64,000 bases of DNA from the NCBI RefSeq assembly GCF_003226255.1, contig NZ_QJST01000007.1, forward strand, positions 62,001-126,000, in the 5' to 3' direction. The notes under the pieces are model-generated. The model had not been told where the DNA came from. It searched no databases and saw only the letters and a program-made list of their open reading frames with translations. Origin of the DNA: Idiomarina fontislapidosi (lineage in GTDB: Bacteria; Pseudomonadota; Gammaproteobacteria; Enterobacterales; Alteromonadaceae). This document shows, piece by piece, positions 1-64,000 of this stretch. Made by a program: the position numbers and the translations under genes. The stretch's first letter is position 1. Each line of letters starts with the position of its first letter.

Positions 1-852
1 CGTGCTCAACCGCTTGAGTTCGCGCTCGATTGGGGTTGCCTCAGAGGACTAGGCTGGGGCAACATCGATAATCCTCGCTATCTTCTCATGCACGGGTGGC
101 TTGATAACTGCCATTCTTTTTTGCCGCTTATCGCTCATCTAAACGATTCCGATGAAGGTATCATTGCCTTGGATTGGGCCGGGCACGGTTACTCTGACCA
201 TCGACCCGTGGGAAACTACTATCATTTTACTGATTATGCTTATGATGTGTGGCAACTGATAAAAAATCAGCACTGGCGAGACATCACATTGATTGGACAC
301 TCGATGGGCGGCTTTGTGGCCAACATAGTCACTACTTTGTTACCTAAGCAAGTTTCTCACTTGGTGCTGATAGAAGCCTTTGGTTTGCTCACAGGAGACA
401 ACGACGATGCACATGAGCAATTGTTATCGGGGTTTCAGTCGCGAAAGAAATCACAAGGTGCGCGTTGGCGCCCATACTCGGATAAAGCTCACGCCGTATT
501 AGCGCGAGCAAAGACCGCCGACTTTAGTAATGAATTGGTCGAGGTTATTGTCGAGCGGGGCATTAAAGTGTCGGCTGAGGGTGAGTGGTGTTGGCGCGCC
601 GACCCGCGTGTTCGCACAACATCGCCTTATCGGCTTCCAGCGCGAGCGGTTGAACAAATTTTGAACCAGTTGCGCGTGCCGGTTGTATTAATAAAAGGGA
701 ATAAAGGTTACGCTCAATTAAATAAAGCGCTCGCGCAATGGCGTCAATGCGTGCCGCAATTGCAGGTGGTTGAGCTGGCGGGTGGGCATCACGTGCACAT
801 GGAATGTCCTGAGGATATTGCAAAGCTGGTGCGCAACGTGTCGTCATCTTAG
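1..852 (+). CDS. alpha/beta hydrolase, 5' end cut by window
   Basis: The reading frame is open from base 1, so the true start lies upstream and only the last 283 codons are visible. The protein has the alpha/beta-hydrolase layout: an oxyanion-side HGWLDN motif, the nucleophile elbow GHSMGG with Ser at visible codon 101, and a C-terminal GGHHVHME stretch that carries the likely catalytic His. It resembles the MhpC-type hydrolases often found beside fadD in marine gammaproteobacteria. The substrate cannot be read from sequence; an esterase or thioesterase role is possible. It ends about 100 bases before fadD, with a FadR-like site in between, so it is probably not under the fadD promoter. Confidence 0.85.
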   Translation, partial: RAQPLEFALDWGCLRGLGWGNIDNPRYLLMHGWLDNCHSFLPLIAHLNDSDEGIIALDWAGHGYSDHRPVGNYYHFTDYAYDVWQLIKNQHWRDITLIGHSMGGFVANIVTTLLPKQVSHLVLIEAFGLLTGDNDDAHEQLLSGFQSRKKSQGARWRPYSDKAHAVLARAKTADFSNELVEVIVERGIKVSAEGEWCWRADPRVRTTSPYRLPARAVEQILNQLRVPVVLIKGNKGYAQLNKALAQWRQCVPQLQVVELAGGHHVHMECPEDIAKLVRNVSSS

Positions 853-879
853 ATTGTGCCAAGGGGCGACATTGAGATA

Positions 880-896
880 AACTGGTCCGATAAGCT
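880..896 (+). promoter_or_regulatory. candidate FadR operator upstream of fadD
   Basis: The 17-mer AACTGGTCCGATAAGCT lies 55 bases before the fadD start. It matches the gammaproteobacterial FadR palindrome AACTGGTCCGACCAGTT (recalled from the literature) at 14 of 17 positions, including the CTGGTCCGA core. A FadR orthologue is encoded at 6136-6846. Repression of fadD in the absence of long-chain acyl-CoA is the expected effect. Confidence 0.72.
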
Positions 897-950
897 CACG
901 TTTACGTGAACTCTACATAATAATTATAGAAATAAATTTTGGAGCCTAGT

Positions 951-2618
951 ATGGAAAAGATTTGGCTTAAACATTACCCCGCGGGAGTGCCAGATACGAT
1001 CGATCCAGATCACTATGCGTCGTTGCTTGATATCCTTGAAGAAAGCATCGAGAAGTATGGTGATAAGACCGCATTCGTTAATATGGATTGCGAGATGTCG
1101 TTTGCAGAGCTGGGCGAAAAGGCGAAGCAATTTGCGGGATACCTGCAAAGCATAGGCTTACAAAAGGGCGATGCGGTTGCGATTATGATGCCAAATCTGT
1201 TGCAGTATCCCGTTGCGCTTTTTGGTGTGCTGGCGGCAGGCATGACGGTCGTTAATGTTAATCCGCTATACACCCCACGCGAATTAAAGCATCAACTGAA
1301 TGACTCACAATCGAAAGCGTTGGTCATCTTAGAAAACTTTGCCAACACCTACGAAAAAATTGCCAAAGATGTAAAACTTGAGAAAGTCATCACTACGCAA
1401 ATTGGTGACTTACTACCTGCACCTAAGCGCTGGCTCGTTAACTTTGTAGTTAAATACGTCAAGCGTATGGTACCGAGTCATTCGATTGGGCAACGTGTTG
1501 ATTTCAACACGGCGCTCAATAAAGGTAAGCAAAACGCATATCAACGGCCATCATTGACCGGAGACGATATCGCCTTTTTGCAATATACTGGCGGCACAAC
1601 CGGTGTTGCTAAAGGCGCCATGTTGTCACACCGCAATATGGTGGCAAACCTTGAGCAGGTTTCGTCGGTCATTACACCGATTATGTCCGATGGCGAAGAA
1701 ATTATTATCACGGCATTACCGCTCTATCACATCTTTGCGTTAACGGCCAATTGCTTGACCTTTATTAAGCACGGTGGACGCAATATCTTGATTACCAACC
1801 CCCGTGATATGCCTGGTTTTGTAAAAGAACTTGGCAAAGTGAAGTTCTCGATGATTTCGGGCGTAAATACGCTGTTCAATGGCTTATTGAATGCTAAGGG
1901 CTTTAAGGATCTTGACTTCTCCAACCTCAAAGTAGCGTTGGGTGGCGGTATGGCTGTGCAAAAATCAGTTGCAGAGCACTGGGAACGCGTGACTAAGTCG
2001 CGGTTACTTGAAGGTTATGGTTTAACGGAGTGTGCCCCTGTCGTCACCGTGAACCCATATGATATCGAACATTACACCGGCAGCATTGGTCTACCTGTAC
2101 CCAGTACTGAGGTAAAAATTTGCGATCCGGATAGTGGTGAAGAGGTCGCTATTGGTGAAGCGGGCGAGCTTTATGTCAAAGGTCCGCAAGTGATGGTGGG
2201 TTATCTGAATCGCCCAGACGCAACTGCTGAGTCGATCAAAGACGGCTGGTTTGCGACTGGCGACATGGCAACGTGCGACGAACGCGGGTATTTTAAAATC
2301 GTCGACCGTAAGAAAGATATGATTTTGGTATCGGGCTTTAACGTCTATCCGAACGAAATCGAAGACGTGCTGGCGGATCATTCTAAAGTGCTTGAAGTCG
2401 CTGCAGTGGGTGTCCCTCACGAGTCGTCAGGCGAGGTGGTGAAAGTATTCATCGTCAAGAAAGACAAGTCGCTAACCGAGCGTGAGATTATCGACTTTTC
2501 ACGTGAGAACCTAACGGGTTATAAAGTACCTAAATTGGTTGAGTTCCGTGATGAGCTGCCAAAATCGAATGTAGGAAAAATCCTGCGTAAAGAGCTAAGA
2601 GACGAGAAAAAAGATTGA
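951..2618 (+). CDS. fadD: long-chain-fatty-acid-CoA ligase FadD
   Basis: FadD activates long-chain fatty acids to acyl-CoA with ATP at the inner face of the inner membrane, the entry step of beta-oxidation. The 555-residue protein has the AMP-binding loop [13 protein letters not shown] near residue 212, the adenylation motif GYGLTEC near 355, the hinge region around DRKKDMI and the C-terminal catalytic Lys in [11 protein letters not shown]. Length is close to the E. coli enzyme (561). I chose ATG 951 because GGAG lies 7 bases before it; an in-frame TTG at 939 is inside that ribosome binding site. The stop overlaps the rnd start, the same fadD-rnd order as in E. coli. A FadR-like site at 880-896 suggests acyl-CoA-responsive control. 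Confidence 0.96.
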
Positions 2619-3772
2619 CTAAGTTAACTCATCCAGACACTGGATACCGTTATATCAGTAGCGCTGATACGCTGACTGAGTTTTGTCAAAGAGCCCGCTT
2701 AGCGGGCTCATTTGCTATTGATACTGAATTCGTTCGACGAAAAACCTATTTTGCCAAACTCGGGCTTGTGCAACTGAATGTAGATGGCGATACCTTTATT
2801 ATTGATCCTCTAATTGATATCGACTTATCTGCGTTGTGGCAGTTGATCGCCGATCCTGACGTGGTGACCGTGTTGCATGCTGGGGGCGAGGACATCGAAC
2901 TGTTCTTCCATCAGTCTGGCGGCCTGAAGCCGCGTGCCGTGTTCGATACTCAGATAGCCGCCGGGTTTATTGGCATGGGTTCATCGCTTGGCTACGCTAA
3001 TCTAGTCGAGCAACTGTTTGATGGTGTGACGCTGGATAAAAGTCAGTCTCGGACCGATTGGTTAAAACGCCCGTTAAGCGATGAGCAACTTGCCTACGCC
3101 GCGGCGGATGTAAGCTATTTAAATACCATGTATCCGTGGTTGTCTGAGCAAGTGACACAAGCCCATGTTGCCGATATTGTGACTGAGGAAAGTCAGTTGC
3201 AAGTGAGTAAGCGGACGCAAACAATTCCTAACCATTTACTGTATTTGTTTGTCGGTAACGCTTGGCAGCTTAATCAGAAGCAGTTGCAAGTCATGAAAAC
3301 ACTTGCAGCGTGGCGTTTAGATAAGGCGATTAGCGAAAACATGCCGCTGGGCTTTATCTTTAAAGATGGCGTGTTACTCGAGTTGTCACGTAAGATGCCA
3401 CAGTCGAAGTCAGAACTGTATAAAATTAAAGATTTAGCGCCGATGACACGCAAGTATTCCGGTGAAGCCATTATTGAGCAGATTGCATCAGCGCTTGCTG
3501 AGGACGCGTCAAACTGGCCCCAGACCTTGCAAAGACTCGATGACATGCCAAACTACAAAACAGCGTTTAATGGTATTAAGAAGGCTGCTCAGGGCTTGGC
3601 ATCGATGCTGAGCATTGATGCCGCGCTGGTTACTTCACGTAAGCAAATTAATGACTTTTTAATGTATCATTGGCAATTTAGTGCGGATCATCGGGCTGAA
3701 CTGCCACGACCTGATCTGCAGCAGGGCTGGCGCTGGAGAGCGCTGGAAGCTGAATTAAAAGAATTTATTTAG
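2615..3772 (+). CDS. rnd: ribonuclease D
   Basis: RNase D is a 3'-5' exoribonuclease that trims tRNA precursors. The 385-residue protein has the DEDDy exonuclease domain: DTEF at residues 36-39, the HAGGEDIE motif, TDWLKRPL and YAAADVSYL with the catalytic Tyr/Asp. HRDC-type repeats follow in the second half. The start is a TTG whose last bases overlap the TGA stop of fadD (TTGA), with no good ribosome binding site, so translation is probably coupled to fadD. No in-frame ATG exists near the N-terminus, and homology begins close to this TTG. Confidence 0.93.
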
Positions 3773-3787
3773 TGCGAGTTTAACACC

Positions 3788-4033
3788 ATGCTGTGCGACG
3801 TATTTAAAAGCTCGAGAAAAAGCGATACGTATTTGTACCTTCCTATGGGAAGTGACTTTGACGAATTGCCAGAGGCTTTAGTTAGCCACTTTGGCACTCC
3901 CAATAAAATAATGACGATAAATTTAGACAAGCGCGACCAACTTGCTCGGATTAGCGTTGAAGAATTAAAACAGCACTTGGCGGATCCAGGCTATTATCTG
4001 CAATTACCGCCACAACAGGAGTCCATGCTATGA
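3788..4033 (+). CDS. ycgL: YcgL domain protein
   Basis: An 81-residue member of the YcgL family (DUF709) of small soluble gammaproteobacterial proteins with no firmly established function. Family marks are the N-terminal CDVFKSSRKSDTYLY and the GYYLQLPP stretch near the C-terminus. It starts 15 bases after rnd and ends with ATGA shared with the transglycosylase start, so rnd-ycgL-mltB-ycgN read as one compact operon. The start ATG fits the family N-terminus although the ribosome binding site is weak. Confidence 0.9.
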   Translation: MLCDVFKSSRKSDTYLYLPMGSDFDELPEALVSHFGTPNKIMTINLDKRDQLARISVEELKQHLADPGYYLQLPPQQESML

Positions 4034-5061
4034 AAAAGTTAACTTTGAGCACTTTGGCGCTTATCGTAAGTGCGTCGACGATGGCGGTGAGTGGCCACGT
4101 GAACGCTTACCAAGCGGAGTCAAACCAAGCGAGCGAACAGACTGACAATGTTGAACAAAAATTTCAGTCGTACGTTGAACAACTGCGTAAAGAAGCGCTT
4201 GAGCAAGGCTATACGCAAGACACGCTTGATCGTGCTTTTGCAAAGGTAAAATACTATCAGCGCGCAGTTGAACTGGATAAAAACCAGCCTGAGTTCAAGC
4301 TGACTCTAGATACATACCTACCTAGGGCAGTGCCGGATTGGAAAGCACAAAAAGCCGTAGAAAAATACCAAGAGCACAAAGAGTTACTTGACGAAATCGG
4401 TGAAAAGTACGGTGTGCAGCCACGGTTTATTGTTGCCTTATGGGGCATTGAAACAAACTTTGGTTCTTACACCGGTGGCTTTGATGTGGTTTCTGCATTG
4501 ACCACGCTCGCATTTGATGGCCGTCGAGAGGCATTCTTTAAAAAGCAATTGTGGCAAGCGCTGACCATTATTCAGGATGGACATATCGACCCTGAACAAA
4601 TGAAAGGCTCGTGGGCTGGGGCGATGGGACAAACGCAGTTTATGCCAAGCTCGTTCATGAGTTACGCCGTGGACTACGACAACGATGGCAAAAAAGATAT
4701 TTGGAACAGCTATGGCGATGTATTCGCTTCTGCTGCCAATTATCTCAGCTCTGTTGGATGGCGTGATGATGTGACTTGGGGTCGTCAAGTGCAATTGCCT
4801 GAGCAGTTTGATACCTCATTGGCGGGTCTTGATACCAAGAAAGGTCTTGCTGAATGGCAAAAGCTAGGTATTACGCGCATGGATGGCAGCCCTTTACCGC
4901 AACGTGACGACATAGAAGCATCGGTCGTGATTCCTGACGATAAAGAAGGACGTGTTTACCTCGCCTACGCGAACTATGACGCATTGATGCGCTGGAATCG
5001 TTCACACTACTTTGTGGCAGCGGTCGGTTACCTTTCTGACCGTATTCGATTCCCTCGATGA
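4030..5061 (+). CDS. secreted lytic murein transglycosylase, MltB family
   Basis: Lytic transglycosylases cleave peptidoglycan glycan strands to 1,6-anhydro-muropeptides in the periplasm. This 343-residue protein has a signal peptide (MKKL, hydrophobic run, cleavage likely after NA near residue 26) but no lipobox Cys, so it is probably soluble, unlike lipoprotein MltB. The SLT_2 catalytic domain shows WGIETNFG with the likely catalytic Glu141, then GAMGQTQFMPSSF, and a DNDGKKDIWNS segment resembling the calcium-binding loop of Slt35. It matches the second MltB subfamily found in Vibrio and Alteromonadales. It overlaps ycgL by 4 bases and ycgN by 4 bases, so coupling is likely. Confidence 0.92.
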   Translation: MKKLTLSTLALIVSASTMAVSGHVNAYQAESNQASEQTDNVEQKFQSYVEQLRKEALEQGYTQDTLDRAFAKVKYYQRAVELDKNQPEFKLTLDTYLPRAVPDWKAQKAVEKYQEHKELLDEIGEKYGVQPRFIVALWGIETNFGSYTGGFDVVSALTTLAFDGRREAFFKKQLWQALTIIQDGHIDPEQMKGSWAGAMGQTQFMPSSFMSYAVDYDNDGKKDIWNSYGDVFASAANYLSSVGWRDDVTWGRQVQLPEQFDTSLAGLDTKKGLAEWQKLGITRMDGSPLPQRDDIEASVVIPDDKEGRVYLAYANYDALMRWNRSHYFVAAVGYLSDRIRFPR

Positions 5062-5486
5062 ACTGGTTTGATAAGCCACTGCATGCACTCAGCCATCGTG
5101 AATGGGAGGCCCTTTGTGATGGTTGCGGGCAGTGTTGCCTTAATCAATTGTTAGATGAACAAGATAACCTATATCAAACTGATGTGGCTTGTCGGTTGTT
5201 AAACACGGAGCATGCTGTGTGCAGCGATTATGCTAATCGAGCAGAGCGAGTGCCTGAGTGTGTGCAATTGACTTTAGATAACGTTGACTCAGTTGACTTC
5301 ATGCCTAAAACCTGTGCATACAGGCTGAGGGCACAAGGTCAACCGATACCTGAATGGCATCCATTACGCCATCAGGGGAGTAAGCAAGCGATGCAACAAG
5401 CCGGCTACCATGTAGCCGGTCATTGTGTCAGTGAAACAACGTTTCGGGGCGAGCTAGAAGATCGTATCGTCACTTGGCCTCTTTAG
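5058..5486 (+). CDS. ycgN: YcgN family cysteine-cluster protein
   Basis: A 142-residue member of the UPF0260/YcgN family, a CxxCxxCC-type cysteine-cluster protein of unknown function. The cluster CDGCGQCC is at residues 20-27, and further Cys residues (VACRLL, CSDY, PECV, KTCAYR, GHCVSE) could help bind a zinc ion or Fe-S cluster. In E. coli ycgL and ycgN are also neighbours. The start overlaps the upstream gene (ATGA). The stop overlaps the convergent dsbB stop by 4 bases. Confidence 0.92.
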   Translation: MNWFDKPLHALSHREWEALCDGCGQCCLNQLLDEQDNLYQTDVACRLLNTEHAVCSDYANRAERVPECVQLTLDNVDSVDFMPKTCAYRLRAQGQPIPEWHPLRHQGSKQAMQQAGYHVAGHCVSETTFRGELEDRIVTWPL

Positions 5487-5995
5487 CGCAATTTGTGCCA
5501 GATGTGGCTTATGGTTGCGACGGTGACAACCAGTGTCACGCCCGCGAAGATAAACGTCATCCATGCAGGCATGGTGGCACCTAAAAACGACCAATCAATA
5601 TCGCCACACAGACCCGGTGCAGCAAAATAACTTGGCAGCCATTCATGTAGTGGCGCCCATGTCGGAAAATTCGGGGCACTCTCACATACCGCAAAAAAGG
5701 CATTCTTGGACGCTTGTAGATCCCAATGGTCATAGGCGATGAGCAGACCTTCAATGGCGGAATATAGCACGCCTGCTAACGCAGTTAAGCGGATCAATGG
5801 ATTGCTTGAGCCCAGATAACCGAGCAGTGAGAACACCGCGATACCGATGACAGCCATGCGTTGATACACACATTTCACACATGGCTCTAGCCCTAAACCA
5901 TACTGAAAGTAGGCGGCAACAGCCAATAATGATAATGAAATTAGAAACAGCGCCAACCAAGCATTGCGCTGACTTGGCCAAAGGTAGATTCGCAT
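5483..5995 (-). CDS. dsbB: disulfide bond formation protein DsbB
   Basis: DsbB is the inner-membrane quinone-linked oxidase that re-oxidises periplasmic DsbA. The 170-residue protein has four predicted membrane helices and both functional cysteine pairs: the CVKC pair at C39/C42 and the second periplasmic loop pair at C104/C130, numbered almost as in E. coli. It is convergent with ycgN (4-base stop overlap) and divergent from fadR. Regulation is not evident; its promoter must lie in the roughly 140 bases shared with fadR. Confidence 0.95.
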   Translation of the reverse strand: MRIYLWPSQRNAWLALFLISLSLLAVAAYFQYGLGLEPCVKCVYQRMAVIGIAVFSLLGYLGSSNPLIRLTALAGVLYSAIEGLLIAYDHWDLQASKNAFFAVCESAPNFPTWAPLHEWLPSYFAAPGLCGDIDWSFLGATMPAWMTFIFAGVTLVVTVATISHIWHKLR

Positions 5996-6072
5996 GATGA
6001 GATGTATCCAAATATGAGTTTAAGCGCTATAACATAGCCGAAAAGCAAATGGCTTGTCGATAACAATCAGTT

Positions 6073-6089
6073 TGCTTGTCCGACCTCAT
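6073..6089 (+). promoter_or_regulatory. candidate FadR site in the dsbB-fadR intergenic region
   Basis: TGCTTGTCCGACCTCAT has the central GTCCGACC of the recalled FadR palindrome and the flanking CT, but its outer bases match poorly. It lies 47 bases before fadR, a position suited to autoregulation. It is weaker than the fadD site. Confidence 0.5.
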
Positions 6090-6135
6090 ATAACACTGAT
6101 AGAATCACACGATTGATAATGAAACAGGCGTAACA

Positions 6136-6846
6136 ATGATCATTAAAGCAAAGAGTCCGGCAGGTTTTGCCGAGGAGTACATCGTTAAGTCAATCTGGAA
6201 CGGGCATTTTGCTCCAGGTACGATCCTTCCCGCAGAGCGTGAACTGTCAGAGCTCATTGGTGTGACTCGTACAACACTCCGAGAAGTGTTACAGCGTTTA
6301 GCACGGGATGGTTGGCTTACGATCCAACATGGCAAGCCAACGAAGGTCAATAATTTCTGGGAGACGTCAGGTCTTAATATCCTTGAAACCTTAGCTCGCC
6401 TAGACGAAGATGGTATGCCCGAGTTGGTCGATCAGTTATTGTCAGCTCGCACCAATATCAGTGCCATTTACATCCGTGCCGCGATTCGTCACAACCCTGA
6501 AAGAGTGGTTGAGCTGCTGTCGAATACCGATGAACTCGCCGACGATGCTGAACGTTTTGCCGACTTTGATTACCAACTTAATCATGATTTGGCGATGGCG
6601 TCTGGTAACCCAATCTATGTGTTGGTGTTGAACGGCTTTAAAGGCTTGTACTCACGCATTGGTCAGTTCTATTTCTCATCACCTGAAGCACGTCAGTTAG
6701 CACGAGACTATTACCACAACCTCGATAATGTAGCTAAGAAGGGTGACTATAACGAGTCAGTGAACCTGGTTCGTCGGTACGGTTATGAGTCGGCGGAAAT
6801 TTGGCATAGTTTGCGTGGTGACATTCCTTCCAACTTAGTCGATTGA
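6136..6846 (+). CDS. fadR: fatty acid metabolism regulator FadR
   Basis: FadR is a GntR-family regulator that represses fad genes and activates fabA/fabB; long-chain acyl-CoA releases it from DNA. The 236-residue protein has the winged-helix domain at the N-terminus, with [19 protein letters not shown] as the HTH and [12 protein letters not shown] after it, nearly identical to E. coli FadR. The C-terminal acyl-CoA-binding helical domain follows. Length is close to E. coli FadR (239). The start ATG matches the family N-terminus ([15 protein letters not shown]). Sites fitting this regulator lie before fadD and before fadR itself. It ends ahead of a bidirectional terminator shared with sodB. Confidence 0.97.
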
Positions 6847-6884
6847 GGCAATCGCTTTTTTCGAAAACGGTAGGATCGACATAA

Positions 6885-6910
6885 AAAAAGCCAGCAATTG
6901 CTGGCTTTTT
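6885..6910. terminator. bidirectional intrinsic terminator between fadR and sodB
   Basis: A perfect palindrome with stem GCCAGCAATTGCTGGC flanked by A-run on one side and T-run on the other. It works as a rho-independent terminator for fadR on the plus strand and sodB on the minus strand. Confidence 0.88.
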
Positions 6911-6930
6911 AATCGTTAAACTGAGCTCAA

Positions 6931-7512
6931 TTAAGCAAAGTTTTTGTTCACGAAATCCCAGTTTAGTAGCTTCCAGAAAGCTTCTAAGTAGTTAGGACGT
7001 GAGTTACGATAATCGATGTAGTATGCGTGTTCCCAAACATCAACAGTTAGCAGCGGCGTTACACCATCATGCGCAACTGGGGTGTCTGCATCATCGGTAT
7101 TCATGATGTCGACAGAGCCGTCAGACTTCTTCACTAACCAAGTCCAACCTGAGCCGAAGTTACCTGCAGCGCTTGCGTTAAACTCTTCCTGGAACTTCTC
7201 GAAAGAACCCCATTTGTCGTTAATCGCATCCGCGATAGCACCCGTAGGAGCACCGCCACCATTGGGCTTCAAGCAATTCCAGTAGAACGTGTGGTTCCAT
7301 ACTTGTGCTGCATTGTTGAACAAACCACCTTTCTCAGACTTAATGATGTCTTCGAGTGATTTGCTTTCTAAATCGGTGCCTTTGACTGCATCATTTAGCT
7401 TGCTTACGTAAGTCGCATGGTGCTTGCCATAATGGTATTCGAGGGTTTCTTCTGAAATGTGTGGCTCGAGTGCGTTCTTCTCATAAGGAAGAGCGGGAAG
7501 TTCAAATGCCAT
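6931..7512 (-). CDS. sodB: iron superoxide dismutase
   Basis: SodB dismutes superoxide to oxygen and peroxide in the cytoplasm. The 193-residue protein carries the metal ligands expected of Fe/Mn-SOD: His27 (in YHYGKHH), His in NHTFYWN, and Asp and His in [24 protein letters not shown] and the A-A-GNFGSGW loop indicate the iron type. It starts with [10 protein letters not shown] as in most SodB proteins, with GGAGAGA before it. It is divergent from grxD; a promoter with TTGAAA and TATATA is visible upstream. Confidence 0.96.
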
Positions 7513-7590
7513 AATCTCTCTCCATAGTTTTTAGTGCAAATAGCGTATTACACAAAATAAATGTGCAAGCTTTTGTTGTTGTTCATACGA

Positions 7591-7619
7591 TATATAAGGG
7601 TGACTGGTTCTCTTTTCAA
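7591..7619 (-). promoter_or_regulatory. predicted sigma-70 promoter of sodB
   Basis: On the minus strand TTGAAA (7614-7619) and TATATA (7591-7596) are separated by 17 bases, about 80 bases before the sodB start. This is a sequence prediction only. Confidence 0.55.
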
Positions 7620-7693
7620 GTATAAGTTTTTATTATTTACGGTACTGGGTGTAAAGCGTTCAAAGAGAGCATTCGGGGGTTGCATGTGTTAAA

Positions 7694-7718
7694 ATACTTG
7701 AGTATTTTTATCAACCAT
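7694..7718 (+). promoter_or_regulatory. candidate type-1 IscR site upstream of grxD
   Basis: A 25-base segment starting ATACTTGAGTA and ending TCAACCAT matches the recalled type-1 IscR consensus (ATASYYGACTRWWWYAGTCRRSTAT) at 21 of 25 positions. It sits 29 bases before the grxD start. Control of an Fe-S cluster carrier by the Fe-S-sensing regulator IscR would make sense, but IscR itself is not in the window. Confidence 0.58.
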
Positions 7719-7747
7719 TCCATTCGTAAACAGTGATTTGAGGTGAT

Positions 7748-8089
7748 ATGGAAACCATCGACAAGATTAAACAGCAGATTGAAGAAAACCCAATCCTTCT
7801 ATACATGAAGGGCTCACCTAAATTGCCGAGCTGTGGCTTTTCTTCTCAGGCCTCGCAGGCGCTGATGGGCTGTGGCCAAGCGTTCGCTTATGTCGATATT
7901 TTGCAGAACCCCGACATTCGCGCGGAACTGCCGAAGTATGCAGACTGGCCAACATTCCCACAACTTTGGGTTGAGGGCGAGCTTATCGGTGGTTGTGACA
8001 TCATCGTTGAGATGTTCCAAAAAGGCGAGTTACAAGAATTGATTACTGAGGTTGCAGCACGTCACCCGCAACCTGAAGGCGACGAGTAA
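7748..8089 (+). CDS. grxD: monothiol glutaredoxin GrxD (Grx4 family)
   Basis: Monothiol CGFS glutaredoxins bind a [2Fe-2S] cluster with glutathione and pass clusters to target proteins. The 113-residue protein has the CGFS active site at residues 29-32 (KLPSCGFS), the cis-Pro segment WPTFPQLWV and the GGCDI glutathione-binding motif. GAGG lies just before the ATG. The gene is divergent from sodB and followed by a peroxiredoxin gene, and an IscR-like operator lies in its promoter region. Confidence 0.95.
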   Translation: METIDKIKQQIEENPILLYMKGSPKLPSCGFSSQASQALMGCGQAFAYVDILQNPDIRAELPKYADWPTFPQLWVEGELIGGCDIIVEMFQKGELQELITEVAARHPQPEGDE

Positions 8090-8201
8090 TATTCGGCATT
8101 GTGAGGGGTTGATCTTTTATCTTCGATCCCCATATTTATTAGAGCTTTTAATTTAGGTCGCATGCATGCGGCCCAACATTCACTTAATACGGAGAGTATC
8201 A

Positions 8202-8807
8202 ATGGCAGTTTTAGTAGGACGTAAAGCACCTGACTTTACCGCAGCAGCGGTATTGGGCTCTGGCGAAATCGTAGAAGATTTTAAATTTTCTGATGCGATC
8301 AAAGGCAAGAAAGCGGTCTTGTTCTTCTACCCGTTAGACTTCACTTTCGTATGTCCTTCTGAGCTTATCGCGTTCGATAAGCGTTTGGACGAGTTCAAAA
8401 AGCGTGGTGTTGAAGTCATCGGTGTTTCAATCGATTCTCAATTCACCCACAGCGCATGGCGCAACACTGCAACTGACGATGGCGGTATTGGTCAAGTTAA
8501 ATACCCATTGGTTGCTGACGTTCGTCACAGCATCTGTAAATCATACGACGTTGAACATCCAGAAGCGGGCGTAGCGTTCCGTGGCTCGTTCTTAATCGAC
8601 GAAGACGGTGTTGTACGTCACCAAGTGGTTAACGACTTACCATTAGGACGTAACATTGATGAAATGTTGCGTATGGTTGATGCGTTGAACTTCCACCAGA
8701 AACACGGTGAAGTATGCCCAGCAGGTTGGGAAGAAGGCAAAGAAGGTATGAAAGACAACGCTGAAGGCGTTGCAGCATACTTGTCTAAGAACGCTGACAA
8801 GCTGTAA
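8202..8807 (+). CDS. typical 2-Cys peroxiredoxin (AhpC/Prx1 type)
   Basis: This cytoplasmic enzyme reduces hydrogen and organic peroxides through a thiol cycle. The 201-residue protein has the peroxidatic Cys51 in FTFVCPSE and the resolving Cys172 in GEVCPAGW. It also has GGIG (94-97) and a C-terminal YL (193-194), the pair of motifs associated with Prx forms sensitive to over-oxidation. I chose ATG 8202 because GGAGAG precedes it and MAVLVGRKAPDF is the family start; an in-frame ATG at 8166 lacks a ribosome binding site. The natural reductant is not shown by context (no ahpF here). Confidence 0.93.
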   Translation: MAVLVGRKAPDFTAAAVLGSGEIVEDFKFSDAIKGKKAVLFFYPLDFTFVCPSELIAFDKRLDEFKKRGVEVIGVSIDSQFTHSAWRNTATDDGGIGQVKYPLVADVRHSICKSYDVEHPEAGVAFRGSFLIDEDGVVRHQVVNDLPLGRNIDEMLRMVDALNFHQKHGEVCPAGWEEGKEGMKDNAEGVAAYLSKNADKL

Positions 8808-8828
8808 TAATAGCTCACAGCGATTCAT

Positions 8829-8857
8829 AAAAAACGCGCCATTTGGCGCGTTTTTTT
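8829..8857 (+). terminator. intrinsic terminator after the peroxiredoxin gene
   Basis: Stem CGCGCC/GGCGCG with loop ATTT, flanked by A-run and followed by seven T. The A-run upstream means it can also serve rnt on the minus strand, whose stop lies at its edge. Confidence 0.88.
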
Positions 8858-9497
8858 ATGGCTGTTGGTCAGCGAGAGGCCACCCACCAAGGTCTTTCCA
8901 TTTATTAACCATCCAGCAGAATAGCTCTGCGGTTTTTTCCGTATCGTACAGCGCAGAGTGCGCCTGCTTTTGATCAAACTCAATACCGGCGGCTTTACAG
9001 GCTTTAATCAGCACTGTTTGACCTAGGGTTAAGGCGGCCAACGACGTGGTATCAAAGCTGACAAACGGATGAAACGGATTACGTTTAATATTCGCACGCT
9101 CAGCAGCGCGCATCAGAAAGCTGTGATCAAAATTCGAGTTATGCCCAACTAATACCGAACGCTGACATCCTGCAGCCTTTTGTGCCTTGCGAATCGGCTT
9201 GAATAGCGCTTTAAGTACTTCGTCTTCGGGCAGCGCTCCGCGCAGTTCTGAATGCGGATCAATACCGTTGAACTCAATTGCAGCTTGTTCGATATTAGCG
9301 CCTTCAAAGGGTTCGACATGGTATTGGTGACTCTCAACCGGTTTGAGCAATCCATTTTCATCAAAATCCATGATGACCGCTGCGATCTCTAACAAGGCAT
9401 CGGTTGATGCATTAAAGCCTGCTGTTTCTACGTCGATAACGACTGGTAGGTAGCCGCGAAAACGCTGCTTCATAAGTGAGTCTTCGGAACCTGACAT
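8856..9497 (-). CDS. rnt: ribonuclease T
   Basis: RNase T is a 3'-5' exoribonuclease that matures the 3' ends of tRNA and other stable RNAs. The 213-residue protein shows the DEDDh motifs: DVETAGF with Asp22/Glu24, HNSNFDHSF, and [11 protein letters not shown] with the catalytic His and Asp. I chose the ATG at 9497 because AGGTG lies 5 bases before it; an upstream in-frame start at 9533 adds 12 residues without support. rnt next to motY, in divergent orientation, is a known Vibrio arrangement. Confidence 0.95.
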
Positions 9498-9570
9498 GAA
9501 CACACCTGTATTTGATAAATTTCTAGTGACCATTATGCCAAAGAGTCATGCTTTTTGCTTGTGATTTGGT

Positions 9571-9597
9571 TAAAGGTTATTGCTGTCTGACCGATAC
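9571..9597 (+). promoter_or_regulatory. predicted sigma-28 (FliA) promoter of motY
   Basis: TAAAGGTT, an 11-base spacer and ACCGATAC match the flagellar sigma-28 consensus TAAAGTTT-N11-GCCGATAA at 13 of 16 bases with the exact spacing. The predicted transcript would start about 20 bases before the GTG at 9626. Confidence 0.7.
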
Positions 9598-9625
9598 AGA
9601 ATACGGATGATCAATGGAGGTGCGT

Positions 9626-10537
9626 GTGCGAGTGAATAATACAACCAAGCTATCAACGTTTTTACTGTTGAGTGGCATGTGTGTTGGTACGAGCCCATTT
9701 GCCGAAGCAAACGCGGTTAGATACTACAGCGCCAACTTAGATAATTCACTTTGGTACATGGCTAATAACACGCAGCTTAACTGTGAGTTAGAGCACGTGA
9801 TCCCACGTTTTGGTAAAGTCCAATTTCACAGTGAGGCGAGTAAGCAACTCAACCTAACGATGAAGCTGGATATGCATCAGTTACCCGATGAATATGGTGT
9901 CGCTAGTATTGAGTCTGTACCGCCTCGTTGGCAACCCGGCGCGAATAGTTACGCTATTGGTAGTATGGACTTGTATAAGCAGTTTAACGGCGAACTTGAG
10001 AAGAAAGCAGCTTGGACTTTACTGACCGAATTAGAGAAGGGGCGATATCCTACTTTTCTTTATCAGGATTGGTACAACCAACGCGATCAGGTGGCTGTCG
10101 CAATCTCTTCGGTGAATTTCCGGAGTGCTTACGATGCATTTAAAGGCTGTATTAATGCGTTACTGCCATTTTCCTTCGAAGATATCGCATATACCGTGCT
10201 GAATCACGAAGCTGACAGTGACGAGCTGACAGTCAGTTCGCAACGTAAGCTGAAACAAATCAGTGATTACTTGAAGGTGGATACCAACCTAGATCTTGTA
10301 TTGATTGATTCATACACTGACGCATTGGGTGCGCGCGAACCTAACCAAACGCTGACAGAAGAACGCGCTAATACGATCAAAGCATTTTTTGTCGAACGCG
10401 GCATTAATGCGGAGCGCATTGAGACGGTGGCGCATGGTGAAGACCGACCTATCGAACACAATGATAATGAGATAGGCCGCCAGAAGAACCGCCGCGTTAT
10501 TGTCCAGCTCAGTAAGCCTTCGGGTGTTGAATTTTAA
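9626..10537 (+). CDS. motY: sodium-type flagellar motor protein MotY
   Basis: MotY forms the T ring around the basal body of sodium-driven polar flagella and anchors the PomA/PomB stator. The 303-residue protein has a signal peptide (cleavage likely after AEANA), an N-terminal domain with the MotY-like sequence RYYSANLDNSLWY, and a C-terminal OmpA-like peptidoglycan-binding domain (IDSYTDALG, LTEERANTI, GEDRPIEHN, QKNRRV). I chose GTG 9626 because GGAGG ends 5 bases earlier; the ATG at 9614 overlaps that site. The sigma-28 promoter upstream and the neighbour rnt support MotY over a generic OmpA protein. It overlaps the convergent nth gene by 4 bases. Confidence 0.88.
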   Translation: MRVNNTTKLSTFLLLSGMCVGTSPFAEANAVRYYSANLDNSLWYMANNTQLNCELEHVIPRFGKVQFHSEASKQLNLTMKLDMHQLPDEYGVASIESVPPRWQPGANSYAIGSMDLYKQFNGELEKKAAWTLLTELEKGRYPTFLYQDWYNQRDQVAVAISSVNFRSAYDAFKGCINALLPFSFEDIAYTVLNHEADSDELTVSSQRKLKQISDYLKVDTNLDLVLIDSYTDALGAREPNQTLTEERANTIKAFFVERGINAERIETVAHGEDRPIEHNDNEIGRQKNRRVIVQLSKPSGVEF

Positions 10538-11169
10538 TCGCTGGTTTTATCTTTAAACTCACACAAGTCTTCGATTATACAGCTGCCACACCTGGGTTTT
10601 CGTGCGACACAGGTGTAACGCCCGTGCAAGATGAGCCAGTGATGAACATCGACTTTAAATTCTTTAGGAACGACTTTTAGAAGCTTTTGCTCAACCTCAT
10701 TGACGTTTTTACCAGGGGCCAATTTGGTTCGGTTCGATACACGGTAAATGTGCGTATCCACCGCGATGGTGGGCCAACCGAATGCCGTGTTAAGCACAAC
10801 GTTAGCTGTTTTGCGTCCGACCCCCGGTAATGCCTCAAGTGCCTCGCGGCTCTCAGGTACTTCACCGTTATACTGCTCCACTAATATCTTGCACGTCTTG
10901 TAGGCGTTCTCTGCTTTTGAGTTGAACAAGCCAATGGTTTTGATGTAATCCTTAATTCCATCAACGCCAAGCGCAAGCATTGTTTCTGCGGTTGGCGCAG
11001 CAGGAAATAGCTTTCGTGTCGCCTTATTAACACCCACGTCGGTTGCTTGCGCCGATAACAATACGGCGATCAGCAACTGGAAAGGGGATTCATACTCTAA
11101 CTCAGTGGTTGGATTCGGGTTGTTATCCCGTAAACGGCTTAAAATTTGGTAACGTTTATCTTTATTCAT
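10534..11169 (-). CDS. nth: endonuclease III
   Basis: Nth is a DNA glycosylase/AP lyase that removes oxidised pyrimidines. The 211-residue protein has the helix-hairpin-helix LPGVGRKTAN with catalytic Lys120, the catalytic Asp138 in VDTHIYR, and the C-terminal [4Fe-4S] loop of four Cys (C-x6-C-x2-C-x5-C). Both catalytic positions are numbered as in E. coli. It starts 5 bases after rsxE and is the last gene of the rsxABCDGE-nth operon, an order conserved in enterobacteria. Confidence 0.97.
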   Translation of the reverse strand: MNKDKRYQILSRLRDNNPNPTTELEYESPFQLLIAVLLSAQATDVGVNKATRKLFPAAPTAETMLALGVDGIKDYIKTIGLFNSKAENAYKTCKILVEQYNGEVPESREALEALPGVGRKTANVVLNTAFGWPTIAVDTHIYRVSNRTKLAPGKNVNEVEQKLLKVVPKEFKVDVHHWLILHGRYTCVARKPRCGSCIIEDLCEFKDKTSD

Positions 11170-11174
11170 AGTGT

Positions 11175-11864
11175 TTAACTTTCAGCGGTCACGCGAGCAC
11201 GGGTGACGGTCTTCTCGGTTTTGTGTAACTGTGCGCGTTTAGCATCAATACGATTTTTTATCGCAATAATAAAGCCCATACCGATAAATGCACCTGGCGG
11301 TAGAATAGCTAACAGAAGTGGATAATCGAGGCTGAATAGTTCGATACGTAATTGTTTAGCCCACTCGCCTAAAAGGAGCTCAGCACCGTCAAACAGGGTG
11401 CCATTACCGAGTACTTCGCGCAGCCCACCTAACACAACTAGAACGGCGGCAAAGCCAAGACCCATCATAAGGCCATCCACTGCGGCATAGTTCCACTTAT
11501 TTTTAGAGGCATAGGCCTCTGCGCGCCCAATAATCGCGCAGTTGGTCACGATCAGCGGGATGAAGATACCTAGGGTCTGATACAGTTGATATACATAGGC
11601 ATTCATTAGCAACTGGATTATGGTCACGAATGTGGCGATAACCATTACAAAGACAGGAATCCGTATTTCTTGCGGAACCCATTGGCGGACCAAGGATACG
11701 GTAATATTAGAGCCTATCAGCACAAATAAGGTCGCAAGACCCAGGCCCAATGCGTTGGTCACGGAGGCTGTCACTGCGAGCAATGGGCAAAGCCCGAGCA
11801 GCTGAACGAGGGCGGGGTTATTTTCCCATAAACCCTGTTTGGTTAGCGTCTTAAATTCACTCAT
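11175..11864 (-). CDS. rsxE: electron transport complex subunit RsxE
   Basis: RsxE (RnfE) is an integral membrane subunit of the Rsx/Rnf ion-pumping NADH:ferredoxin-type complex, which in E. coli also keeps SoxR reduced. About six membrane helices are predicted in the 229-residue protein; [11 protein letters not shown] near the N-terminus and [13 protein letters not shown] are family motifs with Cys residues that ligate the intramembrane Fe-S centre together with RsxA. I chose ATG 11864 with GGAAGG upstream rather than the GTG at 11873. Its start overlaps the rsxG stop by 8 bases. Confidence 0.94.
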
Positions 11865-12510
11865 GGCTTTCACCTTCCAAAGCAGAATGACAATTCGGTA
11901 ATGATGTTTGGAACAGTTGGGTACTGTTTTGCTGCAAATACCACGTCGCCGATTTTACCGCGCCGACCACAGCGCGTGGTGTTATTGTGGCGCCGGTAAA
12001 CTGGTCAAACATACCCCCGTCACGCTGAACCGCCCAACGTTCGTCGTCTTGGCTTCGCAAGCGTTTGCCAGCAAACGAGGTTATCCAATCACTCTTTTGT
12101 TTTTCAATTTTATCGCCAAGGCCAGGTGTTTCTTGGTGTTGAAGTGTTCTGACACCAAGTACCTCACCGCTGGGTTTAATCGCTACAAGTAAGCGAATTT
12201 TGCCCGAGTAACCATTGGGGGCGACCGCCTCGACGGCAAGCGCACTCGGTTCACCTGCTAAATAACCTCGGTATACGGGAACAGGTTGCTCGCTCAGCGC
12301 TGGTTCTGAGAGCAGACCACACGAGTGATAAAGATCGTTGTCATGCAGCGTTGGTGGAATAATCTCATTCAATGACGCAAGTGTTTGCGCGCGTTGTTGT
12401 TCACCGATAGCTTCCTTGGTCAGCGCTTCTACACCCAGCACCAAACCGGTCGAAACGAGCGCGAATAGACCGAGCAACAAGCCGTTCTTCTGCATGCTAT
12501 TCAGTGTCAT
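11857..12510 (-). CDS. rsxG: electron transport complex subunit RsxG
   Basis: RsxG (RnfG) is a mostly periplasmic subunit anchored by one N-terminal helix, carrying covalently bound FMN. The 217-residue protein shows the anchor at about residues 9-30, the ETPGLGDKI motif and the flavinylation motif TGATIT, in which the second Thr is the expected FMN attachment residue. The visible start [10 protein letters not shown] overlaps the rsxD stop by 14 bases. Confidence 0.94.
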
Positions 12511-13570
12511 GTTTCGCTCCTACATGATGACCGTATACCGTGGGGCGAGTGTAACGATCGATGATAGGTACACACAGGTTGGCGAGCAAGACTGCGAACG
12601 CCACGGCATCTGGGTAGCCGCCCCAGGTTCTAATTATCCAAACCAATACACCAATCAGTAGGCCAAACAATAAACGACCGCGATCGGATGTGGCGGCCGA
12701 TACGGGATCGGTCGCGATAAAGAAAGCGCCAAGCATGGTCGCACCGCTCAGGGCATGAAATACCGGACCAGGCATCACACTCGGTGCAAAAATATGTGCT
12801 AGGAAGCTGGGAATAAGCAAACCGGCAAGAAATCCAACGGGGATATGCCAACGAATAACGCGCTGTTGCAACAAAATGGCGCCGCCGAGTAAAAAGCCCA
12901 AGTTAAGCCACTGCCAACCGATACCGGCGAGGCTTGCCATCATGGGTTGTTGATAAGCCTCAGCGAGGATTTGTCCTTGGTCAAGCGCGGTTTTTACACC
13001 ATCCAGTGGGGTTGCCATGGAGATGCCATCGATCGTCGTGCGTAATTGCTCAACATCATAGCCTGAAGGTGTGTATTCAAAGATGATGGTGTGCAGCGTT
13101 TGCCAGATGCCCAAATCATAAGGCGCAATTGGAGCGGCGGGTAACCAGTGCGTCATTTGCACAGGGAACGAAATAAGCAGCAGTACGTAGCCCGCCATAG
13201 CAGGATTAAAGATGTTCTGACCCATACCGCCATAGACCTGCTTGACGACCACAATTGAAAATAGCGTGCCGATCACGATAATCCACCAGGGCGCTAGAGG
13301 CGGAATACTGATAGCAAGCAATACTGCAGTGACAAGTGCGGTATTATCGCGCAGTGCCTGACGCGCGCTGCGTTCACGCGCCCAAACACAGATTGACTCA
13401 GACAGATAGGCGACACTGACTGCAATTAGAATTTGAAACCAAACACCCCAACCAAAGAAATACGATTGAATGAGCACCCCAGGAATGAGCGCAAATACCA
13501 CCCATGCCATCACTTGGTTGGTCTTTTTTTGACTGTGACCATGTGGGGCGGCTGCCACTTTAAAACTCAT
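12497..13570 (-). CDS. rsxD: electron transport complex subunit RsxD
   Basis: RsxD (RnfD) is a multi-spanning membrane subunit with covalent FMN, related to NqrB. The 357-residue protein has many hydrophobic helices, the sequence NPAMAGYVLLL and the motif LSGATMLGAFFIATDP that contains the flavinylation Thr (SGATM). AGGAGG is visible before the ATG, and the start abuts the rsxC stop (shared base 13570). Confidence 0.95.
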   Translation of the reverse strand: MSFKVAAAPHGHSQKKTNQVMAWVVFALIPGVLIQSYFFGWGVWFQILIAVSVAYLSESICVWARERSARQALRDNTALVTAVLLAISIPPLAPWWIIVIGTLFSIVVVKQVYGGMGQNIFNPAMAGYVLLLISFPVQMTHWLPAAPIAPYDLGIWQTLHTIIFEYTPSGYDVEQLRTTIDGISMATPLDGVKTALDQGQILAEAYQQPMMASLAGIGWQWLNLGFLLGGAILLQQRVIRWHIPVGFLAGLLIPSFLAHIFAPSVMPGPVFHALSGATMLGAFFIATDPVSAATSDRGRLLFGLLIGVLVWIIRTWGGYPDAVAFAVLLANLCVPIIDRYTRPTVYGHHVGAKHDTE

Positions 13571-15429
13571 TATTGTTTATCCTCCTGATCGCGCGCTTGT
13601 TTCTTCTTTTTCGCGCGAGCAATCGCTGCCGCAACGGCTGCCGACTTATCTTGCGCGGGGCGGGGTTGTGCGGTGGCTTCGTCACTCGCTTCGCTTCCAG
13701 CGCTCCTGTCAGCGCCTGCTTCGGATTCACTCGCTGCCTGCTGTGCAGCTTTCTTCGCTTTGGCTCGCTCGATAGCGGCGGCTACTGCCGCTGACTTCTT
13801 AGACTTTTCTTCAGGTTGCGAACCTGTCGGTTGTTCAGCAGCAGCGTTGCCACCCTCTTGCGCCGCCTTTTTGGCTTTCGCACGGGCAATCGCAGCCGCT
13901 ACCGCCGACGATTTACCGTCGTGGCTAGCTTCTTGTTGAGGCGCTTCTTCAGCTTGTTGTTGCTGCATCTGTTTACGCGCTTCTGCCGCTTTTCGGTGAC
14001 GCTCTAAACGTTCTTCTTTCTCCCGCTCTAAACGCGCCTGGCGAGCTTCAAAGCGTTGTTTGGCAAGTTCCGCTTTGGCTTGTTCACGTGCCTGGTTACG
14101 TATCTGTGACTTCGCTTGACGATAATAGTGGACGAGAGGGATTTCGCTCGGGCAAACAAAGGCACATGCACCACACTCGATACAGTCAAACAGATTATTT
14201 TCTTCAAGTGCTGGATAATCTTTGGCTTTTGCCAACCACTGCAACTGCTGCGGTTGCAGGCTAGCTGGGCATACTTCCGCACAGGCGCCACAGCGAATAC
14301 ATGCCATTTCATCACCCGGGGGCGGAAGTTCTTGCTTACTGGGGACTAAAATACAGTTGGTCGTCTTCACAACGGGAACGGCGGTGATAGGCAATGTGAA
14401 GCCCATCATTGGACCACCCATGATGACGCGTTGGTCTTTCTCTGGTTTGAAGCCAGCGTAGTCAAGCAGGGCATCCACGGGGGTTCCAAGCGGCGCCCAG
14501 ACGTTTCCAGGGTGTTCAATACATTCACCGGTGAGTGTCACGACGCGCTCGATTAATGGCTTATCGTCAATGACGGCCTCTTTAACAGCAAAGGCCGTCC
14601 CCACATTTTGCATAATGATACCCATCTCAATGGGGAGTTGTTTGCTCGGCACCTCATGCCCAGTGAGCAATTGGATGAGTTGTTTTTCGCCACCGGAGGG
14701 GTACTTGGTGGGTACCACGCGCAGTTCAATATCATCATATTCCGCTATCGCTACGCGCATGCTTTCGATAGCCTCGGGCTTATTGTCTTCGATGGCAAGC
14801 AAGGTTGTATCGGCGCCCGTGATGTACGCCAAAATTCTCATACCGAGCACGATCGCTTGCGCGTACTCACGCATTAAACGGTCATCGGCACAAATATAAG
14901 GTTCGCATTCAACGCCGTTAATAATGAGGTAACTTACTGGTTTTTGTTGCGCCAGTTTTTGCGAGGTAGGGAACCCGGCACCACCCAAGCCTGCAACACC
15001 TGCGGCTTGAATGATATCTAACAACTCGGCTTTATCATGCTGCTGGTAATCAACCAGAGGGTGGCGCTCGCGCCATTCATCCTCGCCGTCGGGGCTGATG
15101 ATAATGGCTTGTTCTGGCAGGCCCGACGCGTGCGACATCGGACGTTGTTCAATGGCTTTTACTGTGCCTGAAGTGGGGGCATGCAACGGCAGCCCTTGAT
15201 GCAAAGCTGCATCCGTTAAAGGCTGACCTTTTAAAACGCGCTCGCCCACTGCGACGGTACATTGCCCAGACAGTCCAATATGTTGGCGCAATGGCAGAAT
15301 AAGCTCGGCAGCGTATGGCACACGACTCAGCGGTTGTTCACTGGCGGGCTGCTTCCGTTCGGGTGGATGAATGCCGCCTGGGAAGCGGGCAATTTGACCT
15401 GACTCAACGAACTGCTTGATGTCTTGCAT
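13570..15429 (-). CDS. rsxC: electron transport complex subunit RsxC with Ala/Lys-rich repeat tail
   Basis: RsxC (RnfC) is the peripheral subunit that takes electrons from NADH through FMN and two [4Fe-4S] clusters. The 619-residue protein starts MQDIKQFVESGQIARFPGG, then GGAGFPTSQK and INGVECEPY nucleotide-binding regions, and two ferredoxin clusters (CIRCGACAEVCP and CIECGACAFVCP) near residues 375-425. A charged coiled-coil region follows, then three degenerate copies of a KSAAVAAAIARAKAKK unit. I chose ATG 15429; the frame stays open to 15600, but the extra residues overlap rsxB and have no family match. Confidence 0.94.
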   Translation of the reverse strand: MQDIKQFVESGQIARFPGGIHPPERKQPASEQPLSRVPYAAELILPLRQHIGLSGQCTVAVGERVLKGQPLTDAALHQGLPLHAPTSGTVKAIEQRPMSHASGLPEQAIIISPDGEDEWRERHPLVDYQQHDKAELLDIIQAAGVAGLGGAGFPTSQKLAQQKPVSYLIINGVECEPYICADDRLMREYAQAIVLGMRILAYITGADTTLLAIEDNKPEAIESMRVAIAEYDDIELRVVPTKYPSGGEKQLIQLLTGHEVPSKQLPIEMGIIMQNVGTAFAVKEAVIDDKPLIERVVTLTGECIEHPGNVWAPLGTPVDALLDYAGFKPEKDQRVIMGGPMMGFTLPITAVPVVKTTNCILVPSKQELPPPGDEMACIRCGACAEVCPASLQPQQLQWLAKAKDYPALEENNLFDCIECGACAFVCPSEIPLVHYYRQAKSQIRNQAREQAKAELAKQRFEARQARLEREKEERLERHRKAAEARKQMQQQQAEEAPQQEASHDGKSSAVAAAIARAKAKKAAQEGGNAAAEQPTGSQPEEKSKKSAAVAAAIERAKAKKAAQQAASESEAGADRSAGSEASDEATAQPRPAQDKSAAVAAAIARAKKKKQARDQEDKQ

Positions 15430-15433
15430 CGTC

Positions 15434-16018
15434 TTACTCCACCACTTTGACCGGAATGGTATCGGCTTTATAAATATTCTGCTTGACGCTATCGAGGTTC
15501 CATTGCCATGTCTCTGGCTTCGTCTCGACCTCCACCATATCAATACAGTCGACAGGGCAAGGCTCAACGCACAAGTCACAGCCCGTGCATTCATGTTCAA
15601 TCACGGTATGCATCTGTTTTGCTGCGCCTAAGATGGCATCAACCGGACACGCCTGAATACACTTGGTACAACCAATGCACTCATCTTCGCGAATCACGGC
15701 AACTTTTTTGACACTTTCTTCGCCGTGAGCAGAGTCCAGCGGTTTCGCTTCGACACCCATGAGATCAGCAAGCTTTTTAATGGTTGCTTCGCCACCCGGT
15801 GGACATTTATTAATTTCGTCACCATTGGCTATCGCCTCCGCATAAGGTCGACAGCCCGGATAGCCGCATTGACCGCACTGCGTTTGCGGCAATATTTCAT
15901 CAATTTGCTCAACGATAGGATCGCTTTCCACTTTAAATTTTATGGCGGCGAAACCTAAAATTAAGCCAAATATCAGCGCTAAAGCGCCAATAGCAAGTAA
16001 ACCAACGACAAAACTCAT
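15434..16018 (-). CDS. rsxB: electron transport complex subunit RsxB
   Basis: RsxB (RnfB) is a membrane-anchored iron-sulfur protein that relays electrons within the complex. The 194-residue protein has an N-terminal helix, an Fe-S domain with C-x2-C-x4-C ([11 protein letters not shown]) and a distant Cys in NKCPPGG, and two ferredoxin-type clusters ([24 protein letters not shown]). The start shares base 16018 with the rsxA stop region, so translation is probably coupled. Confidence 0.96.
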
Positions 16019-16599
16019 TACTGCGTCACCAAACCACTAAAGCCCATGAATGCGAGCGACATCAAGCCTGCGGTAATCATCGCAATCGCCGAGCCTTTAA
16101 AAGCCTGCGGCACATCGGCGGCAGCAAGCCGCTCGCGAATACCAGAAAATAAAATGAGAACGAGTGAGAAGCCTACTGCGGCACCAAAACCATATACGAT
16201 CGACTGTACAAAGTTGTGTTGTTCATTAATGTTTAAAAGCGCGACGCCCAGCACTGCACAATTTGTCGTAATGAGCGGTAGGAATATCCCCAGTAGACGA
16301 TATAACGTGGGACTGGTTTTGTGTACAACCATCTCGGTAAATTGCACAACCACGGCAATAACCAATATAAAGCTCAATGTTTGCAACGCCATGAGGCCCA
16401 GCGGCTCAAGCAAGTACTGGTTGACAAGGTAACTACAGACGGACGCAAGGGTTAAAACAAATGTGGTGGCCGCTGACATACCAATGGCGGTATCGAGTTT
16501 GTTCGATACACCCATAAAAGGGCAGAGCCCTAAAAATTTAACCAGCACAAAATTGTTGACCAATACGGTGCCAATCAGCAGCAGTAAGTAGTCCGTCAT
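16018..16599 (-). CDS. rsxA: electron transport complex subunit RsxA
   Basis: RsxA (RnfA) is an integral membrane subunit homologous to RsxE; together they form the ion channel and hold an Fe-S centre. The 193-residue protein has six predicted helices, the sequences [12 protein letters not shown] and [12 protein letters not shown] with the conserved Cys residues. I chose ATG 16599 because [19 protein letters not shown] is the conserved family start and GGAAG precedes it; the open frame reaches 16662. It is the first gene of the rsxABCDGE-nth operon. Confidence 0.95.
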
Positions 16600-16787
16600 T
16601 CGATTCTTCCACACGTCATTTAAATCAGCGCCTATTATCGGTGTTTTGGTGTTGATAAACAACAGATGGAGGTCAATAGAAGTGGTAATAACCCAGTCAT
16701 GTTGTCATTGATATTTAACGTAACTGACTCGCGACTGTCATTTTGTTAGCGCAATGTAACACGCAAGCCAATAAACGGGGCATTGTC

Positions 16788-17324
16788 ATGGTCTGGTTAA
16801 CAGCATTACAAGAAACCGCGTTACGCGTCGATTTAAGCTGGTTCGCTCGCATACATCGTTTAAACCAACGCCGTTGGATCGCCTTCAGTGCCGAGTGCTT
16901 CTCCCGTTCCGGTGATGGCTATTGGTATGTACTGTTCGGGCTGCTATTGATGTTGCACAGCGCCGACGGACAATCGTTTTTTGCCGCCTGTGCCGCCATA
17001 TTCTTGTTTGAAAGACCGCTGTACTGGTGGTTAAAAAATAAGTTCAAGCGCGCGCGTCCGACAGCGCTGCTGGTTCAGAAAAAGCTCTTTGTTGCGCAGG
17101 ATGAATTTAGCTTTCCTTCTGGGCATACGTGCGCGGCGTTTATCTTCATTACTTGCCTCTCTTATTACTACCCAATGATTGCACTCTGTTTATTGCCTTG
17201 GGCTTGCGCGGTTGGCATTTCACGGGTGGTAGTAGGCGCTCACTATGTGTCTGATGTCTGCGTAGGCGCACTACTTGGCATCACCTTTGTCGAAACCTTC
17301 TTTCTTATCCATTCTGCATTCTAA
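16788..17324 (+). CDS. PAP2-family membrane phosphatase
   Basis: Type-2 phosphatidic acid phosphatases dephosphorylate lipid phosphates or undecaprenyl pyrophosphate in the membrane. The 178-residue protein has several membrane helices and the three phosphatase motifs: a short K-x-x-R-A-RP motif (KFKRARP), FPSGHT, and SRVVVGAHYVSD with the catalytic His. ATG 16788 has GGGG 7 bases upstream; an earlier in-frame TTG (16743) has none. It is followed after 8 bases by a glycosyltransferase gene, so the pair may act in cell-envelope or lipid-linked sugar metabolism. The exact substrate is unknown. Confidence 0.88.
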   Translation: MVWLTALQETALRVDLSWFARIHRLNQRRWIAFSAECFSRSGDGYWYVLFGLLLMLHSADGQSFFAACAAIFLFERPLYWWLKNKFKRARPTALLVQKKLFVAQDEFSFPSGHTCAAFIFITCLSYYYPMIALCLLPWACAVGISRVVVGAHYVSDVCVGALLGITFVETFFLIHSAF

Positions 17325-17332
17325 GGTTAACT

Positions 17333-18358
17333 ATGCGAATATTGTTCGGTATTCAAGGAACGGGTAACGGACATTTGAGCCGTTGTCACACACTATCAAA
17401 ATGGCTAAACCACCACGCGGTTGATGTCGATTATCTTATTTCAGGACGTGCTCCCAGCCGTTTATTTGATATGAGTGCGTTCGGTGACTATCAATGGCGT
17501 CAAGGTCTCAGTTTTGCAACACAAAATGGTCGCGTTGACTACTTGAATACCTGCCGTAATAACTCACTAAAGCAGTTTTGGTCAGACGTTAATAGCATCG
17601 ACTTGTCGGCTTACGACTTGGTATTAAGTGATTATGAGCCCGTCACTGCATGGGCTGCCAAGCGGTCAAAGAAGCCGTGCATTGGTATAGGGCGGCAGTA
17701 TGCATTTAAAGAGCCATCGCTGTACTCTAAATTGAATCTTTTTCAACGAGGTTTAATTGATTATTTTGCACCCGCATCGCGCTGGTTAGGCATGCATTGG
17801 CAGCCACTTGATAATTGCATTGCTCCGATCGTAAGAGAACACGCTCCTGAATCAGGCGTGAGCCAACGCCACGTTCTTGTTTACTTACCATTTGAGAACC
17901 TAGAGCATGTAGTCGATGCGTTGATTCCACTAAAATCGTATCAATTCTCGGTGTTTCATCCGAGTATAAAGAGCACAGACAATCTTGATGCCCCACATAT
18001 ATTCGGTTTTCCGCCTTCACGGGAGAGTTTTAAGCGTCAATTTGAGAGCGCTGAATATGTATTGGCCAACGCGGGTTTTGAGACGACCTGCGAAGCGTTA
18101 CAAGGCGATAAGCAGTTCGCGGTGAAGCCACTAAAAGGACAATTTGAACAACACTGGAATGCCAAGCTACTGGCAACTAACCAGTTAGCTCAGGTGATGA
18201 GCGAGATTACCGAGGATAACGTGCGAACTTGGTTGTTGAGCGGTCAGAACAAGCCACTAGAGTATGAATGGCCGAATATGGCAGACAATATTGCACAGTG
18301 GATAAAACAAGGCGCAGAGGGTACTACACAGGAGCAATTAGTAAGGCTTTGGGCGTAA
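17333..18358 (+). CDS. MJ1255/VC2487-type glycosyltransferase
   Basis: A 341-residue protein of the MJ1255/VC2487 family, related to GT-B glycosyltransferases of the MurG/UGT type. The N-terminal MRILFGIQGTGNGHLSR is the family hallmark, a Rossmann-like first strand with a GxGxGHxxR motif. A later ANAGFETTCEAL segment matches the donor-binding GGFxTxxE region, and the KPLKGQFEQHWNA segment follows. Acceptor and donor are unknown. It starts 8 bases after the PAP2 phosphatase gene and probably shares its transcript. Confidence 0.85.
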   Translation: MRILFGIQGTGNGHLSRCHTLSKWLNHHAVDVDYLISGRAPSRLFDMSAFGDYQWRQGLSFATQNGRVDYLNTCRNNSLKQFWSDVNSIDLSAYDLVLSDYEPVTAWAAKRSKKPCIGIGRQYAFKEPSLYSKLNLFQRGLIDYFAPASRWLGMHWQPLDNCIAPIVREHAPESGVSQRHVLVYLPFENLEHVVDALIPLKSYQFSVFHPSIKSTDNLDAPHIFGFPPSRESFKRQFESAEYVLANAGFETTCEALQGDKQFAVKPLKGQFEQHWNAKLLATNQLAQVMSEITEDNVRTWLLSGQNKPLEYEWPNMADNIAQWIKQGAEGTTQEQLVRLWA

Positions 18359-18374
18359 TTGGAACTTTAAGAGA

Positions 18375-18451
18375 TGGCTCCCCAGGTTGGATTCGAACCA
18401 ACGACACATGGATTAACAGTCCACCGCTCTAACCAACTGAGCTACTGGGGA
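18375..18451 (-). tRNA. tRNA-Asn (GTT), copy 1
   Basis: A 77-base cloverleaf on the minus strand: acceptor TCCCCAG pairing with CTGGGGA, anticodon loop CTGTTAA (GTT), T arm GTTGG-TTCGAAT-CCAAC, and encoded CCA. It is the promoter-distal member of an identical pair. Confidence 0.97.
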
Positions 18452-18482
18452 ACAATAAAACTATTGCAGAGTTAAAACGCGT

Positions 18483-18559
18483 TGGCTCCCCAGGTTGGAT
18501 TCGAACCAACGACACATGGATTAACAGTCCACCGCTCTAACCAACTGAGCTACTGGGGA
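18483..18559 (-). tRNA. tRNA-Asn (GTT), copy 2
   Basis: Identical to the copy at 18375-18451, with encoded CCA. The two are 31 bases apart and read from the promoter at 18580-18608. Confidence 0.97.
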
Positions 18560-18579
18560 ACACGTCTTAACGGCGTCGA

Positions 18580-18608
18580 ATATTAAAGACCTATGCCGCG
18601 CCTGTCAA
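18580..18608 (-). promoter_or_regulatory. promoter of the tRNA-Asn pair
   Basis: On the minus strand TTGACA (18603-18608) and TAATAT (18580-18585) are spaced by 17 bases. The downstream discriminator is GC-rich (CGACGCCG), typical of stringently controlled stable-RNA promoters. Confidence 0.85.
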
Positions 18609-19231
18609 CTAGAGATACAGTATTTTTGTTGTTTTTTAGTTTGACTGATTAAATCTTGTTCGAGTGTTTATTTTGTAGCCTAACACTGAAAACAACGGGC
18701 TAATGCCTCTATAAAGAAATGTCAAGTGACTGTCACAAATTAGCCTATAACGAAAGTAATGTTTTGTTAGTTGCTGAGGATATCCACATATCGCTGAAAT
18801 CCACATCAGCCAATGCCTACAGGATCTTATCCACGGATTCTGTGGATAACCCTGTGCTTAAGTGTGTGAAATAGTACGTTTAGTGCGGTTTGTAGGCAAA
18901 ATTAACGATTGTTCAGAAAATAGCTTTTCCAAAAAAATGTATTTAAAAACAATTGGTTATTTATTTATAATAAAAACATAAAAGTATTGCTTTAACACCC
19001 CAGTAAGATTGCCCGAAGAATCAGCAACTTGTGTATTTCTTATTTAATTTGGGTGTTTTTTAAACGCTCTTGGCAAGGGTTTTGCGGTTGCTGAAGCGAA
19101 TAAACGACGCATGAGTTGTATAACTTAACTGAGCAACAGTGATGGCTAAGCGTACTGTATTGTAATAAAAATGTCTCATTGTGTTGGCGGCTTTACTACT
19201 CAGGTTGGCCCTTTACAGAGCGAGCAAAGTT
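18609..19231. other. gene-free region with a cluster of DnaA boxes
   Basis: This is the core of the only gene-free stretch over 300 bases in the window (18560-19286, including the tRNA promoter and a terminator). It holds one perfect DnaA box, TTATCCACA, at 18841-18849 on the minus strand, and TTATCCACG at 18827-18835 facing it, giving an inverted TTATCCAC/GTGGATAA pair. ATATCCACA (18780-18788) and AAATCCACA (18797-18805) are upstream, and weaker minus-strand matches lie at 18853-18861 and 18863-18871. An A/T-rich tract follows at about 18900-18990. I see no supported ORF or clear small RNA. A DARS- or datA-like role in replication control is possible. Confidence 0.6.
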
Positions 19232-19236
19232 AAAAA

Positions 19237-19266
19237 AAAGCCCCGTTAGCGAGCTAACGGGGCTTT
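19237..19266 (-). terminator. intrinsic terminator of the aspartate aminotransferase gene
   Basis: A 14-bp stem AAAGCCCCGTTAGC paired with GCTAACGGGGCTTT, loop of two bases, followed on the minus strand by a run of T. Confidence 0.9.
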
Positions 19267-19286
19267 AATGTTTATAAATCTAAGTT

Positions 19287-20477
19287 TTAACTGAGCTTAT
19301 CTGCAAAGGCACTGATGCGAGTCACGGCCTCTTTCAAGGTATCTAAACTCGTTGCAAATGATAAACGGCAGTATCCATCAGTACCAAAAGCGGATCCTGG
19401 TACCAATGCAACATTGGCTTCGGTTAATAGCTTCTCGCATAATTCAATGTCGCTAGTGACACCGGCTTTACTCATGAGACCCTGGATACGAGCAAAGGTG
19501 TAGAAAGTACCATCGCCTTCGACGCACTCGATACCATCAATGGCATTTAATGCGTTCACTAAATAGTCGTGACGCTGCTTGAATGCACTGATCATGGTAT
19601 CGATGCAACTTTGATCGCCATTTAAAGCAGCGGCTGCGGCATGCTGGCTAATACTGGTGGGGTTCGAGGTGCTTTGTGATTGTATTTTTTTCATCGCCGC
19701 AATAATGGGCGCTGGACCCGCTGCGTAGCCGATACGCCAACCAGTCATCGCGTAGGCTTTAGATACGCCCGATAAAATCACAGTACGTTCGCGTAACTCG
19801 GGCGCAACCATAACAATATTGGCAAACTGACTGCGGTCCCACAAAATATGCTCGTACATATCGTCTGTGGCAATCAGCACATTGGGGAAATCGACCAACA
19901 CATCGGCAAGCGCGCGTAATTCCTCTGCCGAATACGCAGTACCACTTGGGTTGGATGGACTGTTAATAAACATCAAACGTGTTTTGTCCGTTAATGCGTT
20001 GCGTAATTGATCCGGTGTGATTTTAAAGCGTTGCTCTAACTCGGTGTGCACGATAACGGGTTCGGCCTCAACCAGCTTAACCATGTCGGGGTATGAGACC
20101 CAGTAAGGTGCAGGGATAATGACTTCATCACCTGGATTAAGCCAGGCACTCAGTAAGTTAAAAATACTGTGCTTACCCCCGGCGGACACGATAATCTCAT
20201 TGAGTCCGTAATCGAGCTGATTGTCTCGCTTGAACTTATCAGCGACCGCTTGCTTAAGCTCGGTGATGCCATCCACTGCAGTATATTTGGTTTTACCTGC
20301 TTGAATAGCCTCGATGGCGGCCTGCTTGATGAAGTCGGGTGTATCAAAATCGGGCTCACCCACACCTAAACCAATAACATCTTTACCCGCGCTTCTTAAC
20401 TCGTTGGCTTTTTGGGTCACCGCGAGTGTTGGAGAAGGTTGGATAGAATTAACGCGCTTTGATAGCTGATAGTCCAC
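19287..20477 (-). CDS. PLP-dependent aspartate aminotransferase, subgroup Ib type
   Basis: This fold-type I aminotransferase probably interconverts aspartate/2-oxoglutarate and oxaloacetate/glutamate. The 396-residue protein begins DYQLSKRVNSIQPSPTLAV, has INSPSNPSG, the PLP region and the Schiff-base Lys in SGVSKAYAMTGWRIGY, and a C-terminal CRLSFATS Arg for substrate carboxylate. These are features of subgroup Ib (Bacillus/Thermus type), not of E. coli AspC. I chose GTG 20477 because GAAGGAA precedes it and homology starts there; the frame stays open to 20537. A strong terminator follows it. Related enzymes can also accept prephenate or aromatic substrates. Confidence 0.9.
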   Translation of the reverse strand: MDYQLSKRVNSIQPSPTLAVTQKANELRSAGKDVIGLGVGEPDFDTPDFIKQAAIEAIQAGKTKYTAVDGITELKQAVADKFKRDNQLDYGLNEIIVSAGGKHSIFNLLSAWLNPGDEVIIPAPYWVSYPDMVKLVEAEPVIVHTELEQRFKITPDQLRNALTDKTRLMFINSPSNPSGTAYSAEELRALADVLVDFPNVLIATDDMYEHILWDRSQFANIVMVAPELRERTVILSGVSKAYAMTGWRIGYAAGPAPIIAAMKKIQSQSTSNPTSISQHAAAAALNGDQSCIDTMISAFKQRHDYLVNALNAIDGIECVEGDGTFYTFARIQGLMSKAGVTSDIELCEKLLTEANVALVPGSAFGTDGYCRLSFATSLDTLKEAVTRISAFADKLS

Positions 20478-20612
20478 TACGAATTCCTTCCGATTTTGCC
20501 TATATAAACTGCTTTCTACTATACGGATCGGCGCCATTAAAGTCTATCAACATAGCCAAACAATGGGTGTTTGCTGTACACTGACGGGGTTTATTCAAGA
20601 GGAGGTATTTTC

Positions 20613-21971
20613 ATGGCTACAACCGACGCATCTCGGAGTCTTATTAACGCGCCGGTTGGAAAAACGCTGTGGGAAATGACATGGCCCGTTATTTTTGGCG
20701 TGGCAACGCTGATAAGCTTTAATGTTGTTGATACCTTCTTTATTAGTTTGCTTGGCACTGACCCTCTTGCCGCAGTCAGCTTTACCTTCCCCATCACCTT
20801 TACGGTCGTGAGTCTCACCATTGGCTTAGGGATTGGCACGTCAGCTGTGATTGCACGAAAATACGGTCGTGACAAACCAGAAGAAGCCCAGTTTGATGGC
20901 TTTGCTGCGCTCTCCGTTTCCGCTTTATTAGTGTTGATGCTGTCAGCCATTGGCTATATTTTCATGGACAGTATCTTTACCCTTTTGCAAGCGCAGCAAC
21001 GTTTACTACCGTTGATCCGTGAATACATGACGCTCTGGTTTGCAGGCAGTGTCATGCTGGTTACACCCATGGTCGGCAATGCCGTACTCAGGGCGTCGGG
21101 CGATACCCGAACGCCGTCATTAATTATGGCATCGGGTGGATTAGCAAACGCCATTTTTGATCCCATTTTGATTTTTGGTTGGGGCCCGATTCCTGCTATG
21201 GGCATCGAGGGCGCGGCGCTGGCAAGTGTCATCTCATGGTTTAGTGGCGTTATATTAGTGTTCTGGTTATTGAGTCGTAAACAGCTCATACGTGTGCGTA
21301 TTGAAACAACGCGCGGCTTATTTCGTGAATGGCTCGATGCCGCGCGCGCGATTCTAAAAATTGGCTTGCCGGCAGCCGGGGCCAATATCCTCACGCCACT
21401 TGCGATGTCAGTAATGACGGCGATCATCGCATCCTACGGTGCTGCTGCTGTAGCCGCGTTTGGCGTTGGTACTCGACTCGAGTCGCTTGCGAGTATCATT
21501 ATTTTAGCACTATCAATGTCGCTGCCGCCGCTGATTAGCCAAAACTTTGGTGCCAACCGCGTCGATCGGGTACGAGAGGCGTATGGCAAAGCATTAAAAG
21601 CGGTGTTTGCGATTCAACTGGTTATATACGCGGCTATGGCGATTACCGCACCGTGGATAGCGATGGCGTTTGCCAAAGAGCAAGAAGTGGCACGAATCGT
21701 TGAACTGTTTATTTACATTATGCCGATTGGCTATGGCTTTCAAGGTTGGATCATTCTCTCGAACTCGAGCTTCAATGCTATCCATAAGCCGATGCGTGCG
21801 CTTGGCTTGAGTGTCATCCGCTTGTTTGTTTTTTTCGTACCTCTGTCCTACTTAGGGAGTCTACTCGCCGATTTGCACGGTCTATTTATCGGCGGTGTGG
21901 TGGCGAATATCATTACAGCGGCTATCGCCTATCTATGGTTTACGCGTGAGCTGAGGAGGGTTGGTGAGTAA
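20613..21971 (+). CDS. MATE family efflux transporter
   Basis: MATE proteins export cationic drugs or metabolites using sodium or proton gradients. The 452-residue protein has about 12 hydrophobic helices in two homologous halves, with family features such as WPVIFG near the start, [15 protein letters not shown] and the second-half GLPAAGAN and [10 protein letters not shown]-like segment ([10 protein letters not shown]). ATG 20613 has a strong AAGAGGAGG before it; an upstream in-frame ATG at 20571 does not. It overlaps the uvrB start by 8 bases. Substrate unknown. Confidence 0.92.
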
Positions 21972-23994
21972 AGCATTTGAATTAGTATCGAGCTACCAGC
22001 CAGCAGGTGATCAGCCTGCGGCAATTGAAAAACTGTTAGAAAATTTAGACGCGGGTCTCGCGCATCAAACTTTACTTGGCGTCACAGGGTCGGGTAAAAC
22101 TTTTACGATGGCCAATGTGATTGCTCAGTCGCAACGCCCGACGCTCATCCTGGCACACAATAAGACCTTGGCGGCGCAGTTGTATGGTGAAATGAAAGAG
22201 TTTTTCCCAAACAACGCGGTGGAGTATTTTGTTTCGTACTATGACTACTACCAGCCTGAAGCCTATGTGCCGACCACCGACACCTTTATCGAAAAAGATG
22301 CATCAATAAATGACCACATTGAACAAATGCGTCTTTCGGCGACAAAAGCCTTGATGGAACGCCGCGATGTTGTTTTGGTTGCTTCGGTTTCAGCGATTTA
22401 CGGGTTGGGTGACCCGGAATCCTATATGAAAATGATGTTGCATTTACGGCGCGGCGATATCCTCGATCAGCGCGACATTTTGCGCCGTTTAGCACAACTA
22501 CAATATAAACGTAATGATGCCGCTTTTGAGCGTGGCACCTATCGAGTCCGTGGGGAGGTGATTGACATCTTTCCCGCTGAATCAGAAGAACTTGCGGTGC
22601 GCGTTGAGCTATTTGATAACGAAGTGGATCGCATTAGCTTTTTTGAACCGCTGACAGGTCAGGTCACCGAAGCCGATGTGGCACGGGCGACGATTTATCC
22701 TAAGACGCACTATGTAACGCCACGCGAAGTCTTGGTTGAAGCGATCGAGAAAATCAAAGACGAATTAAAAGATCGTCGCGATATGTTGCTGAAACAAAAT
22801 AAACTGCTCGAAGAACAGCGCATTAATCAACGCACCCAATTTGATATCGAGATGATGTTGGAGCTCGGTTACTGCTCGGGTATCGAAAACTACTCACGAT
22901 ACCTCTCCGGACGAGCACCTGGCGAGCCACCGCCGACATTAATGGATTACCTGCCCGATGATGCGTTGCTCATTATTGATGAGTCGCATGTGACGGTGTC
23001 ACAGGTGGGCGCGATGTATAAAGGCGACCGTTCTCGTAAAGAGAACTTAGTTGAGTACGGCTTCCGACTTCCGAGCGCGTTAGATAACCGCCCATTAAAG
23101 TTTGACGAATTCGAAGCCATCGCGCCACAAACCGTTTATGTGTCGGCGACGCCAGGCAAGTATGAACTTGAGCGCAGCAGTGGTGAAGTCGTTGAGCAAG
23201 TCGTGCGTCCGACGGGCTTGGTCGATCCCATTATCGAAGTACGCCCGGTGGCATCGCAGGTGGATGACTTGATGTCCGAGGTGCGTTTACGTGTCGAGAA
23301 AGAAGAGCGTGTGCTGGCTACGACCTTGACCAAAAAGATGGCGGAGGATTTGAGCGACTATCTAGACGAGCACGGCATTCGAGTGCGTTATCTTCACTCG
23401 GATATTGATACGGTTGAGCGCATGGAGATTATCCGCGATTTACGGCTGGGTAAATTTGATGTACTGGTGGGGATTAACTTGCTCCGTGAGGGTCTCGACA
23501 TGCCAGAAGTATCGCTTGTTGCGATTCTCGATGCAGATAAAGAAGGCTTCTTGCGTTCGGATCGCTCGTTGATACAAACTATCGGTCGTGCAGCACGTAA
23601 CGTGAACGGTAAAGCAATCCTGTACGGTGACAGAATCACCGGATCGATGCAGCGAGCGATAGAAGAAACGGATCGTCGTCGTGAAAAGCAAATCGCATTT
23701 AATAAAGAGCATGGCATCACGCCGCAAAAACTGAACAAGAAAGTCACTGACGTGATGGATCTTGGTCAGGGCGGTGCGAACCGTAAGAACCGTGCTGCGA
23801 AAGCGGTGGCTGAAGTGGCTTCAGGGTATGACCCGCGGACCGTGATGATTAAAGACACGAACGCGGTGATTAAAGAAATCGAAGCGAAAGAGAAAGAAAT
23901 GTACGCGGCCGCGCAGAACCTCGAGTTTGAGAAGGCAGCACAGTTGCGTGACGATATTAAAACATTGCGTGAGCAACTTAAGCGAGCGGTTTAA
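21964..23994 (+). CDS. uvrB: excinuclease ABC subunit B
   Basis: UvrB is the damage-verification helicase of nucleotide excision repair. The 676-residue protein has Walker [10 protein letters not shown], the beta-hairpin [10 protein letters not shown] that probes DNA, Walker B-type LLIIDESH, the helicase motifs [20 protein letters not shown] and QTIGRAARN, and the C-terminal UVR motif ([12 protein letters not shown]) that contacts UvrC. GTG 21964 has GAGGAGG 5 bases upstream. It overlaps the MATE gene by 8 bases, so the two are probably coupled. No LexA box was evident nearby, and its promoter would be shared with the MATE gene. Confidence 0.97.
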
Positions 23995-24062
23995 TCGGTT
24001 TTTATAATTAGAAATGCAAATCGTAATTGCTATCATTTCAATAGACAGGAATGGAGGGCATT

Positions 24063-24257
24063 ATGATTAAGACAGCAAGTTTTGCAGTCATGCATTTCTC
24101 GATCGCTTTTACAGTGGTTTGGGTAATGACAGGCGATGTGGTCATGGGTGGTGCCGTGGCACTGATAGAGCCATTAGTGAATACGGTAGGTTATTACTTT
24201 CATGAAAAGATCTGGCAACGGAACGGCGTTCGTCGAACGAGCGCGTTATCTGGATAA
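24063..24257 (+). CDS. small DUF2061 membrane protein
   Basis: A 64-residue protein of the DUF2061 family, predicted to have two membrane helices. Family features are the KTASFAVMHFSIAFTVVWVM stretch, the central GGAVALIEPLVNTVGYYFHE and a charged C-terminus (KIWQRNG). GGAGG lies 6 bases before the ATG. The function of the family is unknown. Its 3' end overlaps the next gene by 56 bases in another frame. Confidence 0.85.
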   Translation: MIKTASFAVMHFSIAFTVVWVMTGDVVMGGAVALIEPLVNTVGYYFHEKIWQRNGVRRTSALSG

Positions 24258-24729
24258 AGAGGGGCGCGCGAGCACGCCTCTGTTTTTTATCTGCGTCACG
24301 TTTTTTCTATGCCGAGGCTATTTGGCGGGCATCGTGTCGCTGACCTTCAACGAAGATCGTACTCGATTACTCTCATTATTTTATAAAAGCTCAGAGCAGT
24401 TTGGACTGATGTTAGTGGTCGGATTGCCTGCGCTCTGTGTGTTGTTAGCGACCAGTTTTGCTAAAGAAGATGGATACAACTGGGCAAATCAACTGATGCG
24501 CGTGTCTCAGCCGCTGATGTTCGCTTCGCTCGCGCTCGACGCTATCTTGATTGCCAGCCTATTGCTGCACGAGCACGGCAGTTTCTCGTGGGGTAAGGCA
24601 TCCATCATTTTGATTTGGTTCATCAGCGTGTGGTATGTCAGTAAGTCACGGCAATGGCGATTTTACCGACGTCACTTGGCGGAAAAGCCCGAAGAATCGG
24701 TGCCCGAAGACACCGATAAAGCTGTTTGA
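24202..24729 (+). CDS. DUF2919/YfeZ-like inner membrane protein
   Basis: A 175-residue protein with about four hydrophobic segments and a basic/acidic tail. The N-terminal YLDKEGRASTPLFF followed by membrane helices resembles DUF2919 (E. coli YfeZ) proteins, but the match is from memory and moderate. The only reasonable start is ATG 24202, which overlaps the DUF2061 gene by 56 bases and has no good ribosome binding site, so re-initiation from the upstream gene is likely. Function unknown. Confidence 0.7.
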   Translation: MKRSGNGTAFVERARYLDKEGRASTPLFFICVTFFLCRGYLAGIVSLTFNEDRTRLLSLFYKSSEQFGLMLVVGLPALCVLLATSFAKEDGYNWANQLMRVSQPLMFASLALDAILIASLLLHEHGSFSWGKASIILIWFISVWYVSKSRQWRFYRRHLAEKPEESVPEDTDKAV

Positions 24730-24755
24730 GCAATTGCTCTTCTGATTCCTGCAAG

Positions 24756-25583
24756 TTAGAGCAGGTAGTGCGCGTGGAAGCGTAACTGCTCTTCTATGAG
24801 ACTACTAATAAAGTAATAGCTGTGATCATAGCCTTCGTGCAAGTAAATTGCACCAGGGCCATCGGTCTCATCAAAAACAGCCTGCAGAGCTTCTGGCTTC
24901 AGTTGTTCCTCAAGAAAGTTGTCTGCCAATCCTTGATCAACCCGAATCGGTCGTACTTGCCCATAAGCTTTTATTAGCTCAACGGCATCGTAGTCCTTCC
25001 ATGCATCGCGGTTAGTTCCCAAATACTGAGTAAACGCATACTCTCCCCATGGGCACTGTGTTGGGTGAGTGATAGGGGAGAACGCTGAAATACTTTGATA
25101 GCGTTCTGGGTTTCGCACACCAATGACCAGTGCACCGTGTCCACCCATTGAGTGACCTGCAATCGAACGTTGGTCTGTCAGTGGAAACTGTGCCTCGACG
25201 CTTTTGGGCAGCTCATCAAGAATGTAATCATACATTTGATAATGTTGCTTCCAAGGGGCTTCTGTCGCATTTAAATAGAATCCTGCGCCTTTACCAAAGT
25301 CATAGCGATCCTCATCAGGCACATCGTCGCCACGTGGACTGGTGTCTGGAATAATCAGTGCGATGCCCAATTGCGCGGCAACGCGTTGCGCGCCTGCTTT
25401 GGTGGAAAAGTTTTCATCGGTGCAGGTGAGACCTGACAAAAAGTAAAGGCTCGGTACTTTATGATGTTCAGCCTGAGGCGGCAGAAACACGCTCAACTGC
25501 ATATCGCAGTTGAGCGTCGAAGAGCGGTGTTTTAAGCGGATTTGTCGACCGCCAAACGTACGTACTTCGCTTACGATTTCCAT
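24756..25583 (-). CDS. fghA: S-formylglutathione hydrolase
   Basis: FghA hydrolyses S-formylglutathione to formate and glutathione, the last step of glutathione-dependent formaldehyde detoxification. The 275-residue esterase-D-type protein has the FLSGLTCTDENF motif, nucleophile elbow GHSMGGHGA, the AFSPITHP loop and the C-terminal HEGYDHSYYF with the catalytic His. It starts 18 bases after adhC, so adhC-fghA is an operon. Confidence 0.95.
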   Translation of the reverse strand: MEIVSEVRTFGGRQIRLKHRSSTLNCDMQLSVFLPPQAEHHKVPSLYFLSGLTCTDENFSTKAGAQRVAAQLGIALIIPDTSPRGDDVPDEDRYDFGKGAGFYLNATEAPWKQHYQMYDYILDELPKSVEAQFPLTDQRSIAGHSMGGHGALVIGVRNPERYQSISAFSPITHPTQCPWGEYAFTQYLGTNRDAWKDYDAVELIKAYGQVRPIRVDQGLADNFLEEQLKPEALQAVFDETDGPGAIYLHEGYDHSYYFISSLIEEQLRFHAHYLL

Positions 25584-25601
25584 AATGGATACCTTTATCG
25601 C

Positions 25602-26750
<1,149 letters not shown>

Positions 26751-26775
26751 CTAGTAATACGTTAATCACAGGAAC

Positions 26776-26813
26776 AAGTTTAACTTTTTCTGATTTAAAG
26801 GTAATCTAAACTT
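26776..26813. promoter_or_regulatory. possible operator between adhC and the LysR gene
   Basis: An inverted repeat AAGTTTA (26776-26782) and TAAACTT (26807-26813) with 24 bases between lies in the divergent promoter region. LysR proteins usually bind dyads here, but the spacing is wide and the call is tentative. Confidence 0.35.
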
Positions 26814-26843
26814 TTTACAAATGACTTTTGCAAATAAGAAATA

Positions 26844-27722
26844 ATGAAACAGTGGCAGGGAATCAGTGAGTTTGTCGCCGTTGCGCAAACCTCCAGCTTT
26901 ACCAGTGCAGCAAAGCAACTGGGCTTATCAGTGGCGCAAGTGAGCCGTAATATCGCTGCGCTCGAGCAACGTCTGAAACTTCCGTTACTTTACCGGTCGA
27001 CCCGAAGTGTGAGCTTAACGGAGGAGGGGTTATTGTATTTACCCCATTGCCAACTTCTAGTGGCGAGTCTCAATGATGCGGATCAGGCTATCCAACAGCG
27101 ATCAGAAAAACCACAAGGGTTAATCAGGTTGACCGCTCCAGTATTTTACGGCGAACACGTGATTGCTCCTTTAGTCAATGATTTTTTAAATCAGTACCCC
27201 GATTGTCGACTCGATTTTAATCTGACCAATGAGACCTTGGATCTTATTGAGGGACACTACGATTTAGCGATTCGCTTGGGTCACTTAGGTACACCGCGGC
27301 TGAAGGCGAGTCCGCTGGGTCATCGCAGACACTTTTTAGTCGGAACGCCGGCGTACTTTGCACGCTTTGGCGAACCCACTGATTTAGCATCGCTGGCTGA
27401 ACACCGGTGCTTAACGGGGACGCTTAAAAGCTGGCGCTTTCAGATTGAAGGCAAAGCAAAAACTGTGCAACCTAACGCTTTGGTCCATTGCAACAGTGGT
27501 TTAGCCATTAAGGATGCAGTCTGTAAGGGGCTAGGGATCGCAATTCTGCCTGACTACTATGTAGCCGAAGAGCTTGAAAAAGGTATCTTGCAAGAAGTAC
27601 TGACCGCGTATCGTCAACCCGACGATGGTATTTGGGCATTGTATCCAGAGTCGCGACATCGAATCGCAAAGGTAAGAGTATTAATCGACTTTCTGAAATT
27701 GAAGCTAACCGATAACGGTTAA
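26844..27722 (+). CDS. LysR family transcriptional regulator, divergent from adhC-fghA
   Basis: A 292-residue LysR-type regulator. The winged HTH is at about residues 5-62 (FTSAAKQLGLSVAQVSRNIAALE, then LLYRSTRSVSLTEEG), followed by a LysR substrate-binding domain. Placed 120 bases divergent from adhC-fghA, it is the likely regulator of formaldehyde detoxification here, as seen for adhC neighbours in Vibrio and Shewanella relatives. The inducer is not known from sequence. Confidence 0.92.
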   Translation: MKQWQGISEFVAVAQTSSFTSAAKQLGLSVAQVSRNIAALEQRLKLPLLYRSTRSVSLTEEGLLYLPHCQLLVASLNDADQAIQQRSEKPQGLIRLTAPVFYGEHVIAPLVNDFLNQYPDCRLDFNLTNETLDLIEGHYDLAIRLGHLGTPRLKASPLGHRRHFLVGTPAYFARFGEPTDLASLAEHRCLTGTLKSWRFQIEGKAKTVQPNALVHCNSGLAIKDAVCKGLGIAILPDYYVAEELEKGILQEVLTAYRQPDDGIWALYPESRHRIAKVRVLIDFLKLKLTDNG

Positions 27723-27763
27723 GGTGGAGTATTTAATTAGACTAACAGGGGAAGAAAAAAAGG

Positions 27764-27840
27764 TGGTGGATGGTACTGGGCTCGAACCAGTGACCCTCGC
27801 CTTGTAAGGGCGATGCTCTCCCAACTGAGCTAACCATCCA
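27764..27840 (-). tRNA. tRNA-Val (TAC), copy 1
   Basis: A 77-base minus-strand cloverleaf with acceptor TGGATGG/CCATCCA, anticodon loop CTTACAA (TAC), T arm CTGG-TTCGAGC-CCAG and encoded CCA. Confidence 0.96.
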
Positions 27841-27870
27841 ACGCCAAGGAAAACAACGAAGGGGAAGAAG

Positions 27871-27947
27871 TGGTGGATGGTACTGGGCTCGAACCAGTGA
27901 CCCTCGCCTTGTAAGGGCGATGCTCTCCCAACTGAGCTAACCATCCA
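27871..27947 (-). tRNA. tRNA-Val (TAC), copy 2
   Basis: Identical to the copy at 27764-27840, 30 bases away, and nearer the shared promoter. Confidence 0.96.
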
Positions 27948-27984
27948 GTTTTGTCATCGCACTTCTGCGTCGTTGCGAGGAGGC

Positions 27985-28012
27985 ATTATAGGGATACGCG
28001 ACAAAGTGTCAA
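27985..28012 (-). promoter_or_regulatory. promoter of the tRNA-Val pair
   Basis: Minus-strand TTGACA (28007-28012) and consensus TATAAT (27985-27990) with a 16-base spacer, about 40 bases before the first tRNA-Val. Confidence 0.85.
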
Positions 28013-28138
28013 ACAAAAAATGCAAAGTTTTTTCCGTTTGCTGACTTTTTAATCATTTTAATTGAATAATGCGCTTTTTGCCTAGGACTGGTAAAATTCA
28101 CGGCGTCTAATCACTGAATCAAATAAAGGAACACAGTA

Positions 28139-29548
28139 ATGAGTGTAGTTACGCGTTTCGCTCCAAGCCCGACTGGCTATTTACATGTTGGCGGTGCTCG
28201 CACAGCGCTTTACTCTTGGCTGGTCGCAAAAGCCCAGGGTGGTGAGTTTGTATTGCGAATTGAAGATACCGACCGGGAGCGTTCAACGCAGCCTGCGATT
28301 GATGCCATTTTAGAGGGCATGGAATGGTTAGGGCTGAACTGGGATCGTGGACCTTACTATCAAACCAAGCGTTTTGACCGTTATAAAGAATTAGTGGATC
28401 AACTGCTTGAAGAAGATAAAGCCTATAAATGCTACTGCTCGACCGAGCGTTTGGAAAAAATGCGTGAAGAGCAAATGGAGCGTGGCGAAAAACCCCGTTA
28501 CGATGGGCATTGTCGAGATAACCCCAATGCATCCGGTGATAGTTATGTGATTCGTTTTCGTAACCCGCAAGAGGGTAGCGTTATTTTTGACGATCTCATT
28601 CGTGGTCGCATTGAATTCTCAAACCAAGAACTTGATGACTTAATCATTGCCCGCAGTGATGGCACGCCGACCTACAATTTCTGTGTTGTTGTGGATGATT
28701 GGGAAATGGGGATCACGCATGTCGTGCGTGGTGAAGACCACATTAACAATACGCCACGCCAGATTAATATTCTTAAAGCATTGAATGCACCCGTGCCTTA
28801 CTATGCACATGTATCGATGATTTTGGGCGACGATGGTAAAAAGCTATCTAAGCGCCACGGTGCGGTGGGTGTGATGCACTATCGCGATGATGGGTACTTG
28901 CCAGAGGCGGTGATTAATTATTTAGCCCGTTTAGGCTGGTCGCATGGTGACCAAGAAATATTCAGCAAAGAAGAACTGGTTAAACTCTTTAAATTAGAAG
29001 ACGTCAATAAGGCGGCTTCGGCATTTAACACTGAAAAGCTCAACTGGCTTAACCAACATTACATGAAGACGTTGCCAGCTGAACAAGTGGCTGATGCGTT
29101 AAAATGGCAGTTTGACCAACTCGGTGTCGACACGTCGACCGGTCCAGCACTGACAGCGATTGTGGGTTTGCAAGCCGATCGTGTTAAGACGCTCAAAGAG
29201 ATGGCCGCCATTAGTCGTTATTTCTACGAACCCGTGACTGAGTTTGAAGAAAAGGCCGCTAAGAAACATTTGCGCCCAGTCGCTAAAGAGCCATTAGAAG
29301 CGGTGAAGGCGAGCCTGTCAGACTTGACAGATTGGACTGCTGAATCAATTCAAGCAGCGATTAATGGCACAGCTGAAGCACTTGGCGTGGGCATGGGCAA
29401 AATTGGTATGCCTTTGCGTGTTGCGGCTACGGGAGGCGGTAACTCGCCGTCGTTGGACGTTACGCTGGCACAACTGGATAAGCAAAAGGTTGTTGAGCGT
29501 ATCGACTTGGCGCTTGCGTTCATTGCTGAGCGCGAAGCGAGCGCATAA
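28139..29548 (+). CDS. gltX: glutamyl-tRNA synthetase
   Basis: GltX charges tRNA-Glu. The 469-residue class I synthetase has the HIGH-type motif [14 protein letters not shown] near the N-terminus, the [21 protein letters not shown] segment, and the KMSKS-type motif KKLSKRHGA. The insert between the two carries Cys residues ([14 protein letters not shown]) like the E. coli zinc-binding insertion. It is flanked by tRNA-Val (TAC) on one side and tRNA-Ala/tRNA-Glu on the other, a neighbourhood that recalls E. coli, where gltX also lies between tRNA-Val and tRNA-Ala genes. Confidence 0.97.
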
Positions 29549-29620
29549 TACGCGATTTGCATGTAAAATAGTCAACTTGATATAAAAATCGCCAGTTGGA
29601 GATATTTTTTCAAAAAACAG

Positions 29621-29650
29621 TTGACACTTAAGCGCTCCTCGCAATAGAAT
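29621..29650 (+). promoter_or_regulatory. promoter of the tRNA-Ala/tRNA-Glu cluster
   Basis: TTGACA (29621-29626) and TAGAAT (29645-29650) with an 18-base spacer, followed by a GC-rich discriminator GCGCCCCGC typical of stable-RNA promoters. Confidence 0.82.
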
Positions 29651-29688
29651 GCGCCCCGCTGTCAAGGCAGTTTCGCTGCTAAAGCAGT

Positions 29689-29764
<76 letters not shown>

Positions 29765-29796
29765 AGTGAAATTTTGATAGCAACGTTAGTGATTGC

Positions 29797-29872
29797 GTCC
29801 CCTTCGTCTAGAGGCCTAGGACACTGCCCTTTCACGGCAGTAACAGGGGTTCGAATCCCCTAGGGGACGCCA
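29797..29872 (+). tRNA. tRNA-Glu (TTC), copy 1
   Basis: A 76-base cloverleaf with acceptor GTCCCCT/AGGGGAC, anticodon loop CTTTCAC (TTC) and encoded CCA. Confidence 0.97.
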
Positions 29873-29903
29873 ATTCTACTAACACGATGCATATTTTGAT
29901 TGC

Positions 29904-29979
29904 GTCCCCTTCGTCTAGAGGCCTAGGACACTGCCCTTTCACGGCAGTAACAGGGGTTCGAATCCCCTAGGGGACGCCA
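29904..29979 (+). tRNA. tRNA-Glu (TTC), copy 2
   Basis: Identical to copy 1, and also shares the upstream bases GATTGC with it, consistent with recent tandem duplication. Confidence 0.97.
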
Positions 29980-30008
29980 CTCAAAAAGCATCACCAATAA
30001 GTTTCTGG

Positions 30009-30084
30009 GTCCCCTTCGTCTAGAGGCCTAGGACACTGCCCTTTCACGGCAGTAACAGGGGTTCGAATCCCCTAGGGGACGCCA
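30009..30084 (+). tRNA. tRNA-Glu (TTC), copy 3
   Basis: Identical to copies 1 and 2; it is followed directly by an intrinsic terminator. Confidence 0.97.
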
Positions 30085-30088
30085 ACAC

Positions 30089-30115
30089 TAAACCACCTTC
30101 CATGGTGGTTTTTTT
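30089..30115 (+). terminator. intrinsic terminator of the tRNA-Ala/Glu transcript
   Basis: Stem AACCACC/GGTGGTT with loop TTCCAT followed by seven T. Confidence 0.9.
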
Positions 30116-30133
30116 GTGCCTGCGATTTATGAT

Positions 30134-30772
30134 TTACTGACTCGATGCCTCGGCTTGTTGAGCCAGCTCAAGTAGATAGGGTGAGAGGAAATCCGCGATC
30201 GATGCTTGCGCCTCAGCGGTCGGGTGGATGCCATCATCTTGTACGAAGTCAGGGTTGTCCACTAACTCGGTCATAAAGAACGGTACTAACGTCACCTCGT
30301 ATTTTTCTGCCACACGATTAAACACCGCTTGAAAGCGCTTAGAAAAGCGGGGACCATAGTTAGGTGGAACCATGACCTGGCTGAGCGCCACATTAATCCC
30401 TTTCGCTTGCGCCTGCTCGATCATATCGGACAAATTAGCCTCAACGGTCGCTAAGTCAAACCCTCGCAACCCGTCATTGCCGCCGAGTTCAATAAAAATT
30501 GCGTCAGGCTGATGACGCTCGATTACACCCGATAAACGATTCAAGCCGCCGCGGGTGGTGTCACCGCTGATACTTGCATTGATGATTTCAATGTTTGGGT
30601 ATTCTTGTTGCCAACGACGCTGTAATTCCGCGACCCAAGTTTGTTGTTGCGAAAGACCATAACCTGCACTTAGGCTATCTCCTAACACAACAAGTGAAAC
30701 ATTTGCCGCAACACTACGTATAGATATAAAAATCAAAGTAATACAAGCTAACTTTAATAGGAAATTTTTCAT
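30134..30772 (-). CDS. tesA: TesA-type GDSL esterase / acyl-CoA thioesterase I
   Basis: TesA is a periplasmic SGNH hydrolase with thioesterase, lysophospholipase and protease activity. The 212-residue protein has a signal peptide (KNFLLKLACITLIFIS, cleavage likely after VAA), the GDSL block VVLGDSLSAGYGL, the oxyanion block GGNDGLRG and the C-terminal DDGIHPT with catalytic Asp/His. I chose ATG 30772; residues upstream of it have no family match. Its start lies 3 bases from the divergent ybbA start, the tesA/ybbA-ybbP layout known from E. coli. Confidence 0.94.
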   Translation of the reverse strand: MKNFLLKLACITLIFISIRSVAANVSLVVLGDSLSAGYGLSQQQTWVAELQRRWQQEYPNIEIINASISGDTTRGGLNRLSGVIERHQPDAIFIELGGNDGLRGFDLATVEANLSDMIEQAQAKGINVALSQVMVPPNYGPRFSKRFQAVFNRVAEKYEVTLVPFFMTELVDNPDFVQDDGIHPTAEAQASIADFLSPYLLELAQQAEASSQ

Positions 30773-30775
30773 TTT

Positions 30776-31456
30776 ATGCTCATTCAAACTCAACAACTCG
30801 AAAAGATAGTCGAAACCTCTGAGGGACCGTTACAGATTCTGCAACCAATTGACCTCGCAATCAATGCCGGTGAGACCGTTGCTATTGTTGGGGCGTCGGG
30901 CTCAGGTAAATCAACACTATTATCACTCCTTGCGGGCTTAGACATTGCCACCCATGGCGATGTTCTTATAGAAAACGAAAAATTAAGCGATTTGGATGAA
31001 GAACAACGCGCAAAACTACGCGCTGATAAAGTGGGCTTTATCTTTCAGTCGTTCCTACTGGTGCCGAGTTTAAGCGCGTTAGAAAATGTGATGTTGCCTG
31101 CCGAGCTAGCGGGTCATAAAGGTGCCGAGAAGGAAGCACGAGAGTTGCTCGAAAAAGTCGGTTTATCAGACCGCTGGCATCATTATCCAAACCAGCTCTC
31201 GGGTGGTGAGCAGCAGCGGGTAGCGATTGCCCGTGCCTTCGTGGGACAACCGAAAATTCTATTTGCCGATGAGCCGACGGGTAACTTGGATAGCAAAACA
31301 GGCGATAAAGTCGAACAGTTATTGTTTGATCTAAACAAAGATTACGGCACCACCTTGGTGATGGTGACCCACGACACAACCTTGGCGAAGCGCTGTCAGC
31401 GCATTTTGAACATGGAAGCTGGTCAGTTGGCGGAGGCTTCGCAAGATGTGGCATAA
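30776..31456 (+). CDS. ybbA: ABC transporter ATP-binding protein YbbA
   Basis: YbbA is the ATPase of an MacB/LolD-class transporter of unknown substrate. The 226-residue protein has Walker [10 protein letters not shown], the signature [10 protein letters not shown], Walker [13 protein letters not shown] and the H-loop VTHD. It overlaps ybbP by 11 bases. The ribosome binding site (AGGAA) is 12 bases away from the ATG, which may be inefficient. Confidence 0.94.
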
Positions 31457-33953
31457 AATATCTTTTCGCCTTCTTAAGCAGGAGTTGAAGCGCGGCGAGC
31501 TCACGATTATGGCGCTCGCTATCATTTTATCAGTGACAGCGGTGTTGTCTTTGTCACTCTTTAGTGAGCGCCTACAATCGGGTTTGCTGGAACGGAGCAG
31601 TGAGTTTCTCGCAGCTGATCGGGTGTTGAGCTCGCGCAGGGATATACCGCAAGAGTGGTTAGAAAAAGCAGAGCAAGACGGTATTCAGACAGCGTGGCGC
31701 GTCATATTCAATTCAATGGCGTTTGCTAACGACCAGCTTGAGCTTGTTGATATTAAAGCGGTGTCTGATGGGTATCCGCTGCGCGGCGAGCTTAAAGTAG
31801 CGGATAAGCCCTTCGTTGAGGGCGAAGTGTCTACCACGTTGCCGCCAGAGGGTGAAGCATGGGTGGCTTCCAGTCTATTCCAAGCGTTGTCGCTTGAAAT
31901 GGGCGACTCAATCGAGGTGGGTAATAGTCGCTTTAAAGTAACTAAAGTAGTCACCTATGAGCCTGATGTGGGCTTTTCTGTGTTCACCGATAGCCCTAAT
32001 GTGATTATTCGCTATTCACAATTGGCAGAAACCGGATTAATTCAACCCGGTAGCCGTGTGCGTTACAACGTGTTGTTCGCGGGGAACCCAACGCAGCTGG
32101 ATAATTACGAAAGCTGGTTGTTACCGCAACTAAACGATGACACCCATAGCTGGCGCAGTATCGAAGATGGTGACAGTCCTTTGGCACGTGCGTTAAATCG
32201 CGCTGAGCGCTTTATGATGCTAGCGAGCTTATTGGGCGTTGTTCTCGCGGCGACGGCCGTTGCCGTGGCAGCACAGCGCTATTGTCAGCGTAATTACGAT
32301 GTGGTCGCGATTTTTAAAACCTTGGGCGCAGGTAAGCAACAAATCCGTAAAATCTTTGTGCTTCACTTACTGTTGCTCACAGGGATCAGCGTCGGTGTTG
32401 GTATTCTGCTCGGGTGGCTCATTCAATCCTACGTTATTAACTGGGTCGCAGAACAACTGGGGGCATCCTTGCCATCAGCGAGTTGGCGTCCGTATGCGTT
32501 AGCGATTGCGACCGGCTTAATCAGTGCTGTGATGTTTACGCTGTATCCTTTGTTCAGACTAATTTCAATCCCACCCTTGCGAGTGTTGCACCGTCAGATG
32601 GTTGGGGTACAGGCGATTCGTTGGCTGCAGTGGATATTGAGCGGCGGTACGATTTACGGATTATTGGTGCTGTATTCTCAACAGTGGTGGTTGTCGACTG
32701 CCTTGTTTGTGGGAGGCGCTTTCGCCGCAGGTATTTTGCTGTTAATCGGCCGCGTATTGATTGGTGCTGGACGTAAAGCGGGCATGCAAGCGGGCAGTGC
32801 GTGGCGTTTAGCCATGGCCGGCTTACAACGACGCGCTTCGGCCAATAGCGTGCAAATGCTGAGTTTTTCGACAGCGATCATGTTGTTATTGCTTGTCATC
32901 GTTCTGCGTAATGACTTACTGGCAGATTGGCAACGCCAATTACCAGAGGATGCACCAAACTACTTTGCTTTAAACATTGCTGAGGAAAAAGTTGATGACC
33001 TGCGCGATATGTTTGCCCGTGAGAACATTGAGGCAACCGATCAGTATCCCCTAATTCCAGGGCGGGTGACGCACCACAATGGTACTGAACTGATTGACGA
33101 GGTCACCAAGGAAGATCGCGAGGAAGTCGAAGAAGGGGATCGTGAGGAAGGCTTTGGGCGCGAGTTGTCATTGACGTGGCGGGATACTGTGCCGCCTAAC
33201 AATGAGATTGTCAGTGGCAGCTGGTGGGGCGAGAACGCAGAGCCTCAAGTCTCGGTTGAACGACAAGCTGCTGAGCGATTAGAGATTAAAGTGGGCGATA
33301 CACTGACCTTCAACATCGGTGGTGAGGTGTTTACCGTACCCGTAACGAGTTTGCGTGAAGCCGACTGGGGTTCGCTGCAACCTAACTTCTACATGATCTT
33401 TAACACCAGTACGCTTGCTGATTTCCCAGCGACTTATATCACCAGCTTTCATCTTGATAGCGACCGCAAGGACGAATTGTATCAGTTGTTTAGGCCTTTC
33501 CCTGAGGCCTCGCTGATTGATTTGGACGCGATCATTGATCAAATCCGTGAAGTCATCTCGCAGGTCAGTATTGCGATTCTTTTCGTATTAGTCTTGGTGA
33601 TGATTGCCGGCGCTTTGGTCTTAATCGCGCAAGTGCAAGCCAGTATGGAAGAACGCCAAAAGGAACTCGTTATTCTGCGTACCTTAGGTGCTTCAGGCAA
33701 ACTATTGAGTCGAAGTATCAGTTACGAATTTCTGATGCTGGGTGCGATCAGCGGTTTGATCGCAACCATTGCCATGGATTTGTCACTACTTATTTTGCAA
33801 ACCCAAGTGTTTAATATGGAAGCGACGTGGCATTGGCGCTTGTGGCTGTTAGGTCCTATTTCGGGTGCTGTGGTAGTTGCTTTGTTAGGTCGATTGGCGT
33901 GTGCGCGTCTGATTCGTCGCAATACTGCACAATTGATTCGTAAATTGATTTAA
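31446..33953 (+). CDS. ybbP: ABC transporter permease YbbP (FtsX-like)
   Basis: The 835-residue permease partner of YbbA. It has an N-terminal membrane helix, a large periplasmic domain, and two FtsX-type membrane modules (about residues 260-470 and 700-830), an architecture of the YbbP family (E. coli about 804 residues). The acidic stretch EDREEVEEGDREEGFGRE near residue 560 in the second periplasmic domain looks like a local insertion. Substrate is unknown; association with the lipid esterase TesA is conserved. Its 11-base overlap with ybbA indicates an operon. Confidence 0.93.
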   Translation: MWHKISFRLLKQELKRGELTIMALAIILSVTAVLSLSLFSERLQSGLLERSSEFLAADRVLSSRRDIPQEWLEKAEQDGIQTAWRVIFNSMAFANDQLELVDIKAVSDGYPLRGELKVADKPFVEGEVSTTLPPEGEAWVASSLFQALSLEMGDSIEVGNSRFKVTKVVTYEPDVGFSVFTDSPNVIIRYSQLAETGLIQPGSRVRYNVLFAGNPTQLDNYESWLLPQLNDDTHSWRSIEDGDSPLARALNRAERFMMLASLLGVVLAATAVAVAAQRYCQRNYDVVAIFKTLGAGKQQIRKIFVLHLLLLTGISVGVGILLGWLIQSYVINWVAEQLGASLPSASWRPYALAIATGLISAVMFTLYPLFRLISIPPLRVLHRQMVGVQAIRWLQWILSGGTIYGLLVLYSQQWWLSTALFVGGAFAAGILLLIGRVLIGAGRKAGMQAGSAWRLAMAGLQRRASANSVQMLSFSTAIMLLLLVIVLRNDLLADWQRQLPEDAPNYFALNIAEEKVDDLRDMFARENIEATDQYPLIPGRVTHHNGTELIDEVTKEDREEVEEGDREEGFGRELSLTWRDTVPPNNEIVSGSWWGENAEPQVSVERQAAERLEIKVGDTLTFNIGGEVFTVPVTSLREADWGSLQPNFYMIFNTSTLADFPATYITSFHLDSDRKDELYQLFRPFPEASLIDLDAIIDQIREVISQVSIAILFVLVLVMIAGALVLIAQVQASMEERQKELVILRTLGASGKLLSRSISYEFLMLGAISGLIATIAMDLSLLILQTQVFNMEATWHWRLWLLGPISGAVVVALLGRLACARLIRRNTAQLIRKLI

Positions 33954-33966
33954 CAGGAGGCGGTGT

Positions 33967-34857
33967 ATGAAAATTCTTATTACAGGGGGCTCGGGGCTGA
34001 TAGGCTCGAGCTTTATCCGCTATTACAGCCAACAGCATCAGTTTACGGTGACAACGCGCTCGGTTGAGCGCGTAAAACAGCAGTTTCGCGGCTATGGCGT
34101 TGATGTTGTCAGTGAGTTGCCATCAGCGCAGGGGCTTACAGAATTTGATGCTGTGATTAACCTGCAGGGCGCGGGTATTGCTGATAAACGCTGGACTGCC
34201 GAGCGCAAGCAAGAGTTACAGAACAGTCGTTGGCAGATCACTGAGGCTCTGGTACAAAGGATAAAAGAATGCCCATCACCTCCGGTATTACTGAGTGGTT
34301 CGGCGATTGGTGTTTACGGACCAAGAGATGATGAACCCGTAAGTGAGGAGGCAACGCCTCAAACTTACGACTTTGCCGCTGAGCTTTGTCAGCAGTGGGA
34401 GTCTATTGCGTTGTCGGTACAGCAATACACTCGAGTGGTTTGTTTACGAACCGGAGTGGTGCTAGACAGTGCCCAAGGCGCTTTGCCTCGCATGGCGTTG
34501 CCATATAAACTGGGTTTGGGCGGTCCAATGGGCTCGGGTAAGCAGATGATGTCGTGGATCCATATCGAGGACATCATTCGTGCGTTAGAGTTTATTTTGC
34601 AGGATGATAGCATTGCGGGTCCCGTGAACTTGACGGCACCGAATCCGACTGCCAATAAACAATTCAGTCAGACATTAGCAAAAACCCTACACCGACCGCA
34701 CGTACTGTTCGTGCCGTCGTTTGCTTTAAACTTAATGTTGGGCGAGATGGCTTCAATGTTACTTGAGGGGCAAGCGGTGGTGCCGAAAAAGCTCGAGCAA
34801 GCGGGTTTTCATTTTAACTTTCCTCAATTGCAGGATGCGTTAGCCGATTTGCTGTAA
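33967..34857 (+). CDS. yfcH: TIGR01777-type NAD-dependent epimerase (YfcH family)
   Basis: A 296-residue extended-SDR-like protein of the SDR39U1/YfcH family; activity is unproven. It has the N-terminal dinucleotide-binding motif TGGSGLIGSSF, NLQGAGIADKRW and the SGSAIGVYGPRDDE block of the family, and ends in a C-terminal DUF1731-like region (VVPKKLEQAGFHF). AGGAGG is 7 bases before ATG. It starts 13 bases after ybbP and its last 44 bases overlap the convergent hydrolase gene. Confidence 0.9.
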   Translation: MKILITGGSGLIGSSFIRYYSQQHQFTVTTRSVERVKQQFRGYGVDVVSELPSAQGLTEFDAVINLQGAGIADKRWTAERKQELQNSRWQITEALVQRIKECPSPPVLLSGSAIGVYGPRDDEPVSEEATPQTYDFAAELCQQWESIALSVQQYTRVVCLRTGVVLDSAQGALPRMALPYKLGLGGPMGSGKQMMSWIHIEDIIRALEFILQDDSIAGPVNLTAPNPTANKQFSQTLAKTLHRPHVLFVPSFALNLMLGEMASMLLEGQAVVPKKLEQAGFHFNFPQLQDALADLL

Positions 34858-35686
34858 TTGCAGGGAGTAGAAACTGCTGCCACAAGGTGTGCTGATGAGT
34901 TGGCTTGAAGATGTTGAAGTGGCCAATACGTCGACCTGCTTGCTGAGGGGTTAACCGTGTCAGCTTTTGTTCAGTGTTGGGGTATCGTTGCAGTAGCGCG
35001 CGAACGTTATCCTCAACCAACAACTCATCGTCGCTGATGGAGAAGGCGTGATACGGTTGTGTTAAGCGTTGATAGCCTTCGAGTTGCTCTGCCGATAAGT
35101 GGTCAAACAAATAATTACGGCTGCGGCACCAGCGGCTCCATTGACGCATTGCACGTGCAGGCATGTCACCAACCATATTGAGCCGTTTTCCTGGAAAGTA
35201 GCCCGCAATCGGTGTCGCCAACGGGATTGCCAAGTACCACAGTAACCACGAGGTGCGTTTTACCTGAGCACTGGCTTTAAGCCAATAACCTGTGCCTGAC
35301 GCCACGGTAACAATGCGGTTAATGCGCTCGGGTTGTGGGATCAAACCCAGTAGCTGACCACCGAGGCTATGCCCTAACCAAACTAACTCTGCCGACGGTC
35401 GCTGTTGAGACGCCCAAGTAAGCACGTGGTCGAGGTCTAAGGTCGCCCATTCGATAATGTCCGTGTCGATCGCGTTGAGCGGCTTATTCTTAGAATCGCC
35501 AATGCCGTAATAGTCGAAACAAGTCACTGCAATTCCCTGATCGGCTAACCACTGGGCAAATCGGTGATAAAACCGTTGCTTTACGCCGAGCGCCGGCGCG
35601 ATCACAACATGTTGTTGCGCCGCTACGGCTGGAAAGTGATTGATCGCCAATGCCCGATCGGCGTATTCAAGCATTAACCTTTGCAT
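34814..35686 (-). CDS. predicted alpha/beta hydrolase (COG4757 type)
   Basis: A 290-residue alpha/beta hydrolase. It has the elbow LGHSLGGQLLG with nucleophile Ser near residue 107, upstream FDYYGIGDSK and a late GHFNIFK with the likely catalytic His. COG4757-type proteins are uncharacterised esterases. It begins 5 bases after yciI, so it may be the last gene of a long trp-yciB-yciI transcript. A second ATG at 35674 is an alternative start. Its 3' 44 bases overlap yfcH antiparallel. Confidence 0.87.
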   Translation of the reverse strand: MQRLMLEYADRALAINHFPAVAAQQHVVIAPALGVKQRFYHRFAQWLADQGIAVTCFDYYGIGDSKNKPLNAIDTDIIEWATLDLDHVLTWASQQRPSAELVWLGHSLGGQLLGLIPQPERINRIVTVASGTGYWLKASAQVKRTSWLLWYLAIPLATPIAGYFPGKRLNMVGDMPARAMRQWSRWCRSRNYLFDHLSAEQLEGYQRLTQPYHAFSISDDELLVEDNVRALLQRYPNTEQKLTRLTPQQAGRRIGHFNIFKPTHQHTLWQQFLLPAITANRLTHPAIEES

Positions 35687-35691
35687 ACTGC

Positions 35692-35991
35692 TTATGGCAG
35701 CACGGGGTTGAACGGTTTAACGTGTGCCGAGCGGTAGACGCCTGCTTCCCAGTAAGGGTCGGCGTGTGCCCACTGTTCGGCTTGTTCAAGGGTGTCGAAT
35801 TCAGCGATAACAACGGAGCCTGTAAAGCCCAAGATACCCGGGTCTTTTTCAGCGATCGCAGGGCAGGGGCCTGCGACAAGTAAACGTCCTTGCTCTTTTA
35901 ATGCCTCTAAGCGTTTAATATGCGCTGGGCGCGCTTGCTTACGCTTGGCGAGCGAGTCGTCATGGTCTTCTGCAAAAATCACAAACCACAT
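35692..35991 (-). CDS. yciI: YciI family protein
   Basis: A 99-residue ferredoxin-like-fold YciI protein (MWFVIFAEDHDDSLAKRKQ, RPAHIKRLEAL with conserved His, and the terminal WAHADPYWEAGVY). Proteins of this family are often linked to muconolactone-isomerase-like folds, but the function is unknown. It begins 3 bases after yciB with AAGGAG in the yciB 3' end, so the two are in one operon, as near trp in E. coli. Confidence 0.92.
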   Translation of the reverse strand: MWFVIFAEDHDDSLAKRKQARPAHIKRLEALKEQGRLLVAGPCPAIAEKDPGILGFTGSVVIAEFDTLEQAEQWAHADPYWEAGVYRSAHVKPFNPVLP

Positions 35992-35994
35992 GGC

Positions 35995-36537
35995 TTATTT
36001 TTCTCCTTCCATGTCCTCAGCGTGTCGGTAGATATACATACCTGTAGCGACGACCAGCACTAACGAAATACCAATAATGCCAAACACCTTAAAGTTAACC
36101 CAAGCATCTTGTGACATATATTGAGCGACATAAACATTAACCGCCGCAATCGCGATACAGGTAATCACCCAAGCATACGTCAGGCGGTTCCATGCCTTAT
36201 CGGGCATTTTGATGTCGGCATCAAATAGGCTTTTCAGCGGGCTGGTTTTTTTGATCCAAAGCGTGCCAGCCAATAGCGCGGCAATCAGCACGTAGATAAT
36301 GGATACTTTGATTTTAACGAACCAGTCATCATGTAAAAAAACGGTGATACCGCCAAATACCAGCACGGCACCTAACACGATCCAATGGCGGCTAGTAATG
36401 GGTTGTTTAAGTAGCTTAAGACCAACTAGCTGTACGATGGTTAATCCCATTAGCGCCCAGGTCGCAGCGAAAATATCGACCATCTGATACACGACAAAAA
36501 AGACAACTAATGGTAAGTACTCTAATACCAGCGCCAT
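35995..36537 (-). CDS. yciB: inner membrane septation protein YciB (IspZ)
   Basis: A 180-residue multi-spanning membrane protein of the YciB/IspZ family, implicated in cell-envelope integrity and septation. It starts MALVLEYLPLVVFFVVY and has about five helices plus the SPLKSLFDADIKMPDKAWNRL block diagnostic of the family. It begins 8 bases after the trpA stop with AGGAGT in the spacer, so it is probably cotranscribed with the trp genes. Confidence 0.94.
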   Translation of the reverse strand: MALVLEYLPLVVFFVVYQMVDIFAATWALMGLTIVQLVGLKLLKQPITSRHWIVLGAVLVFGGITVFLHDDWFVKIKVSIIYVLIAALLAGTLWIKKTSPLKSLFDADIKMPDKAWNRLTYAWVITCIAIAAVNVYVAQYMSQDAWVNFKVFGIIGISLVLVVATGMYIYRHAEDMEGEK

Positions 36538-36545
36538 GGATACTC

Positions 36546-37352
36546 CTACTGCTCAGTGGCTGACTTCATCGACCCGACAAATTGTCCAAGTTGGTCGAGC
36601 ATTTGTGCTGTATTGTCGAGGTTTTTCTCGATAATAGCAACGACCGCCGAACCACTGATAGCGCCTTGTGCACCTGCCTTAATCGTGGCCGCCACATGCT
36701 CGGGTTGGGAAATACCGAAACCTAGCATAATCGGCGCCGAACCGGCTGAACGCAATTGCGCAATGAGCTTCTCAGCTGGCACCTGCATTTGTGTTTCGGT
36801 TCCTGTCACGCCCGAACGGCTGAGCAAGTAAACATAGCCTTGGCTTTGCTTGGCAATTGCCTCGACCAACGCATCTGAAGCGTCGGGTGGGCAAATAAAC
36901 ACCGGTGCCACCTGACGATCAAGCGCAGGTTGTGAGAAGCGAATGGCTTCTTTGGTCGGTAAATCAGCGACCAGTACCGAGTCGACGCCAACCGCTGCCA
37001 TTTTATCGTAAAATGTATCGATTCCTTTGGCAAAAATGAGGTTTGCGTAAACCAACAAGCCAATCGGAATATCAGGTGCGTATTCGCGCACTTGTTTTAG
37101 AATCGATAAACAGTCTTCAAATCGCGTACCCCCCTCAAGCGCACGAACGTTAGCGCGCTGAATAACGGGACCATCGGCGACAGGGTCAGAAAACGGAAGA
37201 CCCAGCTCCAGAGCATCGGCGCCAGCATCAATCAAGCGCTTGATGATTTCGACACTGACTTCAGGGGTCGGATCCCCTAAGGTGACGAAGGGAACGAAAG
37301 CCCCTTGTTGCTGCTTCTCTAAATTTGCGAATAGTTGTTCATAACGACTCAT
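36546..37352 (-). CDS. trpA: tryptophan synthase alpha chain
   Basis: TrpA cleaves indole-3-glycerol phosphate to indole and glyceraldehyde-3-phosphate in the alpha2-beta2 complex. The 268-residue TIM barrel has the catalytic Glu in [14 protein letters not shown], the loop VADLPTKEA with the catalytic Asp equivalent, and the [12 protein letters not shown] phosphate-binding loop. It starts 14 bases after trpB. Confidence 0.97.
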
Positions 37353-37366
37353 TTACGGACACCCTG

Positions 37367-38560
37367 TTATTTTTCTTGAGCATTAAAAATACGACGAACG
37401 TGATCAATATCTTTGTCGCCACGCCCCGATAAGTTGATTAAAAGGATTTCAGGTGCATCGGGTTCAGCTGCACGTTTGAGTGCGTAGGCGAGCGCATGTG
37501 CAGATTCCAATGCAGGTATAATACCCTCATGGCGAGAAAGTAACTGAAATGCGGCTAATGCCTCATCATCGGTGACCGACTCATAACGCGCTCGACCAAT
37601 CGCTTTTAAATGTGCGTGTTGTGGTCCAACACCAGGGTAATCCAAGCCGGCAGAGACAGAGTAAGATTCTTCGACTTGTCCTTCATCGGTTTGCATCAAA
37701 TAAGTTAAGCAGCCGTGCAAAATGCCTGGGCTTCCCGCTGTCAGCGTTGCGCCATGGTGTTGCGTGTCGACACCTTTACCGGCAGGCTCGACGCCTACCA
37801 ACGCTACATCGGGTTCATCGATAAAGTCAGTGAACATGCCAATGGCATTCGAACCACCTCCGACACAGGCAATGACTTCATCGGGCAGACGACCTGCTTG
37901 CTCGATGATTTGTTGCTTCGCTTCTTCCCCAATCATTTTGTGAAACTCACGCACAATCGTCGGGAAGGGGTGAGCACCGGCTGCGGTACCTAGCAAATAA
38001 TGGGTGGTTGGATAACTCGCTGTCCAGTCACGTAAGGCTTCATTAACGGCATCTTTTAACGTCCCGCTTCCAGTATCAACAGGCACCACCTTGGCACCCA
38101 TTAATTCCATACGAAATACGTTGGGTTGCTGGCGTTCGACGTCTTTTTTACCCATGTAAATAATGCATTCAAGATCGAGTAGTGCACAAGCAAGCGCTGT
38201 TGCTGTGCCATGCTGACCCGCTCCGGTCTCTGCAATGATGCGCGTTTTACCCATCCGTTTAGCGAGTAATGCCTGCCCCAATACTTGGTTGGTTTTATGG
38301 GCACCGCCGTGCAACAAGTCTTCGCGCTTGAGGTAAATTTTTGTTCCGTTAGGACTGTCTAACGGTAAGTTACGACACAGCGATAGCGGCGTGGGGCGAC
38401 CTAAGTAATTCTTCAACAGGCCACGAAACTCTGCTTGGAACGCCTCATCCTGCTGTGCGTCAGTAAATGCTTTTTCGAGCTGCTCTAATGCAGGTAATAG
38501 AATTTCAGGTACAAACTGACCACCAAAGTCGCCAAAATAGGCGGAAAGTGACTGGCTCAT
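37367..38560 (-). CDS. trpB: tryptophan synthase beta chain
   Basis: TrpB condenses indole with serine using PLP. The 397-residue protein has the PLP Lys in [14 protein letters not shown], the [11 protein letters not shown] loop, the phosphate-binding GGGSNAIG and the [11 protein letters not shown]-type motif ([13 protein letters not shown]). The start ATG overlaps the trpCF stop (38557-38560), so translation is coupled. Confidence 0.97.
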
Positions 38561-39993
38561 GCTGCGGCCTCCTGTGAATGAATCGATTGTGCATTCGCAC
38601 CGTAGTGACGAATGCGTTGAAAGAGAGAATAAACTAATTGTGCATCTTTAATACCGGCTTGCCACTCTAACTTCGAGCTCGCGTCCACCCCGATAAAGCC
38701 TTGGCTAATCGCTGCGCTGACATTGCTTGGACTAATTCCTCCGGCAAGTAGGCAGCGGGCCCGTTCTTGTGCATCCATGTCATTCAATAATTGCCAATTA
38801 AAGGTTTCGCCCGTGCCACCTTGACCATGATCAAGTACAAAGCGGTCGACTGAATGGCGTAGCGGATGCTCGTTGAGCCTAAATGGTGCGTCAACGGTGA
38901 CCGCCTTCCATATTTGTACGTGCGCGATACCCGCTTGCTTAAAGCGGTTTTTCAGTTCAACGGTGAAATCAATATCCTCATGCCCATGCAACTGCACAGC
39001 ATGCAAACCAAGCTCGAACGCTGTATCCACTACAAACGAGAGGGGTTGATCAGCGAACACGCCGACATAGTGTAACCCTTTAACTTGACGAATAATGTTG
39101 CCCGCTTGCTCGACCTCGAGACAACGAGGAGAGCGTTCGGCAAAAATCAAACCGCCAAACACAGCGCCCGCCGTGCGTGCGCTAAGTGCATCCTCTGCAC
39201 GTGTTAACCCACAGACCTTGTTTTCGCCATAGAGTAATTTTCGGCAGGCGAGGTCGACATCGTTTTCAGCGCTTAACGCGCTACCGACTAAAAAGCCATT
39301 GACGATATCGCTGCAGCGGCGAATATCGTGGTGTTCACTAAATCCTGATTCAGCGATCAGCAGCGCCCCTTTGGGGGCGAGAGGTGCCAGCTCGTGGCTG
39401 CGATTAGGGTTAATACTGAGATCGGTTAAGTCACGATGGTTGATACCGATAATGCGTGCGCCGAGTTGTGCGGCACGCTCCATTTCGGTCTCATTGGCGA
39501 CTTCTGTCAGCACGTCTAATCCTAACTCATCGGCAACCGCGTGCAGACGTTGGTATTGCTCGTTATCTAACACCGACAGCATCAGCAATATGGCATCGGC
39601 ACCAAAATAGCGAGCGCGATAGACTTGTTGTTCGTCAATAAAAAAGTCTTTGCAGAGTATCGGTAAGTCAACGTGCTGGCTGACTGCTGCCAGATACTCG
39701 TAGCTACCTTGAAAGTACTCAGGCTCCGTTAGCACTGAAATCGCAGCTGCATAAGGCTGGTAGGTTTTCGCTAGCTCGACTGGATTAAAGTCGGGCCGAA
39801 TCAGTCCTTTAGATGGCGATGCTTTTTTGCACTCTAGAATAAAACCCGCTTGTGGCTGGTTCAAGGCATCATAGAGGCTGCGGGTACTTGGAGACAACGC
39901 ATTGTGTTCACTCGGTATTGCGTATAACTGGTCTTGTTGCTTATTTTGGAGCCTTTTTTGGGCAACAATTTCAGTGAGTATATTACTCGACAT
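38557..39993 (-). CDS. trpCF: bifunctional indole-3-glycerol phosphate synthase / phosphoribosylanthranilate isomerase TrpCF
   Basis: A fusion of TrpC (about residues 1-260) and TrpF (about 265-478), catalysing two consecutive steps of tryptophan synthesis. TrpC marks: [13 protein letters not shown] with the catalytic Lys, [22 protein letters not shown] and IAESGF. TrpF marks: [11 protein letters not shown] with the active-site Cys, FAERSPR and VQLHGHED, then [13 protein letters not shown]. The same fusion occurs in E. coli. Its start overlaps the trpD stop by 11 bases. Confidence 0.97.
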
Positions 39994-40999
39994 AAATGCC
40001 TCCTTGTACAGCTTGAATGCGCTCTAGGTGGGTCATCGCAGCACCGCTCCCGAGATGCTCCAATACCGCTTCAGCCGCTTGTTTGTAGTCTGCGAACTTA
40101 TCGGCCATGACCAGTAAAGGTGCGGTGTTAATTGCGATTGCGTGGTTCTGTGCACGTGAACCTTGGCCCGCTAATATCCGCTTCAAAACGGTGGCGTTAT
40201 AATCAGCGTCGCCACCTTTCAGTTCGCTCAATGGCGCCTCGCTCAAGCCAAAGTCACTGACTGACAAGGTATATTGCTCGAGCTTATTATCGCGTAGTTC
40301 CACCACTTCTGTTGTGCCGTGTAATGCGAACTCATCGACGCCAGAACCGTGCACTACCATAGCACGCTCGGTGCCCAAGCGCTGTAGGGTTTCCGCCATC
40401 GGCTGCAACCATATAGGACTATATACACCCAGTAATTGAATGTTAGGTCGTGCCGGATTGACTAACGGTCCGATTAAATTAAATAGCGTGCGCGTTTTCA
40501 ACGTTTGTCGCACAGGCATCGCATATTTGATGCCAGGATGATAGTGCGGCGCAAACAAGAAGCAAAAGCCGTGGTCGGCTAGCTGTTTTGACGCCTCACG
40601 CGGATCAAGATCAACGCGCAAACCCAGTGATTCTAATACGTCAGCAGACCCCGAACGAGATGACACACTGCGATTACCGTGTTTCGCCATCGACAAACCC
40701 ATCGACGACGCGACCAACGCCGAGGTCGTTGATAGATTAATGCTGTTTGAGCCATCGCCACCCGTACCGCAGCTATCGGCAAGTAAGCCGTTGGTGCTAG
40801 TGAGTGGTTTGCTGACATCGAGTACTGCGCGAGCTGCACCCGCCAGTTCCGCGGGCGTCTCGCCACGTAGCTTCATCGCCACCAATGCGGCACTGATTTG
40901 CGCATCATTTAACTCACCTTTAACAAGGTGACGAAATAGTTTTTGGCTCTCGTCCTGGGACAGAGGACGACCTTCGAGCAGGGTGGTGATCTCATTCAT
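39983..40999 (-). CDS. trpD: anthranilate phosphoribosyltransferase
   Basis: TrpD transfers phosphoribosyl from PRPP to anthranilate. The 338-residue protein has the glycine loop DSCGTGGDGSNSINLST, KHGNRSVSSRSGSADVLE and the magnesium-binding region near GGDADYNA. It is not fused to the glutaminase TrpG, unlike E. coli. I chose ATG 40999 because AAGGA precedes it and homology starts there; it overlaps the trpG stop by 8 bases. The frame is open to 41044 without support. Confidence 0.96.
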   Translation of the reverse strand: MNEITTLLEGRPLSQDESQKLFRHLVKGELNDAQISAALVAMKLRGETPAELAGAARAVLDVSKPLTSTNGLLADSCGTGGDGSNSINLSTTSALVASSMGLSMAKHGNRSVSSRSGSADVLESLGLRVDLDPREASKQLADHGFCFLFAPHYHPGIKYAMPVRQTLKTRTLFNLIGPLVNPARPNIQLLGVYSPIWLQPMAETLQRLGTERAMVVHGSGVDEFALHGTTEVVELRDNKLEQYTLSVSDFGLSEAPLSELKGGDADYNATVLKRILAGQGSRAQNHAIAINTAPLLVMADKFADYKQAAEAVLEHLGSGAAMTHLERIQAVQGGIYVE

Positions 41000-41621
41000 G
41001 ACTACGTCCTTCATTAAACTGTTGAAATAGGTACTGAACCGCATCCTGCAACATCAACTTGCCGGTCGGTGTTAATAAAGATTCTGGGTGGAATTGAAAG
41101 CCCACCGCGTTAAATTCGGTAAATTCAGCCGCCATGGGAATAAGCCCATTGACACTCTGACACTCACCCACGACCTGAATGCTATCGGGTAAGTCATAAA
41201 TACTCAGCGAGTGATAACGACCGATTACGCATTGATGTTGATGAGGTTGGCTAGCAAACAACGGATGAGGGCGGATCGACATGTGCGCCGTTTTACCGTG
41301 CACAACTTCACCGCAACGAGCGACACGGGCTCCGCTTTTCTCAGCCAGAGCCTGAAAGCCCAAACAAATACCGAGCATCGGATAGCGTCGTTGGCAGGCA
41401 TCGATCATCGCCATCAGTTCGCCTGCTTGAGAAGGACTGCCTGGTCCGGGTGACAAGCAGACAACCTGAGGCCCACTATAGTTGTCGAGTTCACTTAATA
41501 AGCGAGCTGGGCTGATGGTGTTGCGATAAACACGAAGTTCGTATCCGAGCTGACTGAGTTCGTCAACCAAGTTATAAGAAAACGAATCGAGATTATCAAT
41601 CAGTGTGATGCGACCTTTCAT
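40992..41621 (-). CDS. trpG: anthranilate synthase glutaminase component TrpG
   Basis: TrpG supplies ammonia from glutamine to TrpE. The 209-residue class I glutaminase has IDNLDSFSYNLVDEL at the start, LSPGPGSPSQAG, the nucleophile Cys in MLGICLGFQAL and the His-Glu pair in FQFHPESLLT. The start overlaps the trpE stop by 4 bases. Anthranilate synthase context (trpE and trpD flanking) excludes the PabA role. Confidence 0.96.
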   Translation of the reverse strand: MKGRITLIDNLDSFSYNLVDELSQLGYELRVYRNTISPARLLSELDNYSGPQVVCLSPGPGSPSQAGELMAMIDACQRRYPMLGICLGFQALAEKSGARVARCGEVVHGKTAHMSIRPHPLFASQPHQHQCVIGRYHSLSIYDLPDSIQVVGECQSVNGLIPMAAEFTEFNAVGFQFHPESLLTPTGKLMLQDAVQYLFQQFNEGRSHE

Positions 41622-43216
41622 GAGCGCACTCCTTGGGCATTAGCCGTTTGAACTGCGGCGATAACTGCGCGGGCTTTATTTTCGGTCTCGTCGACTTCGG
41701 CTTGTGGGTCGGAATCATGCACCACACCAGCGCCCGCCTGTACAACAGCACGTCCATTACTGACAAATGCCGAGCGAATGACGATGCAGGTGTCCATATC
41801 GCCATTACCCGCCAGGTAGCCTACGGCACCGCCGTAGCTTCCTCGTCCCTGTTGTTCGACTTGTCGAATTAGGCGGGCAGCACTGACTTTAGGCGCACCA
41901 ATCAGTGTACCCATATTCATGCATGCGCGATAAGCGTGGAGCGGGTCGCAATCGTCACGCAGTTGTCCAACCACCCGAGAGACCAAGTGCATAACGTGCG
42001 AGTAGCGATCAACCTTAAGTAAGTCAGCAACATTACGGGTACCAGGTTGGCAGATCCGCGCTAAGTCATTACGTGCGAGGTCGACTAACATTAAGTGCTC
42101 AGATAATTCTTTTTGGTCCATGCGTAATTCGAGTTCGAGACGGCTATCCAAGTCATGATCCACCCGACCATCTGGGTGCTTACCGCGGGGACGCGTTCCT
42201 GCGATGGGGTAAAGTTCGACTTGGTTACTCGCCGCAGTGTACTTAAGCGCAGACTCAGGGGAGGCTCCGAATAGCGTGAAATCTGGGTGATTCAGATAAA
42301 ACATATACGGAGATGGGTTGGTCTGCTTAAGTACCGCATAGCTCGCGAGTGCATCATGACACGGCAAGCTAAAGCGGCGCGACGGCACTACTTGGAAAAT
42401 ATCACCGTCGAGAATGTGTTCTTTTAACTCCAGCACATGTTGCTTAAATACGGCTTGTGAGGGTGTCGCGGTGACGCTTTCATAGTCAGCGGCGAGTGGG
42501 GTGTACTGGGTTTGCGTGCGTGGTGGTAATTGACACCGTGCTGCGAGCTCACCGACTCGCTGACTCATCTGCGCATAAGCATCCGACGATACTTCAGGAG
42601 CGAAGAGCGAGGCAATCAACTGGCTTGATTGACGCTGGTGGTCAACGGTTAGCAAGGTTTCAGCGACATAAAAAACATAGTCAGGCGCGCTGTTTTCGCC
42701 AACCTCGACCGTGGGAAGTTGCTCGTAGCTGGCGAGTAAGTCGTAGCCAAAGGAGCCGGCGAGGAATACCGCGAACTCATTATGAGATGCGGGATTTAAC
42801 GGTGCCAAAGCGGTCTGGATCAATCGCAATGGCTCAAAGTTAGAAACTTCTTTAAGGCGACTGGTTTCATCAAGGTCGCGATTAGATGCGGGAAACTCAA
42901 ATTCGCTTATTGTGGTTGAGGCGCTTACTAGATAATCGGCTAATCGTGCTTCTAAAAATGCTTTCAGTGGTTGACCGTTATCAGTCAGCGCTTGAACACG
43001 AACTCGTTGACCCTCGCACTTAAGCTCTAGAGCCGCGTCTATCAGCAGCAGGCTTTTCAAGGCTTGCTTGGTACCAATATCGGCAGAGTCGAGTAAGACA
43101 TGCCGACCACTTGGCTGGCACACCTGTTGGTACACGCTGTGTGTATCCGCTTGGTAGGGCAGCTCGACTTGAATCGAGGTCACCGCAGCTTGAGCTTGTT
43201 GAGTATTTAAATTCAT
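41618..43216 (-). CDS. trpE: anthranilate synthase component I
   Basis: TrpE makes anthranilate from chorismate with ammonia from TrpG. The 532-residue protein carries the Trp feedback region HVLLDSADIGT (equivalent of the LLES box) near residues 40-48, and chorismate-binding motifs in the C-terminal half (IAGTRPRGKHPDGRVD, HLMLVDLARND, LIGAPKVSA, GRGSYGGAVGYL). It follows an attenuator leader and is the first structural gene of the trp operon. Confidence 0.97.
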   Translation of the reverse strand: MNLNTQQAQAAVTSIQVELPYQADTHSVYQQVCQPSGRHVLLDSADIGTKQALKSLLLIDAALELKCEGQRVRVQALTDNGQPLKAFLEARLADYLVSASTTISEFEFPASNRDLDETSRLKEVSNFEPLRLIQTALAPLNPASHNEFAVFLAGSFGYDLLASYEQLPTVEVGENSAPDYVFYVAETLLTVDHQRQSSQLIASLFAPEVSSDAYAQMSQRVGELAARCQLPPRTQTQYTPLAADYESVTATPSQAVFKQHVLELKEHILDGDIFQVVPSRRFSLPCHDALASYAVLKQTNPSPYMFYLNHPDFTLFGASPESALKYTAASNQVELYPIAGTRPRGKHPDGRVDHDLDSRLELELRMDQKELSEHLMLVDLARNDLARICQPGTRNVADLLKVDRYSHVMHLVSRVVGQLRDDCDPLHAYRACMNMGTLIGAPKVSAARLIRQVEQQGRGSYGGAVGYLAGNGDMDTCIVIRSAFVSNGRAVVQAGAGVVHDSDPQAEVDETENKARAVIAAVQTANAQGVRS

Positions 43217-43251
43217 TTAACTGCTTCCTTTTGAAACCGCCCAACAAGCAT

Positions 43252-43279
43252 AAAAAAACCCGCTCGTTGAGCGGGTTTT
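43252..43279 (-). terminator. trp attenuator terminator (3:4 hairpin)
   Basis: Minus-strand stem CCCGCTC/GAGCGGG with a short loop followed by seven T, 42 bases before the trpE start. The upstream half can instead pair with GCGGGTT just after the trpL stop (43317-43323), forming the antiterminator. Confidence 0.92.
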
Positions 43280-43322
43280 CGAAACTGTACTTATTTACGT
43301 ATGCGCACAGAACCACAACCCG

Positions 43323-43376
43323 CTAATTCGGGAAGTGCCACCACCAAGCGTGTAGTGAAAATTGTGCTACTTGCAT
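43323..43376 (-). CDS. trpL: trp operon leader peptide TrpL
   Basis: A 17-residue leader, MQVAQFSLHAWWWHFPN, with three consecutive Trp codons (43338-43346). It is too short for automatic ORF calls. Under Trp starvation a ribosome stalled at the WWW codons would free region 2 (AGCGGGTT after the stop) to pair with region 3 (AACCCGCT) and prevent the terminator at 43252-43279. With ample Trp the ribosome reaches the stop and the terminator forms; region 1 (CCCG in the Phe-Pro codons) can pair with region 2. The ribosome binding site (GGA, 10 bases before) is weak. Confidence 0.9.
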   Translation of the reverse strand: MQVAQFSLHAWWWHFPN

Positions 43377-43421
43377 CGTAAATGTGTCCGTTTCGTTTGA
43401 GTTTGCTGTTTAGTTGTTGAC

Positions 43422-43450
43422 AAATTACCGCGCTAAGCGCGTGCTGTCAA
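43422..43450 (-). promoter_or_regulatory. trp operon promoter with palindromic spacer
   Basis: Minus-strand TTGACA (43445-43450) and TAATTT (43422-43427) with a 17-base spacer; transcription would begin about 40 bases before trpL. The spacer contains the palindrome CGCGCTTAGCGCG (43429-43441), placed where a repressor could act. It does not resemble the recalled E. coli TrpR operator. Confidence 0.72.
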
Positions 43451-43463
43451 CACCCAAAATGCA

Positions 43464-45017
43464 TTACTTGTATTGTGCTGGCTCACCATCTTCTGGCAAC
43501 GCATTTAAAATGAACTCACGTAAATCTTCGTTCGACTTTTGTAAGTCAGGACGGCGCAAGTACATCATGTGACCACTGCGGTAGCCTTTAAAGCTAATAC
43601 GGTCTTGCATCAGTTTACTCCGATCCAACTGCCAAGTTGTATACTTCGCATCAAAGTAGTTGGTCGCGCCATCAAAGTAGCCCGCTTGTACCATGACATT
43701 TAGATACGGGTTGGCCGCCATTGCTTCGCGCAGTTGTTCACCGGTGTTGTTATTTGAACGATCCCACGGATGCACAGGACCAAACATGTTGTACTTCACA
43801 TCAGTTTTGTAACCGAGCTCTTCACGCAGGTAGTAATTAATCGCCGGCGTAAATGAGTGCAACCACGAAGTCAGTTCAGCGTTATAGTCTGGTCCATCGC
43901 CCGCGCGACGGCCATCAATACCTAAATAACGTGAATCCAAACGACCAATCGTACGATCGCGGTCACGAAGCAGTTCTTTCCAGAAATACCAAGTGCTTGG
44001 CGCGAGGTTATTACTTAACACCGCTTCTTCTGATAGACCTGAATAGCGTGCGACTTGCGAAGCGATTTGCTCACGTTGTTGGTGCGTAAGTGAGGCGCCT
44101 TTTGCCAACGCAGGCAGGTACTCGTTTAAGGTGTAAGTTTCAGCTTCGTCCAACACGTCTAGCAGGTCTTTGCTTTGTAGGTCACTTGGCAACGCATCGT
44201 GATACCAAGCGGCGGCCGCATAGTAAGGTAGGCGGTTAGCCTCTTCTACAGGACCACTGCGCTCAATACCCAATTCAGTTGGCGACACGAGTACAACACC
44301 GTTGAGGTACATCCATTGTTGATTTTGCAATGCATGCGCCAAGCCAGATACACGTGTTGTACCGTAGCTTTCGCCAATCAGGAACTTAGGCGAACGCCAA
44401 CGATTGTAGCGAGAGGTGAAAGTATTCATCCACTCAGCAAGATACTTAACGTCTGAGTTTACCCCGAAGAACATTTTTTGTTGTTCGTCACGAGAGGGCA
44501 TTTCGCCGTTCTCGTTTGGCAGTACACGCGAATAGCCGGTATTGACTGGGTTGATAAATACAATGTCAGCCACATCTAGAATCGAATGAGGGTTATCTTG
44601 AACACCGTAGGGTTGGATAGGATAGCCTTCGTCGCTCAACTTGAGCACTTTAGGACCGGTGTAAGCAAGGTGCATCCAAACGGAAGCCGAACCCGGGCCC
44701 CCATTAAATGAGTAAACGATAGGACGCTTTTCGCGATTATCGATGTCTTCTCTTTTATAATAGGTATAAAACAAGGTAGCGGTTGGCTTACCTTCATCGT
44801 TCCATACCGGTAGTGTCCCTGCTGTTGCTGTGTAATCAACGGTCTCGCCACGAATTTCGACACTGTGCTCTGTGGTTTTGCTTGACTCAATCGGAATTAA
44901 ACGCTGATGCGCTTGGACATCTTGAGCTTGTGCTTGAGCATCCAATGTCATGACTGAGGCGGTTGTTAGTAAAGTCGCGGTTATTGTACCCACGATTGTT
45001 TTTGTTGCTAAAGTCAT
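43464..45017 (-). CDS. secreted S10 family serine carboxypeptidase
   Basis: A 517-residue peptidase of family S10. An N-terminal signal peptide (cleavage likely after AQAQA near residue 32) sends it to the periplasm or outside. S10 marks: FNGGPGSASVW (oxyanion hole), the nucleophile Ser in LIGESYGTTR, an Asp in QAGYFDGATN and the catalytic His in YRSGHMMYLRR. Bacterial S10 peptidases are common in protein-degrading marine Alteromonadales. AAGGAGAG precedes the ATG. It is divergent from fadH across a region with phased direct repeats; no clear intrinsic terminator separates it from the trp promoter. Confidence 0.93.
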   Translation of the reverse strand: MTLATKTIVGTITATLLTTASVMTLDAQAQAQDVQAHQRLIPIESSKTTEHSVEIRGETVDYTATAGTLPVWNDEGKPTATLFYTYYKREDIDNREKRPIVYSFNGGPGSASVWMHLAYTGPKVLKLSDEGYPIQPYGVQDNPHSILDVADIVFINPVNTGYSRVLPNENGEMPSRDEQQKMFFGVNSDVKYLAEWMNTFTSRYNRWRSPKFLIGESYGTTRVSGLAHALQNQQWMYLNGVVLVSPTELGIERSGPVEEANRLPYYAAAAWYHDALPSDLQSKDLLDVLDEAETYTLNEYLPALAKGASLTHQQREQIASQVARYSGLSEEAVLSNNLAPSTWYFWKELLRDRDRTIGRLDSRYLGIDGRRAGDGPDYNAELTSWLHSFTPAINYYLREELGYKTDVKYNMFGPVHPWDRSNNNTGEQLREAMAANPYLNVMVQAGYFDGATNYFDAKYTTWQLDRSKLMQDRISFKGYRSGHMMYLRRPDLQKSNEDLREFILNALPEDGEPAQYK

Positions 45018-45067
45018 TACGCTCTCCTTGGAATTATCCTTTCCAGACTAGCAGGTTTTTACCCTAT

Positions 45068-45113
45068 ATGGTCAAAACAAATGCGACCATTGCGCGAACA
45101 AATACGACTATTG
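45068..45113. promoter_or_regulatory. phased direct repeats in the S10 peptidase/fadH promoter region
   Basis: ACAAATGCGACCATTG (45077-45092) and ACAAATACGACTATTG (45098-45113) agree at 14 of 16 bases and are exactly 21 bp apart, two helical turns. ATGGTC at 45068-45073 is the inverse of GACCAT in the first copy. This looks like a multi-site operator; the regulator is unknown. Confidence 0.6.
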
Positions 45114-45178
45114 ATAGGCTTGAGCAAATATCCATAAAGGTATAGAGTGAGCTAAAATTAAACGCCCGTTTAAAATAG

Positions 45179-47221
<2,043 letters not shown>

Positions 47222-47222
47222 T

Positions 47223-48038
47223 TTGATAATCGATTTACATTGCCATACTACTCATTCCGACGGCAGCCTAACAGTGCCCGAACTGATCGACAGGGCACAG
47301 GCGAACGGTGTGTCTGTTTTGGCGATCACCGATCACGACAATGTGGCAGGGGTTGCCGAGGCACGTCAGCATATCGAGCAATCAAATTATGATCTAAAAC
47401 TGGTTTCGGGTGTTGAGTTATCCTGTTGGTGGGAAAGCTTCGAGATACATATTGTCGGTTTGAACATGGATGAACAACACCCGAGCCTGCAACGCTTATT
47501 GCAAACACAACAAACGCGGCGTCAGCAGCGCATCGATGCGATTGTCGAAAAACTTGCCTCCCGCGACATCAACGTCGAAATTGACAACGACGGTATTCCG
47601 ACCCGAAAACACATTGCTGATCAATTGGTTCAGCAAGGCTATGTGGATAAAGTACAAAAGGCGTTTGATCGCTTTATCGGTAAAGGTAACTTTGCCTATG
47701 TACGGCCTCAATGGTGTTCTATCGGACACGCAATCAAGGCAATACATGAGGCTGGAGGCAGCGCCGTGTTAGCCCACCCTCACGCGTATCAACTCTCTAA
47801 TAAATGGCTACGAAAACTTATCGGCGAAGGCAAAGCATGGGGGCTCGATGCTATCGAAGTGAGCATCGGTCAACAAACGTTAGGTCAACGATCAGCGCTC
47901 GCCGAATTTGCCCATGATTTTGAGCTAAAAGCTTCACAAGGCTCCGATTTTCACTATCCCTCACAGTGGCGCGATCTGGGCAAAAATCTTTGTCTGCCGG
48001 CAGCTTGTGTGCCAATATGGAATGACTGGTTCAGTTAA
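47223..48038 (+). CDS. rnm: PHP-domain 5'-3' exonuclease RNase AM (YciV)
   Basis: RNase AM (YciV) is a 5'-3' exoribonuclease that matures 5S/16S/23S rRNA 5' ends in E. coli, and acts on pAp-like nucleotides in some family members. The 271-residue PHP protein has IDLHCHTTHSDGS, ITDHDN and the metal ligands in SGVELSCWWE, AHPHAY and GSDFHYP. I chose TTG 47223: AAGGA precedes it by about 6 bases and the family starts at IIDLHCH. It begins one base after the fadH stop. In E. coli rnm lies next to trpL and yciO. Confidence 0.92.
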   Translation: MIIDLHCHTTHSDGSLTVPELIDRAQANGVSVLAITDHDNVAGVAEARQHIEQSNYDLKLVSGVELSCWWESFEIHIVGLNMDEQHPSLQRLLQTQQTRRQQRIDAIVEKLASRDINVEIDNDGIPTRKHIADQLVQQGYVDKVQKAFDRFIGKGNFAYVRPQWCSIGHAIKAIHEAGGSAVLAHPHAYQLSNKWLRKLIGEGKAWGLDAIEVSIGQQTLGQRSALAEFAHDFELKASQGSDFHYPSQWRDLGKNLCLPAACVPIWNDWFS

Positions 48039-48064
48039 AGACCACACCTAGGTATGGAGGGGCT

Positions 48065-48688
48065 ATGAGCCAATATTTTGAAGTACATCCGATGAATCCG
48101 CAAAAGCGGCTAATTCAACAAGCCGTCGATATTATTCGTCAAGGCGGTATTGTCGTGTATCCGACTGATTCGGGTTACGCGATCGGCTGTCAAATAGGTG
48201 ATAAGAAGGCGGTTGATCGTATTTGTCAGATCCGTGATATCGATAAAGAACATAACTTTACGCTGATGTGTCGTGATCTCTCTGAACTCTCGACCTATGC
48301 GCGTGTCGATAACGATGCGTTTCGACTGTTAAAAAATAATACGCCAGGACCTTACACTTTTATTTTAAAAGGCACCAAAGAAGTTCCTAAGCGCCTGCTC
48401 AACCCCAAACGTAAGACTATTGGTATTCGCGTGCCAACTAACCGTATTGCGCTCGCCATTCTGGAAGAATTGAACGAGCCCCTGATGTCAACGAGCTTGA
48501 TTTTAGGTAATAACGAGTTGGCAGAATCTGATCCCGAAGCGATCCGCGAGCAACTTGAGAAGCGTGTCGACCTCATTGTTGATGGCGGCCACAAAGGTGA
48601 AGAGCCGACGACCGTTGTTGATTTGTCCGAGGGAGCGCCTGTGGTTATTCGTGGCGGTTCGGGTGATACTCAACCGTTTGAGTTTTAA
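48065..48688 (+). CDS. yciO: YciO, Sua5/YrdC/YciO family protein
   Basis: A 207-residue member of the TsaC/Sua5/YciO superfamily; the related enzymes make threonylcarbamoyladenylate for tRNA t6A, but YciO itself has only weak activity reported and its role is unsettled. Marks: GGIVVYPTDSGYAIGCQ, the nucleotide-binding KEHNFTLMCRDLSEL, and the PGPYTFIL motif. GGAGG is 6 bases before the ATG. It follows rnm as in E. coli. Confidence 0.92.
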   Translation: MSQYFEVHPMNPQKRLIQQAVDIIRQGGIVVYPTDSGYAIGCQIGDKKAVDRICQIRDIDKEHNFTLMCRDLSELSTYARVDNDAFRLLKNNTPGPYTFILKGTKEVPKRLLNPKRKTIGIRVPTNRIALAILEELNEPLMSTSLILGNNELAESDPEAIREQLEKRVDLIVDGGHKGEEPTTVVDLSEGAPVVIRGGSGDTQPFEF

Positions 48689-48706
48689 CTAGGTCAGTAT
48701 AGGGTC

Positions 48707-49531
48707 GTGGCGGAACAGCAATCCTTACCCCTAGGCTTTGTGCGCGGCGAGCCGGTGATTGAAAAGCCGGAGGACCTCTACATACCGCCTGATGCACTCG
48801 AAGTGATCCTCGAAGCCTTCTCGGGGCCAATGGATCTGTTGCTGTATTTAATCCGTCGACAAAAATTTGATGTGGTTGATATTCCGGTGCTGACCATAAC
48901 GCGGCAGTATGTTCAGTATGTCGAGATGATGAAAGAACTGAAGTTGGAGTTAGCTGCGGATTATTTGGTGATGGCAGCGATGTTGGCGGAAATTAAAAGT
49001 CGATTGCTACTGCCTAAACCGCCACAGGTCGATGAGGAAGAAGAGGACCCGCGTGCGGAGTTGGTCAGACGTTTGCGCGAGTATGAAGCGATTCGTCATG
49101 GTGCCGAATACATCGATGAGCAGCCGCAAGTCGGTCGCGACATGTGGTTATCGGAGGTCGATACGAATGCTCGAGCGTTTGTTACGACGGAGCCACCGGA
49201 AGTGAGCTTGGAAGATTTGACGTTGGCCTTCAGCCGCATTTTGAATCAACTTAAGTTGAATGCACATCATCACATTCAGCGCGAGCAGCTGTCGACGCGC
49301 GAGCGGATGAGTCGGATTTTAAACCAATTACAAACGCAGCCTTATTTGCGCTTTGCTCAGCTGTTCAGTAAAACCGAGGGACGAGCTGGCGCTGTGGTAA
49401 GTTTTTTAGCAATTTTGGAACTTGTGAAGGAATCAATGATAGAATTGTCACAAGTAACACCGATGAGCGAAATCCATCTGCGTAGAAAAGCCTCATTTGA
49501 TGAACAAGAAGCAACTGAAACAACTGATTGA
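48707..49531 (+). CDS. scpA: segregation and condensation protein A
   Basis: ScpA is the kleisin that, with ScpB, binds SMC in chromosome condensation; in gammaproteobacteria with MukBEF it is often retained with unclear partners. The 274-residue protein has the kleisin N-terminus (FSGPMDLLLYLIRRQKFDVVDIPV) and a C-terminal winged helix. It begins with GTG 48707, 18 bases after yciO, with a poor ribosome binding site. It overlaps scpB by 32 bases. Confidence 0.93.
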   Translation: MAEQQSLPLGFVRGEPVIEKPEDLYIPPDALEVILEAFSGPMDLLLYLIRRQKFDVVDIPVLTITRQYVQYVEMMKELKLELAADYLVMAAMLAEIKSRLLLPKPPQVDEEEEDPRAELVRRLREYEAIRHGAEYIDEQPQVGRDMWLSEVDTNARAFVTTEPPEVSLEDLTLAFSRILNQLKLNAHHHIQREQLSTRERMSRILNQLQTQPYLRFAQLFSKTEGRAGAVVSFLAILELVKESMIELSQVTPMSEIHLRRKASFDEQEATETTD

Positions 49532-50066
49532 AGCTGCGTTATTTGCGCACCCACAGCCGTTGTCTGCACAACGGTTGCACGAGCTGTTTGAGAGGCAAGG
49601 CGTATCATTGAATGGTGTAAAGTCAGCCTTAAAAAGCCTACAAGATGATTATCATGACCGTGGCATTGAACTCGTTAAAGTCGCTTCTGGGTTTCGTTTT
49701 CAGACGCGCCCAGAATTTGGCGAGTCGCTCGCTGGCTTATGGCAGGAGCGACCGGCACGTTACTCGCAAGCGTTGCTTGAAACCTTGGCATTAATTGCCT
49801 ATCGGCAACCCATTACGCGGGGCGAAATTGAGCAAGTACGTGGTGTAAGCGTAAGCTCGAATATTATTAAAACATTACAAGAACGGCAGTGGATTACGGT
49901 GGTGGGACAAAAAGAGGTACCTGGACGACCGCAGCTTTACGGAACCACTGCGCAATTTTTGGATGATTTTAATTTAACAAACTTGTCAGAGTTACCATCT
50001 ATTGATTTTACTGACGAGACTACCGCTGAGACAGCGATAACTGAGAGAGAAGATCTTCATGACTGA
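49500..50066 (+). CDS. scpB: segregation and condensation protein B
   Basis: ScpB is a paired winged-helix protein that binds ScpA. The 188-residue protein has the [14 protein letters not shown] start and the family block [25 protein letters not shown] chose ATG 49500 rather than the preceding TTG (49497). It overlaps scpA by 32 bases and rluB by 8, so the three are coupled. Confidence 0.93.
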
Positions 50067-50934
50067 GAAGTTACAAAAAGTGTTAGCCCGTTCTGGATAT
50101 GGTTCACGCCGTGAAATCGAAGCGATGATTGGCGCTGGGCGAATACGAGTGAATGGCAAAGTAGCACAGGTGGGTGAGCGCATTGACGCTGATGCATCGG
50201 TGCGTATCGATGGTCATGAGGTTGTGATTAAATCTGAAAGCTCAGTTGTTTGCCGCGTTCTCACCTATCACAAACCTGAGGGCGAACTGTGCACACGCAA
50301 AGATCCTGAGGGTCGCCCAACGGTTTATGAGCGTTTACCACGAATGAGCGGCGCGCGTTGGGTCGCGGTAGGTCGTCTGGATGTAAACACATCGGGTTTG
50401 CTGTTGTTTACCACCGATGGTGAACTGGCGAACCGGTTAATGCACCCAAGCCAAGAAGTCGAACGAGAATACGCTGTGCGTATTTTTGGCGAAGTCACCG
50501 ATGCAATGATCAACCGCCTGAAAAAAGGCGTGCAACTTGAAGACGGTGTCGCACAATTCGATACCATTAAAGCGGCTGGTGGCGGTGAAGGCATGAACCA
50601 CTGGTACCATGTGACTTTAAAAGAAGGGCGTAATCGCGAAGTACGACGTTTATGGGAGAGCCAAGAGGTTCAGGTGAGCCGCTTGATCCGTGTTCGTTAT
50701 GGCGACATTAAGCTTGAATCAGGACTTCCGCAAGGCGGTTGGAGTGAATTAGACCTCGAACAGGTGAACGAGCTACGCGCTAAAGTGGGCTTACCTCCTG
50801 AGGATAAGTCTTTCATCGATCCGCGTCATCAAGAGTCTAAGCAACGTAAGTTCGCTAAAATCCGCCGAGCGACTTCAAAACGCAAAGATCGCCTGCGTGA
50901 AGCGCAGCGCGTTAATAAAAATAAACGTAAATAA
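50059..50934 (+). CDS. rluB: 23S rRNA pseudouridine(2605) synthase RluB
   Basis: RluB makes pseudouridine 2605 in 23S rRNA. The 291-residue protein has an N-terminal S4 domain ([22 protein letters not shown]), the catalytic Asp in [15 protein letters not shown], and the motif [12 protein letters not shown]. The C-terminal tail is strongly basic ([20 protein letters not shown]), as in RluB orthologues. scpA-scpB-rluB is a conserved operon. Confidence 0.96.
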
Positions 50935-50946
50935 GCTGAGTTGTTT

Positions 50947-51933
50947 ATGGTTTATTGGCGTCCTGATTTTGCGGCCGATCAGCAGATCGTGCTAGCGCAG
51001 CCGTATCGCCGTGACGTGTGGAGACAATCCGCACGGCCGGCACGTAAATGCATTGACGCACTCGCGCAATTACTGCGTCAGTATCATCCCATCTGTTTGC
51101 TGACACCACAAACCGTTTCCTACGATGATATCTGGATGCGGGATATCTTGCCGTTATGGTATCAAGAGGATGCTGGGCAGTGGCGCGGCTTGTTGATGGA
51201 ATTTGATGGCTGGGGTGATGTGCAACAGACTATCGAACAAGACAGCCAATTACCTGAACAATTATTCGCCGACCATCTGTATCCGGTTTCTAAGCTGATT
51301 GGTGAGGGCGGTATGCTGACACATAACGGTCAGGTTGCATTAATGGGTTTAGCCGCACTCAAGTCACGCCAGCCTGAGTTAACACAACGGCAATTATCTC
51401 GCCGTGTCGAACAAAGCTTGGCAGGGCTCGATGTACACTTTTTTGATGGCAAGCTGAGTGCTGATGAGACCAGCGGGCACATGGATAACTTAGCGTTGTT
51501 CATCGCTGAAGATACGTTGATTTACTGTGCTACAGATGATGTTTCGCATCCAGACTACGAGACCTGCCAAAAATTGGCTGAAACAGTGGCACAGCTACCT
51601 GAACATATTGCTAAAGTGGCGCTACCGTTGCCATTGCCGCAACAGCCGCGAGAGCAGGATAGAGCCGGTATCATGAGTGATGGCAACAGTCTGGTGCGCG
51701 ATATGACGCTGCCCATTTGTTGCAGTTATACCAACCTAATTGTCACTGATAAAGTGATTGTGGTGCCGGAATTTGAGTTACCCACGGACGCTGAAGTATT
51801 CGCTATCATTCAACGTCACGCGGGCGGTCGAAAAGTGCTGAGTCACCCTGCACGGGAGTTGGTGCTCGGCGGTGGCGGACTGCACTGCGTGTCGCACCAG
51901 GTGCCCGCCGACATTCCTCTGCCTGTTATTTAA
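50947..51933 (+). CDS. agmatine deiminase family protein
   Basis: A 328-residue protein of the PAD_porph/agmatine deiminase family, guanidine-modifying enzymes that convert agmatine or peptidyl-arginine to citrulline-type products. It has the substrate-binding IWMRDILPLW, the ETSGHMDNLALF block with the catalytic His and the active-site Cys in GGGGLHCVSHQVP. The known family aguA partners (agmatine ureidohydrolase, arginine decarboxylase) are not adjacent, so the physiological substrate is uncertain. ATG 50947 follows rluB by 12 bases. It overlaps the SIMPL gene by 8 bases at the 3' ends. Confidence 0.87.
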   Translation: MVYWRPDFAADQQIVLAQPYRRDVWRQSARPARKCIDALAQLLRQYHPICLLTPQTVSYDDIWMRDILPLWYQEDAGQWRGLLMEFDGWGDVQQTIEQDSQLPEQLFADHLYPVSKLIGEGGMLTHNGQVALMGLAALKSRQPELTQRQLSRRVEQSLAGLDVHFFDGKLSADETSGHMDNLALFIAEDTLIYCATDDVSHPDYETCQKLAETVAQLPEHIAKVALPLPLPQQPREQDRAGIMSDGNSLVRDMTLPICCSYTNLIVTDKVIVVPEFELPTDAEVFAIIQRHAGGRKVLSHPARELVLGGGGLHCVSHQVPADIPLPVI

Positions 51934-52627
51934 GCGAAAACACAATTTCTAAGCGAGCTTCAATTTGTTGTTCGCCTGGCATTGACGCTGATTTAGCATC
52001 CATACGCGCTTCGGCCATATGAAACACCACCGGACGAGGATAGGATTGCTCGGTGATTTCCAGCACTGAGCCCAACTCACGGTCAGCAACGCCCGCTAAC
52101 TGTGTTGCTTTATCTCGGGCAGCCGCATAGGCATCAGCCAGCGCACGCTGATATAAGTCTTTCTGATTGGATACCTCAAAACGCACCTGACTGACGCGAG
52201 TTACACCTTGCGCCAAGGCTAAATCAACGATCTGGTCATATTGTTCGATATCAGGAAGAGTAATCGAGATTTCGCGCATTACGACGAAGCCATCTTGTTT
52301 CGTTTGACCATCATCGTTTTGGTATTGCGGATACACTTGTAGTTGATATGAACGTATATTGCGTTCAGGCACGTCCCGTTTAACCAAGTCTCGTAAAAGT
52401 TTTTGCGTTGCCTGATCGACCTGATCTTTCATGGCACTTAATTTATCGCCGCGTTGCTCAATGCTAAACTGTAAACTCACCTGATCGGGCACCGCTGACG
52501 CCGACGCTGCGCCAGTGACACGGATCTGGTCAGGCGTTGTTTGGGCATGGGCAGTGAACGATGCACTGGCAATAAGTGCCAATGCGGTGGCAAAAATGAA
52601 GTTCCGTGTGGGTAATAGTGGTTTCAT
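51926..52627 (-). CDS. periplasmic SIMPL domain protein (DUF541)
   Basis: A 233-residue protein with a signal peptide (MKPLLPTRNFIFATALALIASASFTAHA) and a SIMPL/DUF541 domain (RVTGAASASAVPDQVSLQF). The family includes BP26/OMP28 and E. coli YggE; a role in lowering oxidative stress is proposed for YggE, but the function is not settled. It is convergent with the deiminase gene and divergent from recX. Confidence 0.88.
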   Translation of the reverse strand: MKPLLPTRNFIFATALALIASASFTAHAQTTPDQIRVTGAASASAVPDQVSLQFSIEQRGDKLSAMKDQVDQATQKLLRDLVKRDVPERNIRSYQLQVYPQYQNDDGQTKQDGFVVMREISITLPDIEQYDQIVDLALAQGVTRVSQVRFEVSNQKDLYQRALADAYAAARDKATQLAGVADRELGSVLEITEQSYPRPVVFHMAEARMDAKSASMPGEQQIEARLEIVFSLK

Positions 52628-52673
52628 AAAGCTTATCCTTTGCTATTCAGTTGTACGTTGGAGTAAATACAGT

Positions 52674-53141
52674 TTGAAAAGTTCAGATGATGATGAGCAA
52701 GTGCTCAGAGAGAAATGTTTTAAACTATTAACTAAGCGAGAACATAGTCGTTTTGAATTAATTTACAAATTAAGCCAACGCGACTTTGAACGCAAACTAA
52801 TTGAGCAAGTCGTTGATCGCATGCGTCAAGAGGGTTGGCAAAGTGATGAGCGGTTTGCGCAAAGTTTTGCGCGCGAGAAAGTCATGCAGCGACAAGGGCG
52901 GACGAAAATCGTTGCGCAGGCGACGCAGCAGCGTGGCATCGACAAGGCATTAATCGAACAAGCACTTGATCAACAGGAGGTCGACTGGTTCGATTTATGC
53001 CAGCAAGTTTATCAAAGTAAGTTTGGCTCAACACGACCTACTGATCGCAAAGATTGGGCTAAACGAGCACGATTTTTAATGCAACGTGGGTTTTCTCAAG
53101 AACAAATCAAATTTGCGATACAAGCCAATGATGATGACTAG
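52674..53141 (+). CDS. recX: RecX regulatory protein
   Basis: RecX inhibits RecA filament growth and ATPase. The 155-residue protein has the three-helix RecX repeats (CFKLLTKREHSRFELIYKL, ERFAQSFAREKVMQRQGRTKI, RARFLMQRGFSQEQI). I chose TTG 52674 since GGAG lies about 10 bases upstream and no ATG exists until well inside the domain. recA is absent next to it: the neighbour is the SIMPL gene on the other strand. It precedes alaS and csrA in the order seen in Vibrio and Shewanella. Confidence 0.9.
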   Translation: MKSSDDDEQVLREKCFKLLTKREHSRFELIYKLSQRDFERKLIEQVVDRMRQEGWQSDERFAQSFAREKVMQRQGRTKIVAQATQQRGIDKALIEQALDQQEVDWFDLCQQVYQSKFGSTRPTDRKDWAKRARFLMQRGFSQEQIKFAIQANDDD

Positions 53142-53214
53142 TGATCAAACACTTCACATGGTAATCTAGTCGATCATTAATTATGACAAATGCGTGCAAA
53201 AAACAGGGTGTTTA

Positions 53215-55818
53215 ATGAGCATTACAAGCGCTGAAATTCGAGAAAAATTTATTCAGTTTTTTGAGCAACGAGGTCACCAACGTGTACCTTCTGCTTCAAT
53301 GATTCCCGCCAATGACCCCACATTATTATTTACCAATGCGGGCATGGTGCCTTTTAAAGATGTATTTCTAGGTACTGATAAGCGTAATTACAGCCGAGCG
53401 ACATCCGCACAACGTTGTTTGCGAGCGGGTGGAAAACATAATGACCTCGAAAACGTCGGTTATACTGCGCGCCATCACACGTTTTTTGAAATGCTAGGTA
53501 ACTTTAGCTTTGGTGATTACTTCAAAACCGAAGCGATCGAATTTGCCTGGCACTTCCTCACTCAAGAACTGCAACTGCCAGCAGAAAAACTTTGGGTGAC
53601 GGTATTTGAAGAAGACGATGAAGCCTATGATATTTGGGCGAAACACATCGGTGTGCCAGAAGATCGTATTTCTCGCATTGGTGTCAAAGATAACTTTTGG
53701 TCAATGGGTGATACGGGACCGTGCGGTCCGTGTTCAGAAGTGTTCTATGACCATGGTCCTGAAGTATGGGGTGGTCCTCCGGGAACGCCTGAAGAAGACG
53801 GCGACCGCTACATTGAAATCTGGAACCTGGTCTTCATGCAATACAACCGTCAAGCTGACGGTACCATGGAACCTTTACCTAACCCATCTATCGATACCGG
53901 TATGGGGCTCGAACGTATTGCTGCAATTTTGCAAGGCGTTCATAGCAACTATGAAATTGATACATTCCAAGCGCTCATAAAACGTAGCGCCGATATCATC
54001 GGTGTTAGCGACTTAAGCAGTAAGTCACTGCGTGTTATTGCCGACCATATCCGTTCATGCTCGTTTCTAATCGCTGATGGTGTTATGCCATCGAACGAAG
54101 GTCGTGGCTACGTTCTGCGCCGTATTATCCGTCGCGCGGTTCGTCACGGCAATTTGCTGGGAGCAAAACAAACCTTCTTCTATCAGTTGGTCGACGAGTT
54201 GGTGAAGCTCATGGGTGAGGCTTATCCAGAACTGGTTGAGAAACGCCACATCATCGAAGATGCGTTAAAACGTGAAGAACAACAGTTTGAGAAAACACTG
54301 GAGCGTGGTTTAGCGATTTTAAACGACGAGATTAAGCAGTTATCGGGTAATACGTTAAACGGTGAGGTGGTATTCAAGCTATATGATACCTACGGCTTCC
54401 CAATGGATTTGACTGCCGATATCGCCCGCGAAAATGACCTGGTGATTGATGAAGACGGGTTTAATGCGGCGATGCAAGCGCAACGTGAACGGGCTCAAAA
54501 AGCATCACAATTTGGTGTGGATTATAACGCGCAAGTTAAAGCCACCACGGAATCTGTTTTTGATGGCTACACAGAAGCGAAAGCACATACCACAATCGTT
54601 GAGTTATTTCACGATGGACAGGCTGTTGAGCAACTCGAAGCAGGGCAACAGGGTGTTGTGGTACTTGGCAACACGCCGTTTTACGCAGAAAGTGGCGGTC
54701 AAGTAGGTGACACAGGCGTGCTGAATGTTGAGCAAGGTCAATTTAATGTGACGGATACTCAGTATATTGGCAAAGCCATTGCTCATCATGGTGAAGCAAA
54801 CTGTACCCTTAAACTGGGTGATGCGGTTAATGCTGAAATTGATGCTGAGCGCCGTGACAACATTCGCCGTAATCACTCGGCGACGCATTTATTGCATGCT
54901 GCGTTGCGCGATATTCTGGGTGACCATGTACAGCAAAAAGGCTCGTTGGTTGAAGCTGAACGCATGCGTTTTGACTTTGCCCATTTTGAACCGCTCAGTA
55001 AAGCACAAATTGCAGAACTCGAGCGTGTCGTTAACGAACAGATCCGCAAAAATATTCGCCTAACGACGCAGGTGATGAATATCGATGAAGCGAAGAAAGC
55101 GGGTGCGATGGCGCTGTTTGGCGAAAAATATGACGATGACGTACGTGTTGTCCGCATGGGTGAGTTTTCGATGGAGTTATGTGGTGGTACTCATGTTGCT
55201 GCAACGGGCGATATCGGCTTATTTCGAATTATTCATGAAACAGGTATCGCATCCGGCGTTCGTCGCTTAGAAGTGGTTACAGGCGCCGCTGCTATTGAAT
55301 TTATGGCACAGCAACAAGCGATCCTCAATCAACTGACGTCAGAGTTCAAGACCGATGAACAAGGTCTAATTACGAAAGTCGAGCAGTTACAAGGTAAATA
55401 TCGTGAGCTTGAACGCAAAGCGGAACAGCTGCAACAGAAGCTTGCCCAACAGGCAGGTGGTGGTCTCATCCAACAAGCGGTAGAGATGAACGGTCACAAG
55501 GTTATCGTTGCTCAACTTGAAGACACTGAAGCGAAGGCATTGCGCGGTATCGTTGATGACTTAAAGAACCAATTAGGTTCTGGCGTCGTATTATTAGCCA
55601 CTGCTCAAGGAACGAAGGTCAGTTTGATAGCTGGAGTCACTAAAGACCTCACCTCGACGATTAAGGCTGGAGATTTGGTTAATCAAGCCGCCAATGTAGT
55701 GGGTGGTAAGGGCGGAGGTCGTCCCGATATGGCACAAGCTGGCGGCTCAAACCCAGAGCATTTGAGTGAAGCTTTGGCAACAGCAACAAGCTGGCTAGAG
55801 CAGTCATTCAAAAAATAA
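53215..55818 (+). CDS. alaS: alanyl-tRNA synthetase
   Basis: AlaS charges tRNA-Ala and edits mischarged Ser/Gly. The 867-residue class II enzyme has the aminoacylation domain at the N-terminus ([34 protein letters not shown]), the zinc-binding editing motif [11 protein letters not shown] with downstream [11 protein letters not shown], and a C-terminal coiled-coil plus C-Ala domain with [16 protein letters not shown] chose ATG 53215 ([12 protein letters not shown]); an upstream start at 53194 has no support. Confidence 0.96.
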
Positions 55819-55841
55819 CTTGAATTTATAATAGTCAGTAT

Positions 55842-55870
55842 AGTGTAATGAAGACATAACTTGTTACACT
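55842..55870. repeat. inverted repeat upstream of csrA
   Basis: AGTGTAA (55842-55848) and TTACACT (55864-55870) flank a 15-base loop. It lies about 20 bases after the alaS stop, with no T-run, so it is not a convincing intrinsic terminator. It could be an operator or a leader hairpin for csrA. Confidence 0.4.
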
Positions 55871-55950
55871 CTAAGGTAAATTTAGCTATTAACGTTCAAG
55901 GAACCGTTCTTAATCAAGCTGAACGCGGAACAGTATTTAAGGAGTAATGT

Positions 55951-56142
55951 ATGTTAATTTTAACTCGCCGAGTTGGCGAAACATTGATGATTGGGGACGA
56001 CGTTTCTGTCACAGTGTTAGGTGTTAAAGGTAATCAGGTTCGAATCGGCGTCAATGCACCTAAAGACGTTTCTGTTCATCGTGAAGAAATTTACATGCGG
56101 ATTCAGTCTGAGACGGACGAGGAGCAACCAGACAAAGAATAA
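55951..56142 (+). CDS. csrA: carbon storage regulator CsrA
   Basis: CsrA is a small dimeric RNA-binding protein that blocks or stabilises translation by binding GGA motifs in leaders. The 63-residue protein matches E. coli CsrA closely: [18 protein letters not shown] and the RNA-binding Arg region VHREEIY. AAGGAG lies 6 bases before the ATG. The leader holds GGA motifs at CAAGGAACC, CGCGGAACA and the ribosome binding site itself, which suggests autorepression. It is followed by a strong terminator. Confidence 0.97.
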
Positions 56143-56168
56143 AATTTTTGTTTACTGTTCCGCCTAAT

Positions 56169-56196
56169 AAAAGCCAGCTTTAAGCTGGCTTTTTTC
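56169..56196 (+). terminator. intrinsic terminator of csrA
   Basis: Stem AAGCCAG/CTGGCTT closing an A/T-rich loop, followed by a run of six T. Confidence 0.9.
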
Positions 56197-56275
56197 TTTT
56201 TTAGTGGGTTTTGAATAAAAAATCATCGAGATGGTTAAATATCCCACGCTTAGTCATAAAAAGGGAAAAAAGCAA

Positions 56276-56303
56276 TTGACATTATTGTCAGTCTCGCTAG
56301 AAT
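56276..56303 (+). promoter_or_regulatory. promoter of the tRNA-Ser/tRNA-Arg cluster
   Basis: TTGACA (56276-56281) and TAGAAT (56298-56303) with a 16-base spacer, 18 bases before tRNA-Ser. Confidence 0.82.
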
Positions 56304-56320
56304 GCACGCCACAACGTTAG

Positions 56321-56413
56321 GGAGAGGTGGCCGAGTGGCTGAAGGCGCTCCCCTGCTAAGGGAGTATAGGGTTTGTAGCCCTATCGAGGGTTCGAATCCC
56401 TCCCTCTCCGCCA
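56321..56413 (+). tRNA. tRNA-Ser (GCT)
   Basis: A 93-base class II tRNA with acceptor GGAGAGG/CCTCTCC, anticodon loop CTGCTAA (GCT), a long variable arm (TATAGGGTTTGTAGCCCTAT), T arm GAGGG-TTCGAAT-CCCTC, discriminator G and encoded CCA. Confidence 0.96.
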
Positions 56414-56442
56414 TATACTTAACGTTGCATGAAATAATGTTT

Positions 56443-56519
56443 GCGCTCGTAGCTCAACTGGATAGAGTACCTGGCTACGAACCAGGCGGTTGGAGGTTCG
56501 AGTCCTCCCGAGCGCGCCA
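56443..56519 (+). tRNA. tRNA-Arg (ACG), copy 1
   Basis: A 77-base cloverleaf with acceptor GCGCTCG/CGAGCGC, anticodon loop CTACGAA (ACG, read as inosine-CG), T arm GGAGG-TTCGAGT-CCTCC and encoded CCA. Confidence 0.96.
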
Positions 56520-56551
56520 TATTTCATCTCAAAATTTTAACTGCACAATAC

Positions 56552-56628
56552 GCGCTCGTAGCTCAACTGGATAGAGTACCTGGCTACGAACCAGGCGGTT
56601 GGAGGTTCGAGTCCTCCCGAGCGCGCCA
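56552..56628 (+). tRNA. tRNA-Arg (ACG), copy 2
   Basis: Identical to the copy at 56443-56519 and read from the same promoter. Confidence 0.96.
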
Positions 56629-56670
56629 TTTCTTAGAATACCCCTTTATACTTATAAGTTCATTACCTTC

Positions 56671-56698
56671 TAGCCTTTCGGCTGTTCTATTTATTTTT
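56671..56698 (+). terminator. weak terminator after the tRNA-Arg pair
   Basis: A short stem AGCC/GGCT with loop TTTC and a T-rich but interrupted tail. It is the best candidate end for the tRNA transcript. Confidence 0.35.
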
Positions 56699-56751
56699 AT
56701 TCTCTTATCTTACTGATTTCTTTGCGAATATTTCTTTTAATTTAGTCATTT

Positions 56752-56773
56752 ATATACTGAATAGTCAGTATAT
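56752..56773. promoter_or_regulatory. dyad upstream of oadGAB
   Basis: ATATACTGA (56752-56760) and TCAGTATAT (56765-56773) form a perfect 9-bp inverted repeat around ATAG, 84 bases before oadG. The lack of a T-run argues for an operator and not a terminator. Confidence 0.5.
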
Positions 56774-56856
56774 CCCCCTTTATCCGCTTGCTAAGCCTGT
56801 TAGCATAGTATTTAATATTTTTATAACAATTGTACGGAAATCCGCGAGGAGTAGTC

Positions 56857-57102
56857 GTGTCTGAGTTATTTATTAATGCTGCGGAAATTATGGCTGTGGG
56901 TATGACAACCGTCATTGCCTTTCTTTTGCTGCTGATTTTTGTCATGTCGTTGATGGCGAAATACCTGCCCAAGGGAGCTACCCATGAACCGACGCCGAGA
57001 AGCACCCGTAAGCAATCTAAGGCGGGCAAAGAACCCTCTGATGATACTGTGGCAGCGATTTCTGCAGCCGTTCACGCTTACCGTACCCAACGTAAGAAAT
57101 AA
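56857..57102 (+). CDS. oadG: oxaloacetate decarboxylase gamma chain
   Basis: OadG is the small membrane subunit that assembles the sodium-pumping oxaloacetate decarboxylase. The 81-residue protein has one hydrophobic helix (TTVIAFLLLLIFVMSLMAK) near residues 16-35, then a charged tail (TPRSTRKQSKAGKEPSDDTV) and a C-terminal helix (AAISAAVHAYRTQRK). GTG 56857 has GAGGAG 5 bases upstream. It is the first gene of oadGAB. Confidence 0.93.
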   Translation: MSELFINAAEIMAVGMTTVIAFLLLLIFVMSLMAKYLPKGATHEPTPRSTRKQSKAGKEPSDDTVAAISAAVHAYRTQRKK

Positions 57103-57126
57103 CGCGAATAACGAGGAGAGTTCCAT

Positions 57127-58923
57127 ATGAGCAAGCCCCTTAAGTTAACTGAGCTTGTATTTAGAGATGCCCACCAGTCGCTATTAGCCACGCGGCTTCG
57201 CCTCGAGGATATGCTGCCTATCGCGGATAAAATCGATAAAATTGGGTTTTGGTCTGTGGAGTCTTGGGGTGGCGCCACATTTGACTCTTGTATCCGCTAC
57301 TTAGGTGAGGATCCGTGGGAGCGTATTCGTAAATTAAAAGAGGCGATGCCGAATACTCGACAGCAAATGTTATTGCGTGGTCAAAACTTGTTGGGCTACC
57401 GCCACTACGCCGACGACGTGGTCCGTCGTTTTGTTGAGCGTGCGAAAGAAAATGGCGTGGATGTATTCCGCATTTTTGATGCAATGAACGATGTGCGTAA
57501 CCTTAAGACGGCGATTAAAGCCGCGAAAGACGTTGACGGTCATGCACAAGGCACTATGTCTTATACTGTGTCGCCAGTGCACACGCTCGAAAAATGGGTC
57601 GAAATGGCGCAGGAACTCGAAGATCTCGGTTGCGATTCGTTATGCATTAAAGACATGGCGGGTCTGTTGCGTCCAAATGATGCGTTTGAGCTGGTGTCGG
57701 CGCTCAAAGAGAAAACTAATCTACCGATCGCTATGCAATGCCATGCTACGACAGGTCTTAGCGTGGCGACTTATCAAAAATCGATTGATGCGGGTATCGA
57801 TATGCTGGATACCGCGATTTCTCCAATGAGTATGACCTATGGTCATTCGCCAACAGAAACCTTAGTAGCCATGACCGAGGGCTCTGATCGCGATACCGGT
57901 CTATCGCTTACGGAGCTCGAAGATATTGCGAGTTATTTCCGCGATGTTCGCAAGAAATATGCAAAATTTGAGGGCTCGCTGAAAGGGGTAGATGCGCGCA
58001 TTCTACTCGCGCAGGTTCCTGGTGGCATGCTCACCAACATGGAAAATCAACTTAAAGAGCAAAATGCACTGGATAAATTCGACCAAGTCCTTGAGGAGAT
58101 TCCAAAAGTTCGTGAAGACCTTGGCTTCATTCCTTTGGTGACCCCAACGTCACAGATTGTCGGAACGCAAGCTGTGCTCAATGTGTTGAGTAAAGAGCGT
58201 TATGCAAACATTTCTAAAGAGACTGCGGCGGTATTGAAAGGTGAGTACGGCGCAACGGCTGCACCTGTAAATAAAGAGCTGCAGCAACGCGTGCTTGAAG
58301 GTGGTGAACCGATTACCTGTCGGCCTGCCGACTTGATTGATGACGAGCTTGAAAAGCTCACGCAAGAACTGAATGAGAAAGCAAAAGCAGATGGTATTCG
58401 GTTAGCGGATAATGTGGTTGATGATGTGCTGACTTACGCGCTGTTTCCACAAATTGGTCTGAAATTTTTACAGAACCGCGATAACCCGGATGCGTTCGAA
58501 CCTGCCCCGAGTGCTGAAGACTCGCAACCGAGTCATAAACCGAAGCAGGGTACCGCAAACGCAACGAGTTCTAACACAAGTGGCACAGAACACTATGACG
58601 TGGCAGTGAATGGTAAGACCTATCAAGTGTCGGTCAGCGCCGCAGGTGAGCTTGAATCGGTTCAGCCTGCACCTAAGTCAGGCAGCAATGAGAGCGCTCC
58701 TGCTGCTGAGGGCACTACGGTGTCGGCACCACTTGCAGGTAACATCTTTAAAGTCAATGTCAGCGAAGGCGACCAGGTCAGCGCGGGCGATGTGCTTATC
58801 GTGATGGAAGCGATGAAGATGGAAACCGATATCAAAGCCGAGCAGGATGGCACCGTGAGCAGTGTCCACGTAAAAGAGGGCGATGCCGTATCGGTTGATG
58901 ATGAACTGGTCACGCTGGGGTAA
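57127..58923 (+). CDS. oadA: oxaloacetate decarboxylase alpha chain, biotin-dependent
   Basis: OadA is the cytoplasmic carboxyltransferase subunit: it moves CO2 from oxaloacetate to biotin. The 598-residue protein has the TIM-barrel domain ([35 protein letters not shown]), a linker rich in Pro/Ser near residues 460-490, and a C-terminal biotinyl domain with biotin Lys564 in [16 protein letters not shown] precedes the ATG. It is followed by oadB 3 bases later. Confidence 0.96.
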
Positions 58924-58926
58924 TCG

Positions 58927-60054
58927 ATGGATAAGCTAACGTTGTTATGGCAGACCACAGGATTGTCGGCGATTACTATTGGACAGACGGCGATGATCAT
59001 TGTCGGTGGTATATTGCTGTTTTTGGCTATCGCCAAGAAATTTGAACCTCTGTTATTGTTGCCAATTGGCTTCGGTGCCATCTTGGCCAATATCCCGCTT
59101 GCGGGATTGACCGAAGCGGGAGGCGTGCTGTATTACGTCTACAAGGTTGGTATTGATACGGGGATGTTTCCCCTGATCATTTTCATGGGGGTGGGTGCAC
59201 TCACTGACTTCGGTCCACTGCTTGCTAACCCTAAGATGATGTTGCTTGGTGGGGCTGCTCAGTTTGGTATCTTTGCTACATTATTTGGTGCGATTGCGCT
59301 CAATGTGGTGCCTGGTATCGAATTTACCATGGCCGATGCCGCAGCTATTTCGATCATTGGTGGCGCTGATGGACCGACGGCGATCTTCTTGGCTTCGCGA
59401 CTGGCTCCTGACTTACTGGGTGCAATTGCGGTGGCGGCATACTCTTATATGGCATTAGTGCCTATTATTCAGCCGCCGATTATGCGCCTGCTCACATCGG
59501 AGTCAGAACGCCAAATTAAAATGAAGCAGCTACGTCCGGTGGGCCGTCGTGAGAAGATTTTCTTCCCACTGGCTGTCATTCTATTGACCTTGTTGCTGTT
59601 ACCAAGTGCCACGCCATTAGTCGGTATGTTTTGCTTGGGTAACTTAATGCGCGAATCAGGCGTTGTGGAGCGTTTAACTAAAACCACTCAAAATGATCTG
59701 ATCAACATTGTGACGATCTTCTTGGGCTTGGCGGTAGGCTCGAAGTTACAAGCTGAGGAATTTCTCAGCTTCCAGACGCTCGGTATCCTTGTTTTGGGTG
59801 CGATAGCTTTTGCGATTGGTACCGCAAGTGGCATTCTTATGGCAAAACTGATGGGTAAATTCAGTAAAGATCCAATTAACCCATTGATTGGAGCGGCGGG
59901 TGTATCGGCAGTGCCGATGGCGGCGCGGGTGGTTAATAAGGTCGGGTTGGACTCGAACCAAAGCAACTTCCTACTGATGCATGCCATGGGACCGAATGTC
60001 GCAGGTGTGCTTGGCTCTGCCGTAGCTGCAGGTATCTTGCTCGCACTTGTCTAA
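58927..60054 (+). CDS. oadB: oxaloacetate decarboxylase beta chain
   Basis: OadB is the membrane subunit that decarboxylates carboxybiotin and pumps sodium out. The 375-residue protein has about nine helices and the family motifs [24 protein letters not shown] with the sodium-binding Asp, and [14 protein letters not shown] near the C-terminus. The order oadG-oadA-oadB and the short gaps show a single operon. Its 3' end is followed by a long hairpin. Confidence 0.96.
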
Positions 60055-60076
60055 GTGCGGCAGCCCGTGACTTAAA

Positions 60077-60105
60077 GGCTTACAGGTCGCCGCGACCTGT
60101 AAGCC
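60077..60105. terminator. long hairpin between oadB and the convergent small gene
   Basis: GGCTTACAGGTCGC and GCGACCTGTAAGCC form a 14-bp stem with a one-base nominal loop. There is no T-run, so it is not a classical terminator, but convergent transcription would be stalled here. The last seven codons and stop of the 60-residue gene lie inside it. Confidence 0.6.
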
Positions 60106-60262
60106 ACATCATTAAGGTGTAGAACAGCGCGATAACTGTACTAATGATGGCAATATACACGAAGCCCTTCTGACCTTGCTTAAGCGTCCAACCATGCATT
60201 TTTAGGTACGTAATCCACAGCAAACTCAATACCAATGGAATGATGAATATAAAGCGGATCAT
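60080..60262 (-). CDS. small hypothetical membrane protein
   Basis: A 60-residue protein with two predicted helices ([19 protein letters not shown] and [20 protein letters not shown]) separated by a short Lys/Gln-rich loop. I do not recognise a family. It overlaps the hybrid kinase stop by 4 bases (ATGA), so it is translationally coupled and probably cotranscribed with it, which suggests a linked role. Its C-terminal codons lie in the hairpin at 60077-60105. Confidence 0.72.
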
Positions 60263-62865
60263 GATTGTTCCTGTTGTTGGTGCTGATAAATCGCCGATAG
60301 GTCATTGGCTGCTTGATAAGCATGATTCAACGACTTCTCAAGACCTGTAATCGTATCGGCAACCTTATCGATATTGCCCGCAGCCATGTGTTTTTCCAAA
60401 TCAGCTGCACGAGCATGCAGGGCATCTAAACCTAGATTGCCCGCTGCGCCCTTTAACGAGTGAAAGTAACGTCGCGCGCTCTCGTGTTGACCGCGAGTAA
60501 TAAAGTCAGACACTTTCATAGCGCTGTTCTGGTACTCACTAAACAGTTGTTCTACTAAGCGCAAATACAGCGGTACGTTATGTTGTAAACGTGCAAGTGC
60601 CTGCTCAAATTGAATCCCCTTAACCTGAGGATAACGAATTTTCTTCTCGTTTGGATGAGCCGGCTCTGGGGCTTGCTTAACTTCAGTATGCTGCGTGACT
60701 TCATCTTCATAGTGGCCTGGCACGCACCATTTGATGATGGCTTTCAATAGCTGCTTTTCATCGATCGGCTTGGCTATATGACCTTGCATCCCCGCCGACA
60801 ACGAACGTTCCTCATCACCACTCATGGCATTGGCAGTCATCGCAAGGATAGGTAACTGTTTGTAGTCATAATGGGCACGTATTTTCTTCGCCGCAGTAAG
60901 ACCATCCATCACGGGCATTTGAATATCCATCAACACCAATGCGTAAGCTTTATGTTCAATGGCGTCCAATGCCGCCTGACCATGTTCCGCGATATCGACC
61001 TTAAAGCCTTGGCTTTTTAACAGCTCGAGTGCAACTTGCTGGTTAATCTCGTTATCTTCTACTAATAAGATAGGCGCACCCTTGATTGCATCTGGCAAGT
61101 TCATGCTGGGCGAGTCACTCGGTGCCGCAATATTCTCTCGTTTATACAGCGTAGTCGCCAAACTGTGCCCTAACGTTGTTGCCGTAAAGGGCCTGGATAA
61201 AATGTCTGAGATCCCAGCGGCCGCCGCCTGCTCACTCATTTCCTCAGCATAATATCCCGTTGCGAGTATCATTTTAGGTGCATCATCAGCGAATGATTGA
61301 TGGACTTTATGGCACAGTGATAAGCCATCCATACCGGGGAGACGCCAATCAACGAGCAATACATCATAAGGCGCCGCATCTTCGCGTAAAATATCGAGCG
61401 CTTGCTCTGCGGTTCGACAGACCCGTACATCGACCTGATAACTGCGTAACATTTCCTGAATCATCTCACGGGTGCTCAAATTATCATCTATTGCTAACAC
61501 TCGTTTGCCACGCAGTTTCTGAATGAGGTACTGATGATGCGAATCGTCCTGTTGCGGCTGCATCGGCAGTGTTAATTCAATATAAAAAGTAGAACCCTGA
61601 CCAACACCACTGGTTACACCGATATCACCGCCCATTAATTGGATGAGGCGTCGAGAAATCGCTAAACCGAGCCCGGTACCACCATATTTACGGGTGGTTG
61701 AAGAGTCTGCTTGGGTAAAAGCTTTAAACAGGTTAGCGCGCTGCTCTTCATCCATGCCGATACCGGTGTCGGTTACAGAGATGCGTAGCCAGACTTTATC
61801 GGTATTCTTATCCAATAAGGTAACAGCGACATTTATCTCACCATCTTCTGTGAATTTAATGGCATTACTGACTAGGTTTACCAGTACCTGGTTGAGTCGC
61901 AGTGGATCCCCGAGTAACCGCGTTGGGATGTTAGCAGGCAAGTTAATGATGAACTCAAGATCTTTATCGTACGCCTTATAAGCGAACATATCGGCCAAGG
62001 AGGTCAGCACGTCCTGTAAGTCAAAGGGAATACGCTCGATGCTGAGTTTGCCCGCATCAATCTTGGAAAAGTCGAGAATATCATTAATGACGCCCAGCAG
62101 TGCCTGCGATGACGAATCGATGACCTTGATATATCGCTTTTGTTTTTCTGATAATTGGGTTTTAAGGCACAGGTTGGCCATCCCTACGATGGCATTAATG
62201 GGCGTGCGGATCTCATGACTCATATTGGCAAGAAATTCACCTTTTGCCACGTTGGCTTGTTCGGCAGCTTCCTTCGCCTGTTCCATCTGCTCGGCAACGG
62301 ACTTGATAGACGAGATGTCGTAATAACTGCCAATGATGCCGATGACATTCTTTTGGTCGTCATAAAGTGGCACACTGGAGTGTTCAATATAGCGTGTGTT
62401 GTTCGCTAAACTCAGTTCAATTTCAGCATTACATGAGGCTAACCCGTGTTCTAGCGTTAAGCGATCACGCTCTAACAAAACGGGATTTTTCGCTAACCAT
62501 GTCAGTTGGTCATCACGTTTGCCCTCGAGCGCTTCGCTATTACATTGAATATCACGTAAAAAGGCATCATTACCGCCGAGGTATTCAAGATCGCTGTTAC
62601 GCCAATAGACCCGTGTCGGCAAGTCATTAAACACTTGTTGTAATAATTGCTGCGAGCTGGCCGTTAAAAACGGTTGACGCAGCGGAGACGTTAGCGAGGT
62701 CTGGCGCGTCCAAGTAAAAATGACAATACCTGCAATTAATCCAACCGCAACCGAAGCCAGTAATATGTAGTCACTGAGTGGCGCGGGTATAATCAGGTAA
62801 CTCATGATGCTGATAAGTTGAAAGGCAATGAAGCCTATTTGAAACCGTGTCCAGAATGTTGTCAT
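60259..62865 (-). CDS. hybrid sensor histidine kinase (PAS-HisKA-HATPase-REC-REC-Hpt)
   Basis: An 868-residue hybrid kinase. Two N-terminal helices (residues 1-50) anchor it; then a PAS domain (about 80-190, [14 protein letters not shown]), HisKA with His217 in [12 protein letters not shown], HATPase ([34 protein letters not shown]), a first receiver ([18 protein letters not shown]), a second receiver ([19 protein letters not shown]) and a C-terminal Hpt ([12 protein letters not shown]). The first receiver has SRPF where a KPF/Lys is expected, so it may be degenerate. No cognate regulator lies nearby. Output is unknown; BarA-like or multi-step phosphorelay roles are possible. It is divergent from gshA. 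Confidence 0.93.
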
Positions 62866-63023
62866 TCGTTACTTGCCAAAACGCTGTGAAAAAAAAATGG
62901 GTGCGCCATAAGTGTGCCACGACACAGGCGTAACGCCAAGTTTATTAAGCCAATCATGGACGCGCGCAGCAAATCTAAGTAAGCTAACCGCATGCGTCAG
63001 AAAAGGTAGTATCGGAGTCCCTT

Positions 63024-64000
63024 TTGCAAACTCAATTCGAACGAAAAATCACCGAACTCACAGAAAACCACTCAAGCGCCATTTGGGAAGGTATTCATCG
63101 TGGAATCGAGCGTGAGGCTTTACGTGTTTTAGAAAACGGCACACTCGCGCCGACCGACCACCCTGAGGCGTTGGGAAAGACGCTTACACATGACACGATT
63201 ACGACGGATTACTCTGAAAATTTACTTGAGTTTATTACCCCCGTTGCTGAGTCAATTCGTACCACATTGTCGCAACTTAAAGATATTCATACGCATACGT
63301 TTAAGGCGTTAGGCGATGAGTTGTTATGGCCTTTGAGCATGCCTTGTTATATTGGCTCGGACAAGGATATTCGCGTTGCTAAATTTGGTGACTCTCATTC
63401 GGGACGAATGAAGTCGCTCTATCGTGTGGGTCTTACTCACCGTTATGGCGCAACCATGCAAATTATATCCGGTGTTCATTTTAATTTTTCGGTGCCCGAG
63501 GCACTGTGGACAGCGATTGCAAAGGACGAACAGGTCGAGGATAACGCGGCGTTTCGTTCAGAAAAATATTTTGCTTTGATTCGCAATTACAAACGGTTGT
63601 CGTGGGTTATTCCATTTTTATTCGGTGCTTCACCGGCATTGTGTGAGTCCTTTTTTACTCAGACGAAAACGGAAAATAAACTGAAAGAGTGGAATTTTGC
63701 TAAGTTAGGTAAGGGGACTTGCTACTTACCTTATGGTACCTCGTTGCGAATGAGTGACTTAGGTTATACCAATAAAGAGCAAGCGAGTCTGAAAATCACC
63801 TATAACAATCTGGATGACTACGTTGCAGGCTTGCGTCGTGCGATTACTACGCCATCCGAGAATTTTAAATCGATCGGTGTGAAAGATAACGGCGAGTATC
63901 AACAGCTTAACAGCAATATTCTGCAGATCGAGAACGAGTTCTACTCGCCGATTCGTCCCAAGCGCACAGCGAAAGGTGGCGAAACGCCAACACAAGCACT
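63024..64000 (+). CDS. gshA: glutamate-cysteine ligase, 3' end cut by window
   Basis: GshA joins glutamate and cysteine, the first step of glutathione synthesis. The frame stays open to the window end; 325 codons are visible of an expected 500 or more. Marks: GIHRGIEREALRV at the N-terminus, GTLAPTDHPEALGKTLTH, TDYSENLLEFITP, GLTHRYGATMQIISGVHFNF and WPLSMPCYIG, all typical of E. coli-type GshA. TTG 63024 has GGAG 6 bases upstream; E. coli gshA also starts with TTG. It is divergent from the hybrid kinase. A glutathione source suits the glutathione-dependent adhC/fghA and grxD in this window. Confidence 0.95.
   Translation, partial: MQTQFERKITELTENHSSAIWEGIHRGIEREALRVLENGTLAPTDHPEALGKTLTHDTITTDYSENLLEFITPVAESIRTTLSQLKDIHTHTFKALGDELLWPLSMPCYIGSDKDIRVAKFGDSHSGRMKSLYRVGLTHRYGATMQIISGVHFNFSVPEALWTAIAKDEQVEDNAAFRSEKYFALIRNYKRLSWVIPFLFGASPALCESFFTQTKTENKLKEWNFAKLGKGTCYLPYGTSLRMSDLGYTNKEQASLKITYNNLDDYVAGLRRAITTPSENFKSIGVKDNGEYQQLNSNILQIENEFYSPIRPKRTAKGGETPTQA

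Follow-up and report, generated by a model that had tools for sequence, protein, structure and literature searches.

A DnaA-box cluster between tRNA-Asn and aminotransferase genes

The window, by which we mean the whole 64-kb stretch of DNA analysed here, contains a spacer that runs from two tRNA-Asn genes to the 3' end (19287, minus strand) of an aspartate-aminotransferase-like gene, and within this spacer lies a cluster of DnaA boxes adjoined by an A/T-rich tract (Table 1). An earlier note on this DNA had listed six DnaA-box sites and placed the cluster beside tRNA-Asn, 3.1 kb from uvrB. All six sites were found where the note had them, the neighbouring tRNA-Asn gene proved to be a pair, and the start of uvrB lies near 21967, some 3.1 kb off, a MATE gene and the aminotransferase gene, the latter on the opposite strand, separating it from the element. 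Two Fis consensus matches are present upstream of the core, at 18647 and 18666, and none was found in the window downstream of the core, the interval from core to distal box included. Because a terminator-like hairpin stands on one side, the tRNA promoter-like site points outward on the other, and the genes on both sides are read leftward, there should be little transcription across the element. Dam methylation of the GATC that touches box I could affect that box.

Table 1. Features of the element and its immediate neighbours (window coordinates; offsets are counted from the start of box I)
Feature	Position	Strand	Remark
Two tRNA-Asn genes	18375..18559	-	neighbours
Promoter-like site of the tRNA-Asn genes	18580..18608	-	neighbour; points away from the element
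Upstream DnaA box, ATATCCACA	18780..18788	+	starts 47 bp ahead of box I
DnaA-box site, AAATCCACA	18797	+	
GATC	18823..18826		abuts box I; kept in 19/19 Idiomarina genomes
DnaA box I (core), TTATCCACG	18827..18835	+	
DnaA box II (core), TTATCCACA	18841..18849	-	opposite to box I; gap 5 bp
DnaA box III (core), TTAAGCACA	18853..18861	-	1 mismatch; gap to box II 3 bp
Weak DnaA-box match	18863	-	
IHF-like site, AAACAATTGGTTA	18947..18959	+	+120; 1 mismatch to WATCARNNNNTTR
Perfect IHF consensus match, AATCAGCAACTTG	19019..19031	+	+192
Distal DnaA-box-like sequence, AAATACACA	19030..19038	-	+203; 2 mismatches
Intrinsic-terminator-like hairpin after the aminotransferase gene	19237..19266	-	neighbour; outside the element

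The number of DnaA boxes in the window is only mildly enriched: 22 sequences are within one mismatch of TTATCCACA, against a shuffle mean of 13.6, and at least 22 were obtained in 5 of 100 shuffles. The arrangement of the three core boxes, on the other hand, is not due to chance. The ordered pattern of box I (+), 5 bp, box II (-), 3 bp and box III (-), with at most one mismatch per box, occurs once in the 64 kb and was absent from 30 dinucleotide shuffles. When the whole genome (2.86 Mb in 45 contigs) was searched for the core pattern with up to three mismatches, only the window site, in both orientations, and one other locus were recovered. The earlier note had allowed that such clusters might be common by chance; for the ordered core these counts dispose of that concern.

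Nineteen Idiomarina genomes, including that of the window, were searched for the element. All 19 have the three-box core free of insertions and deletions, although the spacer diverges in places. A box at -47, upstream of the core, is likewise found in 19/19, reading TTATCCACA in 15 genomes and ATATCCACA in four, the window among them. The conservation in relatives that the earlier note had called for therefore applies to the core and to the box at 18780, and does not extend to the sites at 18797 and 18863, which are not kept genus-wide. tRNA-Asn genes lie beside the core in every genome and the aminotransferase gene in 18/19; one genome (L011 1902-2287) has four tandem tRNA-Asn genes at the locus instead of two. 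In 15-bp bins, column identity reaches 0.95-0.98 over the stretch that begins at box I and runs into box III (0 to +29), falls to its lowest values of 0.51-0.58 at +150 to +179, and rises again to 0.77-0.88 at +180 to +224. Near the end of the spacer, TTGTAATAAAAATGTC (window 19160-19175) is well conserved in most of the 19 aligned genomes.

Probable identity of the element with DARS1

The window core, E. coli DARS1 and E. coli DARS2 share the same orientation, with box I opposite to boxes II and III, and the same 5-bp and 3-bp spacing; equal spacing and a reversed box I are described, in passages of PMC5742627, as a common feature of both E. coli DARS cores. A sequence model built solely from the 19 Idiomarina cores recognised E. 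coli DARS1 at 25.8 bits (E 5e-7, 77 kb searched). In the DARS2 spacer the model scored 11.0 bits at the core and 12.6 bits at a second core-like place, it matched E. coli datA partially with 11.6 bits, and at E. coli oriC there was no match. Since the DARS2 scores are no better than that of the partial datA match, the model supports DARS1 and gives no clear support for DARS2.

The model was then applied to 295 genomes of the order, 186 of which gave a match at E 0.001. From the matches, ranked by score, 78 non-redundant loci were picked manually for reading, and they are not a random sample. uvrB lies downstream in the same orientation at 40 of them and the window's MATE gene at five, the remainder being arsC-dapE loci (8), mutH loci (4) and loci elsewhere (21). 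Because the model also matches cores at places other than the known loci (21/78), core geometry alone is no proof of DARS function. Among 11 uvrB loci with 20 kb of context, rsx genes are found on the other side in seven, as in the window, and bioD and bioC in one, as in E. coli. As the uvrB, MATE and rsx neighbours recur at the loci of relatives, the window element sits at the locus of DARS1, with the aminotransferase and MATE genes lying between it and uvrB.

The chromosomal position also agrees. In all four complete Idiomarina genomes used, the element is at 0.641-0.652 of the half chromosome from dnaA, and E. coli DARS1 is at 0.659 from oriC, distances being fractions of half the chromosome length rather than of a measured replichore. 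DnaA boxes beside an A/T-rich tract, together with an IHF consensus, could also mark a chromosomal origin in an unusual place, a reading that is exceedingly improbable here: dnaA is about a third of the chromosome away, and a related pattern of sites (described below) occurs at two to four places in some genomes of the class, unlike an origin. The GC skew of one complete Idiomarina chromosome, sampled in 20 stretches of which one was unreadable, changes from minus to plus at dnaA; it is plus in 5/5 stretches from dnaA to 0.57 Mb and minus in 13/14 further readable ones, and the element falls among the minus stretches. The change from plus to minus falls at 0.6-0.7 Mb, before half way, in samples too coarse to place the terminus. 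Identity with oriC was rejected, the element being distant from dnaA and showing no skew switch.

The DnaA protein of the window's own genome is 73% identical to that of E. coli, and 84/94 residues of domain IV are identical. It retains R227, R281, R285, L290 and R334 and the domain IV residues checked. The same genome encodes three HU/IHF-type proteins and a Fis-like frame of 103 amino acids. The cluster is, with high probability, the Idiomarina orthologue of the DnaA-reactivating sequence DARS1, its activity being predicted from sequence. The earlier note's DARS-like reading is thus favoured by features observed directly: a core geometry common to DARS1 and DARS2, linkage to uvrB, a similar chromosomal position, conservation of the core throughout the genus, and the conserved DnaA residues.

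An IHF site and a distal DnaA box at fixed distances from the core

For IHF sites and distal boxes we counted 45 hand-picked uvrB- or MATE-linked loci of the order, from 11 families. Between -300 and +310 these contain 26 perfect IHF consensus matches. Of these, 19 are on the same strand, at +118 to +122 relative to box I; each belongs to a different locus, and 7/11 families are represented. Shuffles of the same loci gave a perfect match at that place in 0.04 loci on average (maximum 2). Within one mismatch, the IHF site at +118 to +122 is found at 34/45 loci in 10/11 families. The spread is uneven, with 0/10 perfect sites and 2/10 within one mismatch in one family (f6), and 0/4 and 2/4, respectively, at the non-Idiomarina loci of the window's own family (f1). 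A minus-strand DnaA box within one mismatch at +203 to +206 is present at 24/45 loci (shuffle mean 0.5, maximum 4). Twenty-nine control loci, consisting of the eight arsC-dapE and 21 other loci without the four mutH loci, gave no perfect IHF site, two within one mismatch, and one distal box. No Fis-site peak stood out in the 45 linked loci (20 matches in all), and the upstream box at -46/-47 on the same strand recurs in only eight of them.

In E. coli, DnaA represses uvrBp3, which overlaps DARS1, through these boxes, as reported in parts of PMC6015884. The window boxes could accordingly serve transcription control of uvrB, with DnaA (and IHF) acting on its promoter, and the element does lie upstream of uvrB at 40/78 order-level loci. 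We regard this as very unlikely. The IHF site is fixed to the core and not to uvrB: across the 32 uvrB loci that have an IHF site, the core-to-IHF distance has a standard deviation of 0.96 bp, whereas for the IHF-to-uvrB distance it is 319 bp, or 75 bp when the single MATE locus is excluded. Moreover, the window core is intact despite the opposite-strand aminotransferase gene and the MATE gene before uvrB, and the aminotransferase gene holds the same place in 18/19 Idiomarina genomes, the genes farther out having been read in the window only. This two-gene separation argues for selection on the DnaA site rather than on control of uvrB.

Many of the 45 loci share a genus, and both position windows were fixed after examples had been seen, so a class-wide search is the fairer test. 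The Idiomarina-core model matches 237/369 genomes of the class. At 29 class loci found with it, a perfect IHF site is present at +119 to +121 in seven (shuffle mean 0.035) and one within a single mismatch at +116 to +124 in 18 (shuffle mean 0.54), and there are 17 minus-strand box placements at +201 to +204. In the flanks of these loci, which extend about 1.5 kb or less, a uvrB match was seen in one only, and that one was partial.

A tripartite pattern was composed of box II, the IHF site and the initial four bases of the distal box. It is present in 99/369 genomes of the class, compared with 0/369 for a reversed control pattern, and some genomes carry it at two to four places; the 270/369 genomes without a match include that of the window. 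At 30 tripartite loci that were read, box III, which is not part of the pattern, is found within two mismatches in 30/30 and within one in 24/30, box I within one mismatch in 21, and 23 have the distal box complete and without a mismatch. The nine that lack a good box I may represent a different kind of site. uvrB lies in the flank of one of the 30. In a phylum sample of 200 genomes, the tripartite pattern was found in 17/51 inside the class and 2/149 outside it. The core pattern was also observed in metagenome-assembled genomes of Magnetococcales, Alphaproteobacteria and an uncultured proteobacterium (L074, L075 and L077).

Any cluster of high-affinity DnaA boxes titrates DnaA, and this generality is what favours the view that the element is a passive titration cluster without nucleotide exchange. 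A titration cluster would have no need of fixed orientation, 5/3 spacing or a fixed IHF site, yet these recur in many families, and we consider such a role unlikely.

Comparison with E. coli DARS1, DARS2 and datA

E. coli DARS1 resembles the window element in its three boxes, their orientation and 5/3 spacing, in having uvrB downstream in the same orientation, and in relative chromosomal position. The two differ in that DARS1, in the bioD-uvrB spacer, has no gene before uvrB whereas the window has two, and in the upstream box at -47, which was seen in the window but not at DARS1. The IHF-like 13-mer of DARS1 at +121, TTTTAACTGGTTA, has two mismatches against one for the window site at +120, and the perfect IHF consensus at +192 belongs to the window alone. 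One-mismatch DnaA boxes are present at DARS1 at +203 and +223. DARS1 has been described as 101 bp long (in passages of PMC5742627), so any such fragment that includes the whole core ends before +121. The report, in the portion of PMC4585315 consulted, that E. coli DARS1 needs no protein factor may not have covered the part at +121.

E. coli DARS2, in the rppH-mutH spacer, shares with the window the core geometry, downstream IHF sites and a DnaA box about 200 bp downstream. Its core was placed by features named in parts of PMC4245941 and PMC8682772 rather than from a figure, and the core accepted has two IHF sites 3 bp apart and a full-consensus box V. Its IHF sites are at +93 (-) and +109 (+), in contrast to the one-mismatch site at +120 and the perfect site at +192 of the window, and its box V, at +211, is on the other strand than the window's distal box. 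DARS2 has a Fis consensus at +145; the Fis sites FBS2-3 of the DARS2 subtype have no counterpart in the window, which lacks a downstream Fis consensus. According to sections of PMC4245941, the IHF sites at DARS2 are kept in relatives of E. coli.

The earlier note had also entertained a datA-like element, which would promote hydrolysis of DnaA-bound ATP. E. coli datA and the window element both have DnaA boxes, IHF sites and tRNA neighbours, and adjacent tRNA genes, several boxes and IHF-like sites would suit this reading. No box I was found in E. coli datA, however, and a scan from -120 to +330 gave a single IHF match with at most one mismatch, at -55, on the opposite side to those of the window. 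The tRNA genes are read towards datA and away from the window element, and the window element is far from dnaA, whereas datA lies near oriC (as stated in passages of PMC5742627). The datA-like half of the earlier proposal, highly improbable on these grounds, was rejected for the differing arrangement of boxes and IHF sites and for the distance from dnaA.

The Idiomarina variant and a possible longer DARS module

One Idiomarina genome has a partly unreadable spacer, and downstream counts therefore refer to 18 genomes. The IHF site at +120 is perfect in three of these, has one mismatch in ten, the window included, and two mismatches in five. At +191 to +193, by comparison, an IHF consensus is perfect in 15/18, again with the window included, and has one mismatch in 3/18. 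The consensus at +192 abuts a distal box-like sequence, TGTGTATTT, at +203 (two mismatches). Either the IHF site has moved to +192 in Idiomarina, or the block is conserved for the sake of DnaA and its resemblance to an IHF site is a coincidence.

The relatives point to a longer, probably IHF-assisted DARS module. We propose, tentatively and with slightly less than even confidence, that DARS in Gammaproteobacteria is a module of about 215 bp, composed of the core, an IHF site at +120 and a distal box at +200 to +206, which occurs at varied loci and often in two or more copies to a genome. On this view E. coli DARS1, the standard example of IHF independence, would be a degraded member. Idiomarina would carry a variant: its functional IHF site would have shifted to +192, next to the distal box, and the element would have parted from uvrB.

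At the window element, ADP-DnaA would bind boxes I and II head to head, with box III helping; contact between the two AAA+ domains would lead to release of ADP, and apo-DnaA would depart and then take up ATP. To judge from the distances, an IHF bend at +120, at +192 or at both could fold the DNA so that DnaA bound at the distal box (+203) meets the core, and the loop so made might time or strengthen the reaction. The head-to-head step and the IHF requirement would carry over from E. coli, where boxes I and II hold two ADP-DnaA molecules head to head and so free ADP (in the passages of PMC8682772 consulted), and where IHF is essential at DARS2 and its position matters (in those of PMC4245941). 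The window copy itself is presumably active and bound by IHF.

DARS-like sequences in other proteobacteria have already been reported (in parts of PMC10380432 and PMC4585315), and the window copy is therefore a new member of this group. The apparent novelty is outside the core: an IHF site at a fixed place, and the distal box. In a literature search, with most subscription journals outside its scope and some sources seen in part, no IHF site was found reported at DARS1 of any species, nor was a fixed IHF site with a distal box at uvrB-linked or other DARS-like cores. DARS sites contribute to the timing of replication initiation in bacterial cells, and knowledge of them comes mainly from two E. 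coli loci. Judged by the relatives, such sites may be longer than the E. coli one and may occur more widely. Should the longer module be correct, control by IHF would be general, and the E. coli DARS1 fragment, which does without IHF, would be exceptional. Idiomarina, with its element apart from uvrB, offers a natural experiment in which replication control is separable from uvrB regulation.

Other core-like sequences

The E. coli rppH-mutH spacer contains two core-like inverted pairs in the same orientation (L032 2136-2171 and 2452-2487). The second core-like sequence was considered as the DARS2 core and rejected, the core that fits the published features being 316 bp upstream. Two core-like inverted pairs, 316-355 bp apart, are present at each of five mutH loci (L032, L194, L195, L196 and L226), and DARS2 may be a double-core element.

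The arsC-dapE type recurs in 8/78 order-level loci, none of which has a perfect IHF site at +120. The window's own genome has another core-like pair, its members 5 bp apart, upstream of arsC-dapE (G000:C2:289132-289161; L034 1501-1535). Within the genus, arsC-dapE neighbours were seen at 16/18 places, and 8/12 aligned sequences read ATATCCACA, 5 bp, TGTGGATAC. This core-like locus may be a second DARS.
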